Assembly: GCF_003667505.1 (NCBI RefSeq)
Contig: NZ_RCVJ01000154.1
Location: 1 to 64,000, forward strand
Length of the DNA stretch: 64,000 nt
Direction: 5' to 3'
Origin: Micromonospora sp. BL4
GTDB lineage: Bacteria; Actinomycetota; Actinomycetes; Mycobacteriales; Micromonosporaceae
A program made the position numbers and the translations under genes. The notes under the pieces are model-generated. The model made no database searches. It was given only the letters and a program-made list of their open reading frames with translations, and had not been told where the DNA came from. Positions within the stretch are counted from its first letter, which is position 1; each line of letters opens with the position of its first letter. Below, in pieces: positions 1 through 64,000 of this stretch.

Positions 1-308
1 GTCGGCGGCGGGGTGCCGCCCGAGCAGGCGCCCAGGTCACGCCAGAGCGACGGGGTCGAGGCGGGGTTCCAGCCGGCGCCGGGATGGGCGGTGTGGGTGA
101 CCAGAGCCTGGTAGAGCCGGCCGCCGTAGGTGACCTGCGTGCCCGCCTGGTAGGTCCTGCCCTCGGCCCAGGCCGGCGCGGTGCAGGCGACCATCAGGGT
201 GGCGTCCGCCGAGGACACGGCGGCGGTGCTGCTGGGGACGAAGGCGACGGCGGTCGCGACGGTCATCGCCGCCCCGGCCACCACTGCGAAAATCCGACGG
301 CTTCTCAT
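1..308 (-). CDS. Secreted CBM5/12 carbohydrate-binding protein, 3' part outside window
   Basis: Only the N-terminal ~102 codons are present; the gene runs off the left edge. The ATG (306-308, complement) follows a GGGGAG ribosome site. Residues 1-35 are a typical Sec signal peptide (basic start MRSRR, hydrophobic core, Ala-rich cleavage region). Residues ~42-97 match a type-3 chitin-binding module (CBM5/12): Cys, then PAW, then a WNP motif, ending SLWRDLGAC. A Gly-Thr-Pro-Pro linker follows, so a catalytic domain (chitinase, other glycoside hydrolase or LPMO) probably lies beyond the edge. The CBM is seen directly; the enzyme activity cannot be judged. Confidence 0.8.
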   Translation of the reverse strand, partial: MRSRRIFAVVAGAAMTVATAVAFVPSSTAAVSSADATLMVACTAPAWAEGRTYQAGTQVTYGGRLYQALVTHTAHPGAGWNPASTPSLWRDLGACSGGTPPP

Positions 309-346
309 GGCTCACTCCCCAGGCATCGACGACCCGCGACCTCCAC

Positions 347-375
347 ATATTGACGTTCGTGAAGTTTAATATCAA
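347..375 (-). promoter_or_regulatory. Promoter of the CBM5/12 gene
   Basis: On the minus strand TTGATA (370-375) and CAATAT (347-352) are separated by exactly 17 bp, a good sigma-70-type (HrdB-like) promoter, about 38 bp upstream of the ATG. The spacer contains TTAAACTTCACGAA, whose AAACTTC core could be a regulator site, but no regulator can be named from the sequence. Confidence 0.6.
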
Positions 376-501
376 GGGTTGTTAACAGATCCGAGGAAGA
401 CGGAGTGCGGCCGGCGTCGTAGCGACCGGGCCGGCGGTGCCGCGCGCGTCTGTTTCGGCACGGAACCCCGCCGTGGACGGCTGTCGGCCGCGCACATGAT
501 G

Positions 502-538
502 AAGGCCCCTGACCGGTTGAACCCTGGTCAGAGGCCTT
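502..538 (-). terminator. Hairpin downstream of tRNA-Arg
   Basis: AAGGCCCCTGACC (502-514) pairs with GGTCAGAGGCCTT (526-538) with one mismatch and an 11-nt loop. It begins 13 bp past the tRNA 3' end, as expected for a terminator. There is no T-tract. Confidence 0.6.
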
Positions 539-551
539 GCGTGCTGAGCTT

Positions 552-626
552 TGGTGCCCCCGGCAGGATTCGAACCTGCGCCCCCGCCTCCGGAGGGCGG
601 TGCTCTATCCCCTGAGCTACGGGGGC
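552..626 (-). tRNA. tRNA-Arg (anticodon CCG), CCA encoded
   Basis: The complement folds as a full cloverleaf. The acceptor GCCCCCG pairs with CGGGGGC, the D stem is GCTC/GAGC, the anticodon stem is CCGCC/GGCGG around the loop CTCCGGA (anticodon CCG), and the T arm is GCAGG-TTCGAAT-CCTGC. Discriminator A is followed by a genomically encoded CCA. It decodes CGG, a very common codon in this high-GC genome. The gene lies 3.4 kb from argS, whose product charges it. Confidence 0.95.
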
Positions 627-763
627 TCAGCGACTGGAGAAGACTAGCAAACCTCCTCCGCGAACGCCGAATCGGTATCCGGCGCCCGGATCGTGTCGCC
701 AACGGCCCGACCGCCCTGGTCGCCGGGGGCCGTGATGGTCCGCGCGGCCCTGTTGTTCTTGAC

Positions 764-991
764 GGCCTGTTGATCCTTGCCGGCCTGTTGATTCGGGCGG
801 TCCTGTTGGTCCGAGCGGGCTTGGTCCTGGCGGCCCTGATGGTTCGGGCGGCCTTGTTGGTCCGGGCGGCCTTGTTGGTTCGGGCGGTCCTGTTGGTCCG
901 AGCGGGCTTGGTCCTGGCGGCCCTGATGGTTCGGGCGGCCCTGATGGTTCGGACGGCCTTGTTGGTCCGGGCGGTTCCTGCGATCCGGGCG
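764..991. repeat. 18-bp tandem repeat array (about 13 units)
   Basis: Thirteen consecutive units of the form GNCCTGWTGGTYCGGGCG fill 764-991. Eleven are 18 bp and two (818-832, 905-919) are an identical 15-bp variant. Units 800-850 and 887-937 are the same three-unit block, showing recent segmental duplication. One forward frame reads as collagen-like Gly-X-Y, but stops at 733 and 760 and no start codon make coding unlikely. With flanking sequence the array fills the 400-bp gap between the tRNA and the IS630-like gene. Confidence 0.85.
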
Positions 992-1025
992 GCGAATGGT
1001 CAGGCTGCGACCACCCCGGAAGCGG

Positions 1026-1841
1026 TCAGGCCGCGACCGCCCGGCCGCAACTGGGCAGCGGGTGCAGCACGATCCGCCGGGGGAGCCGACGCGGCCACTC
1101 GTTGCGCGGCCATGAGCCGTCCACGATCAGGTGAACCGTGCGCTGTTCCTCGCCGCTCAGTCGCAGCACGAAGTCGCGAGGGAGCGGCGGGTCGACCGTC
1201 GGCGTGGTGATCATGAAGCGCACCCGGCCGCGGGACGAGACGGCGGAGATCACGTCGGCCGCCGGCATGGTCCCGCGCAGCCGTACCCGGCCGATCCAGT
1301 AGACCTCGGCGAGGTGCTCCTGGGCAGCCCGGGTGATCGCCGGGTACTCGCTGCGTACCCAACGTTCGACCGCGCTGACGCAGAGCCCGCAGGCGCGCTC
1401 GCGCGGTTCCCGCGGACCCAACCCCCAGGCCCGCAGGTACGCGCCGACCGCGCCCGCGTCCAGCGGCAGGTCGAACCTGCGCTGGATGAGCGTGGTGAGG
1501 CTCTGCCGCGTCCACAGCTCCTCGTCCAGGCCGAACTCGTCGGGGTGGACGCCCCGCAGCACGTCGATCAGTTCGAGTTCCTGTTCGCGGCTGAGCATTC
1601 CCGGCTCGCCCTGCCGCTGTCCGCGACGGACGGCTGCCACCGCCCCGTCACCGCCGATGGTGTGGCGTCGGCACCAGCTGGTGACCGAACGCCGTGCGTC
1701 TCTGAGTGCAACCCCCACGTCCTGCGCAACGAGCCCGAATCGCAACTGGTCACGATATGTGTGGAGAAAACTCTCTAAGCAACGTAATCGGTTGCACCGC
1801 TCAAATCGACCAGACCGCGCAGCAAGGAACAAAGCGCCCAA
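1026..1841 (-). CDS. IS630-type transposase derivative lacking catalytic residues
   Basis: A 271-codon frame (TTG at 1841) follows the IS630 transposase layout. There is a first helix-turn-helix (about residues 33-62), then a winged helix with the family-typical LWTRQSLTTLI and YLRAWGL segments (about 105-140), then remnants of the DDE domain. The first Asp motif (normally ADQVGI or IDESGF) reads VYWIGRVRL, about 20 residues after it are missing, the strand with the second Asp survives as HLIVDG, and the final SPELNP-E block is gone. The frame is intact with GC-rich codon use, so it may be a retained DNA-binding protein rather than decay. The start is uncertain; a TTG near 1735 would drop the N-terminal extension. 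Confidence 0.65.
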   Translation of the reverse strand: MGALFLAARSGRFERCNRLRCLESFLHTYRDQLRFGLVAQDVGVALRDARRSVTSWCRRHTIGGDGAVAAVRRGQRQGEPGMLSREQELELIDVLRGVHPDEFGLDEELWTRQSLTTLIQRRFDLPLDAGAVGAYLRAWGLGPREPRERACGLCVSAVERWVRSEYPAITRAAQEHLAEVYWIGRVRLRGTMPAADVISAVSSRGRVRFMITTPTVDPPLPRDFVLRLSGEEQRTVHLIVDGSWPRNEWPRRLPRRIVLHPLPSCGRAVAA

Positions 1842-1891
1842 AAGTCAACGTCCAGAGCCCAAGTGGATCAAGCCCCGCCCGCTGAATCGGC

Positions 1892-1971
1892 CTTGATCCA
1901 CTCCAGGTCGGCGATATCGGGGCATCCGCTCGTGGGGACACCCCGACATCGGCGATCTGGAGTGGATCAAG
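1892..1971. repeat. 80-bp palindromic element A
   Basis: Arms of 31 bp at 1892-1922 and 1941-1971 pair with three mismatches around an 18-bp loop. An extra half-site, GTGGATCAAG, lies at 1863-1872. The stretch CGATATCGGGGCATCCGC also occurs, inverted, in the palindrome at 51048-51124, so this is a dispersed element. It sits just upstream of the IS630-like gene. Confidence 0.85.
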
Positions 1972-2084
1972 GTGCACGGGTCGTTGTCACCCCCGCCCAC
2001 GCCCGCCGCTCGCAGCCCGCGCCCTGCCAGCCGGCCCGCGCCCTGCCAACCGGCCCCGCCTGCCTTCCGCGCCCCGTGCCGCTC

Positions 2085-2352
2085 ACCGCTCGCCGTCCGT
2101 GGCCCCGCGCCGTCGCGCTCGCCATCCGCGCCGCTCGCTCTCCGCGTCGGCGCGCTCGCCCTCCACGTCCACGCCGCTCGCTGTTCGCCGACCACGTCCA
2201 GGCCGCTCGCCGTCGGCGTCCGGGCCCGCTCGCCGTCCATGTCCGCGCCGCTCGCTGTTCGCTGACCATGTCCGCGCCGCTCGCTGTTCGCCGACCACGT
2301 CCAAGCCGCTCGCCGCTCGCCGTCTGCGCCGCTCGCCGTCCGGGCCGCTTGG
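2085..2352. repeat. Low-complexity repeat block
   Basis: Degenerate repetition of CGCTCGCCGTCC-like units. The 16-mer GCCGCTCGCTGTTCGC recurs at 2173, 2247 and 2276, each followed by a CGACCACGTCC-like tail. All six frames here are long and open but of biased composition (Arg/Ser/Pro or Gly/Arg/Asp), with no credible start or ribosome site. I treat the 1842-2420 gap as non-coding. Confidence 0.6.
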
Positions 2353-2370
2353 CCGGCGCGCCGACAGAAA

Positions 2371-2411
2371 CGGGCCCGCGCCCCGCCGCTGTGCGGCAGA
2401 ACGCGGGCCCG
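2371..2411 (-). terminator. Terminator after the DUF305 gene
   Basis: CGGGCCCGCG (2371-2380) pairs perfectly with CGCGGGCCCG (2402-2411), and the loop itself contains a small CCGC/GCGG stem. It starts 10 bp past the DUF305 stop codon on the minus strand. Confidence 0.75.
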
Positions 2412-2420
2412 TCCGGTCGC

Positions 2421-3092
2421 TCAGCCCTTGGCGGCCTGTGCCTGGAGCTGCCGGAGGTTGTTCAGCTCGGTCTGCTGGGTGGCCTTCATCGTCTGCGCCA
2501 CCCGCACGACCTCGGCGTTGTCGGTCTCGGCGAGCGCAGCGTCGATCATGTGGATGCCACCCAGGTGGTGGTTGTACATCAGGGCCAGGAACTGCCGGTC
2601 GACCTCGATGCCCTTGGCGTCGCGCAGCGCGGCCATCTCCTGCGGGGTGGCCATGCCGGGCATCAGCCCGTTCTTGACGCCGGCCCCGTCGGACATCCAC
2701 GACATCGGGGGCTCGGACCCGGTCGGGCTCAGCTCCCACTCCCGCAGCCAGGTCTGCATGGCGCCGATCTCGCCCTGCTGCTCGGTGGCGATGTCCACGG
2801 CGATCTGGCGTACCTCGGGCAGCGTCGCCGACCGGTAGGCGGTCAGGCTCATTTCCACCGCCTGGGTGTGGTGCGTGGTCATGTCCCGCGCGAAGCCCGC
2901 CTCGACCGAGGTGTCACCGGGCCGGGTGAGCCCCGGGGTGAGCAGGCCGCCGGCGTACCCGAGCAGCAGGCCCACCACCAGCATGGCGGCGAGCGCCAGC
3001 AGGCCGTAGCGCCGCGTCGGGGCCCGGTCGCCGTGATCCGGAGCGACCGGAGCCTCGTCGTGCGCGCTGTCGGTGGTGGCGGGAGCGGTCAT
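2421..3092 (-). CDS. DUF305 family membrane-anchored protein
   Basis: 223 residues. A polar N-terminus, one membrane segment (about 29-52, YGLLALAAMLVVGLLLGYAG), then an extracytoplasmic DUF305 (ferritin-like four-helix) domain. Family marks are visible: FARDMTTHHTQAVEMS near the start and MYNHHLGGIHMI near the end, giving His/Met-rich helices that could bind metal. DUF305 proteins are often linked to copper or other metal handling, but function here is unproven. It follows the DUF3105 gene by 8 bp with an AAGGA ribosome site, so the two form an operon ending at the 2371-2411 hairpin. Confidence 0.85.
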   Translation of the reverse strand: MTAPATTDSAHDEAPVAPDHGDRAPTRRYGLLALAAMLVVGLLLGYAGGLLTPGLTRPGDTSVEAGFARDMTTHHTQAVEMSLTAYRSATLPEVRQIAVDIATEQQGEIGAMQTWLREWELSPTGSEPPMSWMSDGAGVKNGLMPGMATPQEMAALRDAKGIEVDRQFLALMYNHHLGGIHMIDAALAETDNAEVVRVAQTMKATQQTELNNLRQLQAQAAKG

Positions 3093-3100
3093 TGCGGTCC

Positions 3101-3913
3101 TTACTGGGTCGGCGGCTGCTGCTGAAGCTCACGCGGCGTGGTGCCGGTGGCGGTCACACCCTGGTTGCACAGCGCGGTCGGGCCTTCGACGGAGGCGTTC
3201 ACCCGCAGGTCCTTGATGAACTCGTCGATCCGCGAGTCGTCGGCGTTGTCGAGCTTGAGCTGGTAGCCCCACGCCTGCAGCGAGATCGGCTTGTCCAGGC
3301 CCTCGTACGGGCTCATCATCGTCTTCTCGACGCCCCGCACCTTGCCGGCGAGCTTGTCGACCTGGTCCTTCGGCAGGTCCGGGCGGTAGGTGATCCACAC
3401 CGCGCCGTGCTCCAGGCTGTGCACCGCGTGCTCGTTGGCGATCGGGGCGTCGTACACCTCGCCCATGCAGTTCTGCCAGGCGGCGTTGTGCACCCCACCC
3501 ACCGGCGGCGTGAACTTCCAGGTCAGCGGACCGGACTTGTGCGACTCGTACTTCAGGCTTTCCGGGTCCGACTTGCGGATGTTGACGATGCCGTCGATGG
3601 CGTTGGCCCGCTTGTCCCACGGCTTGGAGCCCTGGAACGACGCCCAGGCGCCGTAGCCGATGATGCCGGCCGCCAGCACACCCACGGCGACGAAGAGCGC
3701 GATCGGGCCCCAGGCCCGGCCCTGGCTCACCTTGACCGGGGCGATCGGCTTGCGGGGACCCTTGCCACCTGCCCGGGGGGAACCCGCCGGCTTGCCTGTC
3801 GGCTTGCCGGAACCAGCCTTGGCGCCGGACGCCGGCCGGCCTGCGGCCGGCTTCTTGCCGGTGCTGACCACGGTCGGGCGGCGCTCAGGGCCACCCGGGG
3901 TGCTGATGCTCAT
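3101..3913 (-). CDS. DUF3105 domain membrane protein
   Basis: 270 residues. A long Lys/Gly/Pro-rich cytoplasmic N-terminus (1-65), one membrane helix (about 69-93), and an extracytoplasmic DUF3105 domain (about 100-260). The family signature is visible in FTPPVGGVHNAAWQNCMG and VHSLEHGAVWITYRP, with conserved His and Glu. Two Cys (in NCMG and ALCNQG) could form a disulfide. It is first in a two-gene operon with DUF305, a pairing also known from other actinobacteria, which suggests a joint but undefined envelope role. The ATG has a weak GAGG site upstream. Confidence 0.85.
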   Translation of the reverse strand: MSISTPGGPERRPTVVSTGKKPAAGRPASGAKAGSGKPTGKPAGSPRAGGKGPRKPIAPVKVSQGRAWGPIALFVAVGVLAAGIIGYGAWASFQGSKPWDKRANAIDGIVNIRKSDPESLKYESHKSGPLTWKFTPPVGGVHNAAWQNCMGEVYDAPIANEHAVHSLEHGAVWITYRPDLPKDQVDKLAGKVRGVEKTMMSPYEGLDKPISLQAWGYQLKLDNADDSRIDEFIKDLRVNASVEGPTALCNQGVTATGTTPRELQQQPPTQ

Positions 3914-3999
3914 CGTGCCTCGTCAGGTCGGTTGGTCAGGGGAGGTGGCGGGCCGGATGACGCGCAGGGTCGCCGCCGAGTGCCCGAGTCTACCCCCGA

Positions 4000-4005
4000 T
4001 AACAT
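4000..4005 (+). promoter_or_regulatory. -10 box of argS, leaderless arrangement
   Basis: TAACAT is followed by 6 bp and then the GTG at 4012. This spacing puts the transcription start at or next to the start codon. No ribosome site precedes the GTG and no clear -35 is seen. Confidence 0.5.
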
Positions 4006-4011
4006 GGTTCG

Positions 4012-5679
4012 GTGACTCCTGCAGAACTAGCCTCGGTCGTCCTCACCGCTGCCCACGCCGTCTTCGCCGAGCGTGGCCTGGATCACGCCGCGCTGCCGGA
4101 GCGTACGGCGGTGGAGCGACCCCGCAACCCCGAGCACGGCGACTACGCCTCGACGCTCGCCCTGCAGTTGAGCAAGAAGGTGGGCGTACCGCCGCGTGAG
4201 CTGGCCGCAGCGCTGGCCGATGAGCTGGGTCGGGCGCCGGGGGTCAAGTCGGTGGAGATCGCCGGGCCGGGCTTTCTGAACATCCGGCTCGACGCGGCCG
4301 CCGCCGGTCAGCTCGCCCGGGTGATCGTCGAGGCGGGCGCGGAGTACGGCCGCAGCGACCGGCTCGCCGGTGAGAAGATCAATCTGGAGTTCGTCTCGGC
4401 CAACCCGACCGGCCCGGTGCACATCGGTGGGGTCCGCTGGGCGGCCGTCGGTGACGCGCTCAGCCGGCTGCTGCGGGCCACCGGCGCCGAGGTGGGCACG
4501 GAGTACTACTTCAACGACGCCGGGTCGCAGATCGACCGGTACGCCCGCTCGCTGCTCGCCGCCGCCAAGGGCCAGCCCACGCCGGAGGACGGCTACGGCG
4601 GGGCGTACATCGGGGAGATCGCCGCCGAGGTGCAGGCCCGCCGGCCGGAGGTGCTGACCCTGGACGACGTCGCCGCCCAGGAGGTGTTCCGGGTCGAGGG
4701 CGTCGCGCTGATGTTCGACGAGATCCGCTCCTCGTTGCGCGACTTCGGGGTGGAGTTCGACACCTACTTCAACGAGAAGGACCTGCACGACCGGGGTGAG
4801 CTGGACCTCGCCCTGGCCCGGCTGCGCGAGCAGGGCCAGGTCTACGAGGCCGAGGGCGCCACCTGGCTGCGCACCACCGACTTCGGCGACGACAAGGACC
4901 GGGTGCTGCGCAAGTCCGACGGCGAGTGGACCTACTTCGCCGCGGACTGCGCCTACTACCTGGACAAGCGGGAGCGCGGCTTCGAGCGGGTCGTGATCAT
5001 GCTGGGCGCCGACCACCACGGCTACATCGGCCGGATGAAGGCGATGGTCGCCTGCTTCGGCGACGACCCGGAGCGCAACCTGGAGATCCTCATCGGGCAG
5101 CTGGTCAGCCTGCTGCGCGACGGCGCCCCGATGCGGATGAGCAAGCGGGCCGGCACCGTGATCACCCTGGAGGATCTGGTCGACGCGATCGGCGTGGACG
5201 CCTCCCGGTACGCGCTGGCCCGCTACTCCAGCGACTCGCCGATCGACATCGACATCGAGCTGTGGACCCGGGCGACCCGCGACAACCCGGTCTACTACGT
5301 GCAGTACGTGGCCGCCCGGACGGCGGGTGTGGCCCGCAACGCGGCCGAGGTGGGGCTGGTCCCGGGCGACGCCGACGACTTCCGCCCCGAGCTGCTCGGG
5401 CACGAGAAGGAGAATGAGCTGCTCAAGGCGCTCGCCGAGTTCCCGGCGGTGGTGGCCACCGCCGCCGAGCTGCGGGAGCCGCACCGGGTGGCCCGCTACC
5501 TGGAGGAGAGCGTCGCCGCCTCCTTCCACCGGTTCTACGACAACTGTCGGGTGCTGCCGTTGGGCGACGAGGAGGTCACCGACCTGCACCGGGCACGGCT
5601 CTGGCTCAACAACGCCACCCGCACGGTGATCGCCAACGGCCTGCACCTGCTCGGCGTCTCCGCTCCCGAGAGGATGTAG
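4012..5679 (+). CDS. argS: Arginyl-tRNA synthetase
   Basis: 555 residues, normal for bacterial class I ArgRS, which attaches arginine to tRNA-Arg in the cytosol. Domains in order: N-terminal additional domain (1-90), Rossmann catalytic core with the HIGH-type motif GPVHIGG (near 140), KMSKS-type loop [10 protein letters not shown] (near 377), and a C-terminal DALR anticodon-binding domain (about 440-555) ending in [13 protein letters not shown]. The GTG start is set by the N-terminal homology and the upstream TAACAT. The stop lies 6 bp before lysA, so argS, lysA and hom probably share a transcript. Divergent from the DUF3105 gene. Confidence 0.97.
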
Positions 5680-5685
5680 TACCTG

Positions 5686-7071
5686 ATGCGTGCTCACGAG
5701 GCTGGTGCGCTGCACGGCGACATCGGCAACCGGGGGCCGGCCTGGCTGCGTACCCCCGACGACGTCAACGCCCTGATGCCGGCGCTGTGGCCGCGGACGG
5801 TGACGCGCGGCGCCGACGGCGCGGTCGCCGTCGCGGGCCTGAGCGTCCGCGACATCGCGGCCGAGTTCGGCACCCCGGTGTACGTGCTCGACGAGGACGA
5901 CCTGCGCTCACGCTGCCGGGACTTCCGGGCCGCCTTCCCGACCGAGGACGTCTACTACGCGGGCAAGGCGTTCCTGTGCCGGGCGGTGGTCCGGATGATC
6001 GCCGAGGAGGGGCTGCACCTCGACGTCTGCACCGGTGGTGAGCTGGCCACCGCCCTCGCGGCCGGGATGCCGCCGGAGCGGATCGGCTTCCACGGCAACA
6101 ACAAGTCGGTGGTCGAGCTGGCCCGGGCGCTGGACGCCGGTGTCGGGCGGATCATCCTCGACTCGTTCACCGAGATCGACCGGCTCACCGCGCTGGCCCG
6201 CGAGCGGGGCGTCCGCCCCCGGGTGCTGGTCCGGGTCACGGTCGGGGTCGAGGCGCACACCCACGAGTTCATCGCCACCGCCCACGAGGACCAGAAGTTC
6301 GGGTTCTCGCTGGCCGGCGGGGCGGCCGCGGCGGCCGCGTTCAAGGTGCTCGACGAGGACGTGCTGGAGCTGCGTGGCCTGCACTCGCACATCGGCTCGC
6401 AGATCTTCGACGCCAGCGGTTTCGAGGTCTCCGCCCGCCGGGTGCTCGCCCTCCAGGCGCAGATCCGCGACGCACGCGGGGTGGAGCTGCCCGAGCTGGA
6501 CCTGGGCGGCGGCTTCGGCATCGCGTACACCACCCAGGACGACCCGGCCGCTCCGCAGGACCTGGCCAAGCGGCTCCGCAAGATCGTCGACTCGGAGTGC
6601 GCCGCCGAGCGGCTGGCCGTGCCGCGGCTCTCCATCGAGCCGGGGCGGGCCATCGTCGGGCCGTCCGTGTTCACCCTCTACGAGGTCGGCACGGTGAAGG
6701 ACCTCGACGGCATCCGGACGTACGTCAGCGTCGACGGCGGGATGAGCGACAACATCCGCACCGCGCTCTACGACGCCTCGTACTCGGCGACGTTGGCCTC
6801 CCGCGCCTCGACCGCGCAGCCGATGCTCGCCCGCGTGGTGGGAAAGCACTGTGAGTCCGGGGACATCGTGGTGAAGGATGAATTCCTGCCCGCCGACGTG
6901 CAGCCCGGAGATCTTGTCGCGGTGCCCGGCACGGGCGCCTACTGCCGCAGCATGGCCAGCAACTACAACCACGTGCCGCGGCCCCCGGTGGTCGCGGTGC
7001 GCGACGGCCAGGCGCGTCTGATCGTCCGGCGGGAAACCGAAGAGGACCTGCTCGCATTGGATGTTGGATGA
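5686..7071 (+). CDS. lysA: Diaminopimelate decarboxylase
   Basis: 461 residues. A PLP enzyme making L-lysine from meso-diaminopimelate, the last lysine step. Fold III PLP-barrel (about 70-330) with the Schiff-base lysine in YYAGKAF, the phosphate-binding Gly-rich DLGGGFG, and EPGRAIVG. The C-terminal beta domain carries the Cys/Asp motif of the dimer active site (KHCESGDIV) and the conserved GAYCRSMASNYN. The ATG at 5686 gives an N-terminus about 30 residues longer than many homologues; ATG 5776 is an alternative. Its stop overlaps the hom start (ATGA), implying translational coupling. Confidence 0.95.
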   Translation: MRAHEAGALHGDIGNRGPAWLRTPDDVNALMPALWPRTVTRGADGAVAVAGLSVRDIAAEFGTPVYVLDEDDLRSRCRDFRAAFPTEDVYYAGKAFLCRAVVRMIAEEGLHLDVCTGGELATALAAGMPPERIGFHGNNKSVVELARALDAGVGRIILDSFTEIDRLTALARERGVRPRVLVRVTVGVEAHTHEFIATAHEDQKFGFSLAGGAAAAAAFKVLDEDVLELRGLHSHIGSQIFDASGFEVSARRVLALQAQIRDARGVELPELDLGGGFGIAYTTQDDPAAPQDLAKRLRKIVDSECAAERLAVPRLSIEPGRAIVGPSVFTLYEVGTVKDLDGIRTYVSVDGGMSDNIRTALYDASYSATLASRASTAQPMLARVVGKHCESGDIVVKDEFLPADVQPGDLVAVPGTGAYCRSMASNYNHVPRPPVVAVRDGQARLIVRRETEEDLLALDVG

Positions 7072-8390
7072 CGTCACCTGTGCGCTTGGCGCTGCTCGGC
7101 TGTGGCACGGTCGGCCAGGAGGTGGTCCGGCTGCTGCACGAGCAGGGCCCCGACCTGGCCGCCCGGATCGGCGCTCCGCTGGAGATCGCCGGCATCGCCG
7201 TCCGGCGACTCGGCCGCGATCGCGGTGACCTGCCGATCGACCCGACCCTGTTCACCACCGACGCGCTCGGCCTGATCAAGCGCGACGACGTGGATGTCGT
7301 GATCGAGGTGGTCGGCGGTATCGAGCCGGCCCGGAGCTGGCTGGTCGAAGCGCTGCGTGCCGGCAAGAGCGTCGTCACCGCCAACAAGGCGCTGCTCGCC
7401 GAGGACGGCGTGGCGCTGCACGAAGCGGCCGCCGAGGGCGGCGGCGACCTCTACTACGAGGCGTCCGTGGCCGGGGCCATCCCGCTGCTGCGCCCGCTGC
7501 GCGAGTCGCTGCACGGCGACCGGATCAACCGGGTCACCGGCATCGTCAACGGCACCACCAACTTCATCCTCTCCGCCATGGACGCCACCGGCGCCGGCTT
7601 CGCCGAGGCCCTCGACGAGGCCACCGAGCTGGGGTACGCGGAGGCCGACCCGACCGCCGACGTGGAGGGCTTCGACGCGGCGGCCAAGGCGGCGATCCTC
7701 GCCTCGCTGGCGTTCCACACCCGGGTCGGCGCCGCCGACGTGCACCGGGAGGGCATCACCGAGGTGACCGCCGCGGACGTGGCCAGCGCGCAGGCGATGG
7801 GCTGCACGATCAAGCTGCTCTGCATCGCGGCCCGCGGTGTCGACCCGGCCGGCCGGGAGACGGTCAGCGTCCGGGTGCACCCGGCGATGATCCCGCGCAG
7901 CCACCCGCTGGCCAGCGTCGGCGACGCGTTCAACGCGGTCTTCGTGGAGGCGGACGCGGCCGGGGAGCTGATGTTCTACGGCCGGGGCGCGGGTGGCGCG
8001 CCGACCGCCAGCGCGGTGCTCGGCGACGTGGTGGCGGTGTCCCGCAACCGGCTCGCCGGGGTGCGCGCGGCCAGCGAGAGCGCGTACGCCGACCTCGCGG
8101 TCCGGCCGATGGGCGAGGCGCTGACCCGCTACCACGTCAGCCTGGACGTGGCCGACCGTCCGGGTGTGCTGGCCGCGGTGGCGGGCGTCTTCGCCCGGCA
8201 CGACGTGTCGATCGCGACCGTGCGGCAGGGTTCGGCCGGCGGTCCACCCGGCCGGGACGGCGACGCCGAACTGGTGATCGTCACCCACGTGGCGCCGGAC
8301 GCCGCGCTCGCCGCGACCGTAAGTGAGCTGCGCGGCCTGGACATCGTCCGGTCGGTGACCAGCGTGCTGCGGGTCGAGGGCGGGGTGTGA
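7068..8390 (+). CDS. hom: Homoserine dehydrogenase
   Basis: 440 residues. NAD(P)-dependent reduction of aspartate semialdehyde to homoserine, the branch point to threonine and methionine. N-terminal Rossmann domain with LLGCGTVGQEV (about residues 6-16), central catalytic domain with GIVNGTTNFIL and the conserved EADPTADVEGFDAA, and a C-terminal ACT domain (from about 348, beginning YHVSLDVADRPGVLA) that normally confers threonine feedback control. A Gly/Pro-rich insertion, GSAGGPPGRDGD, lies in the ACT domain. Start overlaps the lysA stop by 4 bp. Confidence 0.96.
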   Translation: MTSPVRLALLGCGTVGQEVVRLLHEQGPDLAARIGAPLEIAGIAVRRLGRDRGDLPIDPTLFTTDALGLIKRDDVDVVIEVVGGIEPARSWLVEALRAGKSVVTANKALLAEDGVALHEAAAEGGGDLYYEASVAGAIPLLRPLRESLHGDRINRVTGIVNGTTNFILSAMDATGAGFAEALDEATELGYAEADPTADVEGFDAAAKAAILASLAFHTRVGAADVHREGITEVTAADVASAQAMGCTIKLLCIAARGVDPAGRETVSVRVHPAMIPRSHPLASVGDAFNAVFVEADAAGELMFYGRGAGGAPTASAVLGDVVAVSRNRLAGVRAASESAYADLAVRPMGEALTRYHVSLDVADRPGVLAAVAGVFARHDVSIATVRQGSAGGPPGRDGDAELVIVTHVAPDAALAATVSELRGLDIVRSVTSVLRVEGGV

Positions 8391-8529
8391 GTCGTTGACT
8401 CCGGTGGTGGGGCGGCGCGCTCGTCCCGCCAGGTGGGTAACCCGGGGTCTTCCGCCGGTCGCTCCGGCAGGCTGGTCCAGGGTGGCCTGATCCGCAGGTC
8501 GGCGCGACGCTAGAGGCGAGGAGAACGAC

Positions 8530-9579
8530 ATGTGGCGGGGTCTGATCGAGGCGTACCGGGACCGGCTACCGGTCACCGCGGCCACGCCCGTCGTCACGCT
8601 GCACGAGGGGAACACTCCGCTGCTGCCCGCGCCGGTGCTCTCCGCCCGCCTCGGGTGCGACGTGCACCTCAAGGTGGAGGGGGCCAACCCGACCGGCTCG
8701 TTCAAGGACCGCGGAATGACCCTCGCGGTCTCCAAGGCGGTCGAGGCCGGCAACAAGGCCATCATCTGCGCCTCCACCGGCAACACCAGCGCCTCCGCCG
8801 CGGCGTACGCGGCACGGGCCGGGCTGACCTGCGCGGTGCTGGTGCCCCAGGGCAAGATCGCGCTGGGCAAGCTGGCCCAGGCGCTGGTGCACGGCGCGAA
8901 GCTGCTCCAGGTGAGCGGCAACTTCGACGACTGCCTGGCGACGGCCGCCAAGCTCGCTCAGGACTATCCGGTCGCGCTGGTCAACTCGGTCAACATCGAC
9001 CGGCTGCACGGGCAGAAGACCGCCGCCTTCGAGATCGTCGAGGCGCTCGGTGACGCGCCCGACATCCACTGCCTGCCGGTCGGCAACGCCGGCAACATCT
9101 CCGCCTACTGGATGGGGTACGCGGAGGAGAACGCCGCCGGCGCCACGACCCGGACGCCGAAGATGTACGGCTTCCAGGCCGCCGGTGCGGCGCCGATCGT
9201 CACCGGCCAGGTGGTGCCGGAGCCGTCGACCATCGCCACCGCGATCCGGATCGGCAACCCGGCGAGCTGGACCAGGGCGCTGGACGCCCGGGACGCCTCG
9301 GGCGGTCTGATCGCGGCGGTGACCGACCGGGAGATCCTGTCCGCGTACCGGCTGCTCGCCCGCGAGGTGGGCGTCTTCGTCGAGCTGGGCAGCGCGGCCA
9401 GCGTGGCCGGTCTGCTCCAGCAGGCCGCGGCGGGCGCGATCCCGGCCGGGTCGACGGTGGTCTGCACGGTGACCGGCCACGGCTTGAAGGACCCGGAATG
9501 GGCGATCTCCACCGCGCCCGCCCCGGTGACCATCCCGAACGACCCGCTGGCCGCGGCCCGCGCCCTCGATCTGGCCTGA
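8530..9579 (+). CDS. thrC: Threonine synthase
   Basis: 349 residues, the short class of PLP-dependent threonine synthase, converting O-phosphohomoserine to threonine. The PLP lysine is in [11 protein letters not shown] (about residue 59). The phosphate-binding loop reads [12 protein letters not shown], and the C-terminal [13 protein letters not shown] is diagnostic. A GAGGAGAACGAC ribosome site sits directly before the ATG. A 139-bp gap with no clear hairpin separates it from hom. The kinase that makes its substrate, thrB, lies 4.9 kb downstream beyond two transporter genes. Confidence 0.96.
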
Positions 9580-9741
9580 GCGGCCACCGCGCCGGCCGGT
9601 CGTGGCCCGCGGGGTGGCGATCCGGGGGTGAATCGCGTCCGCTGTCGGTACGGCAGGGGTCCGGCGGGGGTCGGGGTGATCGAGTCAGGCACACTTTCGG
9701 GTATCCCCACCCGCAATCTCTTTCAGGAGTGAGCCAGGCCG

Positions 9742-12700
9742 ATGTCGCTGCTCGCCAGATTCAGCCTCGCCAACCGAGGGCTTGTCGCCCTCATCGCGGT
9801 GGTGATCACGGCGTTCGGAGCGTTCGCCGTGCCATCACTGAAGCAGCAACTGCTGCCGTCGCTCGAATTCCCGGCCGCGTTCATCGTGGCCCCCTACCCC
9901 GGTGCCGGACCCGAGATCGTCGAGTCGCAGGTGACCGAGCCGATCGAGAACGCCCTCCAGGGCATCCCCGGTCTGGACCAGATCACCTCCACCTCCCGCG
10001 AGGGGGCGGCCACCGTCCAGGTGCAGTACGAGTTCGGCAGTGACCTGGACGACATGGTCAACAAGATGCAGACCGCGCTGAGTCGTATCGACTCGCAGCT
10101 GCCGGAGGACGTCGACCCGCAGGTCATCGCGGGCAGCACCGACGACCTGCCGGCGGTGGTGCTGGCTGCGGCCGGCGGGGGGGACCAGCGGGCGCTCGCC
10201 GAGAAGCTGCGCGACACGGTGGTGCCGGAGCTGGAGGCCATCGAGGGAGTCCGCACGGTCGAGGTGAGCGGGACCCGCGACGACATCGTGGTGGTCACCC
10301 CGGACCTGGCCAAGCTGGCCGCGGCGAAGCTCCAGCCCACGGCGATCGGCGCCGCGCTGAAGACCAACGGCGTGACGATCCCGGCTGGCGCGGTGAACGA
10401 CGGCAGCCAGGCCCTCCCGGTGCAGGTCGGCACGCCGGTCGCCACCCTGGACGACCTGCGCGGCATCGTGGTCGCCCCCGGGGCTGCCCCGGTCCGTCTC
10501 GGTGACGTGGCGGCCGTCGAGCAGACGCAGGCCCCGGCCACCGCGATCACCCGGACCAACGGCCAGGACAGCCTCGGCATCGCGGTCACCGCGGCGCCGG
10601 ACGGCAACGCCGTGGAGATCTCGCACGAGATCCGGGACAAGCTGGCCGACCTGAAGGACGCCTCCGGCGCCGAGCTGACCGTGGTCTTCGACCAGGCGCC
10701 GTTCGTCGAGAAGTCGATCGAGTCGTTGACCACCGAGGGTCTGCTGGGCCTGGTGATGGCGGTCATCGTCATCCTGGTCTTCCTGCTGTCGGTGCGCTCG
10801 ACCGTGGTCACCGCGGTCTCCATCCCGCTCTCCGTGCTGGTGGCGCTGATCGCCCTGTGGATCGGCGACTACTCGCTCAACCTGCTCACCCTCGGCGCGC
10901 TGACCATCGCGGTGGGCCGGGTGGTGGACGACTCGATCGTGGTGTTGGAGAACATCAAACGACACCTGGAGTACGGCGAGGAGAAGCAGCGCGCGATCAT
11001 CACCGGCGTCCGCGAGGTGGCCGGCGCGGTGACCGCGTCCACCCTCACCACGGTCGCGGTGTTCGCACCGATCGCGCTGGTCGGCGGGTTCGTCGGGCAG
11101 CTCTTCGCGCCGTTCGCGATCACCGTGACGGTGGCCCTGCTCGCCTCGCTGCTGGTGTCGCTGACCGTGATCCCGGTGCTGGCGTACTGGTTCCTCAAGC
11201 CGCGCGGCGGCACCGTGGACGACGAGGCGGTGCGTCGCGGCGCCGAGGAGAAGGAGCTGCGCAGCCCGTTGCAGCGGGCGTACCTGCCGGTGATCGGGTT
11301 CGCCACCCGCAAGCGGTCCACCCGCTGGATCACCGTCGGTCTCGGCCTGCTGGTGCTCTTCGGCACCTTCGGGCTGGCCCAGAAGCTGGAGACCAACTTC
11401 CTGGACGACTCCGGTCAGGACACGCTCAGCTTCCAGCAGGAGTTGCCGGCGGGTAGTGGCCTGGCCGCCACCGACGCGGCGGCCAAGCAGGTCGAGACGG
11501 TGCTCGGACGTACCGACGGGGTCGAGACCTACCAGGTGACCGCCGGCGGCGGGGACAACCCGTTCGGGGGCGGCGGCAACAACATCGCGAGCTGGTCGGT
11601 GGCGCTCGACGGGGACACCGACGCGAAGCAGATGCGCGAGGTGCTGCGCAAGGAGTTCGACACCCTCGGCGGCGGGCTGGGTGAGATCAGCTTCGGTGGT
11701 GGACAGGAAGCCTCGACCAGCCAGCTGGAGGTGATCGTCCAGGCCAGCGACCCGGAGGTGCTGACCCGGGCCGCCGAGGCGGCCCGGACGGCGATGGCCG
11801 AGGTGCCGGACGTCGAGGACGTCACCACCAGCCTCGCCGCGGAGGTGCCGCGGGTCGACGTGACCGTCGACCGGGTCGCCGCCGGCCGCGCCGGGCTCAC
11901 CGAGGCCGCGGTGGGTCAGGTCGTGTCGCAGGCGTTCCGTGGGGCGCCGCTGGGTCGGGTCACGCTCGACGGCCAGCAGCAGAACGTGGTGCTGCGGCTG
12001 GGCGCACAGCCGCCGGTGTCGGTGGAGCAGTTGAACGCCCTGCCGATCGGTCCGGTCAAGCTGGGCGACATCGCGAAGGTCAGCCGGGTCGAGGGGCCGC
12101 AGCAGATCAGCCGGATCGACGGTGAGCGCAGCGTCTCGGTCACCGGCACGGCGACCGGCTCGAACCTGGGCGCGACCAGCCAGGCGTTGCAGGAGAAGCT
12201 GGACGGCATCGACGTGCCGGGTGCGACCTTCACCATCGGTGGGGTCAGCGCGGACCAGGCGGACGCCTTCGGCGACCTGGGCCTGGCGGTGCTGGCCGCG
12301 ATCGCGATCGTGTTCCTGATCATGGTGGCCACGTTCCGCAGCCTCACCCAGTCGCTGATCCTGCTGATCTCCATCCCGTTCGCGGCGACCGGGGCGATCG
12401 GCCTGCTGCTGATCACCGGGACGCCGCTGGGCGTGCCGGCGTTGATCGGCGTGCTGATGCTGGTCGGCATCGTGGTGACCAACGCGATCGTGCTGCTCGA
12501 CCTGATCAACCAGTACCGGGCCCAGGGCATGGGGGTCCGGGACGCGGTGGTCGAGGGCGGCCGGCGCCGGCTGCGCCCGATCCTCATGACGGCGGTCGCG
12601 ACCATCTTCGCGCTGCTGCCGATGGCGCTCGGGTTGACCGGTGAGGGCGGCTTCATCTCGCAGCCGCTGGCCGTCGTGGTGATCGGTGGCCTGCTCAGCT

Positions 12701-13029
12701 CCACGCTGCTGACGCTGATCCTGGTGCCGACGCTGTACACGATGGTGGAACACACCAAGGAGTCGCTGCGGGAGCGGCGCCGCCGGCGGCGGTCCGGCGA
12801 CCCGGCGGTGGCCGGGCCGACCGAGGCGGAGACCGCCGAGCCGGCCAGCCCGAACAAGGTGGCGGTGCCGTCCGGTGCGCCGGCGGCGACGCACGCCGAG
12901 GGTTCGCAGTCGGCGGCGGGGCGACCCGCACCGTCGGGCGCGCTGGTGGAGGGTACGGACCAGTTCGAGGTGCTACGGCTGCCACGCAGCCGCACTTCGC
13001 CGCTGCCCCCCGCGGAGCCGACCGAGTAG
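9742..13029 (+). CDS. RND efflux transporter (HAE1/AcrB family)
   Basis: 1095 residues, full AcrB-like length. N-terminal membrane helix (FSLANRGLVALIAVVITAFG), first periplasmic-type loop, a six-helix bundle with the TM4 proton-relay RVVDDSIVVLENI (near 395), a second loop, a second bundle, and a ~95-residue Pro/Ala-rich cytoplasmic tail. Two-fold internal repetition is clear. RND pumps of Gram-negatives work with an adaptor and outer-membrane channel; neither is encoded here, as usual for actinobacterial single-gene versions, so the substrate is unknown. It ends at a strong hairpin and is inserted between thrC and thrB. Confidence 0.93.
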   Translation: MSLLARFSLANRGLVALIAVVITAFGAFAVPSLKQQLLPSLEFPAAFIVAPYPGAGPEIVESQVTEPIENALQGIPGLDQITSTSREGAATVQVQYEFGSDLDDMVNKMQTALSRIDSQLPEDVDPQVIAGSTDDLPAVVLAAAGGGDQRALAEKLRDTVVPELEAIEGVRTVEVSGTRDDIVVVTPDLAKLAAAKLQPTAIGAALKTNGVTIPAGAVNDGSQALPVQVGTPVATLDDLRGIVVAPGAAPVRLGDVAAVEQTQAPATAITRTNGQDSLGIAVTAAPDGNAVEISHEIRDKLADLKDASGAELTVVFDQAPFVEKSIESLTTEGLLGLVMAVIVILVFLLSVRSTVVTAVSIPLSVLVALIALWIGDYSLNLLTLGALTIAVGRVVDDSIVVLENIKRHLEYGEEKQRAIITGVREVAGAVTASTLTTVAVFAPIALVGGFVGQLFAPFAITVTVALLASLLVSLTVIPVLAYWFLKPRGGTVDDEAVRRGAEEKELRSPLQRAYLPVIGFATRKRSTRWITVGLGLLVLFGTFGLAQKLETNFLDDSGQDTLSFQQELPAGSGLAATDAAAKQVETVLGRTDGVETYQVTAGGGDNPFGGGGNNIASWSVALDGDTDAKQMREVLRKEFDTLGGGLGEISFGGGQEASTSQLEVIVQASDPEVLTRAAEAARTAMAEVPDVEDVTTSLAAEVPRVDVTVDRVAAGRAGLTEAAVGQVVSQAFRGAPLGRVTLDGQQQNVVLRLGAQPPVSVEQLNALPIGPVKLGDIAKVSRVEGPQQISRIDGERSVSVTGTATGSNLGATSQALQEKLDGIDVPGATFTIGGVSADQADAFGDLGLAVLAAIAIVFLIMVATFRSLTQSLILLISIPFAATGAIGLLLITGTPLGVPALIGVLMLVGIVVTNAIVLLDLINQYRAQGMGVRDAVVEGGRRRLRPILMTAVATIFALLPMALGLTGEGGFISQPLAVVVIGGLLSSTLLTLILVPTLYTMVEHTKESLRERRRRRRSGDPAVAGPTEAETAEPASPNKVAVPSGAPAATHAEGSQSAAGRPAPSGALVEGTDQFEVLRLPRSRTSPLPPAEPTE

Positions 13030-13046
13030 TCGGACCAGCACCTCGG

Positions 13047-13080
13047 AACGCCCCCGGCGGGTTCACCTGCCGGGGGCGTT
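13047..13080 (+). terminator. Terminator after the RND gene
   Basis: AACGCCCCCGGC pairs perfectly with GCCGGGGGCGTT around a short loop, 17 bp after the RND stop codon. Confidence 0.85.
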
Positions 13081-13169
13081 CCGGCTTTCTGCGCGCCGGC
13101 CGCTGCCGACCGCAACGGGGGGCCTCTGTCGTTGCTGCTCGCGATCGGTATCGAGCGGTGTCGACCGGG

Positions 13170-13175
13170 TAGCGT
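13170..13175 (+). promoter_or_regulatory. -10 box of the MFS gene, leaderless arrangement
   Basis: TAGCGT, then 8 bp, then the GTG at 13184. There is no Shine-Dalgarno sequence in between. Confidence 0.45.
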
Positions 13176-13183
13176 CGCGCTAC

Positions 13184-14428
13184 GTGGCGTCCACCCTCTC
13201 CGTCCTGACCGGCAACCGGAGCTTTCGTAACCTCTTCCTCGCTGAGCTGGTCGTCTTCGGCGCCGACTGGTTCGTCATGGTGCCGCTGCTGGTGCTGCTG
13301 CCCCAGTTGACCGGCAGCGGGGTCTGGGGTGCGCTGGTGCTGGCCGTCGACACCGGCATCGTGGCGCTGCTGCTGCCGTACACCGGCACCGTGGCCGACC
13401 GGTTCGACCGGCGCAAGGTCATGGTCGCGGCGAACGTGGCGGCGCTGGCGGGCGTGCTGCTGCTGCTCGGCGTCCGGGGCGCCGGGACGGCCTGGCTGGC
13501 GCTGGTGGCGATCGGAGTGGTCGCGGTCGCCAAGGCGTTCTACTCGCCGGCCGCGCAGGCCGCGCTGCCCAACGTGCTGGAGCCGCACGAACTGGCCGCC
13601 GGTAACGCCGTGGCCGGCTCGGCCTGGGGCACCATGACGGTGGTCGGCGCCTCGCTCGGTGGCGTGCTCAGCTCGGCCGTCGGCCCGTACGCCTGCTTCT
13701 GGGTGGCGGCCGTCGGCCTGGCGCTGGCCGCGGGCCTCGCCGGGCGGATCCGCCGGCCCTTGCAGGCGCCCCGGGACGTCGACCGCCCGGCCCAACGGAC
13801 CTGGCCGGCGGTCCGCGAGGCGCTCGTCTACATCGGGCACCGTCCGCGGGTCCTGGCGCTGGTCACGGTGAAGTCGGCCGTCGGCCTGGGTAACGGCGTG
13901 CTGACGGTGTTTCCGCTGCTCGCCGGCGTGTACGGGGTCGGCTCGCTGGGTGCCGGCCTGCTCTTCGCGGTACGCGGGGCGGGCGCCCTGGTGGGACCCA
14001 TCCTGATGCGTCGGGTGCTGACCAACCGGTCCTGGCTGCTGCCGGGGCTCGCGCTGTCCATGTCGCTCTACGGCCTGTCCTACCTGGGCGCGTCGGTGGT
14101 CCGCTGGTTTCCGTTGGTGCTGCTGCTGGTCTTCGTGGCGCACTTCGCCGGCGGCAGCAACTGGGTGATGTCGAACTTCGCCCTGCAGGGCGAGGTGCCG
14201 GACCGGTTGCGTGGTCGCGTCTTCGCCACCGACATGATGCTCGCGACGCTGGCCATCTCGGTGAGCCAGCTGGCGGTGGCCCTGGTGGTGGACGTGGTGG
14301 ACGAGCGGGTGGTGCTGGCCGGGTGCGGGCTGGTCACCCTCGTGTACGCGGTCGGCTGGCGGATCGCCACCCGCCGTCTCTCGCTCACCGATCCGGCCGC
14401 CGAACCGGTTCCGGACCCGGCCGGCTGA
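13184..14428 (+). CDS. MFS transporter
   Basis: 414 residues from GTG 13184. About 12 hydrophobic segments with the MFS motif A loop between helices 2 and 3 (GTVADRFDRRKVM) fit a major facilitator permease, closest in style to the EntS/MFS_3 exporters. The upstream in-frame extension back to 12875 is a shadow of the RND gene tail, and the MFS homology begins near the chosen start. The preceding terminator and a TAGCGT box support separate transcription. It lies between the RND pump and thrB. Substrate unknown. Confidence 0.88.
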   Translation: MASTLSVLTGNRSFRNLFLAELVVFGADWFVMVPLLVLLPQLTGSGVWGALVLAVDTGIVALLLPYTGTVADRFDRRKVMVAANVAALAGVLLLLGVRGAGTAWLALVAIGVVAVAKAFYSPAAQAALPNVLEPHELAAGNAVAGSAWGTMTVVGASLGGVLSSAVGPYACFWVAAVGLALAAGLAGRIRRPLQAPRDVDRPAQRTWPAVREALVYIGHRPRVLALVTVKSAVGLGNGVLTVFPLLAGVYGVGSLGAGLLFAVRGAGALVGPILMRRVLTNRSWLLPGLALSMSLYGLSYLGASVVRWFPLVLLLVFVAHFAGGSNWVMSNFALQGEVPDRLRGRVFATDMMLATLAISVSQLAVALVVDVVDERVVLAGCGLVTLVYAVGWRIATRRLSLTDPAAEPVPDPAG

Positions 14429-14481
14429 GTTCGTCCGGTCCCACGCTGCGGGCGTCGGACCGGATCGTCGGTGCCGACCCC

Positions 14482-14487
14482 TAGCAT
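14482..14487 (+). promoter_or_regulatory. -10 box of thrB, leaderless arrangement
   Basis: TAGCAT, 6 bp, then GTG 14494. It implies thrB has its own promoter here, consistent with its separation from thrC. Confidence 0.5.
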
Positions 14488-14493
14488 GAGCCC

Positions 14494-15438
14494 GTGCCGA
14501 TGAACTTCAGCGCCGGGCCGGTCCGGGTCCGGGTCCCCGCGACCAGCGCCAACCTGGGCCCGGGCTTCGACGCGCTGGGTCTCGCCCTGGGGCTCTACGA
14601 CGACCTGGCAGCCGAGGTCGCGCCGGCTGGGGTCCGGGTGACCGTGAGCGGGCAGGGTGCCGGTGAGCTGCCCGACGACGATCGGCACCTGGTGGTGCGC
14701 GCCATGCGGGCCACCTTCGACGTGCTCGGTGCGCAGCCCTCCGGGCTGATCGTGGAGTGCGTCAACCGAATCCCGCAGGCGCGCGGGTTGGGCTCCTCGT
14801 CCGCCGCGATCGTCGCCGGGGTGCTGCTGGCCCGCGCCCTGTCCGCCGACGGGGAGCGCCGGATGGACAAGCCGGCCGTGCTCCGGCTGGCCGCCGAGAT
14901 CGAGGGCCACCCCGACAACGTCGCGCCGTGCCTGCTCGGTGGCTTCACACTCGCCTGGTCCGAGCCGACCGGCGCTCGCGCGGTGTCCCTGGCGGTCGCC
15001 GACGAGGTGCGGCCGACGGTCTTCGTGCCGGCGGAGCGGGGGTTGACCGCGACCGCGCGGGCGGCGTTACCGGCCACCGTGCCGCACGGCGACGCCGCGT
15101 TGACCGCCGGCCGTGCGGCGCTGCTGGTGCACGCGCTGACCGCGGACCCGTCGCTGCTGGTGCCCGCCACCGTCGACCGCCTCCATCAGGACTATCGCGC
15201 GCCGGGGATGCCGGGCACATCAGCCCTGGTCAACGCGTTGCGAGCGGCTGGTGTGGCGGCTGTGGTCAGTGGGGCGGGGCCGACCGTGCTGGCGCTCAGC
15301 GAGCCCCCGCCGAGCTTCCCGGTGGGAACAGACTGGCAGATCTGGCAGTTACCGATAGACGTCAGCGGTGCGCGGGTTGCCCGGGGTAGACTTGGACACG
15401 CCGAGCGGGACCCTGTTGCCGCAGGTCGGAAGAGTTGA
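14494..15438 (+). CDS. thrB: Homoserine kinase
   Basis: 314 residues, GHMP kinase that phosphorylates homoserine for thrC. N-terminal RVPATSANLGPGFDALGLAL, ATP-binding ARGLGSSSAAIVAG (near 95) and the C-terminal VVSGAGPTVLAL are the three GHMP motifs. The GTG is preferred because of the TAGCAT box 6 bp upstream; an in-frame ATG two codons later is possible. In Streptomyces, as I recall, thrB directly follows thrC; here 4.9 kb with two exporters lies between them. rho follows after a 294-bp leader. Confidence 0.95.
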   Translation: MPMNFSAGPVRVRVPATSANLGPGFDALGLALGLYDDLAAEVAPAGVRVTVSGQGAGELPDDDRHLVVRAMRATFDVLGAQPSGLIVECVNRIPQARGLGSSSAAIVAGVLLARALSADGERRMDKPAVLRLAAEIEGHPDNVAPCLLGGFTLAWSEPTGARAVSLAVADEVRPTVFVPAERGLTATARAALPATVPHGDAALTAGRAALLVHALTADPSLLVPATVDRLHQDYRAPGMPGTSALVNALRAAGVAAVVSGAGPTVLALSEPPPSFPVGTDWQIWQLPIDVSGARVARGRLGHAERDPVAAGRKS

Positions 15439-15732
15439 TTACGCTCTAGACCTAGCACAGCCGCGAAGCACGCGATCTCCTGCGGGGCGGCGCACCCCCG
15501 AAGCTCTCGGCGGTAAGCCCGTCACCCCTGCCAAGGCCCACGCCGCGCCGCAGTTTCCACAGGTCGCCGCAGACGGCGAGACCTGCTCACCGACGTTTGG
15601 TGAGTCGGGAAACCACCGGCTGCTGTGTCACAGACTCCCGCGACGCGTCCTTGCGAGGCGGGTGCACCGAGGCCGCCCGGCCACCTGAGTCCGACTCCGG
15701 GCAGTCCCGGCCTTATCGAGGGAAGGAATCCA
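15439..15732 (+). other. Long untranslated leader upstream of rho
   Basis: 294 bp without a convincing gene. A possible promoter is TTGCCG (15416-15421) and TACGCT (15440-15445) with an 18-bp spacer, overlapping the end of thrB, which would give a ~280-nt leader. rho genes are commonly autoregulated by premature termination within a leader, so this is a plausible regulatory 5'UTR, but no specific element can be shown by eye. Confidence 0.4.
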
Positions 15733-17904
15733 TTGAGCGACACCACCGACGTGACGTCGGATGTTTCCAACGTCGCTGGCGATGCCACCACCGCCGCTCC
15801 CGCCCGTCGTCGGCGCAGCGGCACCGGTCTGTCGGCGATGCTGCTGCCAGAGCTGCAGAGCCTGGCTGCGTCGCTCGGCATCTCCGGCACGGCTCGCATG
15901 CGTAAGGGCGAGCTGATCGCCGCGATCTCCGAGCGGCAGGGCGGCAACGCCGCCGGTACCCCTCGACCGCGGGCCGAGGTCGCGGCCGCGGCCGCTCCGA
16001 CGCGCGAGGAGGTGCGGGAGACCGTGGACCGTCCGGCGACGGAGGGACGCACTGACCAGGCGCCGGCCGAGCCGGCCGCCGAGACCGAGGGCCGGGGTCG
16101 TACCCGGCGCAGCCGGACCGCCACGGCGGAGGCGCGCGCCACTGAGGCGCGTACCGACGAGGCGGAGGCCGGCGAGCGGACCGACCGGAGCGAGAACCGC
16201 CGGGACCGGGCCGAGCGTCCGGAGCGCACCGAGCGTGCCGACCGGGGCGAGCGGGCCGAGCGCACCGAGCGTGCGGATCGGGCCGAGCGCACCGAGCGTG
16301 CGGATCGGGCCGAGCGCACTGACCGCACCGAGCGTGCCGATCGGGGCGAGCGTGCCGACCGGGGCGAGCGTGCCGAGCGCACCGACCGGGGCGAGCGTCC
16401 CGAGCGCACCGAGCGTGCGGAGCGGGGCGAGCGTGCCGAGCGGGGTGACCGTGTCGAGCGGGGCGAGCGCAACGACCGTGGCGAGCGTGCCGAGCGGGGC
16501 GAGCGCAACGATCGGTCGGAGCGTTCCGACCGTGGCGAGCGGGCCGAGCGCAACGAGCGTGGTGACCGCAACGACCGGGGCGACCGCAACGACCGCAACG
16601 ACCGTGGCCAGCGCGCCGAGCGGGACAACGACGACGATGACGGCGAGGGCGGCGGTCGGCGTGGCCGGCGCAGCCGCTTCCGGGACCGCCGGCGCGGCCG
16701 CGGCGAGCGCTCCGAGACCGGTGGCGACGCCGGTGGGCGCGAGCCGCAGGTCGGCGAGGACGACGTGCTCGTCCCGGTGGCCGGCATCATCGACGTGCTC
16801 GACAACTACGCCTTCGTGCGGACGACCGGCTACCTGGCCGGCCCGAACGACGTGTACGTCTCGATGTCCCAGATCAAGAAGTACGGCCTGCGCCGCGGTG
16901 ACGCGATCACCGGTGCGGTGCGTGCGGCCCGTGAGGGCGGCAACAGCGGCGATCAGCGGCGGGACAAGTACAACCCGCTGATGCGGCTGGACACGATCAA
17001 CGGCATGGAGCCGGAGGAGGCGCGGCGGCGGCCGGAGTTCTACAAGCTCACGCCGCTCTACCCGCAGGAGCGCCTGCGGCTGGAGACCGAGCCGCACATC
17101 CTGACGACCCGGGTCATCGACCTGGTCATGCCGATCGGCAAGGGCCAGCGCGCGCTCATCCAGTCGCCGCCGAAGGCCGGTAAGACGATGGTGCTCCAGG
17201 CGATCGCGAACGCGATCACCCGGAACAACCCGGAGTGCCACCTGATGGTGGTGCTGGTGGACGAGCGGCCTGAAGAGGTCACCGACATGCAGCGGTCGAT
17301 CAAGGGCGAGGTCATCGCGGCCACGTTCGACCGTCCGCCGCAGGACCACACCACGGTGGCCGAGCTGGCGATCGAGCGGGCGAAGCGCCTGGTCGAGCTG
17401 GGGCACGACGTGGTCGTGCTGCTGGACTCGGTGACCCGGCTCGGTCGGTCGTACAACCTGGCGGCGCCGGCCAGCGGCCGGATCATGTCGGGTGGTATCG
17501 ACTCCACCGCCCTCTACCCGCCGAAGCGCTTCCTCGGCGCGGCTCGCAACATCGAGAACGGCGGCTCGCTGACCATCATCGCCACCGCGCTGGTGGAGAC
17601 CGGGTCCATGGCGGACACGGTCATCTTCGAGGAGTTCAAGGGCACCGGCAACGCGGAGCTGAAGCTGGACCGGAAGATCGCCGACAAGCGGACCTTCCCG
17701 GCCATCGACATCAACCCGTCCGGCACCCGTAAGGAAGAGGTCCTGCTCGCGCCCGAAGAGCTGGCCATCATCCACAAGCTCCGGAAGGTGCTGCACTCGC
17801 TGGACTCGCAGGCCGCGATGGATCTGCTGCTGGACCGCCTCAAGCAGTCCCGCACCAACATCGAGTTCCTGATGCAGATCGCGAAGTCGACGCCGGGGGA
17901 GTAA
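15733..17904 (+). CDS. rho: Transcription termination factor Rho with long Arg-rich insertion
   Basis: 723 residues from TTG 15733, which follows an AAGGAA ribosome site, against 419 in E. coli. Order: N-terminal SAP-like Rho-N helix domain (residues ~30-70, with MRKGELIAAI), a charged linker, about 150 residues (148-297) of tripeptides of the type E/D-R-X, a basic patch, the cold-shock RNA-binding domain (about 345-425), and the RecA-like ATPase with Walker A SPPKAGKTM, Walker B VVVLLDSVTRL and the Q/R-loop region. Similar insertions occur in Rho of Micrococcus and Streptomyces and are thought to aid termination on GC-rich RNA. ATP-driven hexameric helicase. A hairpin follows. Confidence 0.96.
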   Translation: MSDTTDVTSDVSNVAGDATTAAPARRRRSGTGLSAMLLPELQSLAASLGISGTARMRKGELIAAISERQGGNAAGTPRPRAEVAAAAAPTREEVRETVDRPATEGRTDQAPAEPAAETEGRGRTRRSRTATAEARATEARTDEAEAGERTDRSENRRDRAERPERTERADRGERAERTERADRAERTERADRAERTDRTERADRGERADRGERAERTDRGERPERTERAERGERAERGDRVERGERNDRGERAERGERNDRSERSDRGERAERNERGDRNDRGDRNDRNDRGQRAERDNDDDDGEGGGRRGRRSRFRDRRRGRGERSETGGDAGGREPQVGEDDVLVPVAGIIDVLDNYAFVRTTGYLAGPNDVYVSMSQIKKYGLRRGDAITGAVRAAREGGNSGDQRRDKYNPLMRLDTINGMEPEEARRRPEFYKLTPLYPQERLRLETEPHILTTRVIDLVMPIGKGQRALIQSPPKAGKTMVLQAIANAITRNNPECHLMVVLVDERPEEVTDMQRSIKGEVIAATFDRPPQDHTTVAELAIERAKRLVELGHDVVVLLDSVTRLGRSYNLAAPASGRIMSGGIDSTALYPPKRFLGAARNIENGGSLTIIATALVETGSMADTVIFEEFKGTGNAELKLDRKIADKRTFPAIDINPSGTRKEEVLLAPEELAIIHKLRKVLHSLDSQAAMDLLLDRLKQSRTNIEFLMQIAKSTPGE
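16174..16624 (+). repeat. 9-bp-period repeat coding for the Rho E/D-R-X tract
   Basis: Codon triplets such as GAGCGTGCC, GAGCGCACC and GACCGGGGC repeat about 50 times within rho. A 27-bp block starting GAGCGCACCGAGCGTGCG is perfectly duplicated near 16258-16311. Such arrays are prone to length change. Confidence 0.8.
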
Positions 17905-17921
17905 CCACCCTCGGTTGACCA

Positions 17922-17958
17922 ACGAAGGGGCACGGCCACCGCGGCCGTGCCCCTTCGT
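17922..17958 (+). terminator. Terminator after rho
   Basis: ACGAAGGGGCACGGCC (17922-17937) pairs perfectly with 17943-17958 around a 5-nt loop, 17 bp past the rho stop. Confidence 0.88.
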
Positions 17959-18057
17959 CATGTCCATCGCCCCCTTTGCTCTGCATGGTTGAAGTTTTCC
18001 TTCGGTTCCGTCGGTGCATCTTGAAACTTCTATTCGCGATCCGGTTGACTGTCGTCC

Positions 18058-21000
18058 ATGCGTACCCGCAGACGATCCGCCCGCCGCACCGGCGTCCTGC
18101 TGCTGACGCCGCTGCTCATCCTGGTCGGTCCGGTGCCGGCGACAGCCGCCGCGCCGGCAGCCGCCCCCGTGGCCCCGTCCACCGTCGCCGAGGACGCGCC
18201 GCCCGCGTCGTCCCGGTCGGCCGGCTCGGTCAGTCTGGCCGCCGACCCGGCCACCGCGACCGCCGCGACCGCCGCCGCCGACGGCCTGGAGCCGGCCGGC
18301 GGCCTGGAGACCACGAAGGCCACCCGGCCGGTCGCGCCGGGCGTGCAACTCACCTCCTTCGACCGGTACGACGCCGAGGGCTGGCTGCGTGCCGACGCGC
18401 TCACCACCGACCTCGGCGGCGGGGCGACGGTCGACTACGTCAACTCCGGAGCCGTCAGCCGGGCCGAGCCGCTGCGGGGGGCGGTGGACCGCTCGCGCGC
18501 CGTCGCCGCGGTCAACGGTGACTTCTTCGACATCAACAACTCCGGCGCCGCCCAGGGCGTCGGCATCCGTGACGGCGAGCTGATCCAGTCGGCGGTCAGC
18601 GGTCACCGCAACGCGGTGGCGGTCACCGCGGACGGCCTCGGTCGAGTCATCGAGGTGAACTTCGACGGCACGGCCACGCTGCCCACCGGGCCGGTGCCGT
18701 TGACGCAGTTCAACAACATCGTGCAGGCCGACGGCATCGGCGCGTTCACCGAGCTCTGGGGGACGTACCCGCGCGAGCGGGCGGTCTCGGGCTCGGCCCG
18801 CGTCGTCGAGGTCGTCGTGACCGGTGGCCGCGTGGCCGCGGTGGCCGGCGGGGCCGGTAGCGGCCCGATCGTCGCCGGCAGCACCGTGCTGCTCGGCCGC
18901 GACGCCGGGGCGGACGCGTTGGCCGGGCTCCGCCCGGGTGACCCGGTGACGGTGGCCTGGCAGCCGAAGCCGTCCGACGGCAGCACCCTGCACGCGGCGG
19001 TCGGCGGTGGCAACGTGCTGGTCCGCGACGGGGTCGTGCAGAGCATCGCCGACCCGACGCTGGCGCCGCGCACGGCGGTCGGCTTCACCGCCGACGGTCG
19101 TAAAATGATCATGTTGACCGTGGATGGTCGGCAGGTCGACAGTCGCGGCGTCACCCAGACCGAGATGGGCCGGATGATGGCCGAACTGGGCGCCCACCAC
19201 GCGCTCAACCTGGACGGTGGTGGCTCGTCCACCCTGCTGGCCCGGGAGCCCGGCGCGCCGGCCGTGCAGGTCGAGAACGCGCCCTCGGACGGCAGCGAGC
19301 GGGCCGTGCCGAACGGCCTGGCCATCTACGCGCCGAAGGGCAGCGGCCGGCTCACCGGCTACTGGGTGGAGACTGCCAGCGACCCCACCGCCGCCCCCGG
19401 CATCTCACCGGTGCGCGGCGGCCGCCCCGACCGCGTCTTCCCCGGCCTCACCCGCACCCTAACCGCGGCCGGCTACGACGAGACGTACGGCCCGGCGGCC
19501 GGCGCACCGACCTGGCGCGTGACTCCGGCGGCACAGGGCCGGGTCGACCGTGACGGGGTGTTCCACGCCCGCGTGCCGGGGGCCAGCACGGTCACCGCGG
19601 CGCGCGGTCGGGCAACCGGCTCGCTGGGCCTCACGGTGCTCGGACCGCTGGCCCGAGTCGACTCCACAGTGGAACGGGTCGGGCTGACCGGTCGGGACGG
19701 CAACGCCCTCGTCGGTGTGGTCGGCTACGACGCCGAGGGCAACACCGCACCGATCGAGCCGGCCGACCTGACCCTCGACTACGACCGGGACCTGCTGCGG
19801 ATCACCCCCACCGACGACGGCAACCTCGCCGTCACCGCGCTGCGCGAGACCGGCTCCGGACTGGTCACCGTCCACGTCGGACGCCACACCACCGTCCTGC
19901 CGGTCACCGTCGGACTGACCGACGTTCCGGTGGCCGGCTTCGACGACGCCGCGTCCTGGCGGTTCAGCCAGGCCCGGGCCAGCGGCTCGGTCGCGCCCGC
20001 GCCGGGCCACACCGGCACGGGCCTGCGGATGTCGTACGACTTCAGCCAGTCCACCGGCACCCGGGCCGCGTACGCGGACCCGCCGGCCTGGATCGAGGTG
20101 CCCGGTCAGCCGCAGGCGTTCGGCATGTGGATCCACGGCAACGGCACCGGGGAGTGGCCCAGCCTGCACCTGCACGACGCCCAGGACACCCAGCACGTGC
20201 TGCGCGGTCCGCTGATCACCTGGACCGGCTGGCGGTACGTGGAGTTCGCGGTGCCGGCGGGGGTGCAGTACCCGGTGCGTGTCCGCCGGTTCTACGTGGC
20301 CGAGACCAACGCCGCCGCGCAGTACACCAGCGAGGTCATCATCGACGACCTGGTGGCGAAGGTGCCGCCCACGGTCGACGTGCCGCCGGTGGCGCCGCGT
20401 ACCGATCGGGTCGTGGTCCGCGACGGCACCGTGGACGGCGCACCCTGGCGGTTCGCGGTGCTGTCCGACGCCCAGTTCGTCGCCGCCGACCCGGACAGCG
20501 ACCTGGTCGCCCAGGCCCGGCGGACGCTGCGCGAGGTGAAGGCGGCCCGGCCGGACTTCCTGCTGATCAACGGGGACCTCGTGGACACCGCGTACCCGGC
20601 CGACTTCGCGCTGGCGAAGCGGATCCTCGACGAGGAGCTGGGCGACGCGCTGCCCTGGTACTACGTGCCCGGCAACCACGAGATCATGGGCGCCCCGATC
20701 AGCAACTTCCAGGCCGTGTTCGGCGCGACCTCGCGGGTGTTCGACCACGCCGGCACCCGGTTCGTCACGCTGAACTCGTCCACCGGGACGCTGCGCGGCG
20801 GAGGCTTCGACCAGGTGCGGATGCTGCGCGAGACGCTGGACGCGGCGGCCGCCGACCGGCGGGTCGGGTCGGTGGTCGTCCTGCACCATCACCCGCCGCG
20901 CGACCCCAGCCCGGCGCAGGCCAGCCAGCTCGGTGACCGCAAGGAGGCGGCGCTGCTGGAGCAGTGGCTGGCCGACTTCCAGCACCGCACCGGCAAGGGC

Positions 21001-21537
21001 GCGCTGTTCGTGGGCGGGCACGTCGGCACGTTCCACGCCGACCGGGTCGACGGGGTGCCGTACGTCATCAACGGCAACTCGGGCAAGACGCCGTCCACCC
21101 CGGCGGACCAGGGCGGCTTCACCGGCTGGACGGAGTTCGGCGTGGACCCGGTCACCCGGGCCGAGGCCGAACGTGCCCGGCGCGACCCGCTCGCCGAGGG
21201 GCCGCGCTGGGTGGACGCGGAGTTCCACGCGCACGTGGACCAGCTCGCGGTGAACGCCCCGCCCAGCGTCGCGGTCGGCGTCCCGGCGTCGGTCACCGCC
21301 ACGCTGACCCAGCCGGGTGGGCGTACCGTCCCGGTGGCCGCCCCGGTCAGCGCGGACTGGTCCGCCTCGCCGGGGGTGCACATCGGCGCCGCGGCCGGAG
21401 TCCGCCCGTGGCACACCGCCCGCTTCGACCCGGCCACCGGCACCCTGACCGCGCTGCGCCCCGGCGCCCCCGTCCGCCTGACCGTCACCGTCAACAACCT
21501 TCGCGCCGAAGCCACCGTCAAGCTGACGGCCCGCTGA
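18058..21537 (+). CDS. Secreted phosphodiester glycosidase plus metallophosphoesterase
   Basis: 1159 residues. A signal peptide (1-31: RRR, hydrophobic core, ATAAA), then a phosphodiester glycosidase/NAGPA domain (about 80-425) with VNGDFFDINN, GHRNAVAVT and LNLDGGGSSTLL. Next come Ig-like modules (about 430-625), a beta-sandwich stretch (about 630-780), and a calcineurin-like metallophosphoesterase (about 795-1040) with the metal motifs SDAQ, NGDLVD, GNHE and HHHP plus GGHVG. A final Ig-like domain ends the protein. It likely acts outside the cell on phosphodiester-linked sugars or teichoic-acid-type polymers; both activities are inferred from domains. It interrupts the usual rho-rpmE neighbourhood. 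Confidence 0.85.
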   Translation: MRTRRRSARRTGVLLLTPLLILVGPVPATAAAPAAAPVAPSTVAEDAPPASSRSAGSVSLAADPATATAATAAADGLEPAGGLETTKATRPVAPGVQLTSFDRYDAEGWLRADALTTDLGGGATVDYVNSGAVSRAEPLRGAVDRSRAVAAVNGDFFDINNSGAAQGVGIRDGELIQSAVSGHRNAVAVTADGLGRVIEVNFDGTATLPTGPVPLTQFNNIVQADGIGAFTELWGTYPRERAVSGSARVVEVVVTGGRVAAVAGGAGSGPIVAGSTVLLGRDAGADALAGLRPGDPVTVAWQPKPSDGSTLHAAVGGGNVLVRDGVVQSIADPTLAPRTAVGFTADGRKMIMLTVDGRQVDSRGVTQTEMGRMMAELGAHHALNLDGGGSSTLLAREPGAPAVQVENAPSDGSERAVPNGLAIYAPKGSGRLTGYWVETASDPTAAPGISPVRGGRPDRVFPGLTRTLTAAGYDETYGPAAGAPTWRVTPAAQGRVDRDGVFHARVPGASTVTAARGRATGSLGLTVLGPLARVDSTVERVGLTGRDGNALVGVVGYDAEGNTAPIEPADLTLDYDRDLLRITPTDDGNLAVTALRETGSGLVTVHVGRHTTVLPVTVGLTDVPVAGFDDAASWRFSQARASGSVAPAPGHTGTGLRMSYDFSQSTGTRAAYADPPAWIEVPGQPQAFGMWIHGNGTGEWPSLHLHDAQDTQHVLRGPLITWTGWRYVEFAVPAGVQYPVRVRRFYVAETNAAAQYTSEVIIDDLVAKVPPTVDVPPVAPRTDRVVVRDGTVDGAPWRFAVLSDAQFVAADPDSDLVAQARRTLREVKAARPDFLLINGDLVDTAYPADFALAKRILDEELGDALPWYYVPGNHEIMGAPISNFQAVFGATSRVFDHAGTRFVTLNSSTGTLRGGGFDQVRMLRETLDAAAADRRVGSVVVLHHHPPRDPSPAQASQLGDRKEAALLEQWLADFQHRTGKGALFVGGHVGTFHADRVDGVPYVINGNSGKTPSTPADQGGFTGWTEFGVDPVTRAEAERARRDPLAEGPRWVDAEFHAHVDQLAVNAPPSVAVGVPASVTATLTQPGGRTVPVAAPVSADWSASPGVHIGAAAGVRPWHTARFDPATGTLTALRPGAPVRLTVTVNNLRAEATVKLTAR

Positions 21538-21547
21538 GGGCTGGGAA

Positions 21548-21585
21548 GGGCCCCTTCCTGTCGCCTCCCGCGCAGGAAGGGGCCC
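21548..21585. terminator. Bidirectional terminator between convergent genes
   Basis: GGGCCCCTTCCTG (21548-21560) pairs perfectly with CAGGAAGGGGCCC (21573-21585). It lies 10 bp after the glycosidase stop and 6 bp from the stop of the convergent kinase gene. Confidence 0.88.
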
Positions 21586-21590
21586 GCCTT

Positions 21591-22487
21591 TCAGAAGTCG
21601 CCGTCGGCCACCTGGAAGACGGTGAGGCCGAGGGCCCGCCACATCTGGACCACCTGGGCGCGGTCGTCGAACACACCGACCACCCGGTAGCGGTCCCGGA
21701 TCTCCCGCTCGTAGATCTCCCGCTTGACGACGGAGTCCTTGCGGGAGTCGCCCACCGCGCGTAGGTGCAGGCCGAGGTAGGGCACCCGGACGTGTCGGGC
21801 CAGCCACGTCTCGGTGGCCGCCCGCGCCGAGGCGTCCCGCCCGGAGCAGAAGACCACCCCGTACCCGGCGGCGTGCATGGCCCGGACCGCCGCGATCACC
21901 GCCGGGTTCGGCTGGTCCTCGCCCACCCTGGTCATGTCGTACGGGCTGCGCGAGACGGCCAGCGCGACGGTGCCGTCGATGTCCACCAGGACGATCTCCG
22001 GTGGTTCGGTCGACGGCGGGCGCACGGTGGCGGGTCGTCCGGTGCGGGCCTGTGGCACCGGCAGCGGCAGCGTCCGCCCCTCCAGGTAGCGCTCGTGCAG
22101 CCGGCGGATCACGTCCGCGCCGACCCGGTCGGCCTCCGGGCGGGCGGCGTCGCGGCGCAGGCACTCGGCCAGTGGCACGTCGGTGAAGTCGTGCACCTCG
22201 AACTCGGCGCCGTACCGGGCGGCCAGGTCGGCCCAGTCCCGCAGGGTTCGCGAGCGCAGGTTGGTGTCGTCCACGCAGACGTCCGCCCGGGTCCGCAGCA
22301 GCGCCTCGACCTGCGCCCGCTGGACGGTGGTCACCTGCGCCTCGGCCCACTGGGTGAAGAGCCGCTCGCCGTGCAGCATCCGGCGCAGGTCGTCACGGTT
22401 GACCCGGACCACGGACGGCTGGAGGGTCCGGGCGAAGGTCGTCTTGCCGGACGCCGGCAGGCCCCGGGTGGCGATCAGGCGGGTCAT
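21591..22487 (-). CDS. T4-type polynucleotide 5'-kinase/3'-phosphatase
   Basis: 298 residues from the ATG at 22487, which has a GGAGGGGA ribosome site; the longer frame to 22529 lacks one. It matches phage T4 Pnkp (301 residues) end to end. Kinase domain: P-loop GLPASGKTT (about 9-17), catalytic NRDDLRR, and DDTNLRSRTLR. HAD phosphatase domain: VDIDGTVA (about 164-171), CSGRD, DSRKDSVVKREIY, DDRAQVVQMWR and the terminal QVADGDF. It should phosphorylate 5'-OH ends and remove 3'-phosphates of cleaved RNA or DNA. No ligase gene is nearby. Gene convergent with the glycosidase and divergent from rpmE. Confidence 0.9.
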   Translation of the reverse strand: MTRLIATRGLPASGKTTFARTLQPSVVRVNRDDLRRMLHGERLFTQWAEAQVTTVQRAQVEALLRTRADVCVDDTNLRSRTLRDWADLAARYGAEFEVHDFTDVPLAECLRRDAARPEADRVGADVIRRLHERYLEGRTLPLPVPQARTGRPATVRPPSTEPPEIVLVDIDGTVALAVSRSPYDMTRVGEDQPNPAVIAAVRAMHAAGYGVVFCSGRDASARAATETWLARHVRVPYLGLHLRAVGDSRKDSVVKREIYEREIRDRYRVVGVFDDRAQVVQMWRALGLTVFQVADGDF

Positions 22488-22762
22488 CGGCTCCCCTCCG
22501 GCTGGGCGGGCGTACCCCCGGCGGGGCACTCGGCGGCGTCCCGCCGGGTGGGTGAATGCCCGGCCGGACGCCGGGAATGCGGACGGGGAGGCACGTGTTG
22601 ACGATGCCGGACGAGGTGTGCGGCCCGATTACCGGGTCGGCTCAGGCCCATGGCACACTGGTCAATCGGCCACCGGTTCCGGTTCACGCCCGAGCCCGTC
22701 GCGCACGGCGCGACGGGCGGTGACGGCGACCCGGCGACCACCAACGAGAGGACCGAGGCGAG

Positions 22763-22987
22763 ATGAAGGCAAACATCCACCCGGAGTACGTGACCACCGA
22801 GGTCAGCTGCTCCTGTGGCAACACGTTCACGACCCGCAGCACCGCCAAGGGCGGGGCGATCCACGTCGAGACCTGCAGCGCCTGCCACCCGTTCTACACC
22901 GGTAAGCAGCGCGTTCTCGACACCGCCGGCCGGGTCGCGAAGTTCCAGCAGAAGTACGCCAAGGTTCAGGCCAAGAAGGCCAAGTAG
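22763..22987 (+). CDS. rpmE: 50S ribosomal protein L31 (zinc-binding form)
   Basis: 74 residues. The CSCG and CSAC pairs (residues 14-16 and 35-38) mark the Zn-binding C+ type of L31 rather than the zinc-free paralogue used under zinc limitation. KANIHPEY and HPFYTGKQR are family signatures. Ribosome site GAGGACCGAGGCGAG upstream. Followed by its own terminator, then prfA. Confidence 0.97.
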
Positions 22988-22997
22988 TTCCTCGTTC

Positions 22998-23034
22998 GGC
23001 GCCCGCGTCCGGTTTTCCGCCGGACGCGGGCGCC
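22998..23034 (+). terminator. Terminator after rpmE
   Basis: GGCGCCCGCGTCCGG (22998-23012) pairs perfectly with 23020-23034 around a 7-nt loop containing TTTT. Confidence 0.85.
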
Positions 23035-23122
23035 GTCCGCATTCCGCCCTGTTTTCCCGCCCGGCGACCGGCACCTCGGTCCGGCCCGGCCGGCGCCGCA
23101 CCCTCGAAGGAGCATCCGCAGC

Positions 23123-24211
23123 ATGAGCAGCGAGCGTCTGGCCGGCCTCCTCGACGAGTACGCGGAGCTGGAGAAGCGGCTGGCCGATCCGGCCATCCAC
23201 GCCGACCAGGCGACCGCGCGGCGGGTCGGCCGCCGGTACGCCGAGCTGGTGCCGCTGCACAAGGCTGCCGGCGAGCTGGAGCAGGCGCGTGCCGACCTAG
23301 CGGCTGCCCGTGAGCTGGCTGCCGAGGATCCCTCCTTCGCCGCCGAGACCGAGGCGATCGCGGCGTCCCTGCCGGTCCTGGAGGAGCGGCTCGCCGAGCT
23401 GCTCATCCCGCGTGACCCGCACGACGCCAAGGACGTGATCGTCGAGATCAAGGCCGGTGAGGGCGGCGAGGAGTCGGCGCTGTTCGCCGGCGACCTGCTG
23501 CGGATGTACAGCCGGTACGCCGAGCGCCACGGCTGGATCACCGAGGTGATCGACGCGCAGGACTCCGACCTGGGCGGCGTCAAGGACGTCTCGCTGTCGA
23601 TCAAGACCAAGGGCGTCCCGGAGGGCGGCAACGGCGTCTGGTCGCGGCTCAAGTGGGAGGGCGGCGTGCACCGGGTGCAGCGCGTCCCGGTCACCGAGTC
23701 GCAGGGTCGGATCCACACCAGCGCCGCCGGGGTGCTGGTGCTGCCGGAGGCCGAGGACGTCGACGTCACCATCGACCAGAACGACCTGCGTATCGACGTG
23801 TTCCGCTCGTCCGGCCCGGGCGGCCAGTCGGTGAACACCACCGACTCGGCGGTGCGGATCACCCACCTGCCGACCGGCATCGTCGTCTCCTGCCAGAACG
23901 AGAAGTCCCAGTTGCAGAACCGGGAGCAGGCGATGCGGATCCTGCGGGCCCGGTTGCTCGCCGCCGCCCAGGAGCAGGCCGACGCCGCCGCATCGGACGC
24001 CCGGAAGGCGCAGGTGCGTACGGTGGACCGCTCGGAGCGGATCCGCACCTACAACTTCCCGCAGAACCGGATCACCGACCACCGGATCGGCTACACCGCG
24101 TACAACCTGGATCTGGCTCTGGCCGGCGAGCTGGACGGGGTGCTGGACGCCCTGACCGAGGCCGACCGCGCCGCCCGGCTGGCCGGCGACACCGAGCTGA
24201 CCCGCCGCTGA
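23123..24211 (+). CDS. prfA: Peptide chain release factor 1
   Basis: 362 residues. Reads UAA/UAG and triggers peptide release on the ribosome. The codon-recognition tripeptide is PVT (in [10 protein letters not shown]), the RF1 type, and the catalytic GGQ lies in [15 protein letters not shown] (about residue 236). Coiled-coil N-terminal domain 1-110. ATG preceded by GAAGGAG. Its GGQ glutamine is the substrate of PrmC, encoded 1.7 kb downstream beyond a divergent gene. Confidence 0.97.
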
Positions 24212-24306
24212 CCGCAGCGCAGCAACTGACGCAGCGCCGCCGTTGACCGCAGCGCCGGCAGTCGGCGCGCGGTGCCGGCGGGCGGCGCCGACCCGTGTTC
24301 GGGCGG

Positions 24307-25854
24307 TCAGCTCGCGCGCGGGCGGCTCTTGGCTCGCAGCATCTCCCGGTCGGCCTCCTCGAAGGCGACGCTGAGCGCGTCGCGCAGCCCACTCCCGCCG
24401 GAGACCTCGGCGAAGCCGATGCTCACCCCGACCGGGGTTCCCGGCACCAGCGACTCCCAGTCCTCGGCGCGGACCGCGGCTTCGATCCGGCGGGCCACCT
24501 CGGTGGCCTCGGTCATGCCGGTGTCCGGGAGCACCACCACGAACTCGTCACCGCCGTAGCGGGCCACGAAGTCGCCGCGCCGCATCACCCGGTTGATCAC
24601 CCCGGCGATGCGTTGCAGCACCAGGTCACCGGAGTGGTGCCCGTGCCGGGTGTTGACCGCCTTGAAGCCGTCCAGATCGCAGACGCCGATCACCACCCGC
24701 TCGCCGCGGGTGACCACGGCGGTGATGTACCGCTCCAGCCGCCGCCGGTTGGGCAGCCCGGTGAGCGGGTCGGTCAGCGCCTCTCCCTCGAACCGCGCCG
24801 CCTCGCGGCGCATCTCCTCGTGGTCGATCCGGGCGGCGATGCCGTCGATGTAGACGTCGCGCAGCCGGTCGTTGCGCTGCGCGGCGAGCCGGAACGCCAG
24901 CCGGTCCGCCCGGTGCGCCGCCACGTGGTCGCCGGCCCGGGCCAGCGCGATGCTGCGCAGGCGGGCCGGCTCGGCCGCGCCGAGCGTCTCGGTGGACACC
25001 CGGATGGAGTCCAGGCGGGTGACCGCCTCGATCGGCCGCCCGGCGGCGACGGCCAGGCAGACCTGGCCGAGTTGACGCATGTCGCGCGCGCGGGCGCTGT
25101 CCCCGCCGTGGCTGAGCAGGCGGGACGGATCGCCCTCTCCGCCGGACTCCACCCGGTCGCCGAGCGCCGCCTGCCGGGCGGTCGCGTAGCCGTACGCGGC
25201 GAGGCTGCTGGGACGCAGCCGGCCGGCCCGCCCGGCATGCATGAACCGGGCCAGGTCGGCCGCGACGTCCCGGAGCACACGCAGGCAGCCGTCGCTGTCG
25301 CCGTTGTGGTCCAGCGCCACGGCGTTGCGCAGCCGGATGCCCGGCGCGGCGAACGTCTCCTCCGGGATCCCGGCGGTCAGCCCCAGCTGCCGGGCGCGTT
25401 CGATCGCCCCGAGGGCGTACCCGTGGAAGCTGAGGTAGCTGTACGCCATGGCGAGGTCGTGCCAGCCCCAGGCGGTGTCCCGGTCCGGGTCCTCCACCGC
25501 GCCGAGCGCCCGGGCAGCCTTCACCAGGTGGGTGACGCAGCGGTCCAGTGCGCCCTGGTGGTGCGCGGCGAGCGCGGCGAGCGCGTTGAGGTGCCCGTGC
25601 AGGTAGGGCTCGGCGAGGTCGCGGACCGCCGCCGAGGCCTCCTCGATGGCCCGGGTGAACTCCGCCGTGCGACCGAGATTGATCAGCGCGGAGAGTCGCT
25701 GCACCATGGCGTCCGCTCGCGCCGCCGGGTCCGTCGTGGTGCGGATCACCCGCTCCAGCAGGGCGTACGACTCTGCGGAACGACTGGCCTCCTGCAACGC
25801 CCGGGCGTGCGTGAGGGCGTCAACCTGGTCATCGACCCGGTCGAGCCAGCCCAC
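24307..25854 (-). CDS. TPR-like/GGDEF diguanylate cyclase
   Basis: 515 residues from GTG 25854 (GGGAGG site 6 bp upstream); ATG 25917 is an alternative. The N-terminal ~330 residues are alpha-helical and rich in Ala/Leu, with TPR-like spacing. A GGDEF domain follows (about 350-515), with DPLTGLPNRR, DLDGFKAVN, an inhibitory-site RRGD and intact YGGDEF at about 434. Expected to make cyclic di-GMP from GTP. There is no membrane segment, so it is cytosolic, with the helical repeats probably sensing or binding a partner. It lies on the opposite strand between prfA and prmC. Confidence 0.88.
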   Translation of the reverse strand: MGWLDRVDDQVDALTHARALQEASRSAESYALLERVIRTTTDPAARADAMVQRLSALINLGRTAEFTRAIEEASAAVRDLAEPYLHGHLNALAALAAHHQGALDRCVTHLVKAARALGAVEDPDRDTAWGWHDLAMAYSYLSFHGYALGAIERARQLGLTAGIPEETFAAPGIRLRNAVALDHNGDSDGCLRVLRDVAADLARFMHAGRAGRLRPSSLAAYGYATARQAALGDRVESGGEGDPSRLLSHGGDSARARDMRQLGQVCLAVAAGRPIEAVTRLDSIRVSTETLGAAEPARLRSIALARAGDHVAAHRADRLAFRLAAQRNDRLRDVYIDGIAARIDHEEMRREAARFEGEALTDPLTGLPNRRRLERYITAVVTRGERVVIGVCDLDGFKAVNTRHGHHSGDLVLQRIAGVINRVMRRGDFVARYGGDEFVVVLPDTGMTEATEVARRIEAAVRAEDWESLVPGTPVGVSIGFAEVSGGSGLRDALSVAFEEADREMLRAKSRPRAS

Positions 25855-25926
25855 TCGCGACCTCCCGTCGTGTGCGCCTCGACGCACCGGTTCGTGGCGT
25901 CGCCCGCGACGCTTCATGATTATGAC

Positions 25927-26874
25927 GTGACCACTCTGCCGCAACACCCCCCCGAAGGGACAGGGCGGCTCCGTCCGTCCGCCGCGGTGGCCCGGGCGGC
26001 CCGTCTGCTCGCCGACGCCGGGGTGGGCCCGGCCCGGGTGGAGGCCGAGTTGCTGGCGGCGTACGTGCTGGGGGTGCCCCGGGGTCGGCTGGCGCTCGCC
26101 GACGACCTGACCGACGACCACCTGGCCCGGCTCGACGAGCTGGTGCGTCGCCGTGCCGCCCGGGAGCCGTTGCAGCACCTGACCGGTCGGGCCGGCTTCC
26201 GACACCTGGAGCTGGCGGTCGGTCCGGGCGTCTTCGTGCCCCGGCCGGAGACGGAGCTGCTGGCCGGCTGGGGCCTCGATGAGGGCCGCCGCCGGACCGA
26301 TCCGTTGGTGGTGGACCTGTGCAGCGGGTCCGGCGCGATCGCGCTGGCGGTCGCTCAGGAGCTGCCGGGCGCGCGGGTGGTGGCGGTGGAGCGGTCGCCG
26401 GCCGCGTTGGCCTGGCTGCGCCGCAACGCGGCGGAGCGCGCGGAGGCAGGGGACCGCCCGATCGAGGTGGTCGAGGCCGACGTCACCGCGCCGGACCTGC
26501 TGGCCGAACTCGTCGGCCGGGTGGACGTGCTGCTCTGCAACCCGCCGTACGTGCCGGTCGAGGTGGTGGTGCCGCCGGAGGTGGCCGGGCACGACCCGGC
26601 GGAGGCGGTCTTCGGCGGCGCGGACGGTCTGGCGGTGATCCGGCCGGTGATCACCCGGGCGGCGGCGCTGCTGCGGCCCGGCGGCGTGCTCGGGGTGGAG
26701 CACGACGACACGCACGGCTCGGCGGTGCCCGGGCTGCTGGCCGCGGACGGCCGATTCACCGCGATCACGGAGCATCCGGACCTCACCGGCCGCCCTCGCT
26801 ACGCCACCGCGTCCCGACGGGCGGACGGCCAGCACGCCCCGAGCGGGACGGCGTGGCAGACTGACTCCTCGTGA
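25927..26874 (+). CDS. prmC: Release factor glutamine methyltransferase
   Basis: 315 residues from GTG 25927; no in-frame ATG is near the domain start. It methylates the GGQ glutamine of release factors. N-terminal helical domain (1-95), then a SAM-binding Rossmann domain with VVDLCSGSGAIALA (about 127-140), the VVAVERS acidic strand end, and the diagnostic CNPPYVP (about 205). C-terminal FTAITEHPDLTGRPRYA is family-typical. Its stop overlaps the tsaC start, so prmC, tsaC and ptp form a tightly packed operon. Confidence 0.93.
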   Translation: MTTLPQHPPEGTGRLRPSAAVARAARLLADAGVGPARVEAELLAAYVLGVPRGRLALADDLTDDHLARLDELVRRRAAREPLQHLTGRAGFRHLELAVGPGVFVPRPETELLAGWGLDEGRRRTDPLVVDLCSGSGAIALAVAQELPGARVVAVERSPAALAWLRRNAAERAEAGDRPIEVVEADVTAPDLLAELVGRVDVLLCNPPYVPVEVVVPPEVAGHDPAEAVFGGADGLAVIRPVITRAAALLRPGGVLGVEHDDTHGSAVPGLLAADGRFTAITEHPDLTGRPRYATASRRADGQHAPSGTAWQTDSS

Positions 26875-27521
26875 TGCTCTACGACTGCCGGTCGCCCGCT
26901 GATCGGGACCGCGGCATCGCTGCGGCCATCGAGGCGGTCAAGAACGGCGAGCTGGTCGTCCTGCCGACGGACACTGTTTACGGCATCGGCGCGGACGCGT
27001 TCACCCCGTACGCGGTCAAGGCGCTGCTGGACGCGAAGGGCCGGGGCCGGCAGATGCCGCCGCCGGTGCTGATCGGCTCGCGGCAGACCCTCGACGGGTT
27101 GGTCTTCTCGCTGCCCAGCGCCGCCCGGGACCTGGTGGAGGCGTTCTGGCCGGGTGCCTTGACGATCGTGGTCGAGCACTCGCCGAGCCTCCAGTGGGAC
27201 CTGGGCGACAAGTCGGGCACGGTGGCGGTGCGGATGCCGCTGCACCCGGTGGCGCTGGAGGTGCTGCGGGAGACCGGCCCGATGGCGGTCTCCTCGGCCA
27301 ACAAGACCGGCCAGCCCGCCGCGGTCACCGCCGAGGAGGCGCGCGACCAGCTCAGCTACTCCGTGCGGGCATACCTGGAAGCCGGGCCCTGCCCGGATCC
27401 GGTGCCCAGCACGATCGTGGACCTGACCGGCGAGGTGCCGCAGCTGCTGCGGGCCGGCGCGATTCCGCTGGAGAAGCTGCGCGACGTCGTGCCGGATCTC
27501 GTCGACGACCGGGGAGTCTGA
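26871..27521 (+). CDS. tsaC: L-threonylcarbamoyladenylate synthase (Sua5/YrdC family)
   Basis: 216 residues. Makes threonylcarbamoyl-AMP from threonine, bicarbonate and ATP for the t6A37 modification of tRNAs reading ANN codons. The LPTDTVYGIGADAF motif (about 32-45) and SSANKTGQPA (about 142-151) are characteristic, and the length fits the short YrdC/TsaC form without the Sua5 C-terminal domain. Start is GTG 26871 or ATG 26874, overlapping the prmC stop. Confidence 0.93.
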   Translation: MMLYDCRSPADRDRGIAAAIEAVKNGELVVLPTDTVYGIGADAFTPYAVKALLDAKGRGRQMPPPVLIGSRQTLDGLVFSLPSAARDLVEAFWPGALTIVVEHSPSLQWDLGDKSGTVAVRMPLHPVALEVLRETGPMAVSSANKTGQPAAVTAEEARDQLSYSVRAYLEAGPCPDPVPSTIVDLTGEVPQLLRAGAIPLEKLRDVVPDLVDDRGV

Positions 27522-28133
27522 GTGCCCCCGTTCACCGTGCTGCACGTCTGCATGGGCAACATCTGCCGCTCGCCGATGGCCGAGCGGCTGCTCGCCCTGG
27601 CCGTGCGGGAGCGGTTGGCCCGGCGTGAGCAGGACCCGGCCCGGGCCGAGGAGCTGCTGCACAGCCACAGCGCCGGCACGGGTGGCTGGCACGCCGGCGA
27701 GGAGATGAACCCGCCGGCGGCCCGGCAGGTCATCGGCCGGGGCGGGGACGTCGAGGGGTTCGCCGCGCGCAAGCTGCGTTCGGAGCACATCGACGCCGCC
27801 GACCTGGTCCTGACCGCGACGGCGGATCAGCAGGAGTACGTGGTGGCGCTGCGTCCGGACGCGGCGGCCCGCACGTTCGTGCTGGGTGAGTTCGGCCGCC
27901 TGCTGGCCGGGGTGGACGCCGCCGCGCTGCCGCCGGCCGAGGCGACCCCGGAGGCGGTGTACGCCCGGGGCGTGGCCCTGGTGGCGGCGGCCCACGACGC
28001 CCGGCTGGGCGCCGCGCTGCTGCCGAGCGACGATCTCGACGACCCGTGGGGTCGCGGCGACCAGTGCTTCAGCCGGGTCGCCGACGAGATCGAGGAGACG
28101 GTCCACCCGCTGGCCGCCGCGCTGCTGCCCTGA
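27522..28133 (+). CDS. Low-molecular-weight protein tyrosine phosphatase
   Basis: 203 residues, GTG directly after the tsaC stop. P-loop CMGNICRSPM (Cys 11, Arg 17) fits C-X5-R. The general-acid segment reads SDDLDDPWGRG near residue 170, a DP motif. A 15-residue charged insertion follows the first helix, making it longer than the usual ~160. Genes of this family sit in the same prmC-tsaC position in Streptomyces and relatives as I recall. Substrate unknown; possibly a cell-envelope phosphoprotein. Confidence 0.88.
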   Translation: MPPFTVLHVCMGNICRSPMAERLLALAVRERLARREQDPARAEELLHSHSAGTGGWHAGEEMNPPAARQVIGRGGDVEGFAARKLRSEHIDAADLVLTATADQQEYVVALRPDAAARTFVLGEFGRLLAGVDAAALPPAEATPEAVYARGVALVAAAHDARLGAALLPSDDLDDPWGRGDQCFSRVADEIEETVHPLAAALLP

Positions 28134-28154
28134 GCGGCGTGCGAGTTTCCTCCG

Positions 28155-28176
28155 GGTTTGGGGAAAACCCGGGGCG
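28155..28176 (+). terminator. Possible terminator after the phosphatase gene
   Basis: CCGGGTTT and AAACCCGG form a small perfect hairpin around TGGGG plus an A, about 20 bp past the phosphatase stop. Confidence 0.45.
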
Positions 28177-28239
28177 AAAGGGGCGTTCCGGGTCATTCTG
28201 AACGGGTCCTAGCGTGACCGGCTCCTGCGGGGAGAGCTG

Positions 28240-30354
28240 ATGATCCGGGCCCATCTCGACAAACTGCTGACCGTGGTGATCGCCGGCGTGCTCGCCGGCT
28301 TGGTGCTGGCGGCGGCCGCCCTGCCGGTGGCCCTGGTCTTCGGGATCGGCTTCAGCGCCCTGTCCACGCCCTACTCGGAACTGCCGAACACGCTGCGCAC
28401 GCCGCCCACCGCCCAGCGTTCCAACCTGTACGCCAACGACGGCACCACCCTGATCACCTCCTTCTACCAGGAGGACCGGGTGGACGTGCCGCTGCACGAG
28501 GTCGCGCCGGTGATGCGCCAGGCCATCGTGGCCGCCGAGGACGTCCGGTTCTTCCAGCACAGCGGGGTGGACCTGCGGGGTGTGGTGCGCGCGTTCACCG
28601 TGAACAAGCGCGACGGTCAGACCCGGCAGGGCGCCTCCACGCTGACCATGCAGTACGTCCGCAACGTGCTCAGCAGCGATCCCCGGCTGACCGAGAGCCA
28701 GCGCAGGGCGGCCACCGACGTCACCACCGCTCGCAAGATCCAGGAGATGCGGTACGCGCTGGCGCTGGAGCGGGAGCTGAGCAAGGACGAGATCCTCACC
28801 CGCTACCTCAACATCGCCTACTTCGGGGCCGGGGCGTACGGCATCGCGGCGGCCAGCAAGCGCTACTTCTCCCGGGCTCCCGCCGATCTGACCCTGGCGC
28901 AGGCCGCTCTGCTGGCCGGGCTGGTCCAGTCGCCGGACAGCGACGACCCGATCAACGGCGACGCCGACAGCGCGCTGCGCCGGCGGGCGTACGTGCTGGA
29001 GCAGATGGTGGAGTCGAGCCAGGTGTCGGCGGACGCGGCGGCGGCGGCGCGGGCCGAGCCGTTGGACCTGCGCCCCAGCGAGACCCCGAACGACTGCACG
29101 GCCGTGCCGGACGGGCACAACGACTGGGGCTTCTTCTGCGACTGGTTCACCCGGTGGTGGAGCAACCAGCCGGCGTTCGGGTCGACCGCCGACGAGCGGC
29201 AGCGCACGCTGCGCCGGGGCGGGTTCTCCATCGTCTCCTCGCTCGACCCGGCCGTGCAGCGGGCCACCATCGAGCAGGTGCTGCGTATCTACAAGCCGAC
29301 CGACGCCCGGGCGGTGCCGACCGCGGTGGTGCAGCCCGGCACCGGTCGGGTGCTGGCGATGGCGGTGAACCGCAGCTACAGCGTGGCGGACAACCCGGCC
29401 GGACAGAAGAACCACCCGAACACGGTGAACCAGCTGGTCGCCGGTGGCGGGGCGATCGACGGGTACCAGGGCGGGTCGACGTTCAAGCTCTTCACCATGC
29501 TGGCCGCGCTGGAGTCCGGCATGCCGCTGTCGACCGAGTTCACCGCGCCGACCCGGCTGCTCACGAAGTTCCCGGTGACCGGTGCGGCGAGCTGTGACGG
29601 TCGCTGGTGCCCGGCGAACGCCAGCCCGTCGTCGATGGACGGCCCGCGCACCATGTGGACCGCGTTCGGGCGTTCGGTGAACACGTACTTCGCCTGGCTC
29701 ACCGAGCGGGTCGGCGCCGACCGGGTGGTGGAGATGGCCGAGCGGCTCGGCATCGTGCTGCGCGCCGACTCCGACGCCCGGCTGGCCCGGTACGGGGCGA
29801 AGAACTGGGGCCCGTTCACCCTGGGCGTGGCCGCCACGACCCCGCTCGACCTGGCCACGGCGTACGCCACGGTGGCCGCCGAGGGGACCTGGTGCGCCCC
29901 GCTGCCGGTGGTCTCGATCACCGACTCGGCGGGCCACCCGGTCGACGCCGCCAAGCCGGACTGCCGGCAGGCGCTCGACACCGATGTGGCCCGGGCGGCC
30001 GCCGACGCGGCCCGTTGCCCGGTCGGCGACCAGTCGATGTACGGGCGTTGCGACGGCGCCACCGCACGCGACCTGCGGGCCAAGCTCGGCCGCCCGGTGG
30101 CCGGCAAGACCGGCAGCTCGGAGCGGTACGAGGCGGAGACGGTGGTGGCGTTCACCCCGCAGCTCGCGGTGGCCTCGATGGCGGCGAACCCGGACGACCC
30201 ACGCGACGCGGTGGGTCAGGCGGTGCAGGGCGCGATGGTGGACGCGGTCGGCGCGGTGCTCGCCTCCGCCCTGCGCGACCAGCCGGTCCAGGACTTCGTC
30301 CCGCCCAGCGAACGGGTCGCCTTCGAGGTCACCGGCGCGCGTACGGGCAACTGA
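28240..30354 (+). CDS. Class A penicillin-binding protein
   Basis: 704 residues. One N-terminal membrane anchor (about 9-45), then a GT51 transglycosylase domain with the catalytic AAEDVRFFQHSGVD (about 97-110), QGASTLTMQ and YLNIAYFG. The transpeptidase domain follows: serine motif STFK (about 413), SVN (in FGRSVNTYF) and KTG (in AGKTGSS). It polymerises and cross-links peptidoglycan outside the membrane. No PASTA domains. It replaces the wecA/glyA arrangement I would expect after the ptp gene, and is convergent with the SDR gene. Confidence 0.93.
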   Translation: MIRAHLDKLLTVVIAGVLAGLVLAAAALPVALVFGIGFSALSTPYSELPNTLRTPPTAQRSNLYANDGTTLITSFYQEDRVDVPLHEVAPVMRQAIVAAEDVRFFQHSGVDLRGVVRAFTVNKRDGQTRQGASTLTMQYVRNVLSSDPRLTESQRRAATDVTTARKIQEMRYALALERELSKDEILTRYLNIAYFGAGAYGIAAASKRYFSRAPADLTLAQAALLAGLVQSPDSDDPINGDADSALRRRAYVLEQMVESSQVSADAAAAARAEPLDLRPSETPNDCTAVPDGHNDWGFFCDWFTRWWSNQPAFGSTADERQRTLRRGGFSIVSSLDPAVQRATIEQVLRIYKPTDARAVPTAVVQPGTGRVLAMAVNRSYSVADNPAGQKNHPNTVNQLVAGGGAIDGYQGGSTFKLFTMLAALESGMPLSTEFTAPTRLLTKFPVTGAASCDGRWCPANASPSSMDGPRTMWTAFGRSVNTYFAWLTERVGADRVVEMAERLGIVLRADSDARLARYGAKNWGPFTLGVAATTPLDLATAYATVAAEGTWCAPLPVVSITDSAGHPVDAAKPDCRQALDTDVARAAADAARCPVGDQSMYGRCDGATARDLRAKLGRPVAGKTGSSERYEAETVVAFTPQLAVASMAANPDDPRDAVGQAVQGAMVDAVGAVLASALRDQPVQDFVPPSERVAFEVTGARTGN

Positions 30355-30386
30355 GCCCGCGTTCCGGCCGGCCCCGGCGGGCTCAG
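30351..30386. terminator. Hairpin spanning both stop codons of convergent genes
   Basis: CTGAGCCCGC (30351-30360) is the perfect complement of GCGGGCTCAG (30377-30386). The left arm contains the PBP stop (30352-30354) and the right arm the stop of the opposing gene (30383-30385). Confidence 0.7.
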
Positions 30387-31870
30387 GCGGTGCGCGCGGC
30401 CGGGTGGTCGGGGGCCTGTTCGGCGCCGCGGGCGATGTTGCGGGCCATCCCGCCGAAGACGACGGCGTGGAACGGGGCCACCGACCCCCAGTAGGCGTGC
30501 CCGGCCAGCCCGCGCGGCAGGAAGACCGCGCGTTGCAGGTAGCGGCTGCGTCCGTTGTCAGCGGGGAGCACCCGCATCTCCAGCCAGGCTCGGCCGGGCA
30601 GTCGCATCTCGGCGCGCAGCCGCAGCAACTCGCCGGGAACGATCTCCTCCACCCGCCAGAAGTCCAGGGCCTCACCGACCTGGAGGCGGTGCGGGTCGCG
30701 CCGGCCCCGGCGCAGCCCGACCCCGCCGATCAGCCGGTCCATCCAGCCGCGAATCGACCAGGCGAGCGGAAAAGAGTACCAGCCGTGCTCGCCGCCGACG
30801 CCCTCGACGACCCGCCAGAGCTTCGCCGGCGGCGCGTCCACCGTCCGTTCCCGTACGTCGGTGTAGGCGGTGCCGCCGGACCAGTCCGGGTCGGTGGGCA
30901 GCGGCTCGGCCGGTGCGTCCGGGCCACTCGCGGTCGACCAGCGCGTCTCCACCTGGGCGTCGCGCACCCTGGCCAGCGCCAGCGCCACCGCCTCGTCGAA
31001 GCCGGTCAGCCCGCCCGGCGGGTCGGGCACGTACCGGGCGATGTCGTGTTCGTGCGCGATCGCCTCGTGGACCAGGCTCTCCACCAGCGGGCGGGCGATG
31101 GCGTTCGGCACCGGCGTGACCAGACCGACCCAGTGCGAGGAGAGCGACGGGGTGAGCGGGCGGACCGGCACGATGATCCGCCGGCGCAGGCCGGCCACCC
31201 GGGCGTAGCGCTGCATCATGTCGCGGAAGCTGAGCACGTCCGGCCCGCCGATGTCGAAGCCGCGGTTGACCTCCGGCGGCAGCGCGGTGCAGCCGGCCAG
31301 GTAGCGCAGCACGTCACGGACCGCGATCGGCTGGATCCGGTTGCGGACCCAGCGCGGGGTGACCATGACGGGCAGCCGCTCGGTCAGGTAGCGCAGCATC
31401 TCGAACGAGGCCGAGCCGGAGCCGATGATCACCGCGGCCCGGAGCACCGCCGTGGGCACGCCGCTGGCCAGCAGGATCCGGCCCACCTCGGCCCGGGACC
31501 GCAGGTGCGGGGAGGGGACCTCCTCGTCGGCCGCCGGCTCCGGGCCGCCCAGGTAGACGATCCGGCGTACGCCGGCCGCCCGGGCCGCCGCCGCGAAGTT
31601 GGTCGCCGCCGCCCGGTCGGCGGCCTCGAAGTCGGGCCGGCCCAGCGAGTGCACCAGGAAGTAGGCGACGTCCACGTCGCTGAACGCGGCGGGCAGCGTC
31701 TCCGGTCGGCTCAGGTCGCCCTCGACGATCTCGGCGGCCGACGACCAGGGCACGTCGCGCAGCCGCACGGCCTTGCGGGCCAGGCAGCGCACGGTGTGCC
31801 CCTCGTTGAGCAGCGATGGCACCAGCCGCCCGCCGATGTATCCGGTGGCTCCGGTGACGAGGCATCTCAC
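30383..31870 (-). CDS. SDR-family NAD(P)-binding protein with DUF2867
   Basis: 495 residues. An atypical short-chain dehydrogenase (NmrA/complex I-like) with [11 protein letters not shown] at residues 6-16, VYLGGPEP and [14 protein letters not shown]-terminal DUF2867 domain (about 330-480) includes GLRRGRRDP and [20 protein letters not shown]. Close in architecture to proteins annotated as SDR/DUF2867 in many actinobacteria; substrate unknown. Divergent from glyA with about 35 bp between starts, so the two promoters overlap. Confidence 0.85.
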
Positions 31871-31891
31871 GGCTTCCAGTGTGCGGCCCCC

Positions 31892-31897
31892 TAGACT
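31892..31897 (+). promoter_or_regulatory. -10 box of glyA, leaderless arrangement
   Basis: TAGACT followed by 8 bp and GTG 31906, with no ribosome site. This spacing decides the start over the upstream GTG at 31879. Confidence 0.5.
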
Positions 31898-31905
31898 CGT
31901 TCGCT

Positions 31906-33195
31906 GTGGACACCGAGACGAGCACCTTCTGGGGGCCGGATTTCGCCCAGCTCAGGGCCACCGACCCGGAGATCGCCGGGGTGGTCCTCGGCGAGCTGGA
32001 CCGGTTGCGCGGCGGCCTTCAGCTGATCGCGAGCGAGAACCTGACCTCGCCGGCGGTGCTGGCCGCGCTCGGTTCGACCCTGACCAACAAGTACGCCGAG
32101 GGCTACCCGGGCCGGCGCTACTACGGCGGCTGCGCCGAGGTGGACCGGGCCGAGGAGATCGGCATCGCGCGGGCGAAGGAGCTCTTCGCCGCCGAGCACG
32201 CCAACCTCCAGCCGCACTCCGGTGCCAGCGCGAACCTGGCCGCGTACGCCGCGCTGGTGCAGCCGGGGGACACGGTGCTCGCGATGGACCTGCCGCACGG
32301 CGGGCACCTGACCCACGGCAGCCGGGTGAACTTCTCCGGCAAGTGGTTCGCCACCGTGGGGTACACCGTCCGTCCGGACACCGAGCTGATCGACTACGAC
32401 GAGGTGCGGGATCTGGCCCGGGCACACCGGCCCAAGATGATCATCTGCGGCGCCACCGCGTATCCCCGGTTGATCGACTTCGCCGCGTTCCGGGAGATCG
32501 CCGACGAGGTCGGCGCGTACCTGATGGTGGACGCGGCGCACTTCATCGGCCTGGTGGCCGGTCGGGCGATCCCGTCCCCGGTGCCGTACGCCGACGTCGT
32601 CTGCGCCACCACCCACAAGGTGCTGCGCGGCCCGCGCGGCGGCATGATCCTCTGCCGCGAGTCGCTGGCGCAGCGGATCGACAAGGCGGTCTTTCCGTTC
32701 ACCCAGGGCGGTCCGCTGATGCACGCGGTCGCGGCCAAGGCGGTCGCGCTGCGCGAGGCCGCCCAGCCCGAATTCCAGACGTACGCCAGCCAGGTGGTCA
32801 GCAACGCCCAGGCGCTCGCCGCCGGGCTGGCCGCCGAGGGCATGCGCCCGGTGTCCGGGGGCACCGACACCCACCTCGCCCTGATCGACCTGCGCGAGCT
32901 GGAGGTGACCGGCACCGAGGCCGAGGCACGCTGCGACGCCGCGTCGATCACTCTGAACAAGAACGCGATCCCGTACGACCCGCGTCCGCCGATGGTGGCC
33001 TCCGGCCTCCGGGTCGGCACGCCCAGCGTCACCACACAGGGCATGCGGGAGGGGGAGCTGCGGCAGGTGGCCGCCCTGATCGCGCGGGCGGTACGCGCCG
33101 ATTCCGGCGCCCCGGGCGGCGCCGACGAGCTGACCCGGGTCGGTGCCGAGGTGGCCGAGCTGGTCGCCGCGTTCCCGGCGTACCCCCGTGGCTGA
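31906..33195 (+). CDS. glyA: Serine hydroxymethyltransferase
   Basis: 429 residues from GTG 31906. PLP enzyme interconverting serine and glycine with tetrahydrofolate, feeding one-carbon metabolism. The substrate loop [27 protein letters not shown], and the PLP lysine in [14 protein letters not shown] (about residue 237) are all intact. The C-terminus keeps the [16 protein letters not shown] segment. The next gene starts 8 bp before its stop, suggesting cotranscription into the atpI-like gene. Confidence 0.96.
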
Positions 33196-33607
33196 GCCCA
33201 CGATCGCCGACGCCGGCACCGACCGGCGCTGGCGGCTGCGACACCTGCCGGTGCTCCTGGTGGCGTCGGTGGCGCTCGCCGCGGTCGCCGCGGTGGTCGG
33301 TGGCGCGACCGGTGGCGTGACGGCCGCGTTCGGCGCGGCGGCCGGGGTCGGCGTCACGGTGCTCAGCTACACCCTCACCACGGTGGTGCTGGCCTGGGCC
33401 GACAAGATCAACCCGCAGCTGCTGCTGCCCCTCGGGCTGGGCCTGTACGCGCTGAAGTTCACCCTGCTGGGTGTGGTGATGGTGGCGGTGGCGTCGACCG
33501 GCTGGCCCGGTCTGGTCCCGCTCTGCCTCGGCATCGTCGCCGGGGTGGCGGTGTGGACGGCGGTGCACATCTGGTGGCTGACCACGGTGCACGCCCGCCG
33601 GGCCTGA
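33188..33607 (+). CDS. AtpI-like membrane protein (ATP synthase protein I type)
   Basis: 139 residues from GTG 33188, overlapping the end of glyA. Four predicted membrane helices (about 23-43, 48-70, 84-104, 107-130). The segment [22 protein letters not shown] resembles actinobacterial ATP synthase protein I, in line with its place before the atp operon. AtpI proteins assist c-ring assembly in other bacteria; here the role is inferred from position and topology. Confidence 0.7.
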
Positions 33608-33788
33608 CCTGGCGATCATCCCATCCTGCGGACGCGTAACAACCTGTCGCCCATCGGTCATTCTCCCACGGGCGGAAGGGGAGTAGCGTGCCCACAGACG
33701 ACGCGGCCCCCGAGATGCCCACACAACGACGGTTGTGCGGGGGGTGAGGCACAGCCTCGTCTTCCCGGCTGATATCGTTCGCCCCGTC

Positions 33789-34025
33789 ATGGCTGGTGAC
33801 CAAACCCCCCGTCCCGCCGGTGAACCGGACGACCTTCCGTCCGGCGCCGGTCAGGGTTGGACCGCGCTCAGCTACCTCATCGGAGGCATGCTCGTGTGGG
33901 GTTTCATCGGCTGGCTGGTTGACCAGTGGCTCGACACCGGCGGCGTCGCCACCGGGATCGGCGTCGTGCTCGGCATGGCCGGGGGGATCATCCTGGTCGT
34001 CCGCCGGCTCGGCACGCCTACTTAG
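33789..34025 (+). CDS. AtpZ/AtpI family small membrane protein
   Basis: 78 residues. A polar N-terminus, then two membrane helices (about 28-46 and 53-71) with the family pattern GGMLVWGFIGWLVDQWL and GIGVVLGMAGG. Such proteins (AtpZ) precede atpB in many bacteria and help ATP synthase assembly or cation supply. ATG 33789; the longer frame upstream has no ribosome site. The atpB start follows 11 bp after the stop. Confidence 0.82.
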   Translation: MAGDQTPRPAGEPDDLPSGAGQGWTALSYLIGGMLVWGFIGWLVDQWLDTGGVATGIGVVLGMAGGIILVVRRLGTPT

Positions 34026-34036
34026 GAAGGGACGCG

Positions 34037-34834
34037 GTGTTCGGACAGGCGAACGTTCTGGCAGCGGGCCAGGCGGGATTCCCACCCACGGTGGAGGACT
34101 TCTACCTGCCCAGCATCCTGCCCTGGGGTGTTGAGAACTCGTACTGGTTCACCAAGATCACGGCGATGGTTTGGATCGCCGTCGGCGTTCTGATCATCTT
34201 CTTCCTGGCGAGCTACCGGAACCCGCAGCTGGTGCCGACCAAGAAGCAGTGGTTCGCCGAGTCGATCTACGGCTTCGTGCGGAACAACATCGCCGTCGAC
34301 ATGATCGGCCGCGCGGGTGTGCGGTTCGCCCCTTACTTCACGACGCTGTTCTGCTTCGTGCTGCTGACGAACGCGTTCGCGATCATCCCGTTCTTTCAGA
34401 TCTCGCCGAACTCGCACATCGCCTTCCCGGCGATCCTCGCGATCATCAGCTACCTGCTGTTCAACTACATCGGCATCAAGCAGCACGGCTTCGTCAAGTA
34501 CTTCAGGAACTCGCTGATCCCGCCGGCGCCCTGGTACATCCTGCCGCTGCTGATCCCGATCGAGCTCTTCTCGACCTTCATCGTCCGGCCGTTCTCGCTC
34601 GCGGTGCGTCTCTTCGCGAACATGTTCGCCGGTCACATGCTCCTGCTGGTCTTCACGCTCGGCGGCTTCGCGATGCTGAGCGCCAACGCCTGGCTGGCCC
34701 CGGTCTCGGTGCTCTCCTGGGTGATGACCATCGCGCTCACCTTCCTCGAGTTCCTGGTGATCTGCCTGCAGGCATACGTCTTCACCGTCCTCACCGCCAG
34801 CTACGTGCAGGGCGCGCTCGCCGAAGAGCACTGA
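34037..34834 (+). CDS. atpB: ATP synthase Fo subunit a
   Basis: 265 residues from GTG 34037 with a GGAAGGGA site. The integral membrane proton-channel subunit has five to six helices. The essential arginine lies in FSLAVRLFANMFAGH (about residue 193), and EFLVICLQAYVFTVL forms the last helix. The N-terminus FGQANVLAAGQAGFPP is polar. First structural gene of the B-E-F-H-A-G-D series. Confidence 0.96.
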   Translation: MFGQANVLAAGQAGFPPTVEDFYLPSILPWGVENSYWFTKITAMVWIAVGVLIIFFLASYRNPQLVPTKKQWFAESIYGFVRNNIAVDMIGRAGVRFAPYFTTLFCFVLLTNAFAIIPFFQISPNSHIAFPAILAIISYLLFNYIGIKQHGFVKYFRNSLIPPAPWYILPLLIPIELFSTFIVRPFSLAVRLFANMFAGHMLLLVFTLGGFAMLSANAWLAPVSVLSWVMTIALTFLEFLVICLQAYVFTVLTASYVQGALAEEH

Positions 34835-34882
34835 TCCACCGCACCAACCGTTGTCGTCCCGCGTGAGAGTCACGCGTGATAA

Positions 34883-35134
<252 letters not shown>

Positions 35135-35160
35135 TCCCGCCCTTAGACCGGGAGGTAACC

Positions 35161-35700
35161 ATGTACTTCCTCGCCGCTGAGGGTGGTGAGTCGACCCACA
35201 ACCCGATCATCCCGCTCTGGCAGGAGATCGTGGTCGGTTCGGTCGCCTTCGCCGTGCTCTGCTTCGTGCTGATGAAGTTCGTCTTCCCCCGCATGGAGCA
35301 GACGTTCCAGGCTCGGGTCGACGCGATCGAGGGCGGCATCAAGCGCGCCGAGGCCGCTCAGGCCGAGGCGAACCAGCTGCTCGAGCAGTACCGTGCCCAG
35401 CTCGCCGAGGCCCGCACCGACGCCGCGAAGATCCGCGACGACGCCCGGGCCGACGCCGAGGGGATCCGGCAGGACGTCCTCGCCAAGGCGCGGGAGGAGT
35501 CCGACCGGATCATCGCGGCCGGCAAGGACCAGCTCGCCGCCGAGCGGGCCACCATCGTGCGCGAGCTGCGCACGGAGGTCGGCACCATCGCGGTGGACCT
35601 GGCCAGCAAGATCGTCGGTGAGTCGCTGGCCGACGAGGCGCGGCGCAAGGGCACCGTCGACCGGTTCCTGAGCGGTCTCGAGAGCACGGGGGCCCGCTGA
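35161..35700 (+). CDS. atpF: ATP synthase Fo subunit b
   Basis: 179 residues. One N-terminal membrane helix (about 21-40) and a long charged coiled-coil (about 45-165, Ala/Glu/Arg-rich) forming the peripheral stalk. GGAGG ribosome site. Its TGA overlaps the atpH ATG. Unlike mycobacteria, which fuse b and delta, the two are separate here. Confidence 0.94.
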   Translation: MYFLAAEGGESTHNPIIPLWQEIVVGSVAFAVLCFVLMKFVFPRMEQTFQARVDAIEGGIKRAEAAQAEANQLLEQYRAQLAEARTDAAKIRDDARADAEGIRQDVLAKAREESDRIIAAGKDQLAAERATIVRELRTEVGTIAVDLASKIVGESLADEARRKGTVDRFLSGLESTGAR

Positions 35701-36521
35701 TGCAGGCCGCCAGCCGGGAGTCGTACAAGATCGCGGCCGAGCGCCTCGACGCGTACGTCCGCGGCACCGACCCGGCCACGGTGGCCCACGCCGCGAACGA
35801 CCTGCTCGCGGTCGCCGGGTTGCTGCGGCGCGAGCCGCGGTTGCGTCGGGCGCTCTCGGATCCGGCCCGGTCCGGCACGGACCGCGCCGAACTGCTCAGC
35901 GGAATGCTGCGCGGCAAGATCGGCGACGGGGCGCTCGACCTGGTCGCCGCACTGGTCTCCGGTCGTTGGTCGACGCCGACGGAGCTGCTCGACGGTGTCG
36001 AGCGGCTCGGCGTCGAGGCCGCGCTGGCCAGCGTCGACGCGGCCGGTGACCTGGGCGAGGTCGAGGACGAGCTGTTCCGCTTCGGGCAGGTCGTCGCCGG
36101 CCAGCCCGAGCTCTCCGCGGTGCTCTCCAACTCGTCGGCCCCGGTGGACCAGCGGGGGGTCCTGGTCGGCGAGCTGCTGGCCGGCAAGGCTCGCCTGGCC
36201 ACCGTCCGCCTCATCGAGGTGGCGCTGGCCGGCTTCGGCGGGCGCTCCTTCGCCGGATCGCTCACCCGGCTGGTGGAACTCGCCGCCGAACGGCGGGACC
36301 GCCAGGTGGCGTACGTCACCGTGGCAGCCCCGTTGAGTGACGAGGAGGAGCACCGGCTGGGCGCGAGTCTCGCCGGGATATACGGTCGAGAGGTCTCCGT
36401 CAAGCAGACGGTCGACCCTCACGTCCTGGGTGGCGTGAGCGTGCGGGTCGGCTCCGACCTGTACGACGGCACCATCCTGCGCCGCCTCAACGAGACCCGC
36501 AACGCGCTCGCGAAGCGCTGA
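35700..36521 (+). CDS. atpH: ATP synthase F1 subunit delta
   Basis: 273 residues, about 95 longer than E. coli delta, as usual for actinobacteria. Helical N-terminal OSCP-type domain and a C-terminal domain ending in DPHVLGGVSVRVGSDLYDGTI, the family signature. Links the b stalk to the alpha3beta3 head. A 116-bp gap precedes atpA. Confidence 0.94.
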   Translation: MQAASRESYKIAAERLDAYVRGTDPATVAHAANDLLAVAGLLRREPRLRRALSDPARSGTDRAELLSGMLRGKIGDGALDLVAALVSGRWSTPTELLDGVERLGVEAALASVDAAGDLGEVEDELFRFGQVVAGQPELSAVLSNSSAPVDQRGVLVGELLAGKARLATVRLIEVALAGFGGRSFAGSLTRLVELAAERRDRQVAYVTVAAPLSDEEEHRLGASLAGIYGREVSVKQTVDPHVLGGVSVRVGSDLYDGTILRRLNETRNALAKR

Positions 36522-36637
36522 CCGGCTCCGCCGCCCGCGTTGCGGCGACTCCGCCGCGAAGCGCCCGGAATGACAGACGCCATTCGGACCGGTCGGTACT
36601 AGGTATCCCGGGCCCCTGAATTTTAAGGAAGCAGAGG

Positions 36638-38290
36638 ATGGCCGAGCTGACCATCTCGACGGAGGAGATCCGCGGCGCCCTGGAGCGCTACGTCTCCTCC
36701 TACTCGACCGACGTCTCCCGCGAGGAGGTCGGCACCGTCGCCGACACCGGTGACGGCATCGCCCACGTCGAGGGCCTGCCCTCGACCAAGACCAACGAGC
36801 TGCTGGAGTTCGAGGACGGCACGCTCGGCGTGGCGCTGAACCTCGACGTCCGGGAGATCGGTGTCGTCGTTCTCGGTGACTCCGCCAAGTTGGAGGAGGG
36901 GCAGCGCGTCAAGCGCACCGACCGGGTGCTCTCCGTGCCCGTCGGCGACGCCTTCCTCGGCCGCGTGGTCAACGCGCTCGGCCAGCCGATCGACGGCCTC
37001 GGCGACATCGCCGACGAGGGCTACCGCGAGCTGGAGCTGCAGGCTCCGAACGTGATGTCCCGGCAGTCGGTGTTCGAGCCGCTGCAGACCGGCATCAAGG
37101 CGATCGACGCGATGACGCCGATCGGTCGGGGCCAGCGGCAGCTGATCATCGGTGACCGGAAGACCGGTAAGACCACGGTCGCTCTGGACGCCATCCTCAA
37201 CCAGCGGGACAACTGGCGCACCGGCGACCCGAAGAAGCAGGTTCGCTGCATCTACGTCGCCATCGGCCAGAAGGCCTCCACCATCGCCTCGATCAAGGGG
37301 CAGCTGGAGGAGGCGGGCGCGATGGAGTACACCACCATCGTGGCCTCCCCGGCGTCCGACCCGGCCGGCTTCAAGTACATCGCCCCGTACACCGGCTCGT
37401 CCATCGGACAGCACTGGATGTACGGCGGCAAGCACGTCCTGATCGTCTTCGACGACCTGAGCAAGCAGGCCGAGGCGTACCGGGCCGTGTCGCTGCTGCT
37501 GCGTCGCCCGCCGGGCCGTGAGGCGTACCCGGGTGACGTCTTCTACCTGCACTCGCGTCTGCTGGAGCGCTGCGCGAAGCTCTCCGACGAGCTGGGTGGC
37601 GGCTCGATGACCGGTCTGCCGATCATCGAGACGAAGGCCAACGACATCTCGGCCTTCATCCCGACCAACGTCATCTCGATCACCGACGGCCAGATCTTCC
37701 TGGAGACCGACCTGTTCAACCAGGGCGTCCGTCCGGCGATCAACGTCGGTACCTCGGTCTCCCGGGTCGGTGGCGCCGCGCAGGTGAAGCCGATGCGCAA
37801 GGTTGCCGGTTCGCTGCGCCTCAACCTGGCCCAGTACCGCGAGCTGGAGGCGTTCGCCGCCTTCGCCTCCGACCTGGACAAGGCCTCCCGGGCCCAGCTG
37901 GACCGCGGTGTCCGGCTGGTCGAGCTGCTCAAGCAGCCGAACTACTCGCCGTACCCGGTGCAGGAAGAGGTCGTCTCGGTCTGGGCCGGCACCGAGGGCA
38001 AGCTGGACGACATCCCGGTGGGTGAGGTCCGGCGCTTCGAGTCGGAGTTCCTCCAGTACCTGCGGCACAAGCACGCGGGTGTGCTGGCCGGGATCGCCGA
38101 CAACCAGTGGAGCGACGACATCGTCGGTTCCCTGGACAACGCGATCAGCGAGTTCAAGCAGGTCTTCCTCGGTAAGGCGGACGAGCGTCAGGTCAACGAC
38201 GCGCCGGCCGCGCCGCTGGAGGGCGAGGAGAACCGCGAGACGGTGACCCGCTTCCGCGACGGCGCGACCGACCGCCCGGCCGAGAGCTGA
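36638..38290 (+). CDS. atpA: ATP synthase F1 subunit alpha, with C-terminal tail
   Basis: 550 residues, 37 more than E. coli. The nucleotide-binding P-loop GDRKTGKT (about 170-177) and the alpha arginine-finger region are intact. After the normal end (ISEFKQVFL) there is a charged tail of about 39 residues, from GKADERQ to DRPAES. In mycobacteria a comparable alpha tail suppresses ATP hydrolysis. AAGGAAG ribosome site upstream. Catalytic head stator subunit. Confidence 0.96.
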
Positions 38291-38294
38291 TCCC

Positions 38295-40660
<2,366 letters not shown>

Positions 40661-40682
40661 CCGCCCACTCAGATCCGCAACC

Positions 40683-40717
40683 AAAAGACTGCCCCGGCAA
40701 TGCCGGGGCAGTCTTTT
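40683..40717 (+). terminator. Terminator after atpD
   Basis: AAAAGACTGCCCCGGCA (40683-40699) pairs perfectly with TGCCGGGGCAGTCTTTT (40701-40717), with a natural T-run at the 3' end. This is one of the best intrinsic terminators in the window. Confidence 0.93.
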
Positions 40718-40881
40718 GTTCACCTTCGAGTCCTATCATCGCCGCGGTCCGTTACTCGCGGTCGTCGGTTCCCCACCACCCGAGCTACGGTCGTTTCGCG
40801 CGCTCACGTGAACGAGCGTTGAAATTGGCAACCTTTCGGCTGCGTGCGCCCGTCTCCTCTTCGTGGGCGTAACGAACGGAG

Positions 40882-42024
40882 ATGCTCGTGGGTCAGGCCG
40901 GCAAGAGTGGCCGTAAGGCGTCCATCTGGCGTGGTGTGCCGCGCTGGGCCAGGGTCTGCACGGTGTTCGGCACCGTGCTGACCATGCTCAGCGGGGCCGT
41001 GCTGGTCGGCACCGAGGTGCTGATGGCCCGCTACGAGGGCGCGGTCGGCAAGGCCGACCTGTTCGGCGACCAGGCGGCCGGGGCGCAGGCGAAGAAGACC
41101 GACATCAAGGGCCCGCTCAACATCCTGCTGGTCGGCATCGACCCGCGTACGCCGACGGCGGCGCCACTGGCCGACTCGATCATGGTGCTGCACGTGCCGT
41201 CGTCGATGGACCGGGCCTATCTGTTCTCGCTGCCACGGGACCTCTACGTGCAGATCCCGCCGTTCAAGAAGGCCGACTTCGCCGGCGAGACCACGAAGAT
41301 CAACGCCGCCATGTCGTTCGGCAGCCGGGTGCCGGGAGGAAACCCCGACGCCGCACGGGGCTTCGAGTTGCTGGCCACCACCGTGCAGAACGTGACCGGC
41401 ATCAAGCGGTTCGACGCTGGCGCGATCATCAACTTCACCGGCTTCCAGAAGATCGTCGACGCCATGGGCGGCGTCGACATGTACATCGAGCGGGAAGTGA
41501 AGTCCGAGCACAAGCAGCCGGACGGTAAGCCGCGGCCGGGCAACACGCGCGGCGAGGGCTACGTCGGCCCGCAGGCGGTCTACGAGAAGGGCAACCAACA
41601 CCTCAGCGGGTGGCAGGCGCTGGACTACGTCCGGCAGCGCTACCCGAAGAACGGTGTCCCCGACGCCGACTACGGCCGGCAGCGTCACCAGCAGCAGTTC
41701 GTCAAGGCCATGGTCGGGCAGGCGTTCAGCGCCGACGTGGTGTCCAACCCAATCAAGCTGGACAAGGTGCTTCGTGCCGCCGGCCAGTCGCTGATCTTCA
41801 ACGGTCGCGGCAACAGCGTGGTCGACTACGGCATCGCCCTCAAGAACATCCGGCCCAACACGATCCAAATGATCAAGCTCCCCGGTGGCGGTGTCTTCGA
41901 CGGCAAGAAGTACAAGGGCGAGCAGTTCAAGCCAGGCGTGTCGGACTTCTTCACCGCCCTGCACAATGAACAACTGGACCCGTTCCTGCTGGAGCACCCG
42001 GAATTCCAGAACAAGACCAAGTAG
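40882..42024 (+). CDS. LytR-CpsA-Psr (LCP) family protein
   Basis: 380 residues. Short basic cytoplasmic N-terminus, one membrane helix (about 26-50), then an extracytoplasmic LCP domain with NILLVGIDPRTP, ADSIMVLHV, SLPRDLYVQIP, INAAMSFG and the late DYVRQRYP arginine motif. LCP enzymes transfer undecaprenyl-linked glycopolymers onto peptidoglycan. Start is ATG 40882 or, with better spacing from GGAG, GTG 40888. It is an intruder between atpD and atpC, flanked upstream by a terminator. Confidence 0.92.
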   Translation: MLVGQAGKSGRKASIWRGVPRWARVCTVFGTVLTMLSGAVLVGTEVLMARYEGAVGKADLFGDQAAGAQAKKTDIKGPLNILLVGIDPRTPTAAPLADSIMVLHVPSSMDRAYLFSLPRDLYVQIPPFKKADFAGETTKINAAMSFGSRVPGGNPDAARGFELLATTVQNVTGIKRFDAGAIINFTGFQKIVDAMGGVDMYIEREVKSEHKQPDGKPRPGNTRGEGYVGPQAVYEKGNQHLSGWQALDYVRQRYPKNGVPDADYGRQRHQQQFVKAMVGQAFSADVVSNPIKLDKVLRAAGQSLIFNGRGNSVVDYGIALKNIRPNTIQMIKLPGGGVFDGKKYKGEQFKPGVSDFFTALHNEQLDPFLLEHPEFQNKTK

Positions 42025-42050
42025 TCGTGGCGCAGCTCTCCCCACCCGCC

Positions 42051-42080
42051 TTGGGGGCGGGTCAGCGTCAGGACTAGACT
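42051..42080 (+). promoter_or_regulatory. Promoter of atpC-DUF2550
   Basis: TTGGGG (42051-42056) and TAGACT (42075-42080) are separated by 18 bp, 33 bp upstream of the atpC GTG. An ACCCGCC/GGCGGGT hairpin at 42044-42063 overlaps the -35 and may also end LCP transcripts. Confidence 0.55.
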
Positions 42081-42113
42081 TTCGGCAATCCGCCGCCGCA
42101 GCAAGGAGACAGC

Positions 42114-42395
42114 GTGGCACAGCAGCTTCACGTCGAGCTCGTCGCCGTCGAGGAGAAGGTCTGGTCCGGTGACGCCGAAATGGTCGTCGCCCGGACGACC
42201 GAAGGTGAACTCGGTGTCCTGCCGGGGCACGCGCCGCTGCTCGGCCAGCTCGCCGAGCCCGGCCAGGTCCGCATCAAGCTTGCCGGCGGTCAGCAGGTCT
42301 CCTACGACGTGGCCGGCGGCTTCCTCTCGGTGAGCGCCGACGGCGTCACCGTGCTGGCCGAGAGCGCGACCCCGGTCTCCTCGCAGAGCCACTGA
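42114..42395 (+). CDS. atpC: ATP synthase F1 subunit epsilon, lacking the C-terminal helices
   Basis: 93 residues from GTG 42114 (AAGGAG site). The N-terminal beta-sandwich is complete, with [16 protein letters not shown] and [17 protein letters not shown]. coli epsilon continues for about 50 residues as a helical hairpin that can inhibit ATPase; here the protein stops about 10 residues after the sandwich. Only 12 bp separate the stop from the next gene, so no hidden helix-coding segment or frameshift is possible. Displaced from the atp operon by the LCP gene. Confidence 0.92.
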
Positions 42396-42407
42396 GCCGT
42401 ACCGGGG

Positions 42408-42863
42408 ATGGAGATCGTCGAGGGAGTCGGGATCGGCGTCGCCGTCATCCTGGCTGCGCTCCTCATCCTCTTCGTCCGACGGGCACTGGTCACCCGTAGC
42501 GGTGGCATCATCCGGCTCAGCGTCCGGGTCTCCACGATGCTCGACGGCCGCGGCTGGTCGCCGGGCTTCGGCCGGTTCGCCGGTGACGAGCTGCGCTGGT
42601 ACCGGATGTTCAGCTTCGCGCTTCGTCCCAAGCGGGTGCTCTCCCGCAAAGGGCTCGCGGTGGAGCGCCGCCGGTTGCCCGAGGGGCAGGAACGCCTCTC
42701 CATGCCGGCCGACTGGGTGATTCTCCGCTGTACCAGTCACCACGCACCGGTGGAGATTGCCATGGCGCGGTCGACAGTGACCGGTTTCCTCTCCTGGCTC
42801 GAGGCCGCCCCTCCGGGGGCGGTCTCGCCGCGTATGGCCTCCCAGGATTGGCCTGCTGCCTGA
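42408..42863 (+). CDS. DUF2550 membrane protein
   Basis: 151 residues. One N-terminal membrane helix (about 4-24), then a basic domain with GWSPGFGRFAGDELRWYRMFSF region motifs and a C-terminal SWLEAAPPG. The family nearly always follows atpC in actinobacteria, including mycobacteria, but has no known function. Probably translated with atpC. Ends before a long perfect hairpin. Confidence 0.85.
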   Translation: MEIVEGVGIGVAVILAALLILFVRRALVTRSGGIIRLSVRVSTMLDGRGWSPGFGRFAGDELRWYRMFSFALRPKRVLSRKGLAVERRRLPEGQERLSMPADWVILRCTSHHAPVEIAMARSTVTGFLSWLEAAPPGAVSPRMASQDWPAA

Positions 42864-42882
42864 CCTCCTTGGTCACTCTTGG

Positions 42883-42956
42883 GGGTTTCCGGGGAGCCCG
42901 CCCGGCTCCGGGCGGTCAGGCTTGATCCCTCCGCCGGGCGGGCTCCCCGGAAACCC
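42883..42956. terminator. Long bidirectional hairpin, 23-bp perfect arms
   Basis: Arms 42883-42905 and 42934-42956 are perfect complements with a 28-nt loop, between the convergent DUF2550 and VOC genes. The arms are longer than in any other terminator here. Confidence 0.85.
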
Positions 42957-42994
42957 TGCCCGGGGCGCTGTGCGTCGTTCGGGCGCCGCTTTCG

Positions 42995-43423
42995 TCAACT
43001 GCCGTTACCGGTGGTGGCGACCAGTTCTGCCTCGTAGCCCTGGTTGTCGGTGAGGTAGGCGGCGTAGGTGTCGGGGCCGCCGGCGTGTGGGTGTTGGTCC
43101 GGGAAGAGCAGTGCCCAGCCATGTGCCGGTGCGGCCGTAACCAGGCGGTCCACGGCGGCCGGCGGGCCGGCGTGGAACGCCAGGTGGTTCAGCCCCGGAG
43201 CCAGCCGGTCGTGCCGGGGCCCGGAGAGCGCGGGCGACTGCTCCAGCACGATGTAGGTGGGGCCGAGGCGCCAGGAGCGGCCGGCCGGCCAGTCCTGGCG
43301 CAGCGTCCAGCCCAGCTCGCCCAGGAGCCAGCCCCAGCTACGCGTGGCCGCCGCGAGATCGGGAACCCAGACCTCGACGTGGTGCAGTGCGCCGACGTTC
43401 AGCGCTTCCCGCCCGGCACCCAT
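42995..43423 (-). CDS. VOC (glyoxalase/bleomycin resistance) family protein
   Basis: 142 residues from the ATG at 43423 (GGGAG site 7 nt upstream). A two-module VOC fold: LHHVEVWVPDL at the start, NHLAFHAG mid-protein, and the C-terminal YAAYLTDNQGYEAELVA. His and Glu residues could bind a metal. Substrate unknown. The start overlaps the last 25 bp of the adenosyltransferase gene, so the two are translationally coupled. Confidence 0.82.
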   Translation of the reverse strand: MGAGREALNVGALHHVEVWVPDLAAATRSWGWLLGELGWTLRQDWPAGRSWRLGPTYIVLEQSPALSGPRHDRLAPGLNHLAFHAGPPAAVDRLVTAAPAHGWALLFPDQHPHAGGPDTYAAYLTDNQGYEAELVATTGNGS

Positions 43424-43971
43424 AGCACATCTCCCGCCGGATTTGCCGTTCTTGACAGGATAAAGAGCAGATCGGAGAGCCGGTTGAGATACTTTGCCGG
43501 GAGCGGGCTGGTCCGTTCCGGATCGTGGCTGACCAGCGCCCACGCTGCCCGTTCGGCACGCCGGGCGATGGTCCGTGCCACGTGCAGCAGCGCCGCGCCC
43601 GTGGTGCCGCCGGGGAGGATGAAGGAGTCGAGCTTGCTCAGGCGTGCGTTGTACTCGTCGCACCAGCCCTCAAGGCGCTCGACGTACTCCTCGGTCACCC
43701 GCAGCGGCGGATACTTCGGCTCCGGCTCGACCGGCGTGGACAGGTCCGCGCCGACGTCGAACAGATCGTTCTGGATCGACGCCAGCGCGCCCCGCAGTTC
43801 CTCGTCGAGCTGGCCCAGGGCGATCGCGACGCCGATCGCCGCGTTGCACTCGTCGACATCCGCGTACGCGGCGATCCGTGGATCGGTCTTCGGCACCTGC
43901 TCGTTGTTGCTCAGCCTGGTCATGCCGGCGTCGCCGGCCTTGGTGTAGATGCGCGTGAGGTGGACGGCCAT
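43399..43971 (-). CDS. pduO: Cob(I)alamin adenosyltransferase (PduO type)
   Basis: 190 residues. Transfers the adenosyl group of ATP to cob(I)alamin to make coenzyme B12. ATP-binding [15 protein letters not shown] at the N-terminus, then the helical bundle with [19 protein letters not shown], and the C-terminal [11 protein letters not shown] and [12 protein letters not shown] segments. Likely supplies adenosylcobalamin to the mutase encoded at 48.2 kb. Its start codon overlaps the divergent murA ATG by two bases; a TAGGCT box lies 7 bp upstream. Confidence 0.93.
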
Positions 43972-45409
43972 GACGCACAGCCTACGGATACCGGACCTGA
44001 CGATCCCGGCACGGCCGGACACCACCGCCGGCTGGCCGGCGGTGGGTCCCGGGGACGCGGGCGATCCGGCGGTCAACGATGTCGACGTCATCCGGGTACG
44101 CGGTGACGCCCGGCTGGCCGGCACCGTGCACGTGGTCGGTGCCAAGAACTCGGCGTTGAAGTTGATGGCCGCCGCGCTGCTCGCTCCGGGCCGCAGCGTG
44201 ATCACCAACGTCCCGCGGATCACCGACATCGCGATCATGGGGGAGGTGCTGCGCCGGCTGGGCTGCGACGTGCGGTTCGACGCGGACGACCCGGTCGACC
44301 CGATGGTCGCGCGGGGCGGGGTCGCCCGGTCCCGCTCGGTGACCATCGACGTACCCGAACAGCCCGGCGCGGACGCGGACTACGACCTGGTCCGCCGGCT
44401 GCGCGCGTCGATCTGCGTGCTCGGCCCCCTGCTGGCCCGCCGGGGGTACGTGCGGGTGGCGCACCCGGGCGGCGACGCCATCGGCTCGCGCGGGCTGGAC
44501 ATGCACGTCTCCGGGCTGACCCGGATGGGCGCGGACATCTCCGGTGAACACGGCTTCGTCATCGCCACCGCGCCGCACGGGCTGCGCGGCGCGGACATCA
44601 TGCTGGACTTCCCCAGCGTGGGCGCGACCGAGAACCTGGTGATGGCGGCGGTGCTCGCCCAGGGCACCACGACGATCGACAACGCCGCTCGGGAGCCGGA
44701 GATCGTCGACATCTGCACCATGCTCAACCAGATGGGCGCGCGGATCACCGGCGCCGGAACGTCCACCCTGCGGATCACCGGCGTACCCGGGCTGCGCCCG
44801 GTGCGGCACGCCACGGTGGGGGACCGGATCGTCGCCGGCACCTGGGCGTTCGGCGCGGCCATGACCCGGGGCGACGTGACGGTGACCGGGCTCGACCCGG
44901 CCTTCCTGGAGGTCGCGCTGGACAAGGTGGTCGCGGCCGGAGGGCTGGTGGAGACCCGGGGCGACGGCTTCCGGGTGCGGATGGACGACCGGCCGCGGGC
45001 GGTCGACGTGGTGACGCTGCCGTACCCCGGCTTCGCCACCGACCTGCTGCCGATGGCGATCGGCCTCGCCGCGGTCAGCGACGGCGCCTCGTTGATCACC
45101 GAGAACATCTTCGACGGCCGGTTCATGTTCGCCAACGAGATGATGCGCCTCGGCGCGGACATCAAGACCGACGGGCACCACGCGGTCGTCCGGGGCCGCA
45201 GCCGACTCTCCGGGGCGCCGGTGCGGGCCACCGACATCCGCGCCGGGGCCGGGCTGATCATCGCCGGGCTCTGCGCGGACGGGGTCACCGAGGTCTCCCA
45301 CGTGCACCACGTCGACCGGGGTTACCCGGACTTCGTGGCCGACCTGCGCGCGCTCGGGGTCGCCGTCGAGCGCGGCACGACGCCGGAGGAGCCGGCGCTG
45401 GAGATCTGA
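43970..45409 (+). CDS. murA: UDP-GlcNAc 1-carboxyvinyltransferase with Asp at the Cys115 site
   Basis: 479 residues from ATG 43970; GTG 44042 is an alternative, since homology starts near residue 40. First committed step of peptidoglycan synthesis, using [17 protein letters not shown] (Lys22 equivalent) and the EPSP-synthase folds are intact. The catalytic loop reads [10 protein letters not shown], so the usual Cys115 is Asp (codon 44474-44476), the fosfomycin-insensitive type known from M. tuberculosis. The N-terminus is ~40 residues longer than normal with this start. Confidence 0.92.
43979..43984 (-). promoter_or_regulatory. -10 box of pduO, leaderless arrangement
   Basis: On the minus strand TAGGCT is followed by 7 bp and the ATG at 43971. 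It lies inside the annotated murA 5' end. Confidence 0.45.
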
Positions 45410-45485
45410 CGGCACTCCCTTAGCCGTCGTTCAGGCCCGCCGACTAGGGTGCAGTCAGGCACTCAAGCAGGCGAGGGAGAAGCAG

Positions 45486-46334
45486 ATGGCGGGTCGACTC
45501 GCGGTCGTCGGGGCCGGGCTCATGGGCTCCGGCATCGCCCAGGTGGCGGCGCAGGCGGGCTGGCAGGTGACGCTGCGCGACCTGGACGACGCGGCCACCA
45601 CGCGCGGCCTCGGCGGCATCCGGAAGTCGCTGGAGAAGTTCGCCGAGAAGGGCAAGATCGAGGCGTCGGACGTCGAGGCGACGCTCGCCCGGATCACCCC
45701 CACCACCGACCTGGAGGCGGCGGCGGACGCGGACATCGTGGTCGAGGCGGTCTTCGAACGCCTCGAGATCAAGCACGAGGTGTTCCGCGCCCTGGACAAG
45801 ATCTGCAAGTCCGACGCGGTGCTCGCCACCAACACGTCGGCCATCCCGGTCACCCAGATCGCCGCGGTCACCGAGCGGCCCGAGGCGGTCGTCGGCACCC
45901 ACTTCTTCTCCCCGGTGCCGATGATGCAGCTCTGCGAGCTGGTCCGCGGCTACAAGACCAGTGATGCCACGCTGGCCACCGTACGGGCCTTCGCCGAGGA
46001 GATCGGCAAGACGGTGGTGGTGGTCAACCGGGACATCGCCGGCTTCGTCACCACCCGGCTGATCTCCGCCCTGGTGGTGGAGGCGGTCAAGCTGGTCGAG
46101 TCCGGCGTGGTGTCGGCGGAGGACCTGGACACCGCCTGCCGGCTGGGCTTCGGGCACGCGATGGGCCCGCTGGCCACCACCGACCTGACCGGCGTCGACG
46201 TGCTGCTGCATGCCTCGAAGAACATCTACACCGACACCGCGGACGAGAAGTTCTTCCCGCCGGAGCTGCTCCAGCGAATGGTCACCGCCGGCGACCTGGG
46301 CCGCAAGACCGGTAAGGGCTTCTACACGTACTGA
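45486..46334 (+). CDS. 3-hydroxybutyryl-CoA dehydrogenase
   Basis: 282 residues. NAD(P)-dependent oxidation/reduction of 3-hydroxyacyl-CoA. Rossmann motif VVGAGLMGSGIAQ (6-18), HFFSPVPMMQLCELV with the catalytic His (about 139), and NRDIAGFVTTRL. C-terminal helical domain with GFGHAMGPLATTDLTG. GAGGGAGAAG ribosome site. Belongs with ecm to short-chain acyl-CoA metabolism (ethylmalonyl-CoA or polyhydroxybutyrate routes). Ends at a strong terminator. Confidence 0.93.
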   Translation: MAGRLAVVGAGLMGSGIAQVAAQAGWQVTLRDLDDAATTRGLGGIRKSLEKFAEKGKIEASDVEATLARITPTTDLEAAADADIVVEAVFERLEIKHEVFRALDKICKSDAVLATNTSAIPVTQIAAVTERPEAVVGTHFFSPVPMMQLCELVRGYKTSDATLATVRAFAEEIGKTVVVVNRDIAGFVTTRLISALVVEAVKLVESGVVSAEDLDTACRLGFGHAMGPLATTDLTGVDVLLHASKNIYTDTADEKFFPPELLQRMVTAGDLGRKTGKGFYTY

Positions 46335-46347
46335 GCCCCGGCAACGA

Positions 46348-46384
46348 AAAAGGGGGGCGGGCGCCGTGCGCCCGCCCCCCTTTT
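46348..46384. terminator. Bidirectional terminator after hbd
   Basis: A 17-bp perfect stem (46348-46364 with 46368-46384) around CGT, with an A-run on one side and a T-run on the other. It serves the convergent ABC permease gene as well. Confidence 0.93.
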
Positions 46385-46391
46385 CAACCGC

Positions 46392-47237
46392 TCAGCCGTC
46401 GCGCTTGGTGGTCCAGCGGAAGGTGGTCAGGCAGAGCACCAGGCCGAGCACGCACCACACGGCCAGCACCAGCGCAACGCGGCCCAGCTCGAACGAGCCA
46501 CCCGGCTCCTGCGCGCCGAAGCTCTCCGGCAGGAAGACCGCCCGCAGCCCCTGGCACATCCACTTGAGCGGGAACAGCGCCGCCACCTGCTGCATCCAGG
46601 TGGGCAGGTCGGTGAAGACGAAGAACACCCCGGAGATGAACTGGAGCACCAGGGCGACCGGGGTGACCACCGCAGAGCCGCTGCGCGCGGTGCGGGCCAG
46701 CGACGAGATGGCGATGCCGCAGAGGGTGCAGGCGGTCACGCCGAGCACGGCGACCCAGCCGAAGGTGAACCACTTCCCGGCGGTGCCCGGCAGGTCGAGG
46801 TCGAACAGCGCCACCGCGACCGCCAGCAGCAGCACGGTCTCGGCGATGCCGATCGCCACCACCATGATCACCTTGCCGGCGAACCAGACCCACTTCGGCA
46901 TCGGCGTGCCCCGGTAGCGCTTGAGCACACCCCGGTCCCGCTCGATCGGGATCCAGATGCCGAGGTTCTGAAAGCTGACCGTCATCAGGCCGGTCGCGAT
47001 CATCCCGGTGATGAAGTACTGGGTGAACTTGACCCCGCCGCCGATCGTGCCGCCGAAGATCGACGCGAAGATCAGGATCATGATGATGGGGAAGCCCATC
47101 GTGAAGACCACGGACTCCCGGCTGCGCAGGAACTGGGTGATCTCCAGCCGGCCCTGCCGCAGGGCGAGCGCGCCCGCGCCCGGCCGCCGGCCCCGGGTCG
47201 CGGTGACCGGCGTCGCCGGCTTCGTCGTGGTCGTCAT
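46392..47237 (-). CDS. ABC-2 type transporter permease
   Basis: 281 residues with six hydrophobic segments. N-terminal cytoplasmic stretch with ALRQGRLEITQFLRSRESVVF-type motif, GMIATGLMTVSFQN, then C-terminal pair around LFPLKWMCQGLRAVFLPESFG. The layout matches drug/daunorubicin-type exporters. Start overlaps the ATPase gene stop by 4 bp, so the pair forms one exporter. Substrate unknown. Confidence 0.88.
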   Translation of the reverse strand: MTTTTKPATPVTATRGRRPGAGALALRQGRLEITQFLRSRESVVFTMGFPIIMILIFASIFGGTIGGGVKFTQYFITGMIATGLMTVSFQNLGIWIPIERDRGVLKRYRGTPMPKWVWFAGKVIMVVAIGIAETVLLLAVAVALFDLDLPGTAGKWFTFGWVAVLGVTACTLCGIAISSLARTARSGSAVVTPVALVLQFISGVFFVFTDLPTWMQQVAALFPLKWMCQGLRAVFLPESFGAQEPGGSFELGRVALVLAVWCVLGLVLCLTTFRWTTKRDG

Positions 47238-48085
47238 CGCGCGTGTCCGATCATCGTGAGGTAGACGTCCTCCAGGGTCGGCCGGGTCACGGTGAGCCCG
47301 GGGACCTCGCCGCCGTAGCGCGCGGCCAACTCGGCCACCAGGGCCGTCGGCGTCGCGCTCTGCGCGCTCTCCGGCGTCCCGTCCGGGGTACGCCAGGAGA
47401 CCGTCGCGAGGGCCTCCTGCCGGTTGCCCAGCCGGTTCGGCGCGGCCACCTCGACCAACCGGCCGCCGGCGATCACGCCGACCCGGTCGGCGAGCGACTC
47501 CGCCTCGTCCAGGTAGTGCGTGGTCAGCACGATGGTGGTGCCGGCCGCGGCGAGGTCGCGGATCAGCTCCCAGAACTCGCGACGGGCCTCCGGGTCGAAG
47601 CCGGTGGTCGGTTCGTCGAGGAAGAGCAGCTCGGGGCGGCCGATGATGCCCAGCGCCACGTCGAGGCGGCGCTTCTGCCCGCCCGAGAGGGTGTGGGTGC
47701 GGGCCTTCGCCTTGCCGGCCAGCCCGACCCGCTCGATCACCTTGTCCGGGTCGTCGGCGTCCGGGTAGAAGCCGGAGAAGTGGCGGATCACCTCGGCCAC
47801 GGTCAGCTCGTCGAACTCGCCGGTGCCCTGGAGCACGATGCCGACGCGGGAGCGCCAGCCGGCATCTGGGTGGGCCGGATCCGCGCCGAGCACGGTGACC
47901 TCGCCGGCATCCCGCCGTCGGTAGCCCTCCAGGATCTCCACGGTGGTGGTCTTGCCGGCGCCGTTCGGGCCGAGCAGCGCGAACACCTCGCCGCGGCGGA
48001 CGTCGAGGTCCACACCCGCCACGGCCACGTTGTCGCCGTACGCCTTGCGCAGCCCCCGGACGGAGATGGCCAGCTCGTCATCCAT
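47234..48085 (-). CDS. ABC transporter ATP-binding protein
   Basis: 283 residues from the ATG at 48085. Walker A GPNGAGKTTT (about 41-50), Q-loop GIVLQGTGEF, signature LSGGQKRRL (about 137-145), Walker B LLFLDEPTTGFD and the H-loop THYLDEA. The C-terminus (VTRPTLEDVYL) is typical of DrrA/CcmA-like exporters. A CACACT box 7 bp before the ATG and no ribosome site suggest a leaderless mRNA. Powers the adjacent permease. Confidence 0.92.
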   Translation of the reverse strand: MDDELAISVRGLRKAYGDNVAVAGVDLDVRRGEVFALLGPNGAGKTTTVEILEGYRRRDAGEVTVLGADPAHPDAGWRSRVGIVLQGTGEFDELTVAEVIRHFSGFYPDADDPDKVIERVGLAGKAKARTHTLSGGQKRRLDVALGIIGRPELLFLDEPTTGFDPEARREFWELIRDLAAAGTTIVLTTHYLDEAESLADRVGVIAGGRLVEVAAPNRLGNRQEALATVSWRTPDGTPESAQSATPTALVAELAARYGGEVPGLTVTRPTLEDVYLTMIGHAR

Positions 48086-48208
48086 GGCGTCCAGTGTGCG
48101 TCCTGGCTGGGGCGACGTGGCGCCCGGGGTGTGGTGGTCCGGACCACTGCGGGAGCTTCGGACCCGGACGTCCGCGACATGGACCTGTGTGGTTTTCCAC
48201 AACCCGTT

Positions 48209-48230
48209 TTACTGAACGGTAACTTAGACT
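48209..48230 (+). promoter_or_regulatory. ecm promoter region with palindromic operator
   Basis: TAGACT (48225-48230) lies 6 bp before the ATG at 48237. Immediately upstream TTACTGAACGGTAA (48209-48222) is an inverted repeat (TTAC-YG/CR-GTAA), placed in the -35/-10 spacer where a repressor would block RNA polymerase. The regulator, perhaps TetR-like, is not identified. Confidence 0.5.
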
Positions 48231-48236
48231 CCGGCC

Positions 48237-50243
48237 ATGGATGAGAAGGCATTCCCGGGGCGTTTGCCCGAGCGGGACCGCCCGTGGGTGATGCGCACCT
48301 ACGCCGGCCACTCGTCGGCCGCGGCGACCAACGCCCTCTTCCGCCGCAACCTGGCGAAGGGGCAGACCGGTCTCTCGGTCGCCTTCGACCTGCCGACCCA
48401 GACCGGGTACGACCCCGACCACGAGCTGGCCGCCGGTGAGGTCGGCCGGGTGGGCGTGCCGGTGGCCCACCTCGGCGACATGCGGGCGCTGTTCGACGGC
48501 ATCCCCTTGGCCGAGATGAACACCTCGATGACCATCAACGCCCCGGCGATGTGGCTGCTCGCCCTGTACGGCACCGTGGGGCTGGAGCAGAACGCGGAGC
48601 TGGCCCGCTGCGCCGGCACCACCCAGAACGACATCATCAAGGAGTACCTGTCCCGGGGGACGTACATCTTCCCGCCGGCGGCGTCGCTGCGGCTCACCGC
48701 CGACGTGGTGGCGTACACGCTGACTGAGATGCCGCGGTGGAACCCGGTCAACATCTGCTCGTACCACCTCCAGGAGGCCGGCGCCACGCCGGTGCAGGAG
48801 GTCGGCTTCGCGCTCGCCACGGCGGTCGCCGTGCTCGACGCGGTCCGCGACTCCGGCCAGGTGCCCGCCGAGCGGATGGGTGACGTGGTGCAGCGGATCT
48901 CGTTCTTCGTCAACGCCGGGGTGCGGTTCGTGGAGGAGATTGCCAAGATGCGCGCGTTCGGCGTGCTCTGGGACGAGATCACCCGCGACCGGTACGGGGT
49001 CACCGAGGCCAGGCAGCGGCGGTTCCGCTACGGCGTACAGGTCAACTCGCTCGGCCTGACCGAAGCGCAACCGGAGAACAACATCCAGCGCATCGTGCTG
49101 GAGATGCTCGGTGTCACGATGTCCCGTGACGCCCGGGCCCGAGCGGTGCAGCTGCCCGCCTGGAACGAGGCGCTGGGCCTGCCCCGCCCCTGGGACCAGC
49201 AGTGGTCGCTGCGGATGCAGCAGGTCCTGGCGTACGAGTCGGACCTGCTCGAATACCCCGACCTCTTCGCCGGCTCGCACGTGATGACCGCGCTGGTCGA
49301 CGAGATCGTCACCGGCGCCCGGGTCGAGCTGGACAAGGTGCTGGAGTTGGGCGGCGTGGTAGCCGCCGTGGAGACCGGCTACCTCAAGAGCGCGCTGGTC
49401 GCCTCCCTGGCCGAGCGCCGCCGCCGGATGGAGTCCGGCGCCGACGTGGTGGTTGGCGTCAATCGCTTCACCGAAACCGAGTCGTCCCCGCTGACCGCCG
49501 CCGGAGCGGAGGCGGTCGAGCAGGTCGATCCGGCGGTCGAGGCAGCCGCCGCGGACGGCGTACGCCGGTGGCGGGCCGACCGGGACGCCACCGCCGTCGA
49601 CGCGGCGCTGGCCCGGCTCCGCGCGGACGCCGCGACCACCACGAACCTGATGCCGGCCACCCTGGAGTGCGTGCGGGCCGGGGTGACCACCGGCGAGTGG
49701 GCCGGCGCGCTGCGCCAGGTCTTCGGCGAGTACCGGGCGCCCACCGGATTGGCCGGCGGCACCGGCACCGGCGGCGACCCGGGCCTCGCAGCCGTCCGCG
49801 AGCGGGTCACCGCCACCGCCCGCGAGCTGGGCAGCGGCCGGCTGCGGCTGCTGGTCGGCAAACCCGGCCTGGACGGGCACTCCAACGGCGCCGAGCAGAT
49901 CGCGGTACGCGCCCGCGACGCCGGCTTCGAGGTCGTATACCAGGGCATCCGGCTGACCGCCGGGCAGATCGTCGCCGCCGCCGTCGAGGAGGACGTCGAC
50001 CTGGTGGGGCTCTCCGTGCTGTCCGGCTCGCACCTCGCCGCCGTGCCGGCCGTACTCGACGGGCTGCGCGCAGCCGGCCGGGCGGACCTGCCGGTGGTCG
50101 TGGGCGGCATCATCCCCGCCGCGGACGCCGACACGCTGCGGGCGGCCGGGGTGGCCCGGGTCTTCACCCCGAAGGACTTCGCCCTCACCACCATCATCGA
50201 CGACCTGGTGACGGTCATCCGCCGCGCCAACGATCTGCCCTGA
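48237..50243 (+). CDS. ecm: Ethylmalonyl-CoA mutase (MeaA type), B12-dependent
   Basis: 668 residues, one chain holding the TIM-barrel mutase domain (1-510) and a C-terminal cobalamin domain (about 535-668). The N-terminal PWVMRTYAGHSSAAATN has YAGHS where methylmalonyl-CoA mutases have YAGFS. GLSVAFDLPTQTGYDPDH, EMNTSMTINAPA and SYHLQEAGA also follow MeaA. The B12 lower-ligand motif is LDGHSNG with GGIIPAAD later. It converts ethylmalonyl-CoA to methylsuccinyl-CoA in acetyl-CoA assimilation. A general methylmalonyl-CoA mutase is less likely. Crotonyl-CoA carboxylase/reductase is not in the window. Confidence 0.9.
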   Translation: MDEKAFPGRLPERDRPWVMRTYAGHSSAAATNALFRRNLAKGQTGLSVAFDLPTQTGYDPDHELAAGEVGRVGVPVAHLGDMRALFDGIPLAEMNTSMTINAPAMWLLALYGTVGLEQNAELARCAGTTQNDIIKEYLSRGTYIFPPAASLRLTADVVAYTLTEMPRWNPVNICSYHLQEAGATPVQEVGFALATAVAVLDAVRDSGQVPAERMGDVVQRISFFVNAGVRFVEEIAKMRAFGVLWDEITRDRYGVTEARQRRFRYGVQVNSLGLTEAQPENNIQRIVLEMLGVTMSRDARARAVQLPAWNEALGLPRPWDQQWSLRMQQVLAYESDLLEYPDLFAGSHVMTALVDEIVTGARVELDKVLELGGVVAAVETGYLKSALVASLAERRRRMESGADVVVGVNRFTETESSPLTAAGAEAVEQVDPAVEAAAADGVRRWRADRDATAVDAALARLRADAATTTNLMPATLECVRAGVTTGEWAGALRQVFGEYRAPTGLAGGTGTGGDPGLAAVRERVTATARELGSGRLRLLVGKPGLDGHSNGAEQIAVRARDAGFEVVYQGIRLTAGQIVAAAVEEDVDLVGLSVLSGSHLAAVPAVLDGLRAAGRADLPVVVGGIIPAADADTLRAAGVARVFTPKDFALTTIIDDLVTVIRRANDLP

Positions 50244-50271
50244 TCTGCCCTGACGGGACGGCTGTGGCAGG

Positions 50272-50568
50272 TCAGCGGCCGTCGTAGGTCATGCAGTCGG
50301 CCATGTCGTTGTCCGGGCCGACCCTGATCGACGAGGCATGGCACTCGAGCTGCTCGTTGTGCCGGCAGTCGGACCGTTGGCACGCGCCCACCTGCGCGAT
50401 CAGGCTCTCCACACCGCCGCGCACCGGCGACTCGACGAAGGTGTGGCAGTGCGCGTGATCCATGCTGCCGATCGTGATCGCAAAGGCGTGGCAGTCGCCG
50501 GCGTCGTTGTACGCGCAAGCTACGACCACGCACTCCTGGACTCGGGGCATCTCCATCGCTGCGGTCAT
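50272..50568 (-). CDS. DUF1540 small Cys-rich protein
   Basis: 98 residues from ATG at 50568 (GAGGAGG site). Two DUF1540 motifs: VVACAYNDAGDCHAFAITIG and CQRSDCRHNEQLECHASSI, each with four Cys-type ligands, probably binding zinc or another metal. C-terminal ADCMTYDGR adds one more Cys. Function unknown. Convergent in position with ecm (29 bp gap) and followed upstream by the repeat-rich gap. Confidence 0.85.
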   Translation of the reverse strand: MTAAMEMPRVQECVVVACAYNDAGDCHAFAITIGSMDHAHCHTFVESPVRGGVESLIAQVGACQRSDCRHNEQLECHASSIRVGPDNDMADCMTYDGR

Positions 50569-50659
50569 GCCGACCTCCTCTAGGCTTTTCCTGATCGTAG
50601 GCTTTTGCCGGCTTCGTGATGTCGTTCTGCTGCTGTTGGCGATGCCCGGGTGTTCGGGG

Positions 50660-50712
50660 TTTGTCGCGCTGCTTTGTCGCGCTGCTTTGTCGCGCTGCTT
50701 TTGTCGCGCTGC
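50660..50712. repeat. 13-bp tandem repeat, 4 copies
   Basis: TTTGTCGCGCTGC occurs four times head to tail (one extra T before the last copy). No spacers, so not a CRISPR array. Confidence 0.85.
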
Positions 50713-50962
50713 GTCGTGGGTGGGGTGGGGCCCGCCGGTTCGCGCGGTCGACGGGCCCGAGCAATCACCGACCCTCGATTGCCGACCCCCGATTGCCGGC
50801 CCGGCGATCCCAGCCCCCGGTCGCCGTCCGCGCGATCGCCGGGCCCGCGCGATTGCCGGCTGCCCGATCCGCGATGCCGCGCGGTCCGGCAAGCGGCCGC
50901 CGGTCCGGTCCGCACGAAATGCGGCCCCGGCCGCCTCGGGGGCGGTGGCTGTGGTGAGCGGT

Positions 50963-50996
50963 ATACCTGTGAGTCATAAATATGCCTCTGAGGTAT
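50963..50996. repeat. 34-bp palindrome C
   Basis: ATACCTGTGAGTCATA and TATGCCTCTGAGGTAT are inverted copies (13 of 16 positions pair) around an AT-rich centre. It is unusually AT-rich for this genome. Could be a repressor site or another dispersed palindrome; no adjacent promoter is convincing. Confidence 0.6.
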
Positions 50997-51047
50997 CGCG
51001 CTCGTTGACGACCTCGCCCGGGATCGCCTGGGCAGTGCCTCTTCGGG

Positions 51048-51124
51048 TGATCGACTCGATATCAGGGATGTCGCGGTATCCAGGGCGTGCGGATGCCCCG
51101 ATATCGGCGATACCGAGTCGATCA
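51048..51124. repeat. Palindromic element B, relative of element A
   Basis: Arms of 34 bp (51048-51081, 51091-51124) pair with about seven mismatches around 9 bp. The right arm, read in reverse, contains CGATATCGGGGCATCCGC, exactly as in the element at 1892-1971. Confidence 0.8.
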
Positions 51125-51221
51125 ACCCGCAAACCGGCCTTATCCCAATCGGCACCGACCGTGAGCCAGTCCGGCCTGTCCGGTATCGTGCGGTTTGGGT
51201 GTGGCCGGGCGCACCCGTGGG

Positions 51222-51545
51222 CTGGAATCCTGGCCGGCCCGGGGTCGTTACACACCCTGACGATCGCAGCACCACCGCCTAGCCACCTCACCCCTCGGGG
51301 CTGGGATGACAGCGGAGCCGGGTTGGAATGCCGGCGGGTGCGCGGTCGTTGCAGACCCCCGATCGACCGCGCCAGGAATGCACGGGGTGCGGATGGATGG
51401 GCCGGTCCCGGAATGACTTCGGCCCGGCGGTCGTTGCAGACCCGACCGACCGCACCAGCACCCGCTTCCACGAGGTGCCGATGGACGGGCCGATCCCGGA
51501 ATGGCCCCGGCCCGGCGGTCGTTACACATGGACCCGGCGCCACGA
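51222..51545. repeat. Four diverged direct repeats of about 85-100 bp
   Basis: A core GGCCCGGCGGTCGTTRCANACC recurs with GTCGTT at 51244, 51345, 51430 and 51518. Copies 3 and 4 also share GATGGRYGGGCCGRTCCCGGA before the core. They end about 180 bp upstream of the secreted protein gene. Confidence 0.7.
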
Positions 51546-51721
51546 GCCCCCCCGCTCGGCCGCTGGACCCCGGCGCCACGAGCCCCCCGGCTTGTCGGCC
51601 GCCGACCTTCAAGACTTTTCCCCGTGTAGGAGAAGCGCCGGACGAGGTGCTTGCACCCTGCGTGCCGTTCCCCCCGAACAAGGCCCGTGTGGTGTCTACC
51701 CCCGTGAAGGAGCCAACCCTC

Positions 51722-52279
51722 ATGAACACGATCATTCGTAAGAGCATGCTGTCCGTTGCTGGTCTGGCGTTCGCCGGTGGTGTGTTTGCCGGTCCGATCG
51801 CCGCGCACGCCGCCCCCGCCACCGAGGGCAAGCCGGTTGCGGTTGCGGTGCAGACGGTCAAGGCGCAGGGCCCGCAGTCGCACATCGACCTCAATGACGA
51901 GCAGACCGCGAACGTCAAGGCGATCATCGCCGCCACGAAGAAGGCCGGCCTGCCCGAGCGGGCCGCGGTGATCTCGATCGCCACGAGCCTGCAGGAGTCG
52001 AAGCTGGAGAACCTGGGCCACCTCGGCGACATGAACGACCATGACTCGCTGGGCCTGTTCCAGCAGCGCCCGAGCTCGGGTTGGGGCACGCCGGAGCAGA
52101 TCACCGACCCCGAGTACTCCACCACCGCGTTCCTCAAGGGCCTCAAGCAGGTCGACGGATGGCAGGACATGGCCCTGACCGACGCCGCGCAGACCGTACA
52201 GGTCTCCGCCTACCCCGACGCCTACGCCCAGTGGGAGCAGCAGGCTGCCGACCTGGTCGCCCAGCACTGGAACAGCTGA
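51722..52279 (+). CDS. Secreted lysozyme-like-fold protein
   Basis: 185 residues from ATG 51722 (AAGGAG site). Signal peptide 1-31 (IIRKSM, hydrophobic core, AAHAAPA). The mature part resembles transglycosylase/Rpf-like domains: AAVISIATSLQESKLENLG with a candidate catalytic Glu (about 98), DHDSLGLFQQRPSSGWG, and DPEYSTTAFLKGL. Such actinobacterial proteins likely cleave or bind peptidoglycan; activity is inferred. No cell-wall anchor. It lies downstream of the repeat region and ends at a perfect hairpin. Confidence 0.8.
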   Translation: MNTIIRKSMLSVAGLAFAGGVFAGPIAAHAAPATEGKPVAVAVQTVKAQGPQSHIDLNDEQTANVKAIIAATKKAGLPERAAVISIATSLQESKLENLGHLGDMNDHDSLGLFQQRPSSGWGTPEQITDPEYSTTAFLKGLKQVDGWQDMALTDAAQTVQVSAYPDAYAQWEQQAADLVAQHWNS

Positions 52280-52301
52280 CCCACCGCACAACACCGACCG
52301 A

Positions 52302-52341
52302 CCGCTGGCCGGCACCCCGAACCCGGGGTGCCGGCCAGCGG
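52302..52341. terminator. Bidirectional terminator, 18-bp arms
   Basis: CCGCTGGCCGGCACCCCG (52302-52319) pairs perfectly with 52324-52341 around a 4-nt loop, between the secreted protein and the convergent DUF4126 gene. Confidence 0.9.
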
Positions 52342-52384
52342 CATGTCTGGATCTGGCGGGAGTCCGCCCCTGGTGAGTGGACCG

Positions 52385-53005
52385 TCAGACGCGGAAGCCG
52401 GCGGCGCGGGCGGCCTCGCGTTCCCGGCGGCGTTCGGAGCGCCGGCGGAGGAACCAGTAGACGAACGCCACCAGGCCGAGCAGGAAGGCGAGCACCAGCA
52501 CCGGCAGGATGATCGCCACCAGGGAGACCACCACGCTGGTGGCGTCCTCGGCGGTGCTGGCCACCGGCGCACCGAACCCGGCGGTCGTCGCGTTGACGAC
52601 CGGTCGCGCGGCGGACTTGAGCAGGTGTACGCCGAACGCGAGCAGAACGCCGGTGACCACGGGCACCCACTGGTGCGACGAGAAGAAGCTTCCCGGGTCG
52701 GTGACCGTCACCGTCTCCGACGACGATCCCGCGCCGAAGGCCAGGCCGCCGGCGGTGGGTCGGACCACGGTCTGCACCACGTCGTTGATGTGGTCGACCA
52801 CCGGCACCTTGTCCGCGACCATCTCGACGGCGAGCAGCACGGCCAGGATGGCGACGACCCAGCCGTTGCCGAGCCACGTCCAGCCGCTGGGCAGGTCGAT
52901 CAGATCGGTGTAGCGGGCGAGCAGACCAAGGGTGAGCAGGGGTATGTACGCGTTCAGGCCCGCCGAGGCGGCGAGACCGGTACCGGTGAGGACTTCGAGC
53001 ACCAT
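52385..53005 (-). CDS. DUF4126 membrane protein
   Basis: 206 residues. N-terminal [21 protein letters not shown] matches DUF4126. About five hydrophobic segments, an [18 protein letters not shown]-like loop with acidic residues, and a very basic cytoplasmic tail ([17 protein letters not shown]). Function unknown. Divergent from nucS with 68 bp between starts. Confidence 0.82.
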
Positions 53006-53061
53006 CTCAGCATCCCATCGACGCGCCAGTGCCGCTCGGTGGCGACCGGTGGGTGCTCGGC

Positions 53062-53067
53062 TACCCT
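53062..53067 (+). promoter_or_regulatory. -10 box of nucS, leaderless arrangement
   Basis: TACCCT, 6 bp, then GTG 53074, without a ribosome site. Supports this start over the ATG 45 bp upstream. Confidence 0.5.
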
Positions 53068-53073
53068 CGTCGG

Positions 53074-53733
53074 GTGCGGTTGGTCATTGCGAAGTGCTCG
53101 GTGGACTACGTCGGACGGCTCTCGGCTCACCTGCCGCTGGCGACGCGGCTGTTGATGGTGAAGGCGGACGGGTCGGTGTCCATCCATGCCGACGACCGGG
53201 CGTACAAGCCGTTGAACTGGATGAGCCCGCCGTGTCGGCTGGAGGAGGCCCCCGGCGTGTGGCGGGTGGTCAACAAGGCCGGCGAGGAACTGCGGATCAC
53301 CCTGGAGGAGATCTTCCAGGACACCTCGTACGAGCTGGGGGTTGATCCCGGCCTGCGCAAGGACGGGGTGGAGGCGCACCTCCAGGAGTTGCTGGCGGCC
53401 AACCCGAGCGCGTTGGGTGACGGGTACACGCTGGTCCGCCGCGAGTACATGACGGCGATCGGCCCGGTCGACCTGCTCTGCCGGGACGCCAACTCCGCCG
53501 CGGTCGCGGTCGAGGTCAAACGGCGCGGTGAGATCGACGGGGTCGAGCAGCTCACCCGTTATCTCGAACTGATGAACCGCGACCCGCTGCTCAGCCCCGT
53601 CACCGGTGTCTTCGCCGCTCAGGAGATCAAGCCGCAGGCACGGGTGCTCGCCGCCGACCGGGGCATCCGGTGCGTGGTCGTGGACTACGACAAGCTGCGC
53701 GGCATCGAGAAGGACGAGCTGACCCTCTTCTGA
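53074..53733 (+). CDS. nucS: Mismatch-specific endonuclease NucS (EndoMS)
   Basis: 219 residues from GTG 53074. N-terminal half binds DNA ([16 protein letters not shown] onward, with WMSPPC). The RecB-like nuclease half has GPVDLLCRD, then EVKRRG, and QLTRYLE, giving the D-ExK-Q active site. It cuts at G-T and related mismatches and is the actinobacterial and archaeal replacement for MutS/MutL. The C-terminal DELTLF resembles a beta-clamp-binding tail. Acts on chromosomal DNA behind the replisome. Confidence 0.93.
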
Positions 53734-53751
53734 CCGGCTCAGTTTCCGGTC
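53732..53751. terminator. Small hairpin between nucS and the aldehyde dehydrogenase gene
   Basis: GACCGG and CCGGTC with an 8-nt loop directly after the nucS stop. Weak evidence only. Confidence 0.3.
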
Positions 53752-53788
53752 CGCACCGCGATCGGCGCCGAGATCGGTTGTCCGACAC

Positions 53789-55285
53789 TCACCTGCCGTA
53801 CATCACCTTGATGGCCTTGACGAGTCGGGCCACGTCGGTCGGGGTCCGCTCGAAGGTCATCGACGGCAGCAGCGACCGGGCGCGCCGGCGGGTGATCGCC
53901 TTGGCCCGGCCGAACTCGCGTAGCCCGTCCTCGCCGTGGATCCGCCCGAAGCCGGAGTCACCGACCCCGCCGAACGGCAGGGTGGACATCCCGGCGAAGG
54001 TGAGAGTGGAGTTGACCGAGGCCATCCCGGAGCGCAGCCGTCGGGCGATGGCGACGGCGCGTCGTCGGCCGAAGACCGAACCACCCAGTCCGTACGGCAG
54101 CGCGTTGGCCCGGGCGAGGGCCTCGTCGGCGTCGCGGACGCGGTTGATGGTGAGCGTCGGCCCGAAGGTCTCCTCGCGGACGGCGGCCGACTCCTCCGGT
54201 ACGTCCACCAGCACGGTCGGGTGCACGTACGGCGGCTGCACGGCGCTCGGGCCGCCGAGCACGGCGCGCCCGCCGGAGCTGACCGCGGCCTCGATGTGGC
54301 GGCGGATCACGTCGACCTGGCCCGGCATGGTGATCGGGCCGATGTCGGTGCCCTCCGGCCCGACGGTCAGCCGACCCGCGCGGGTCACCACCTTGTCGAC
54401 GAAGGTGTCGAAGACCTCGTCGACGGCGTACACCCGCTCGATGCCGATGCAGGTCTGGCCGGCGTTGGTCATGCCGCCCCAGACGCAGGCCTCGGCGGCG
54501 GCGTCCAGGTCCGCGTCACTGTCGACGATCATGGCGTCCTTGCCGCCGCCCTCGATGAGCACCGGGGTCAGCGTCTCGGCGCAGGCGGCCATGACCTTGC
54601 GGGCGGTGGCGGTGGAGCCGGTGAAGGCGAGCTTGTTCACGCCGGAGCGACACAGCGCCGCACCCACGTCGCCCAGCCCGTGCACGGCGGTGAAGACCGG
54701 TTGCTCGGGTACGACCTCGGCGAAGCTGTCCACCAGCCACTGGCCGACCGCGGGCGTGTATTCGCTCGGCTTGAGCACGACGGCGTTGCCGGCGGCCAGC
54801 GCGTACGCGGCGGAGCCGATCGGGGTGAAGACCGGATAGTTCCACGGGCCGATCACGCCGATCACGCCGAACGGCTGGTATTCGAGGTGCCCGGAGAACT
54901 CGGCGAGGATGAGCCGGGACCGCACCCGGCGCGGGCCGAGCACCCGGTTGGCGTTGCGGGCGGCCCAGTCGATGTGCTCGATCGCGGTGACGATCTCGAC
55001 GATGGCGTCGGCGACCGGCTTGCCACCCTCGACGTGCACCAGCTCGGCGAGCTGCTCGATCCGCTTGGCGAGCAGGGCGCGCCAGCGCAGCAGCCGTTCG
55101 CGGCGGGCGGTGAAGCCCAGCCCGGCCCACCACTCGCCCGCGGTGCGGGCGCGGTCGACGGCCCGCTGGACGTCGGCGTCGGTGGCGACCGGGAGGCGCC
55201 CGGCCTCGACGCCGGTGGCTGGGCTGGTGGAAACCAGTTGGCCCGCCTCGATGACCGGGTTGCCGGGGATCTGCACAGCCGTCAT
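53789..55285 (-). CDS. NAD(P)-dependent aldehyde dehydrogenase
   Basis: 498 residues, full ALDH length. Cofactor region GVIGPWNYPVFTPI and LKPSEYTP, NAD loop FTGSTATARKV, catalytic Glu in VLIEGGGKDA, and nucleophile Cys in NAGQTCIGIER (about 286). The C-terminal half has EETFGPTLTINRV and FGGVGDSGFGR. It resembles succinate-semialdehyde or medium-chain aldehyde dehydrogenases; substrate not determined. TAGACT lies 6 bp before the ATG (leaderless arrangement). Confidence 0.9.
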   Translation of the reverse strand: MTAVQIPGNPVIEAGQLVSTSPATGVEAGRLPVATDADVQRAVDRARTAGEWWAGLGFTARRERLLRWRALLAKRIEQLAELVHVEGGKPVADAIVEIVTAIEHIDWAARNANRVLGPRRVRSRLILAEFSGHLEYQPFGVIGVIGPWNYPVFTPIGSAAYALAAGNAVVLKPSEYTPAVGQWLVDSFAEVVPEQPVFTAVHGLGDVGAALCRSGVNKLAFTGSTATARKVMAACAETLTPVLIEGGGKDAMIVDSDADLDAAAEACVWGGMTNAGQTCIGIERVYAVDEVFDTFVDKVVTRAGRLTVGPEGTDIGPITMPGQVDVIRRHIEAAVSSGGRAVLGGPSAVQPPYVHPTVLVDVPEESAAVREETFGPTLTINRVRDADEALARANALPYGLGGSVFGRRRAVAIARRLRSGMASVNSTLTFAGMSTLPFGGVGDSGFGRIHGEDGLREFGRAKAITRRRARSLLPSMTFERTPTDVARLVKAIKVMYGR

Positions 55286-55291
55286 GGCGGA

Positions 55292-55297
55292 AGTCTA
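55292..55297 (-). promoter_or_regulatory. -10 box of the aldehyde dehydrogenase gene
   Basis: TAGACT on the minus strand, 6 bp before the ATG at 55285; identical in box and spacing to ecm. Confidence 0.5.
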
Positions 55298-55540
55298 GAC
55301 CCGAAGATTACTCGTCGGTAGGCCGCGATTCGGCCCGTCGGGACGGAAGTCGCAGCGGGCCGTCCACTCGTTGATCAGAGCAGGTCAGGCCCTCTGCGTC
55401 GGTTTCCGGCCGCCCGAATCGTCGAACGGGAGATGGCCGGGAGGTGGCGAGGAGCTGACCGGCCGGTCGGTATTGACGATTACCGTCTGATGGCAGGCTG
55501 ACGCGCGGAGTAGTGGTGTGGGGTGGAGGGCTGACTGTCC

Positions 55541-55957
55541 ATGGAGGAACATCCGGAACTGATGCCGCTGTTGACGGTCGCGGGTGGGCCGATGCGCGGA
55601 GCGAGCTTTCGCCTGCGGGCCGAGCCGCAGGTGATCGGTCGGGCGCCGACCGGTCACGTCGTTCTCAACGACCCGCACCTGAGCCGGCAGCACGCGGAGG
55701 TGTGGCTGGCACCGGAGGGCCCGTCGCTGCGGGACCTGGGCTCGACGAACGGCACCTGGCTCAACGACCGCCGGATCACCGAGGTGGAACGCCTCTCCGA
55801 CGGCGACGTGATCCGGCTGGGCCGCACCGAGCTGCGCCTGTTCGATCCGGGAGTGGCTCACACCGATCCGGTCGGGCTCAGCTTCGGCCCGTCCCGTCGT
55901 GACGTCCGGCCGACGCTGCCGCTGCCACTGGCCACACCGCCCAGCGCACGCCGCTGA
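55541..55957 (+). CDS. FHA domain protein
   Basis: 138 residues consisting almost only of a forkhead-associated domain. VIGRAP (about 32-37), HLSRQHAEV and the phosphothreonine-binding DLGSTNGTWLND are all intact. It should bind Thr-phosphorylated partners of Ser/Thr kinases. No kinase gene lies next to it. The C-terminal 25 residues are Pro/Arg-rich and probably unstructured. The ribosome site is weak (GGAGGG, 10 nt upstream). Confidence 0.88.
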   Translation: MEEHPELMPLLTVAGGPMRGASFRLRAEPQVIGRAPTGHVVLNDPHLSRQHAEVWLAPEGPSLRDLGSTNGTWLNDRRITEVERLSDGDVIRLGRTELRLFDPGVAHTDPVGLSFGPSRRDVRPTLPLPLATPPSARR

Positions 55958-56152
55958 CCGTCCGCCTGCTCGGCGGGACGGAGCGGACGGGCCAGTCGGG
56001 CCGGACGCCGGCAGGTCGCCGGCGTTTGCGCGCAGGCGAACGGTCGTCCCGTCGCCCGGTCGCGTGGGCGAGCGACCCTCCTGGTGGCCGGCCACATCAA
56101 GCACTGCCGGCAGGTGGCTGCCGCACACCTGGATCGCCGTGGACCGGCGTGG

Positions 56153-56158
56153 CAGCAT
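56153..56158 (+). promoter_or_regulatory. -10 box of an alpha/beta hydrolase gene
   Basis: CAGCAT, 7 bp, then GTG 56166, with no ribosome site. Confidence 0.4.
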
Positions 56159-56165
56159 GCCGCGG

Positions 56166-57227
56166 GTGGAGACCGAGCAGCGGACCGTGACGGCGAACGG
56201 CATCACCCAGGCGGTACGGGTGGCCGGCCCGCCCGACGGCACCCCGGTGCTGCTGATCCACGGCAACTGTTCGTCCGCGCTGTTCTGGGAGCCGTTGGTC
56301 CGGCGGCTCCCGCCGACGCTGCGGCTGGTCGCCCCGGACCTGCGCGGTTACGGCGCCTCGGAGACCGCCCCGGTGAACGCGACCCGTGGCCTTCGGGACT
56401 TCTCCGACGATGTGGCCGCCCTGCTGGACGACCCGACGCTCTTCGCAGCCGACGCCCGCCCGGTGGTGGTGGGGCACTCCCTCGGCGGGGGCGTGGCGAT
56501 GCGGCTGTTGGTCGACCATCCGCACCGGGTGGGTGCGCTGCTGCTCGCCGCGCCGGTCTCCCCGTACGGCTTCGGTGGCACCCGCGACCTGGCCGGCACG
56601 CCGACGACGCCCGACTTCGCCGGCACCGGCGCCGGCACGGCTAATCCGGACTTCGTCGCCCGGCTCACCGCCGGTGATCGCGGCACCGACGCCCCGACCA
56701 GCCCGCGCGCTGTGCTGCGAGCCACCTATGTGGCCGATCCGGCGTCGCTGGGCGGCGATGAGGACTTGCTGCTCGACAGCCTGCTCTCCACCGCCACGGG
56801 GGACGACAACTACCCCGGCACGGCGGCGTCGTCGGAGAACTGGCCGGGCATGGCGCCGGGGGAGCGCGGGGTGCTCAACGCGCTCGCGCCGACCTGGTTC
56901 CGGCTCGCCGACGAGCTGGTGGCCGTCGCCGACAAGCCTCCGGTCATCTGGGTACGCGGTGACGCCGACGTGATCGTCTCGGACACCTCGCTGTTCGACC
57001 TGGCGTACCTGGGCTCGCTGGGCGCCGTACCCGGCTGGCCGGGCGAGGCGGAGTGCCCGCCGCAGCCGATGGTCGGCCAGACCCGGGCGGTGCTGGAGCG
57101 GTACGCGGCGGCCGGCGGCGCGTACCACGAGGTGGTGCTGCCCGGCTGCGGGCACAGCCCGCACCTGGAGCGCCCCGCGGAGTTCGTGGCGGAGCTGCTG
57201 GCGCTGACCACCGTCCCGGCCAGCTGA
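56166..57227 (+). CDS. Alpha/beta hydrolase
   Basis: 353 residues from GTG 56166. Oxyanion-hole LLIHGNCSS (about 35-43), APDLRGYGAS, nucleophile elbow VVGHSLGGG (Ser about 107), and the terminal PGCGHSPHLERP with the catalytic His. A cap insertion follows the nucleophile (about 140-225), rich in Gly/Thr/Asp. Esterase, lipase or haloalkane-type activity cannot be told apart. Upstream in-frame extension is non-coding by composition. Confidence 0.85.
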   Translation: METEQRTVTANGITQAVRVAGPPDGTPVLLIHGNCSSALFWEPLVRRLPPTLRLVAPDLRGYGASETAPVNATRGLRDFSDDVAALLDDPTLFAADARPVVVGHSLGGGVAMRLLVDHPHRVGALLLAAPVSPYGFGGTRDLAGTPTTPDFAGTGAGTANPDFVARLTAGDRGTDAPTSPRAVLRATYVADPASLGGDEDLLLDSLLSTATGDDNYPGTAASSENWPGMAPGERGVLNALAPTWFRLADELVAVADKPPVIWVRGDADVIVSDTSLFDLAYLGSLGAVPGWPGEAECPPQPMVGQTRAVLERYAAAGGAYHEVVLPGCGHSPHLERPAEFVAELLALTTVPAS

Positions 57228-57352
57228 GCGCGCCTGGCGTGGTGGGTGAAATATCCCACGGCGTCTCGACAACGAATCGTCACGTGGCAGACTCGCGCGC
57301 AAAGCCTTAGCGGCCGTTCAGTGGCCGTGCGGAGTGTCTGGGGAGGCCGGTC

Positions 57353-59143
57353 GTGGCGCGCGAGTTCAGCACCGTGGGTGTGGTGGGGCTGGGCACCATG
57401 GGTGCCGGCATCGTCGAGGTCTTCGCCCGCAACGGCATCGACGTGGTGGCGGTCGAGATCTCCGAGCCGGCGCTGGAGCGTGGCCGGGTCACCCTCACCG
57501 GCTCCACCGACCGGGCGGTGGCCAAGGGCAAACTCGCCCCGGAGGACCGGGACGCGCTGCTCGACCGGGTGCACTTCGCGGTCGGACTGGACGCGTTGCA
57601 CTCCGTCGACCTGGTCATCGAGGCGGTGCCCGAGCACCTGGACCTCAAGCAGCGGATCTTCGCGGAGCTGGACCGGGTCTGCCGGCCGGAGACCATCCTG
57701 GCCACCAACACCTCGTCGCTGAGCGTCACCGAGATCTCGGTGGCCACCACCCGGCCCAACCAGGTGATCGGCATCCACTTCTTCAACCCGGCGCCGGTGA
57801 TGAAGCTGGTCGAGGTGGTCCGCACCGTGGTCACCGCGCCCGAGGTGGTCGCCGACGTGGAGGCGCTCTGCGCCCGGCTCGGCAAGGTCGACGTCACCAT
57901 CAACGACCGGGCGGGCTTCATCGCCAACGCGCTGCTCTTCGGCTACCTCAACCACGCCGTCGGCATGTTCGAGTCGCACTACGCGACCCGGGAGGACATC
58001 GACGCCGCCATGAAGCTCGGTTGCGGCCTGCCGATGGGTCCGCTGGCGTTGATGGACCTGATCGGTCTGGACACCGCGTACGAGATCCTGGACACCATGT
58101 ACCGGCGCGGCGGGCGGGACCGCCGGCACGCACCGGTGCCGCTGCTCAAGCAGATGGTGACGGCGGGACTGCTGGGCCGGAAGTCCGGCCGGGGCTTCTA
58201 CACCTACGAGCGGCCCGGCTCGCCGGTGGTCGTACCCGACGAGGCGACGCCGCTGGCCACGGAGGCGGCGGTCGCCGACGGCGCGCGCGCCATCGCCAAG
58301 GTGGGCGTGGTGGGCTCCGGGACGATGGCCACCGGGATCATCGAGGTCTTCGCGAAGGCGGGCTACGAGGTCATCTCGGTGACCCGGGGCGCGGAGAAGT
58401 CCGCGACGGTCTGCGAGGCGGTGAAGACCTCGCTGAACAAGGGCGTGGTGCGCGGCAAGCTCGCCGAGGCCGACCGGGACGCCGCGCTGGGCCGGATCAG
58501 CTGGTCCGCCACGCTCGACCACCTCGCCGACGTCGACCTGGTGGTCGAGGCGGTGGTGGAGGAGCTGAGCGTGAAGAAGGCGCTCTTCGCCAGCCTCGAC
58601 GAGATCTGCAAGCCGGGCGTGGTGCTGGCGACCACCACCTCCTCGCTGCCGGTGATCGACGTGGCGATGGCCACCCACCGGCCCGCCGACGTGGTGGGGC
58701 TGCACTTCTTCAACCCGGCGCCGATCATGCCGCTGGTGGAGGTGGTCCGCACCATCCGCACCTCGCCGGAGACCACCGCGACCGCCCGGGCGGTCTGCGC
58801 CGCGCTGGGCAAGACCGGCGTGGTGTGCGGCGACCGGTCCGGGTTCATCGTCAACGCGCTGCTCTTCCCGTACCTGAACGACGCGGTGAAGATGCTGGAG
58901 GCCAGCTACTCCACGGCCGACGACATCGACCACGCGATGAAGCTGGGCTGCGGCTACCCGATGGGCCCGTTCGAGCTGCTGGACGTGGTCGGGCTGGACG
59001 TGTCGCTGGCCATTCAGCGGGAGCTGTACCTGGAGCTGCGCGAGCCGGGCTTCGCTCCCGCGCCGCTGTTGGAGCACCTGGTCACCGCCGGCTACCTGGG
59101 TCGCAAGACCCGCCGCGGGTTCCGCGACCACTCGCACCGCTGA
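57353..59143 (+). CDS. Double-module 3-hydroxyacyl-CoA dehydrogenase
   Basis: 596 residues from GTG 57353 (GGGGAGG site). Two complete 3-hydroxybutyryl-CoA dehydrogenases are fused. Module 1 (about 1-290) has VVGLGTMGAGIVE and HFFNPAPVMKLVEVV; module 2 (about 316-596) has VVGSGTMATGIIE and HFFNPAPIMPLVEVV. Each ends in a helical domain with MKLGCG-PMGP. Both active sites look intact, so it may work as an internal pseudo-dimer. Compare the single-module enzyme at 45.5 kb. Probable role in fatty acid or acetoacetyl-CoA metabolism. Confidence 0.92.
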   Translation: MAREFSTVGVVGLGTMGAGIVEVFARNGIDVVAVEISEPALERGRVTLTGSTDRAVAKGKLAPEDRDALLDRVHFAVGLDALHSVDLVIEAVPEHLDLKQRIFAELDRVCRPETILATNTSSLSVTEISVATTRPNQVIGIHFFNPAPVMKLVEVVRTVVTAPEVVADVEALCARLGKVDVTINDRAGFIANALLFGYLNHAVGMFESHYATREDIDAAMKLGCGLPMGPLALMDLIGLDTAYEILDTMYRRGGRDRRHAPVPLLKQMVTAGLLGRKSGRGFYTYERPGSPVVVPDEATPLATEAAVADGARAIAKVGVVGSGTMATGIIEVFAKAGYEVISVTRGAEKSATVCEAVKTSLNKGVVRGKLAEADRDAALGRISWSATLDHLADVDLVVEAVVEELSVKKALFASLDEICKPGVVLATTTSSLPVIDVAMATHRPADVVGLHFFNPAPIMPLVEVVRTIRTSPETTATARAVCAALGKTGVVCGDRSGFIVNALLFPYLNDAVKMLEASYSTADDIDHAMKLGCGYPMGPFELLDVVGLDVSLAIQRELYLELREPGFAPAPLLEHLVTAGYLGRKTRRGFRDHSHR

Positions 59144-59183
59144 CCGGGTCAACGCCGAAGGGCGCCGACGGCGTCTGCATGGT

Positions 59184-59678
59184 GTGACCTTCGAGGAGTA
59201 CGTCGGCAGCCGAGGCCCGGCCCTGGTCCGGCTTGCTCGGCTACTGACCGGTGACGAGCACCGGGCCGAGGACCTCACGCAGGAGGTGCTGGCCAGGGCG
59301 TACGTGCAGTGGCGCAGGATCGCCCGGGCCGACCGACCCGACGTGTACGTGCGCCGGATGCTGGTCAACGCCAACATCTCCTGGTGGCGCCGCCGGTCGA
59401 ACCGGGAACTGGCCACCGACAACTTCGCCGACCGGCCGCACCGTGGGGACGTCGGCGGCGAGGCGGCCGACCGGGACGAGATGTGGCGCCTGGTCCTCGA
59501 CCTGCCCGACCGCCAGCGGGCGGTGCTCGTGCTGCGCTACTACGAGGACCTGGACGACGCGACGATCGCGCAGATCCTGGACTGCTCGCCGGTCACCGTC
59601 CGCACCCACGCGATGCGGGCGCTCGCCAACCTCCGGGAGCGCTGCGGTGCCCCGGCCACGAACGGGAGCCGACCATGA
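59184..59678 (+). CDS. SigE-family ECF RNA polymerase sigma factor
   Basis: 164 residues from GTG 59184. Region 2 (FEEYVGSRGPALVRLARLL to DVYVRRMLVN) and region 4 (LDLPDRQRAVLVLRYYEDL with helix-turn-helix ATIAQILDCSPVTVRTHAMRAL) are both complete. The pattern is that of actinobacterial SigE-family (ECF) factors. The next gene starts within its stop (ATGA), suggesting that its product controls or senses for the sigma factor. Confidence 0.9.
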   Translation: MTFEEYVGSRGPALVRLARLLTGDEHRAEDLTQEVLARAYVQWRRIARADRPDVYVRRMLVNANISWWRRRSNRELATDNFADRPHRGDVGGEAADRDEMWRLVLDLPDRQRAVLVLRYYEDLDDATIAQILDCSPVTVRTHAMRALANLRERCGAPATNGSRP

Positions 59679-60727
59679 TCGACCTCGACGAGCGGATCGT
59701 CCGGACGTTGCGGGAGCGCGCCGAGGGACCGGTGGACGCCGACCGGCTGTTGGTCGGGGCGGTGGCCCGGGGACGGACCCGGGTGTGCCGGCGGCGTGCC
59801 GCCGCCGGCGCCGCGCTGGGTGTGGTCGCCCTGCTCGGTGTCGGCGTGGCTGCCGGCCCGGTGGACCGCCTGCCCGGCCTGGGTCCCGCGATCGCCCCCG
59901 GCCGACCCGGCCCGGCCGGTGCCCCGGTGCCCCTCGTGCCGCCGCGGGTCGACGGTGCTCCGGGCGCGGCGGTCCGGCCCGACCTGATCGGCAAGGACCC
60001 GACCCTGCTGCACATCGGCCTCGCCCCGGGCGGCCCCCGGTTCCTGTACTGGGAGGTGGGCGGCGGCAAGGAGACCGCGAGGCTCGACGTGGGCGGGTGG
60101 ACGGTCACGGTCGAGCTGACCTCGGTCGACATGTTGCGCTCGTCGCTCGCTTGGAACATGCCGTCTCTGGTGGGTCCCGCCGCCAACCCCTACGACGGCT
60201 CCGTGGTCCACGCCAACGGGCCGGAGGGCGCGCCGGTCTGGCGGCGATACTGGCAGCCGGCGCCCGGCGTGTACGCCGGAGCGAGCGTGACCAGCCCGAA
60301 TCAGCAGCCGCTGCACGATGTGGCCGCCGCGTTGCGCCTCGATGACGCGTACGGCTGCGCGGGCCCGCTGCGGCTGGATGCCCTGCCGCCCGGTGCCCAG
60401 CTGAGCGGCTGCCGGGTGGTGGCGGGCACCTTCCCGGCCGCGTACGCCGTGATGCTGGATGTTTCCAACGACGAGATGATGATGTGGGTCGAGTTGCAGT
60501 ACGCCGGCACCAACACGACGGGCCGCCCCACAACGAACCGGACGATCAACGGCAGGCCCGGCTATTTCGACCACCAGCGCGAGCGGCTAGAGCTGCTCGA
60601 CATTCCTCAGGTCCAGCTGGCCGCCACCCTCATCTCCGATAGGCGGGACTTCACCGAGGCGGAGGCGGGCACCGTGCTCACCGGGGCGCGGGTCGCCGAG
60701 CACCTGGACCAGCCCGCGACCTGGTGA
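59675..60727 (+). CDS. Membrane-anchored protein, possible sigma-factor partner
   Basis: 350 residues from ATG 59675, overlapping the sigma gene. A short cytoplasmic N-terminus (IDLDERIVRTLRERAEGPVD), one membrane helix (about 41-60, AAAGAALGVVALLGVGVAAG), and a ~290-residue external domain with FLYWEVGGG and two Cys (YGCAGP, SGCRVV) that may pair. I do not recognise a family. Position and topology fit an anti-sigma or sensor protein, but no zinc anti-sigma HxxxCxxC motif is present. Confidence 0.75.
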   Translation: MIDLDERIVRTLRERAEGPVDADRLLVGAVARGRTRVCRRRAAAGAALGVVALLGVGVAAGPVDRLPGLGPAIAPGRPGPAGAPVPLVPPRVDGAPGAAVRPDLIGKDPTLLHIGLAPGGPRFLYWEVGGGKETARLDVGGWTVTVELTSVDMLRSSLAWNMPSLVGPAANPYDGSVVHANGPEGAPVWRRYWQPAPGVYAGASVTSPNQQPLHDVAAALRLDDAYGCAGPLRLDALPPGAQLSGCRVVAGTFPAAYAVMLDVSNDEMMMWVELQYAGTNTTGRPTTNRTINGRPGYFDHQRERLELLDIPQVQLAATLISDRRDFTEAEAGTVLTGARVAEHLDQPATW

Positions 60728-60759
60728 CCGCCGCCCAGCCTGCCCCGCCCGCCGGACCG

Positions 60760-60765
60760 TACGCT
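60760..60765 (+). promoter_or_regulatory. -10 box of the 60.8-kb small gene
   Basis: TACGCT, 7 bp, then GTG 60773; leaderless arrangement. Confidence 0.45.
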
Positions 60766-60772
60766 TGGTCAT

Positions 60773-61099
60773 GTGAGCCCCCGTCGCAACCGTCCCCGCC
60801 GGGACGAGAACGCCAACCTGGACGCCGATCGGGTCCGGCAGGGCGTCGCCTCGGTGCAGCAGTGGGCCGACGGCGCCTGGCAGGTACGCGGGATCGGCGC
60901 GGGCGCGTCGGTCAAGACGTACCGCTGCCCGGGCTGTGACCAGGAGATCCGGCCCGGGGTGGCGCACCTGGTGGCCTGGCCGGCGGACGGCCTGGGTGAC
61001 CTGACCGACCGGCGGCACTGGCACAGCGGCTGCTGGCGGGCCCGGGAGCGGCGTGGCCCCGCCGTGCAGCGCGGCCGGGGCGCTCCGCGCCACGGCTGA
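60773..61099 (+). CDS. Small putative zinc-binding protein
   Basis: 108 residues, strongly basic at both ends (SPRRNRPRRDEN, GRGAPRHG). A central CPGC pair (about 52-55) and a later HWHSGCWRARE could form a Cys/His metal site. Proteins of this type are widespread in actinobacteria and often called ATP/GTP-binding without evidence; no P-loop is present. Function unknown, possibly nucleic-acid binding. Confidence 0.7.
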   Translation: MSPRRNRPRRDENANLDADRVRQGVASVQQWADGAWQVRGIGAGASVKTYRCPGCDQEIRPGVAHLVAWPADGLGDLTDRRHWHSGCWRARERRGPAVQRGRGAPRHG

Positions 61100-61153
61100 G
61101 CGATCTGGATCACCCTGTTCGCGCCCGGGCGGGCGGCGGCGGTGAGTTCGCGA

Positions 61154-61159
61154 CAGACT
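61154..61159 (+). promoter_or_regulatory. -10 box of the 61.2-kb hydrolase gene
   Basis: CAGACT, 6 bp, then GTG 61166; leaderless arrangement. Confidence 0.4.
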
Positions 61160-61165
61160 TGACGG

Positions 61166-61975
61166 GTGAGCACACCGATCCGCGCGTCGTCGGTCCTGCC
61201 CGGTCGCCGGGAGGACATCGAGTTGCACACCGCCGACGGCCTGCGGCTGGTCGGTGAGCTGGCTCTGCCGGCCGACCGGCCGCCGGTGGCCACCCTGGTC
61301 TGCCTGCACCCGCTGCCGACCCACGGCGGAATGATGGACAGCCACGTGTTCCGCAAGGCGGCCTGGCGGCTGCCGGCGCTGGCCGACGTGGCCGTGCTTC
61401 GATTCAACACCCGGGGGACCAGCAGCCTGCGCGGCACCAGCGAGGGCGCTTTCGACGCGGCCGTCGGCGAGCGCTACGACGTGGCCGCCGCCATCGAGTA
61501 CGCGGAGTTCGCCGAGCTGCCGAACATCTGGCTGGTCGGCTGGTCGTTCGGCACCGACCTGGCGCTCAAGTACGGCTGCGACCCGGCGGTGGCGGGCGCG
61601 ATCCTGCTCTCCCCGCCGCTGCGCTTCTCGGCTCCCGAGGACCTGGCCACCTGGGCCGGCTCCGGTCGGCCGCTGGTGGCCCTCGTGCCCGAGTTCGACG
61701 ACTACCTGCGCCCGGCGGAGGCCCAGGAGCGGTTCGCCGCGGTGCCGCAGGCCGAGGTGGTGGGCGTGCCGAACGCCAAGCACCTCTGGGTCGGCGACGC
61801 GGAGACGGTGCTCGACGAGATCGTCCGCCTGGTGAACCCGGCGGTCGCGGTGCCGCTGCCGACGACCTGGGACGGCCCGATGGAGACCGGCGACGTCAGC
61901 GCGTACGCGGACCGGACGGTGGCCTCGTTCGCCGACACTCCCGTCCCCGGCCCGCAGGCCCGCAGGGCGGACTGA
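61166..61975 (+). CDS. Alpha/beta hydrolase (YcjY/dienelactone-hydrolase-like)
   Basis: 269 residues from GTG 61166. LVCLHPLPTHGG oxyanion loop (about 47-58), LRFNTRGTSSLRG, nucleophile GWSFGTDLAL (Ser about 127), acid in PEFDDYLRP, and His in PNAKHLWVGD. The order matches small cytosolic esterases. No signal peptide. Substrate unknown. Convergent with the AI-2E transporter gene across 12 bp. Confidence 0.83.
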   Translation: MSTPIRASSVLPGRREDIELHTADGLRLVGELALPADRPPVATLVCLHPLPTHGGMMDSHVFRKAAWRLPALADVAVLRFNTRGTSSLRGTSEGAFDAAVGERYDVAAAIEYAEFAELPNIWLVGWSFGTDLALKYGCDPAVAGAILLSPPLRFSAPEDLATWAGSGRPLVALVPEFDDYLRPAEAQERFAAVPQAEVVGVPNAKHLWVGDAETVLDEIVRLVNPAVAVPLPTTWDGPMETGDVSAYADRTVASFADTPVPGPQARRAD

Positions 61976-61987
61976 CCCGACCGGCGG

Positions 61988-63238
61988 TCAGCGGGTCTCC
62001 TGGCGGGGCAGCACCACCTCGCGCAGGATCAGTTGCAGCGCGGCCACCGTGGGGATGGCGATCAGCGCGCCGACCACGCCCAGCAGTGCCACCCCGAGCA
62101 GCGCGGCCAGCAGGGCCGCCACCTCGTTGACCTCCACCGAGCGCCGCATCACCTTCGGGTAGATCAGGTAGTTCTCCACCTGCTGGTAGATGAGGAAGAA
62201 GACCGCGCAGGCGATGCCGGTCGGCAGGTCGGTGGCGAAGCCGACCAGGCTCACGATCACCGCGCCCAGGGTGGCGCCGATCTGCGGAATCAGGTCGGTC
62301 ACCGCGACCACCACGGCCAGCGCGAAGGGGTACGGCAGCCCGACGATCAGCGCGAAGACGAAGGTGGTCGCACCGGCCAGCACCGCGATGCTGAGCGCCC
62401 CGACCATGTACGCGCCGACCTTGGCCAACATCTCGTCGCCGATCAGCTGCACCCGCTCGCGCCGCGACCGGGGCACCAGCGCGTAGGCCAGGGACCGCAG
62501 CCGGTTGAAGTACGCCAGGAAGTAGATGGTCAGCACCAGCACGGTCAACGCCCGGAACACCGTGCCGAAGATCAGTTGGGCGCCGCCGAGCACTCCGCCG
62601 AGCGCCTGGCCGACCGTGCCCGCGTCGACCGCGCCCTGCACCCGCTCCACCACGTCGTACCGCTCCACCAGGTCGTTGACCGTCGGGTTGCGGCGCAGCT
62701 CCTCGATGTAGCTGGGCAGCTGGTCGATGAACTGACCGGACTGGGTCACGATCGGCGGGACCAGCGCCACCACGCCGCCGCAGAGCAGCAGCACCGCGGT
62801 CAGCGCCACCACCGCGACCGCCAGGCCGTGGGGCACCCCCCAGCGGCCCAGCCGGGCCACCGCCGGGTAGAGGCCGACCGCCAGGAAGAGCGCGATCACC
62901 ACCAGCACCAGGATGCCGCCGGCATTGCGAATGCCCAGATAGAGGGTGTACGCCAACAGCACGCCGAGCGCGCCCGTGAAGCCGATCAGGAAGCTGCTGC
63001 GCCGCAGTGGACGCCCCGGCGTGCCGAACTTGCCGGACGGGACGGCCGGCGGCTCGTCCGGGTCGACGTCCGGGTCGGGGATCGGCACCGGGCGTGGCGT
63101 CTCGGCCGGCGGGGGAGTGGCCGGCGCGGGACCGGGTGTTGCGGGGCCGGGTGTTGCGGGACCGGGTGTTGCGGGACCGGGTGTTGCGGGGCCGGGCGTT
63201 GCGTCCGGGTCGTCGGCCGGCGGGCCGTGCTGCGGCAC
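61988..63238 (-). CDS. AI-2E family transporter
   Basis: 416 residues. An N-terminal cytoplasmic region of ~75 residues with five TPGPA repeats, then about eight membrane helices, with the family's large central loop (VERVQGAVDAGTVG) and VTDLIPQIGATLGAVIVSL near residue 330. Members of this family (PF01594) export diverse substrates, some Na+/H+; autoinducer-2 export is known for only a few. No luxS seen here. Confidence 0.88.
   Translation of the reverse strand: MPQHGPPADDPDATPGPATPGPATPGPATPGPATPGPAPATPPPAETPRPVPIPDPDVDPDEPPAVPSGKFGTPGRPLRRSSFLIGFTGALGVLLAYTLYLGIRNAGGILVLVVIALFLAVGLYPAVARLGRWGVPHGLAVAVVALTAVLLLCGGVVALVPPIVTQSGQFIDQLPSYIEELRRNPTVNDLVERYDVVERVQGAVDAGTVGQALGGVLGGAQLIFGTVFRALTVLVLTIYFLAYFNRLRSLAYALVPRSRRERVQLIGDEMLAKVGAYMVGALSIAVLAGATTFVFALIVGLPYPFALAVVVAVTDLIPQIGATLGAVIVSLVGFATDLPTGIACAVFFLIYQQVENYLIYPKVMRRSVEVNEVAALLAALLGVALLGVVGALIAIPTVAALQLILREVVLPRQETR
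63126..63200 (-). repeat. 15-bp tandem repeat, 5 copies, in the transporter gene
   Basis: GCGGGACCGGGTGTT repeats five times with one or two substitutions, coding TPGPA on the minus strand. In-frame unit length allows copy number change without frameshift. Confidence 0.85.
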
Positions 63239-63253
63239 CAGGGACCTCCCGGG

Positions 63254-63442
63254 TCAGACGGTGGGGCGACGGGCGACGGCGACGAACGCCCGCCAGGCGG
63301 CCGGCGCGAACACCAGCACCGGGCCGTTCGGATCCTTGCTGTCCCGCACGCCCACCACCCCCGGCAGATTGTCCGCCACCTCGACGCACTCGCTGTTACC
63401 GCTGCGAGTGGAGGTGCGCCAGACCGCGCCAGTCAGGTGCAT
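63254..63442 (-). CDS. DUF397 protein
   Basis: 62 residues. AVWRTSTRSGNSECVEVADNLPG and RDSKDPNGPVLVF are the DUF397 signature. Such small proteins are encoded next to DUF5753 helix-turn-helix regulators (Scr1/BldB-like systems) in actinomycetes. Its start overlaps the regulator gene end by 10 bp. Confidence 0.9.
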   Translation of the reverse strand: MHLTGAVWRTSTRSGNSECVEVADNLPGVVGVRDSKDPNGPVLVFAPAAWRAFVAVARRPTV

Positions 63443-64000
63443 GAGTCCATCGCTTCCTTCATGAGGTCAATCGAGTGGCGGCGGGAAAACGCCTCGTTCC
63501 GGACCGTCTCCCATCGTGAGAGCAGCGTAGCTACGTCACCATCTCCGTCAACCACGACGCCAGCAAGCTGATTCTCAAGGTTGCCGACCCACCCACCATC
63601 CGCCCCGCGCGCGAGCGTGAACGGTCCGGACATGCCGACGTGAAGCCCGACCTCGGCGGGAATGACATGCACGCTGACCTGCGAGCGTTGGGCGCATGCA
63701 ATCAGATGGGTGAGCTGTTCGAACATGAGCCCGCGCATGTGCTCGGCAGCATGCCGCACCGCATGTTCGTCGACGACGGCGATCAGCTGCGGTGGGTCAG
63801 GCTGCGTGAGGATCGCCTGTCGATCCAGTCGGGCGTGGACCCGACGCTCCACCTCGTCGTCGCTGAGCAGGTCGTCGCAGCGGATGACCGCGCGGGCGTA
63901 GTTCTCCGTCTGGAGCAGGCCGGGGATCAGCGTGGGCTGGAAGCAGCGCAACTGGCGGGCGCTGCGCTCGGCGTCCAGCCAGGGCCGGAACCAGCTCGGC
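63433..64000 (-). CDS. Scr1-family (DUF5753) regulator, N-terminus outside window
   Basis: The C-terminal ~189 residues are present; the frame runs off the right edge, where it reads SWFRPWLDAERSARQLR before the first internal Met. QPTLIPGLLQTENYAR is the DUF5753 hallmark. The missing N-terminus should be an XRE-type helix-turn-helix. It likely pairs with DUF397 downstream in a regulator/antagonist module of which actinomycetes carry many copies. Confidence 0.88.
   Translation of the reverse strand, partial: PSWFRPWLDAERSARQLRCFQPTLIPGLLQTENYARAVIRCDDLLSDDEVERRVHARLDRQAILTQPDPPQLIAVVDEHAVRHAAEHMRGLMFEQLTHLIACAQRSQVSVHVIPAEVGLHVGMSGPFTLARGADGGWVGNLENQLAGVVVDGDGDVATLLSRWETVRNEAFSRRHSIDLMKEAMDSCT

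What the first reader, a model, noticed from the sequence alone, without database searches (positions are those of the whole stretch)
21591..22487. Stand-alone T4-phage-type polynucleotide kinase-phosphatase in an actinobacterial core region
The protein matches T4 Pnkp over its full length: P-loop GLPASGKTT, NRDD, DIDGTVA, DSRKDSVVK, DDRAQVVQMWR and QVADGDF appear in the same order and spacing. In T4 this enzyme heals tRNA cut by host anticodon nucleases. In this chromosome there is no RNA ligase, toxin or phage gene beside it, which leaves open what RNA it repairs and which ligase seals it. It sits between rho and rpmE, where I expect no such gene.
Basis: partly seen in the sequence, partly recalled or inferred. 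Interest (0 to 1): 0.72.

Follow-up and report, generated by a model that had tools for sequence, protein, structure and literature searches.

The report
RNA-end healing gene without its ligase
A soil bacterium of the genus Micromonospora carries a phage-type enzyme that repairs the broken ends of RNA; many relatives keep the matching RNA-joining enzyme beside it, but this genus has lost that partner and still preserves the end-repair half, so what the lone enzyme now does is a testable open question.

Summary
Confirmed: window 22487-21591 (minus strand) encodes a 298-aa T4-type polynucleotide kinase-phosphatase with both domains and the catalytic residues. The host groups with Micromonospora. 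The gene is not misplaced: in 22 of 22 loci read from 19 genera of the family, pnkp sits beside rpmE and prfA on the opposite strand. In 13 of these 19 genera a T4-Rnl1-type RNA ligase gene lies upstream on the same strand, usually close against it: the T4 healing-and-sealing pair. Two Arthrobacter phages carry the same two-gene order (47-51% identity), so the cassette is probably phage-derived. In Micromonospora the ligase is gone (0 of 151 genomes; the same profile finds it in known carriers), while pnkp is found in 92 of 151, with dN/dS about 0.2. By my reading of the tree, the ligase was lost about five times at this locus; one genome of another genus still carries a ligase remnant. The own genome showed no Rnl1- or Rnl2-type ligase, but three RtcB genes, whose end chemistry is the opposite of what Pnkp makes. 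Best reading: a functional orphan healing enzyme, remnant of a domesticated phage RNA-repair cassette. Its present role (healing alone, DNA-end repair, or an unknown ligase) is inferred, not shown.

The parts
21591..22487 (-). pnkp: T4-type polynucleotide 5'-kinase / 3'-phosphatase, 298 aa, ATG start
22071..22478 (-). kinase domain (AAA_33, residues 4-139): P-loop K15-T16, D32, R35, R116
   Evidence: Pfam; paired with T4 residues by the alignment (T4 catalytic numbers recalled); conserved in 43 of 43 distinct genus sequences (T16: 42 T, 1 S), and in 48 of 48 named Micromonospora loci (T16: 45 T, 3 S)
21594..22001 (-). phosphatase domain (HAD_PNKP, residues 163-298): D169, D171, R180, R217, D251, K255, D274, D275
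   Evidence: 43 of 43 conserved; in the 48 named loci one has E at 274 and one (L189) could not be aligned past residue 244
22488..22762 (.). 275-bp gap between pnkp and the divergent rpmE, where relatives carry the Rnl1-type ligase gene; GGAGGGG just upstream of the pnkp ATG; no ligase remnant detected
22763..22987 (+). rpmE (ribosomal protein L31), divergent neighbour
23123..24211 (+). prfA (release factor 1), syntenic marker
18058..21537 (+). phosphodiester glycosidase (NAGPA) + calcineurin-like phosphoesterase, convergent neighbour; found at this locus in some genomes with and some without pnkp
21548..21585 (.). perfect 12-bp inverted repeat (21548-21559 / 21574-21585) between the convergent stops, possible terminator without a T-run
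   Evidence: the terminator scan (needs a T-run) found none

Best explanation
The gene encodes a working T4-type Pnkp. Expected chemistry (by family): it removes a 2',3'-cyclic phosphate or 3'-phosphate to leave 3'-OH, and phosphorylates 5'-OH ends, on RNA and possibly DNA. It is the surviving half of a two-gene Rnl1-Pnkp RNA-repair cassette, probably of actinophage origin, that became fixed beside rpmE in Micromonosporaceae. In the Micromonospora lineage the ligase gene was lost, and pnkp has since been kept by purifying selection in most of the genus, though lost several times. Shown: identity, intact active sites, fixed locus, upstream Rnl1-type ligase in relatives, no detectable such ligase in the genus sample, purifying selection. 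Inferred: phage origin; loss rather than gain of the ligase; enzymatic activity; that the lone enzyme now acts by healing ends without sealing by an Rnl1 ligase (so that 3'-OH/5'-P RNA pieces can be trimmed, degraded and recycled, or so that DNA ends can be passed to DNA ligases).
For: Family and fold; AlphaFold model whose phosphatase half fits T4 Pnkp at 1.9 A (5uj0, TMt 0.90) and kinase half at 2.0 A (1ly1, TMt 0.77). Synteny. Rnl1 upstream in relatives; T4 Rnl1 is the best PDB hit by sequence and by fold. Ligase absent from genus sample: 0 of 151, the same profile positive in known carriers. pnkp in 92 of 151. Selection: dN/dS 0.20 over 43 distinct sequences (from 45 loci, the best-scoring of the carriers), 0.20 kinase half, 0.18 phosphatase half; 0.24 over 48 named Micromonospora. 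Tree: 15 Micromonospora rows in one clade (SH-aLRT 100) without rnl1, beside Plantactinospora with rnl1 (86); 7 state changes in all, at least 4 forced by starred branches. Snapshot of loss: G063 keeps both ends of rnl1 and lacks the middle, next to an intact pnkp. Phage pair: Arthrobacter phages Bauer and Seahorse, RNA ligase then PNK with a 4-bp overlap.
Against: No activity was measured. No pnkp was found in 59 of 151 genus genomes, it changes state 5 times (at least 3 forced) on a prfA tree of 38 genus genomes, and truncated or shifted copies exist (G171, G306, perhaps L189), so it is not essential and selection may be weakening: its amino-acid rate relative to prfA is 3.1 in Micromonospora against 1.4 in Actinoplanes-type loci, although prfA itself evolves differently in the two groups. 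Counts on a tree cannot tell gain from loss; the direction rests on phages, other actinobacteria and second copies having the pair, and on the G063 remnant. No remnant was found in 107 short gaps read, including Micromonospora. Not every viral ligase relative has the pair: of 80 viral loci (the best of 390) 64 hold a pnkp match and 22 have it directly downstream. The full-length model superposes poorly on T4 Pnkp (TM 0.44, 16.7 A; pTM 0.53), so the arrangement of the halves is unsure; the same holds for the ligase model on T4 Rnl1 (TM about 0.5, 23 A).
Confidence: 0.8

Rival explanations
1. Pnkp in Micromonospora still works in RNA repair, with a ligase of another family encoded elsewhere that the profiles used here do not recognise.
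For: Purifying selection on both domains. In relatives the ligase type at this locus varies: besides Rnl1, a small PF09414 ligase (205 aa as read in G143) lies directly downstream in Actinoplanes-type genomes, and close relatives of it are unlinked in G010, G037 and G048, so an unlinked partner is possible.
Against: PF09414 finds only an ATP-dependent DNA ligase in the own genome; PF09511 and the Rnl1 profile find none there. Rnl3-Rnl6 families were not searched. RtcB needs 3'-phosphate or cyclic phosphate and 5'-OH (general knowledge), which Pnkp destroys; the high-scoring RtcB type does not track pnkp (14 of 23 genus genomes with intact pnkp against 7 of 15 without; counted by me).
Confidence: 0.25
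2. Pnkp now serves DNA-end repair, feeding 3'-OH/5'-P ends to DNA ligases.
For: T4 Pnkp phosphorylates DNA as well as RNA (stated in a passage of PMC6777427). An ATP-dependent DNA ligase is present in the genome.
Against: I saw no DNA-repair genes at the locus (ORF list and synteny). The ancestral neighbour is an RNA ligase. Ku, LigD and other DNA-repair genes were not searched, so this rival is little tested.
Confidence: 0.25
3. The gene is a decaying leftover with no current function.
For: Not found in 59 of 151 genus genomes, several losses, truncated copies in G171 and G306, one named locus (L189) not alignable past residue 244, higher relative amino-acid rate than in Actinoplanes-type loci.
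Against: dN/dS 0.20-0.24, catalytic residues kept in 43 of 43 sequences and nearly all of 48 named loci, both domains equally constrained; 88 of 92 carriers have a full-length first-type copy. A neutral gene would not keep this across the genus.
Confidence: 0.1

Closest known systems
Bacteriophage T4 Pnkp with Rnl1 (tRNA repair after anticodon-nuclease cleavage)
   Same: Same two-domain enzyme, full-length alignment, catalytic residues, same fold of each domain; relatives of the window gene carry an Rnl1-type ligase beside it.
   Different: Chromosomal, fixed beside rpmE in a bacterial family; in this genus the ligase is missing.
Arthrobacter phages Bauer and Seahorse, RNA ligase - polynucleotide kinase gene pair
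   Same: Same gene order, with a 4-bp overlap as in L073 and L066; identity for kinase and ligase 48% and 51% (Bauer), 47% and 50% (Seahorse) over nearly the whole proteins.
   Different: Phage-borne, ligase present.
Bacterial Pnkp1-Rnl-Hen1 (Capnocytophaga gingivalis)
   Same: T4-type Pnkp in a bacterial chromosome, in an operon with a separate RNA ligase; its Pnkp1 is the best PDB sequence match (PMC4411300, first of six parts read).
   Different: Its Rnl resembles the ligase domain of Pnkp-Hen1, and repair needs Hen1 as well; in the window's genome no such ligase was found, and Hen1 was not searched.
Pnkp-Hen1 (Clostridium thermocellum type)
   Same: Bacterial end-healing for RNA repair; kinase domain fold match at 22% identity (4gp7).
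   Different: Kinase, phosphatase and ligase are one protein there (passage of PMC6777427); the window protein ends after a HAD-type phosphatase and has no ligase domain.

Membership tests
T4 Pnkp family (bifunctional kinase-phosphatase) | N-terminal P-loop kinase followed by C-terminal HAD/DxDxT phosphatase, about 300 aa | tested here: met
T4 Pnkp family (bifunctional kinase-phosphatase) | catalytic residues of both sites | tested here: met
   positions paired with T4 by the alignment (T4 residue numbers recalled); 43 of 43 genus sequences; exceptions among 48 named loci given
T4 Pnkp family (bifunctional kinase-phosphatase) | 5'-kinase and 3'-phosphatase / cyclic phosphodiesterase activity | not testable with these tools
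   needs purified protein
T4-like Rnl1-Pnkp repair cassette | Rnl1-type ligase gene beside pnkp | tested here: not met
   in the window and genus; met in 13 of 19 genera read
T4-like Rnl1-Pnkp repair cassette | Rnl1- or Rnl2-type ligase elsewhere in the same genome | tested here: not met
Pnkp1-Rnl-Hen1 system | separate Rnl in operon with Pnkp1 | tested here: not met
Pnkp1-Rnl-Hen1 system | Hen1 methyltransferase in the genome | not tested
Pnkp-Hen1 system | fused kinase-phosphatase-ligase protein | tested here: not met

The most novel reading that the evidence does not exclude
Micromonospora (and independently several sister lineages) has turned a captured phage healing-and-sealing cassette into a healing-only pathway: Pnkp converts 2',3'-cyclic-phosphate/5'-OH RNA ends made by toxin-type RNases into 3'-OH/5'-P as an end in itself, for example to let 3' exonucleases clear or recycle cleaved RNA, with no ligation step. 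Closely related genera with and without the ligase form a natural experiment.
Probability: 0.35. Interest if true: 0.65.

Novelty: new variant of a known kind. Interest (0 to 1): 0.5.

Why it matters
Pnkp enzymes of this type are usually studied as the first half of a repair that ends in ligation (general knowledge). Here is a bacterial family in which the phage-type pair sits in the chromosome, and in which the ligase appears to have been lost several times while the healing enzyme stayed under selection. That makes it possible to ask directly what end healing is worth without sealing, using natural ligase-plus and ligase-minus relatives, and it gives a case of phage RNA-repair genes becoming part of a bacterial core region.

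Tried and rejected
Plus-strand reading of the coordinates: has a stop, rejected. PF09414 hit in the own genome as a candidate RNA ligase: it is an ATP-dependent DNA ligase (DNA_ligase_A_N/M/C all above cut-off), rejected as Rnl. RtcB as sealing partner: three copies in the genome, but opposite end chemistry and no association of the high-scoring type with pnkp (counted). Small 205-aa ligase in Micromonospora: in the 38 genus genomes of the family sample PF09414 gives at most one weak match each, like the DNA ligase of the own genome (I looked only at that one), except G195 with a better one (2.4e-13) that I did not examine. Ligase remnant in the window gap: none. Defence annotation: PADLOC gives only a weak, partial AAA match (0.0025). 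NCBIfam gives only two kinase hits far below their cut-offs. Promoter and terminator scan: nothing. Literature: searches showed me, in the listings, no paper on an Rnl1-Pnkp operon or a solo Pnkp in Micromonosporaceae; the listings were partial (30 of 81, 7 of 8, 10 of 11, 10 of 42), I saw titles and abstract starts, and the library holds open-licence PMC papers only, so this is no proof of absence. Passages were read in PMC6777427, PMC9218956 (its 'PNKP' is a 96-kDa Saccharopolyspora protein, a different one), PMC3710099, PMC12153264, PMC12606134 and PMC3400036, one section of the last, and the first of six parts of PMC4411300.

Full report
What is there. The ORF lies on the minus strand, 22487-21591, 298 aa with an ATG and GGAGGGG just upstream. 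It has a P-loop kinase domain (AAA_33) and a Pnkp-type HAD phosphatase domain (PF25109), matches PHROG 505 over its length, and aligns end to end with T4 Pnkp and Capnocytophaga Pnkp1. An AlphaFold model (mean pLDDT 89, pTM 0.53) has T4 Pnkp as its first PDB hit; each half fits well on its own (phosphatase 1.9 A, kinase 2.0 A), while the whole fits poorly (TM 0.44), so the relative placing of the halves is uncertain. Membership in the T4 Pnkp family is secure on sequence and domain folds; activity is untested.

Whose genome. The own genome has one pnkp.

The locus is conserved. I read stretches of up to 14 kb around 22 intact pnkp genes from 19 genera of the family, plus the window. All 22 have rpmE and prfA beside pnkp with pnkp on the opposite strand; 21 of 22 show rho on the other side (in L073 the stretch ends before it). 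In a sample of 200 family genomes a match at E <= 0.001 is found in 141, a count that includes weak and single-domain matches. In a sample of 396 genomes of the phylum only 4 match at E <= 1e-25: the own genome and three of one genus in another family (44-45% identity; the tool does not name them, I take them for Streptomyces). So within the phylum this gene is largely a feature of one family, at a fixed place.

The missing partner. In 14 of the 22 loci (13 of 19 genera) a protein of about 360 aa lies upstream of pnkp on the same strand. The alignments end 0-135 bp before pnkp in 12 of these loci; in L072 and L074 the gap is 1659 and 763 bp. In L073 the ligase stop (7729) and pnkp start (7732) overlap by 4 bp. 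Two of these proteins scanned match Pfam RNA_lig_T4_1 above its cut-off; for one, T4 Rnl1 is the best PDB sequence match (3e-9) and the best fold match (TM about 0.5 over the whole length). The ligase motif K-x-D-G is invariant in 15 rows. This is the T4 pair: healing and sealing side by side. In the window the space between pnkp and rpmE is only 275 bp, with no remnant. PF09511 hits 68 of 200 family genomes, none of them of the own genus (38 genomes in the sample). A 15-row profile finds it in 0 of 151 genus genomes. That empty answer was controlled: of 33 genomes given, 11 rang, 10 of them strongly (E below 1e-169). Eight of the strong ones (G182, G178, G102, G188, G161, G061, G190, G005) were not used to build the profile; G016 and G077 were. 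The own genome again gave nothing. The weak one (G063) is a 29-residue hit, explained below. In 48 named Micromonospora loci no ligase match was found in the flanks held.

Loss, not a different start. On a pnkp tree of 78 rows (quick method, SH-aLRT only) the 15 Micromonospora rows form one clade (100) without the ligase, beside Plantactinospora rows with it (86). The state changes 7 times in the whole tree, at least 4 forced by starred branches; by my reading of the drawn tree five of these fall among the chromosomal first-type rows (Micromonospora; Phytohabitans with g18 and L200; g27 with g43; g19; Jidongwangia). States of phage and second-copy rows depend on the short flanks read. Direction: the actinophage pair (Arthrobacter phages Bauer and Seahorse, ligase then kinase with a 4-bp overlap), the three genomes outside the family (two read as ORF lists; the third by tblastn) and second copies in G010 and G077 carry ligase followed by pnkp. 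So do 22 of 80 viral loci found by the ligase profile (the best 80 of 390); in 42 further loci a pnkp match lies elsewhere in the stretch (three of them directly upstream), and in 16 there is none. Some phages have a pnkp without the ligase in the stretch read (Aegeus, Bantam). In G063 (g43) the ligase is caught in decay: about 26 codons of its start and about 28-48 of its end remain in different frames, the middle is gone, pnkp beside it is intact; alignment scores are 74-87 against shuffle maxima of 45-51.

Ligase turnover elsewhere. In Actinoplanes-type genomes and Spirilliplanes a second, small ligase (205 aa as read in G143; PF09414, 5e-30) lies directly downstream of pnkp. G152, G076 and G194 have pnkp plus this small ligase but no Rnl1; G164 and G196 have the small ligase at the locus and no pnkp there. 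Relatives of the small ligase are unlinked in G010, G037 and G048. Pnkp thus seems to tolerate changes of partner.

Is the orphan functional? pnkp is in 92 of 151 genus genomes at E <= 1e-40. Of these, G171 and G306 are truncated, G238 matches only to residue 246, and G216 has only a second-type copy, leaving 88 with a full-length first-type copy. Over 43 distinct sequences (45 loci given, the best-scoring ones; 2 not aligned from residue 1 left out) dN/dS is 0.20 (kinase 0.20, phosphatase 0.18) and the catalytic positions are kept in 43 of 43, with one T16S. In 48 named Micromonospora loci (partly the same strains) the 13 positions are kept too, except three T16S and one D274E, and one locus (L189) that aligns only to residue 244. 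dN/dS over these 48 is 0.24, against 0.18 in 24 ligase-bearing Actinoplanes-type loci; relative to prfA the amino-acid rate is 3.1 against 1.4, but prfA's own dN/dS differs between the groups (0.09 and 0.17), so relaxation is suggested, not shown. On a prfA tree of 38 genus genomes (23 with, 15 without intact pnkp) presence changes 5 times, at least 3 forced. So the gene is useful but dispensable.

What else could seal. The own genome's only PF09414 match is an ATP-dependent DNA ligase. It has three RtcB genes. One, on C24, is followed by an RF-1-domain gene of PrfH type, resembling the RtcB2-PrfH pair reported to protect E. coli from colicin E3 (PMC9223846: title and abstract start seen). RtcB uses the very ends that Pnkp removes (general knowledge), so RtcB is an unlikely partner and could be a competitor. 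Rnl3-6, Hen1, anticodon nucleases and Ku/LigD were not searched.

Mechanism. Most likely: Pnkp heals 2',3'-cyclic phosphate/5'-OH ends left by RNases of the toxin type. In the ancestor Rnl1 then sealed them, as described for T4 in PMC3400036 (section read). In Micromonospora sealing by Rnl1 no longer occurs, so healing itself, or hand-over to another ligase or to DNA ligases, must carry the benefit. The first part follows from the family; the last is inference.

Novelty. T4-type Pnkp in a bacterial chromosome with a ligase partner is known (Pnkp1-Rnl-Hen1, PMC4411300, first of six parts read). I found no paper on the Rnl1-Pnkp locus of Micromonosporaceae or on a conserved Pnkp after ligase loss (searches; partial listings; open-licence PMC only). 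I rate it a new variant of a known kind.

Noticed in passing
L239 (own genome C24:45000-57000): 5507-6694 and 6493-7335, +: An RtcB gene followed by an overlapping RF-1-domain gene of PrfH type, resembling the RtcB2-PrfH ribosome-repair pair.
   Followed up: partly
L239: 4925-5449, +: Upstream of that RtcB an ORF repeats its N-terminal part in degenerate form, like a partial tandem duplicate (seen by eye).
   Followed up: no
L068:7378-7992 (+) and neighbours in g28/g29 genomes: A very small PF09414 RNA ligase (205 aa as read) directly downstream of pnkp; the listed phage relatives (41-51% identity) are mostly very large phages of other hosts; no significant PDB sequence match (best E 0.44).
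   Followed up: partly
L235 (Micromonospora genome G285): 3908-6249, -: A second-type pnkp (57% identity) with a 467-aa PF09414 ligase directly upstream; my guess is a mobile or prophage region, not tested.
   Followed up: partly
L230:1343-1631, +: Remnant of the Rnl1-type ligase (both ends, middle missing) beside an intact pnkp in genome G063.
   Followed up: yes
window 15625-17904, +: rho carries a long Arg/Asp/Glu/Gly-rich repetitive stretch in its N-terminal part.
   Followed up: no
window 18058-21537, +: The NAGPA + metallophosphoesterase gene is present at this locus in some genomes with and some without pnkp, so it is not tied to it.
   Followed up: partly
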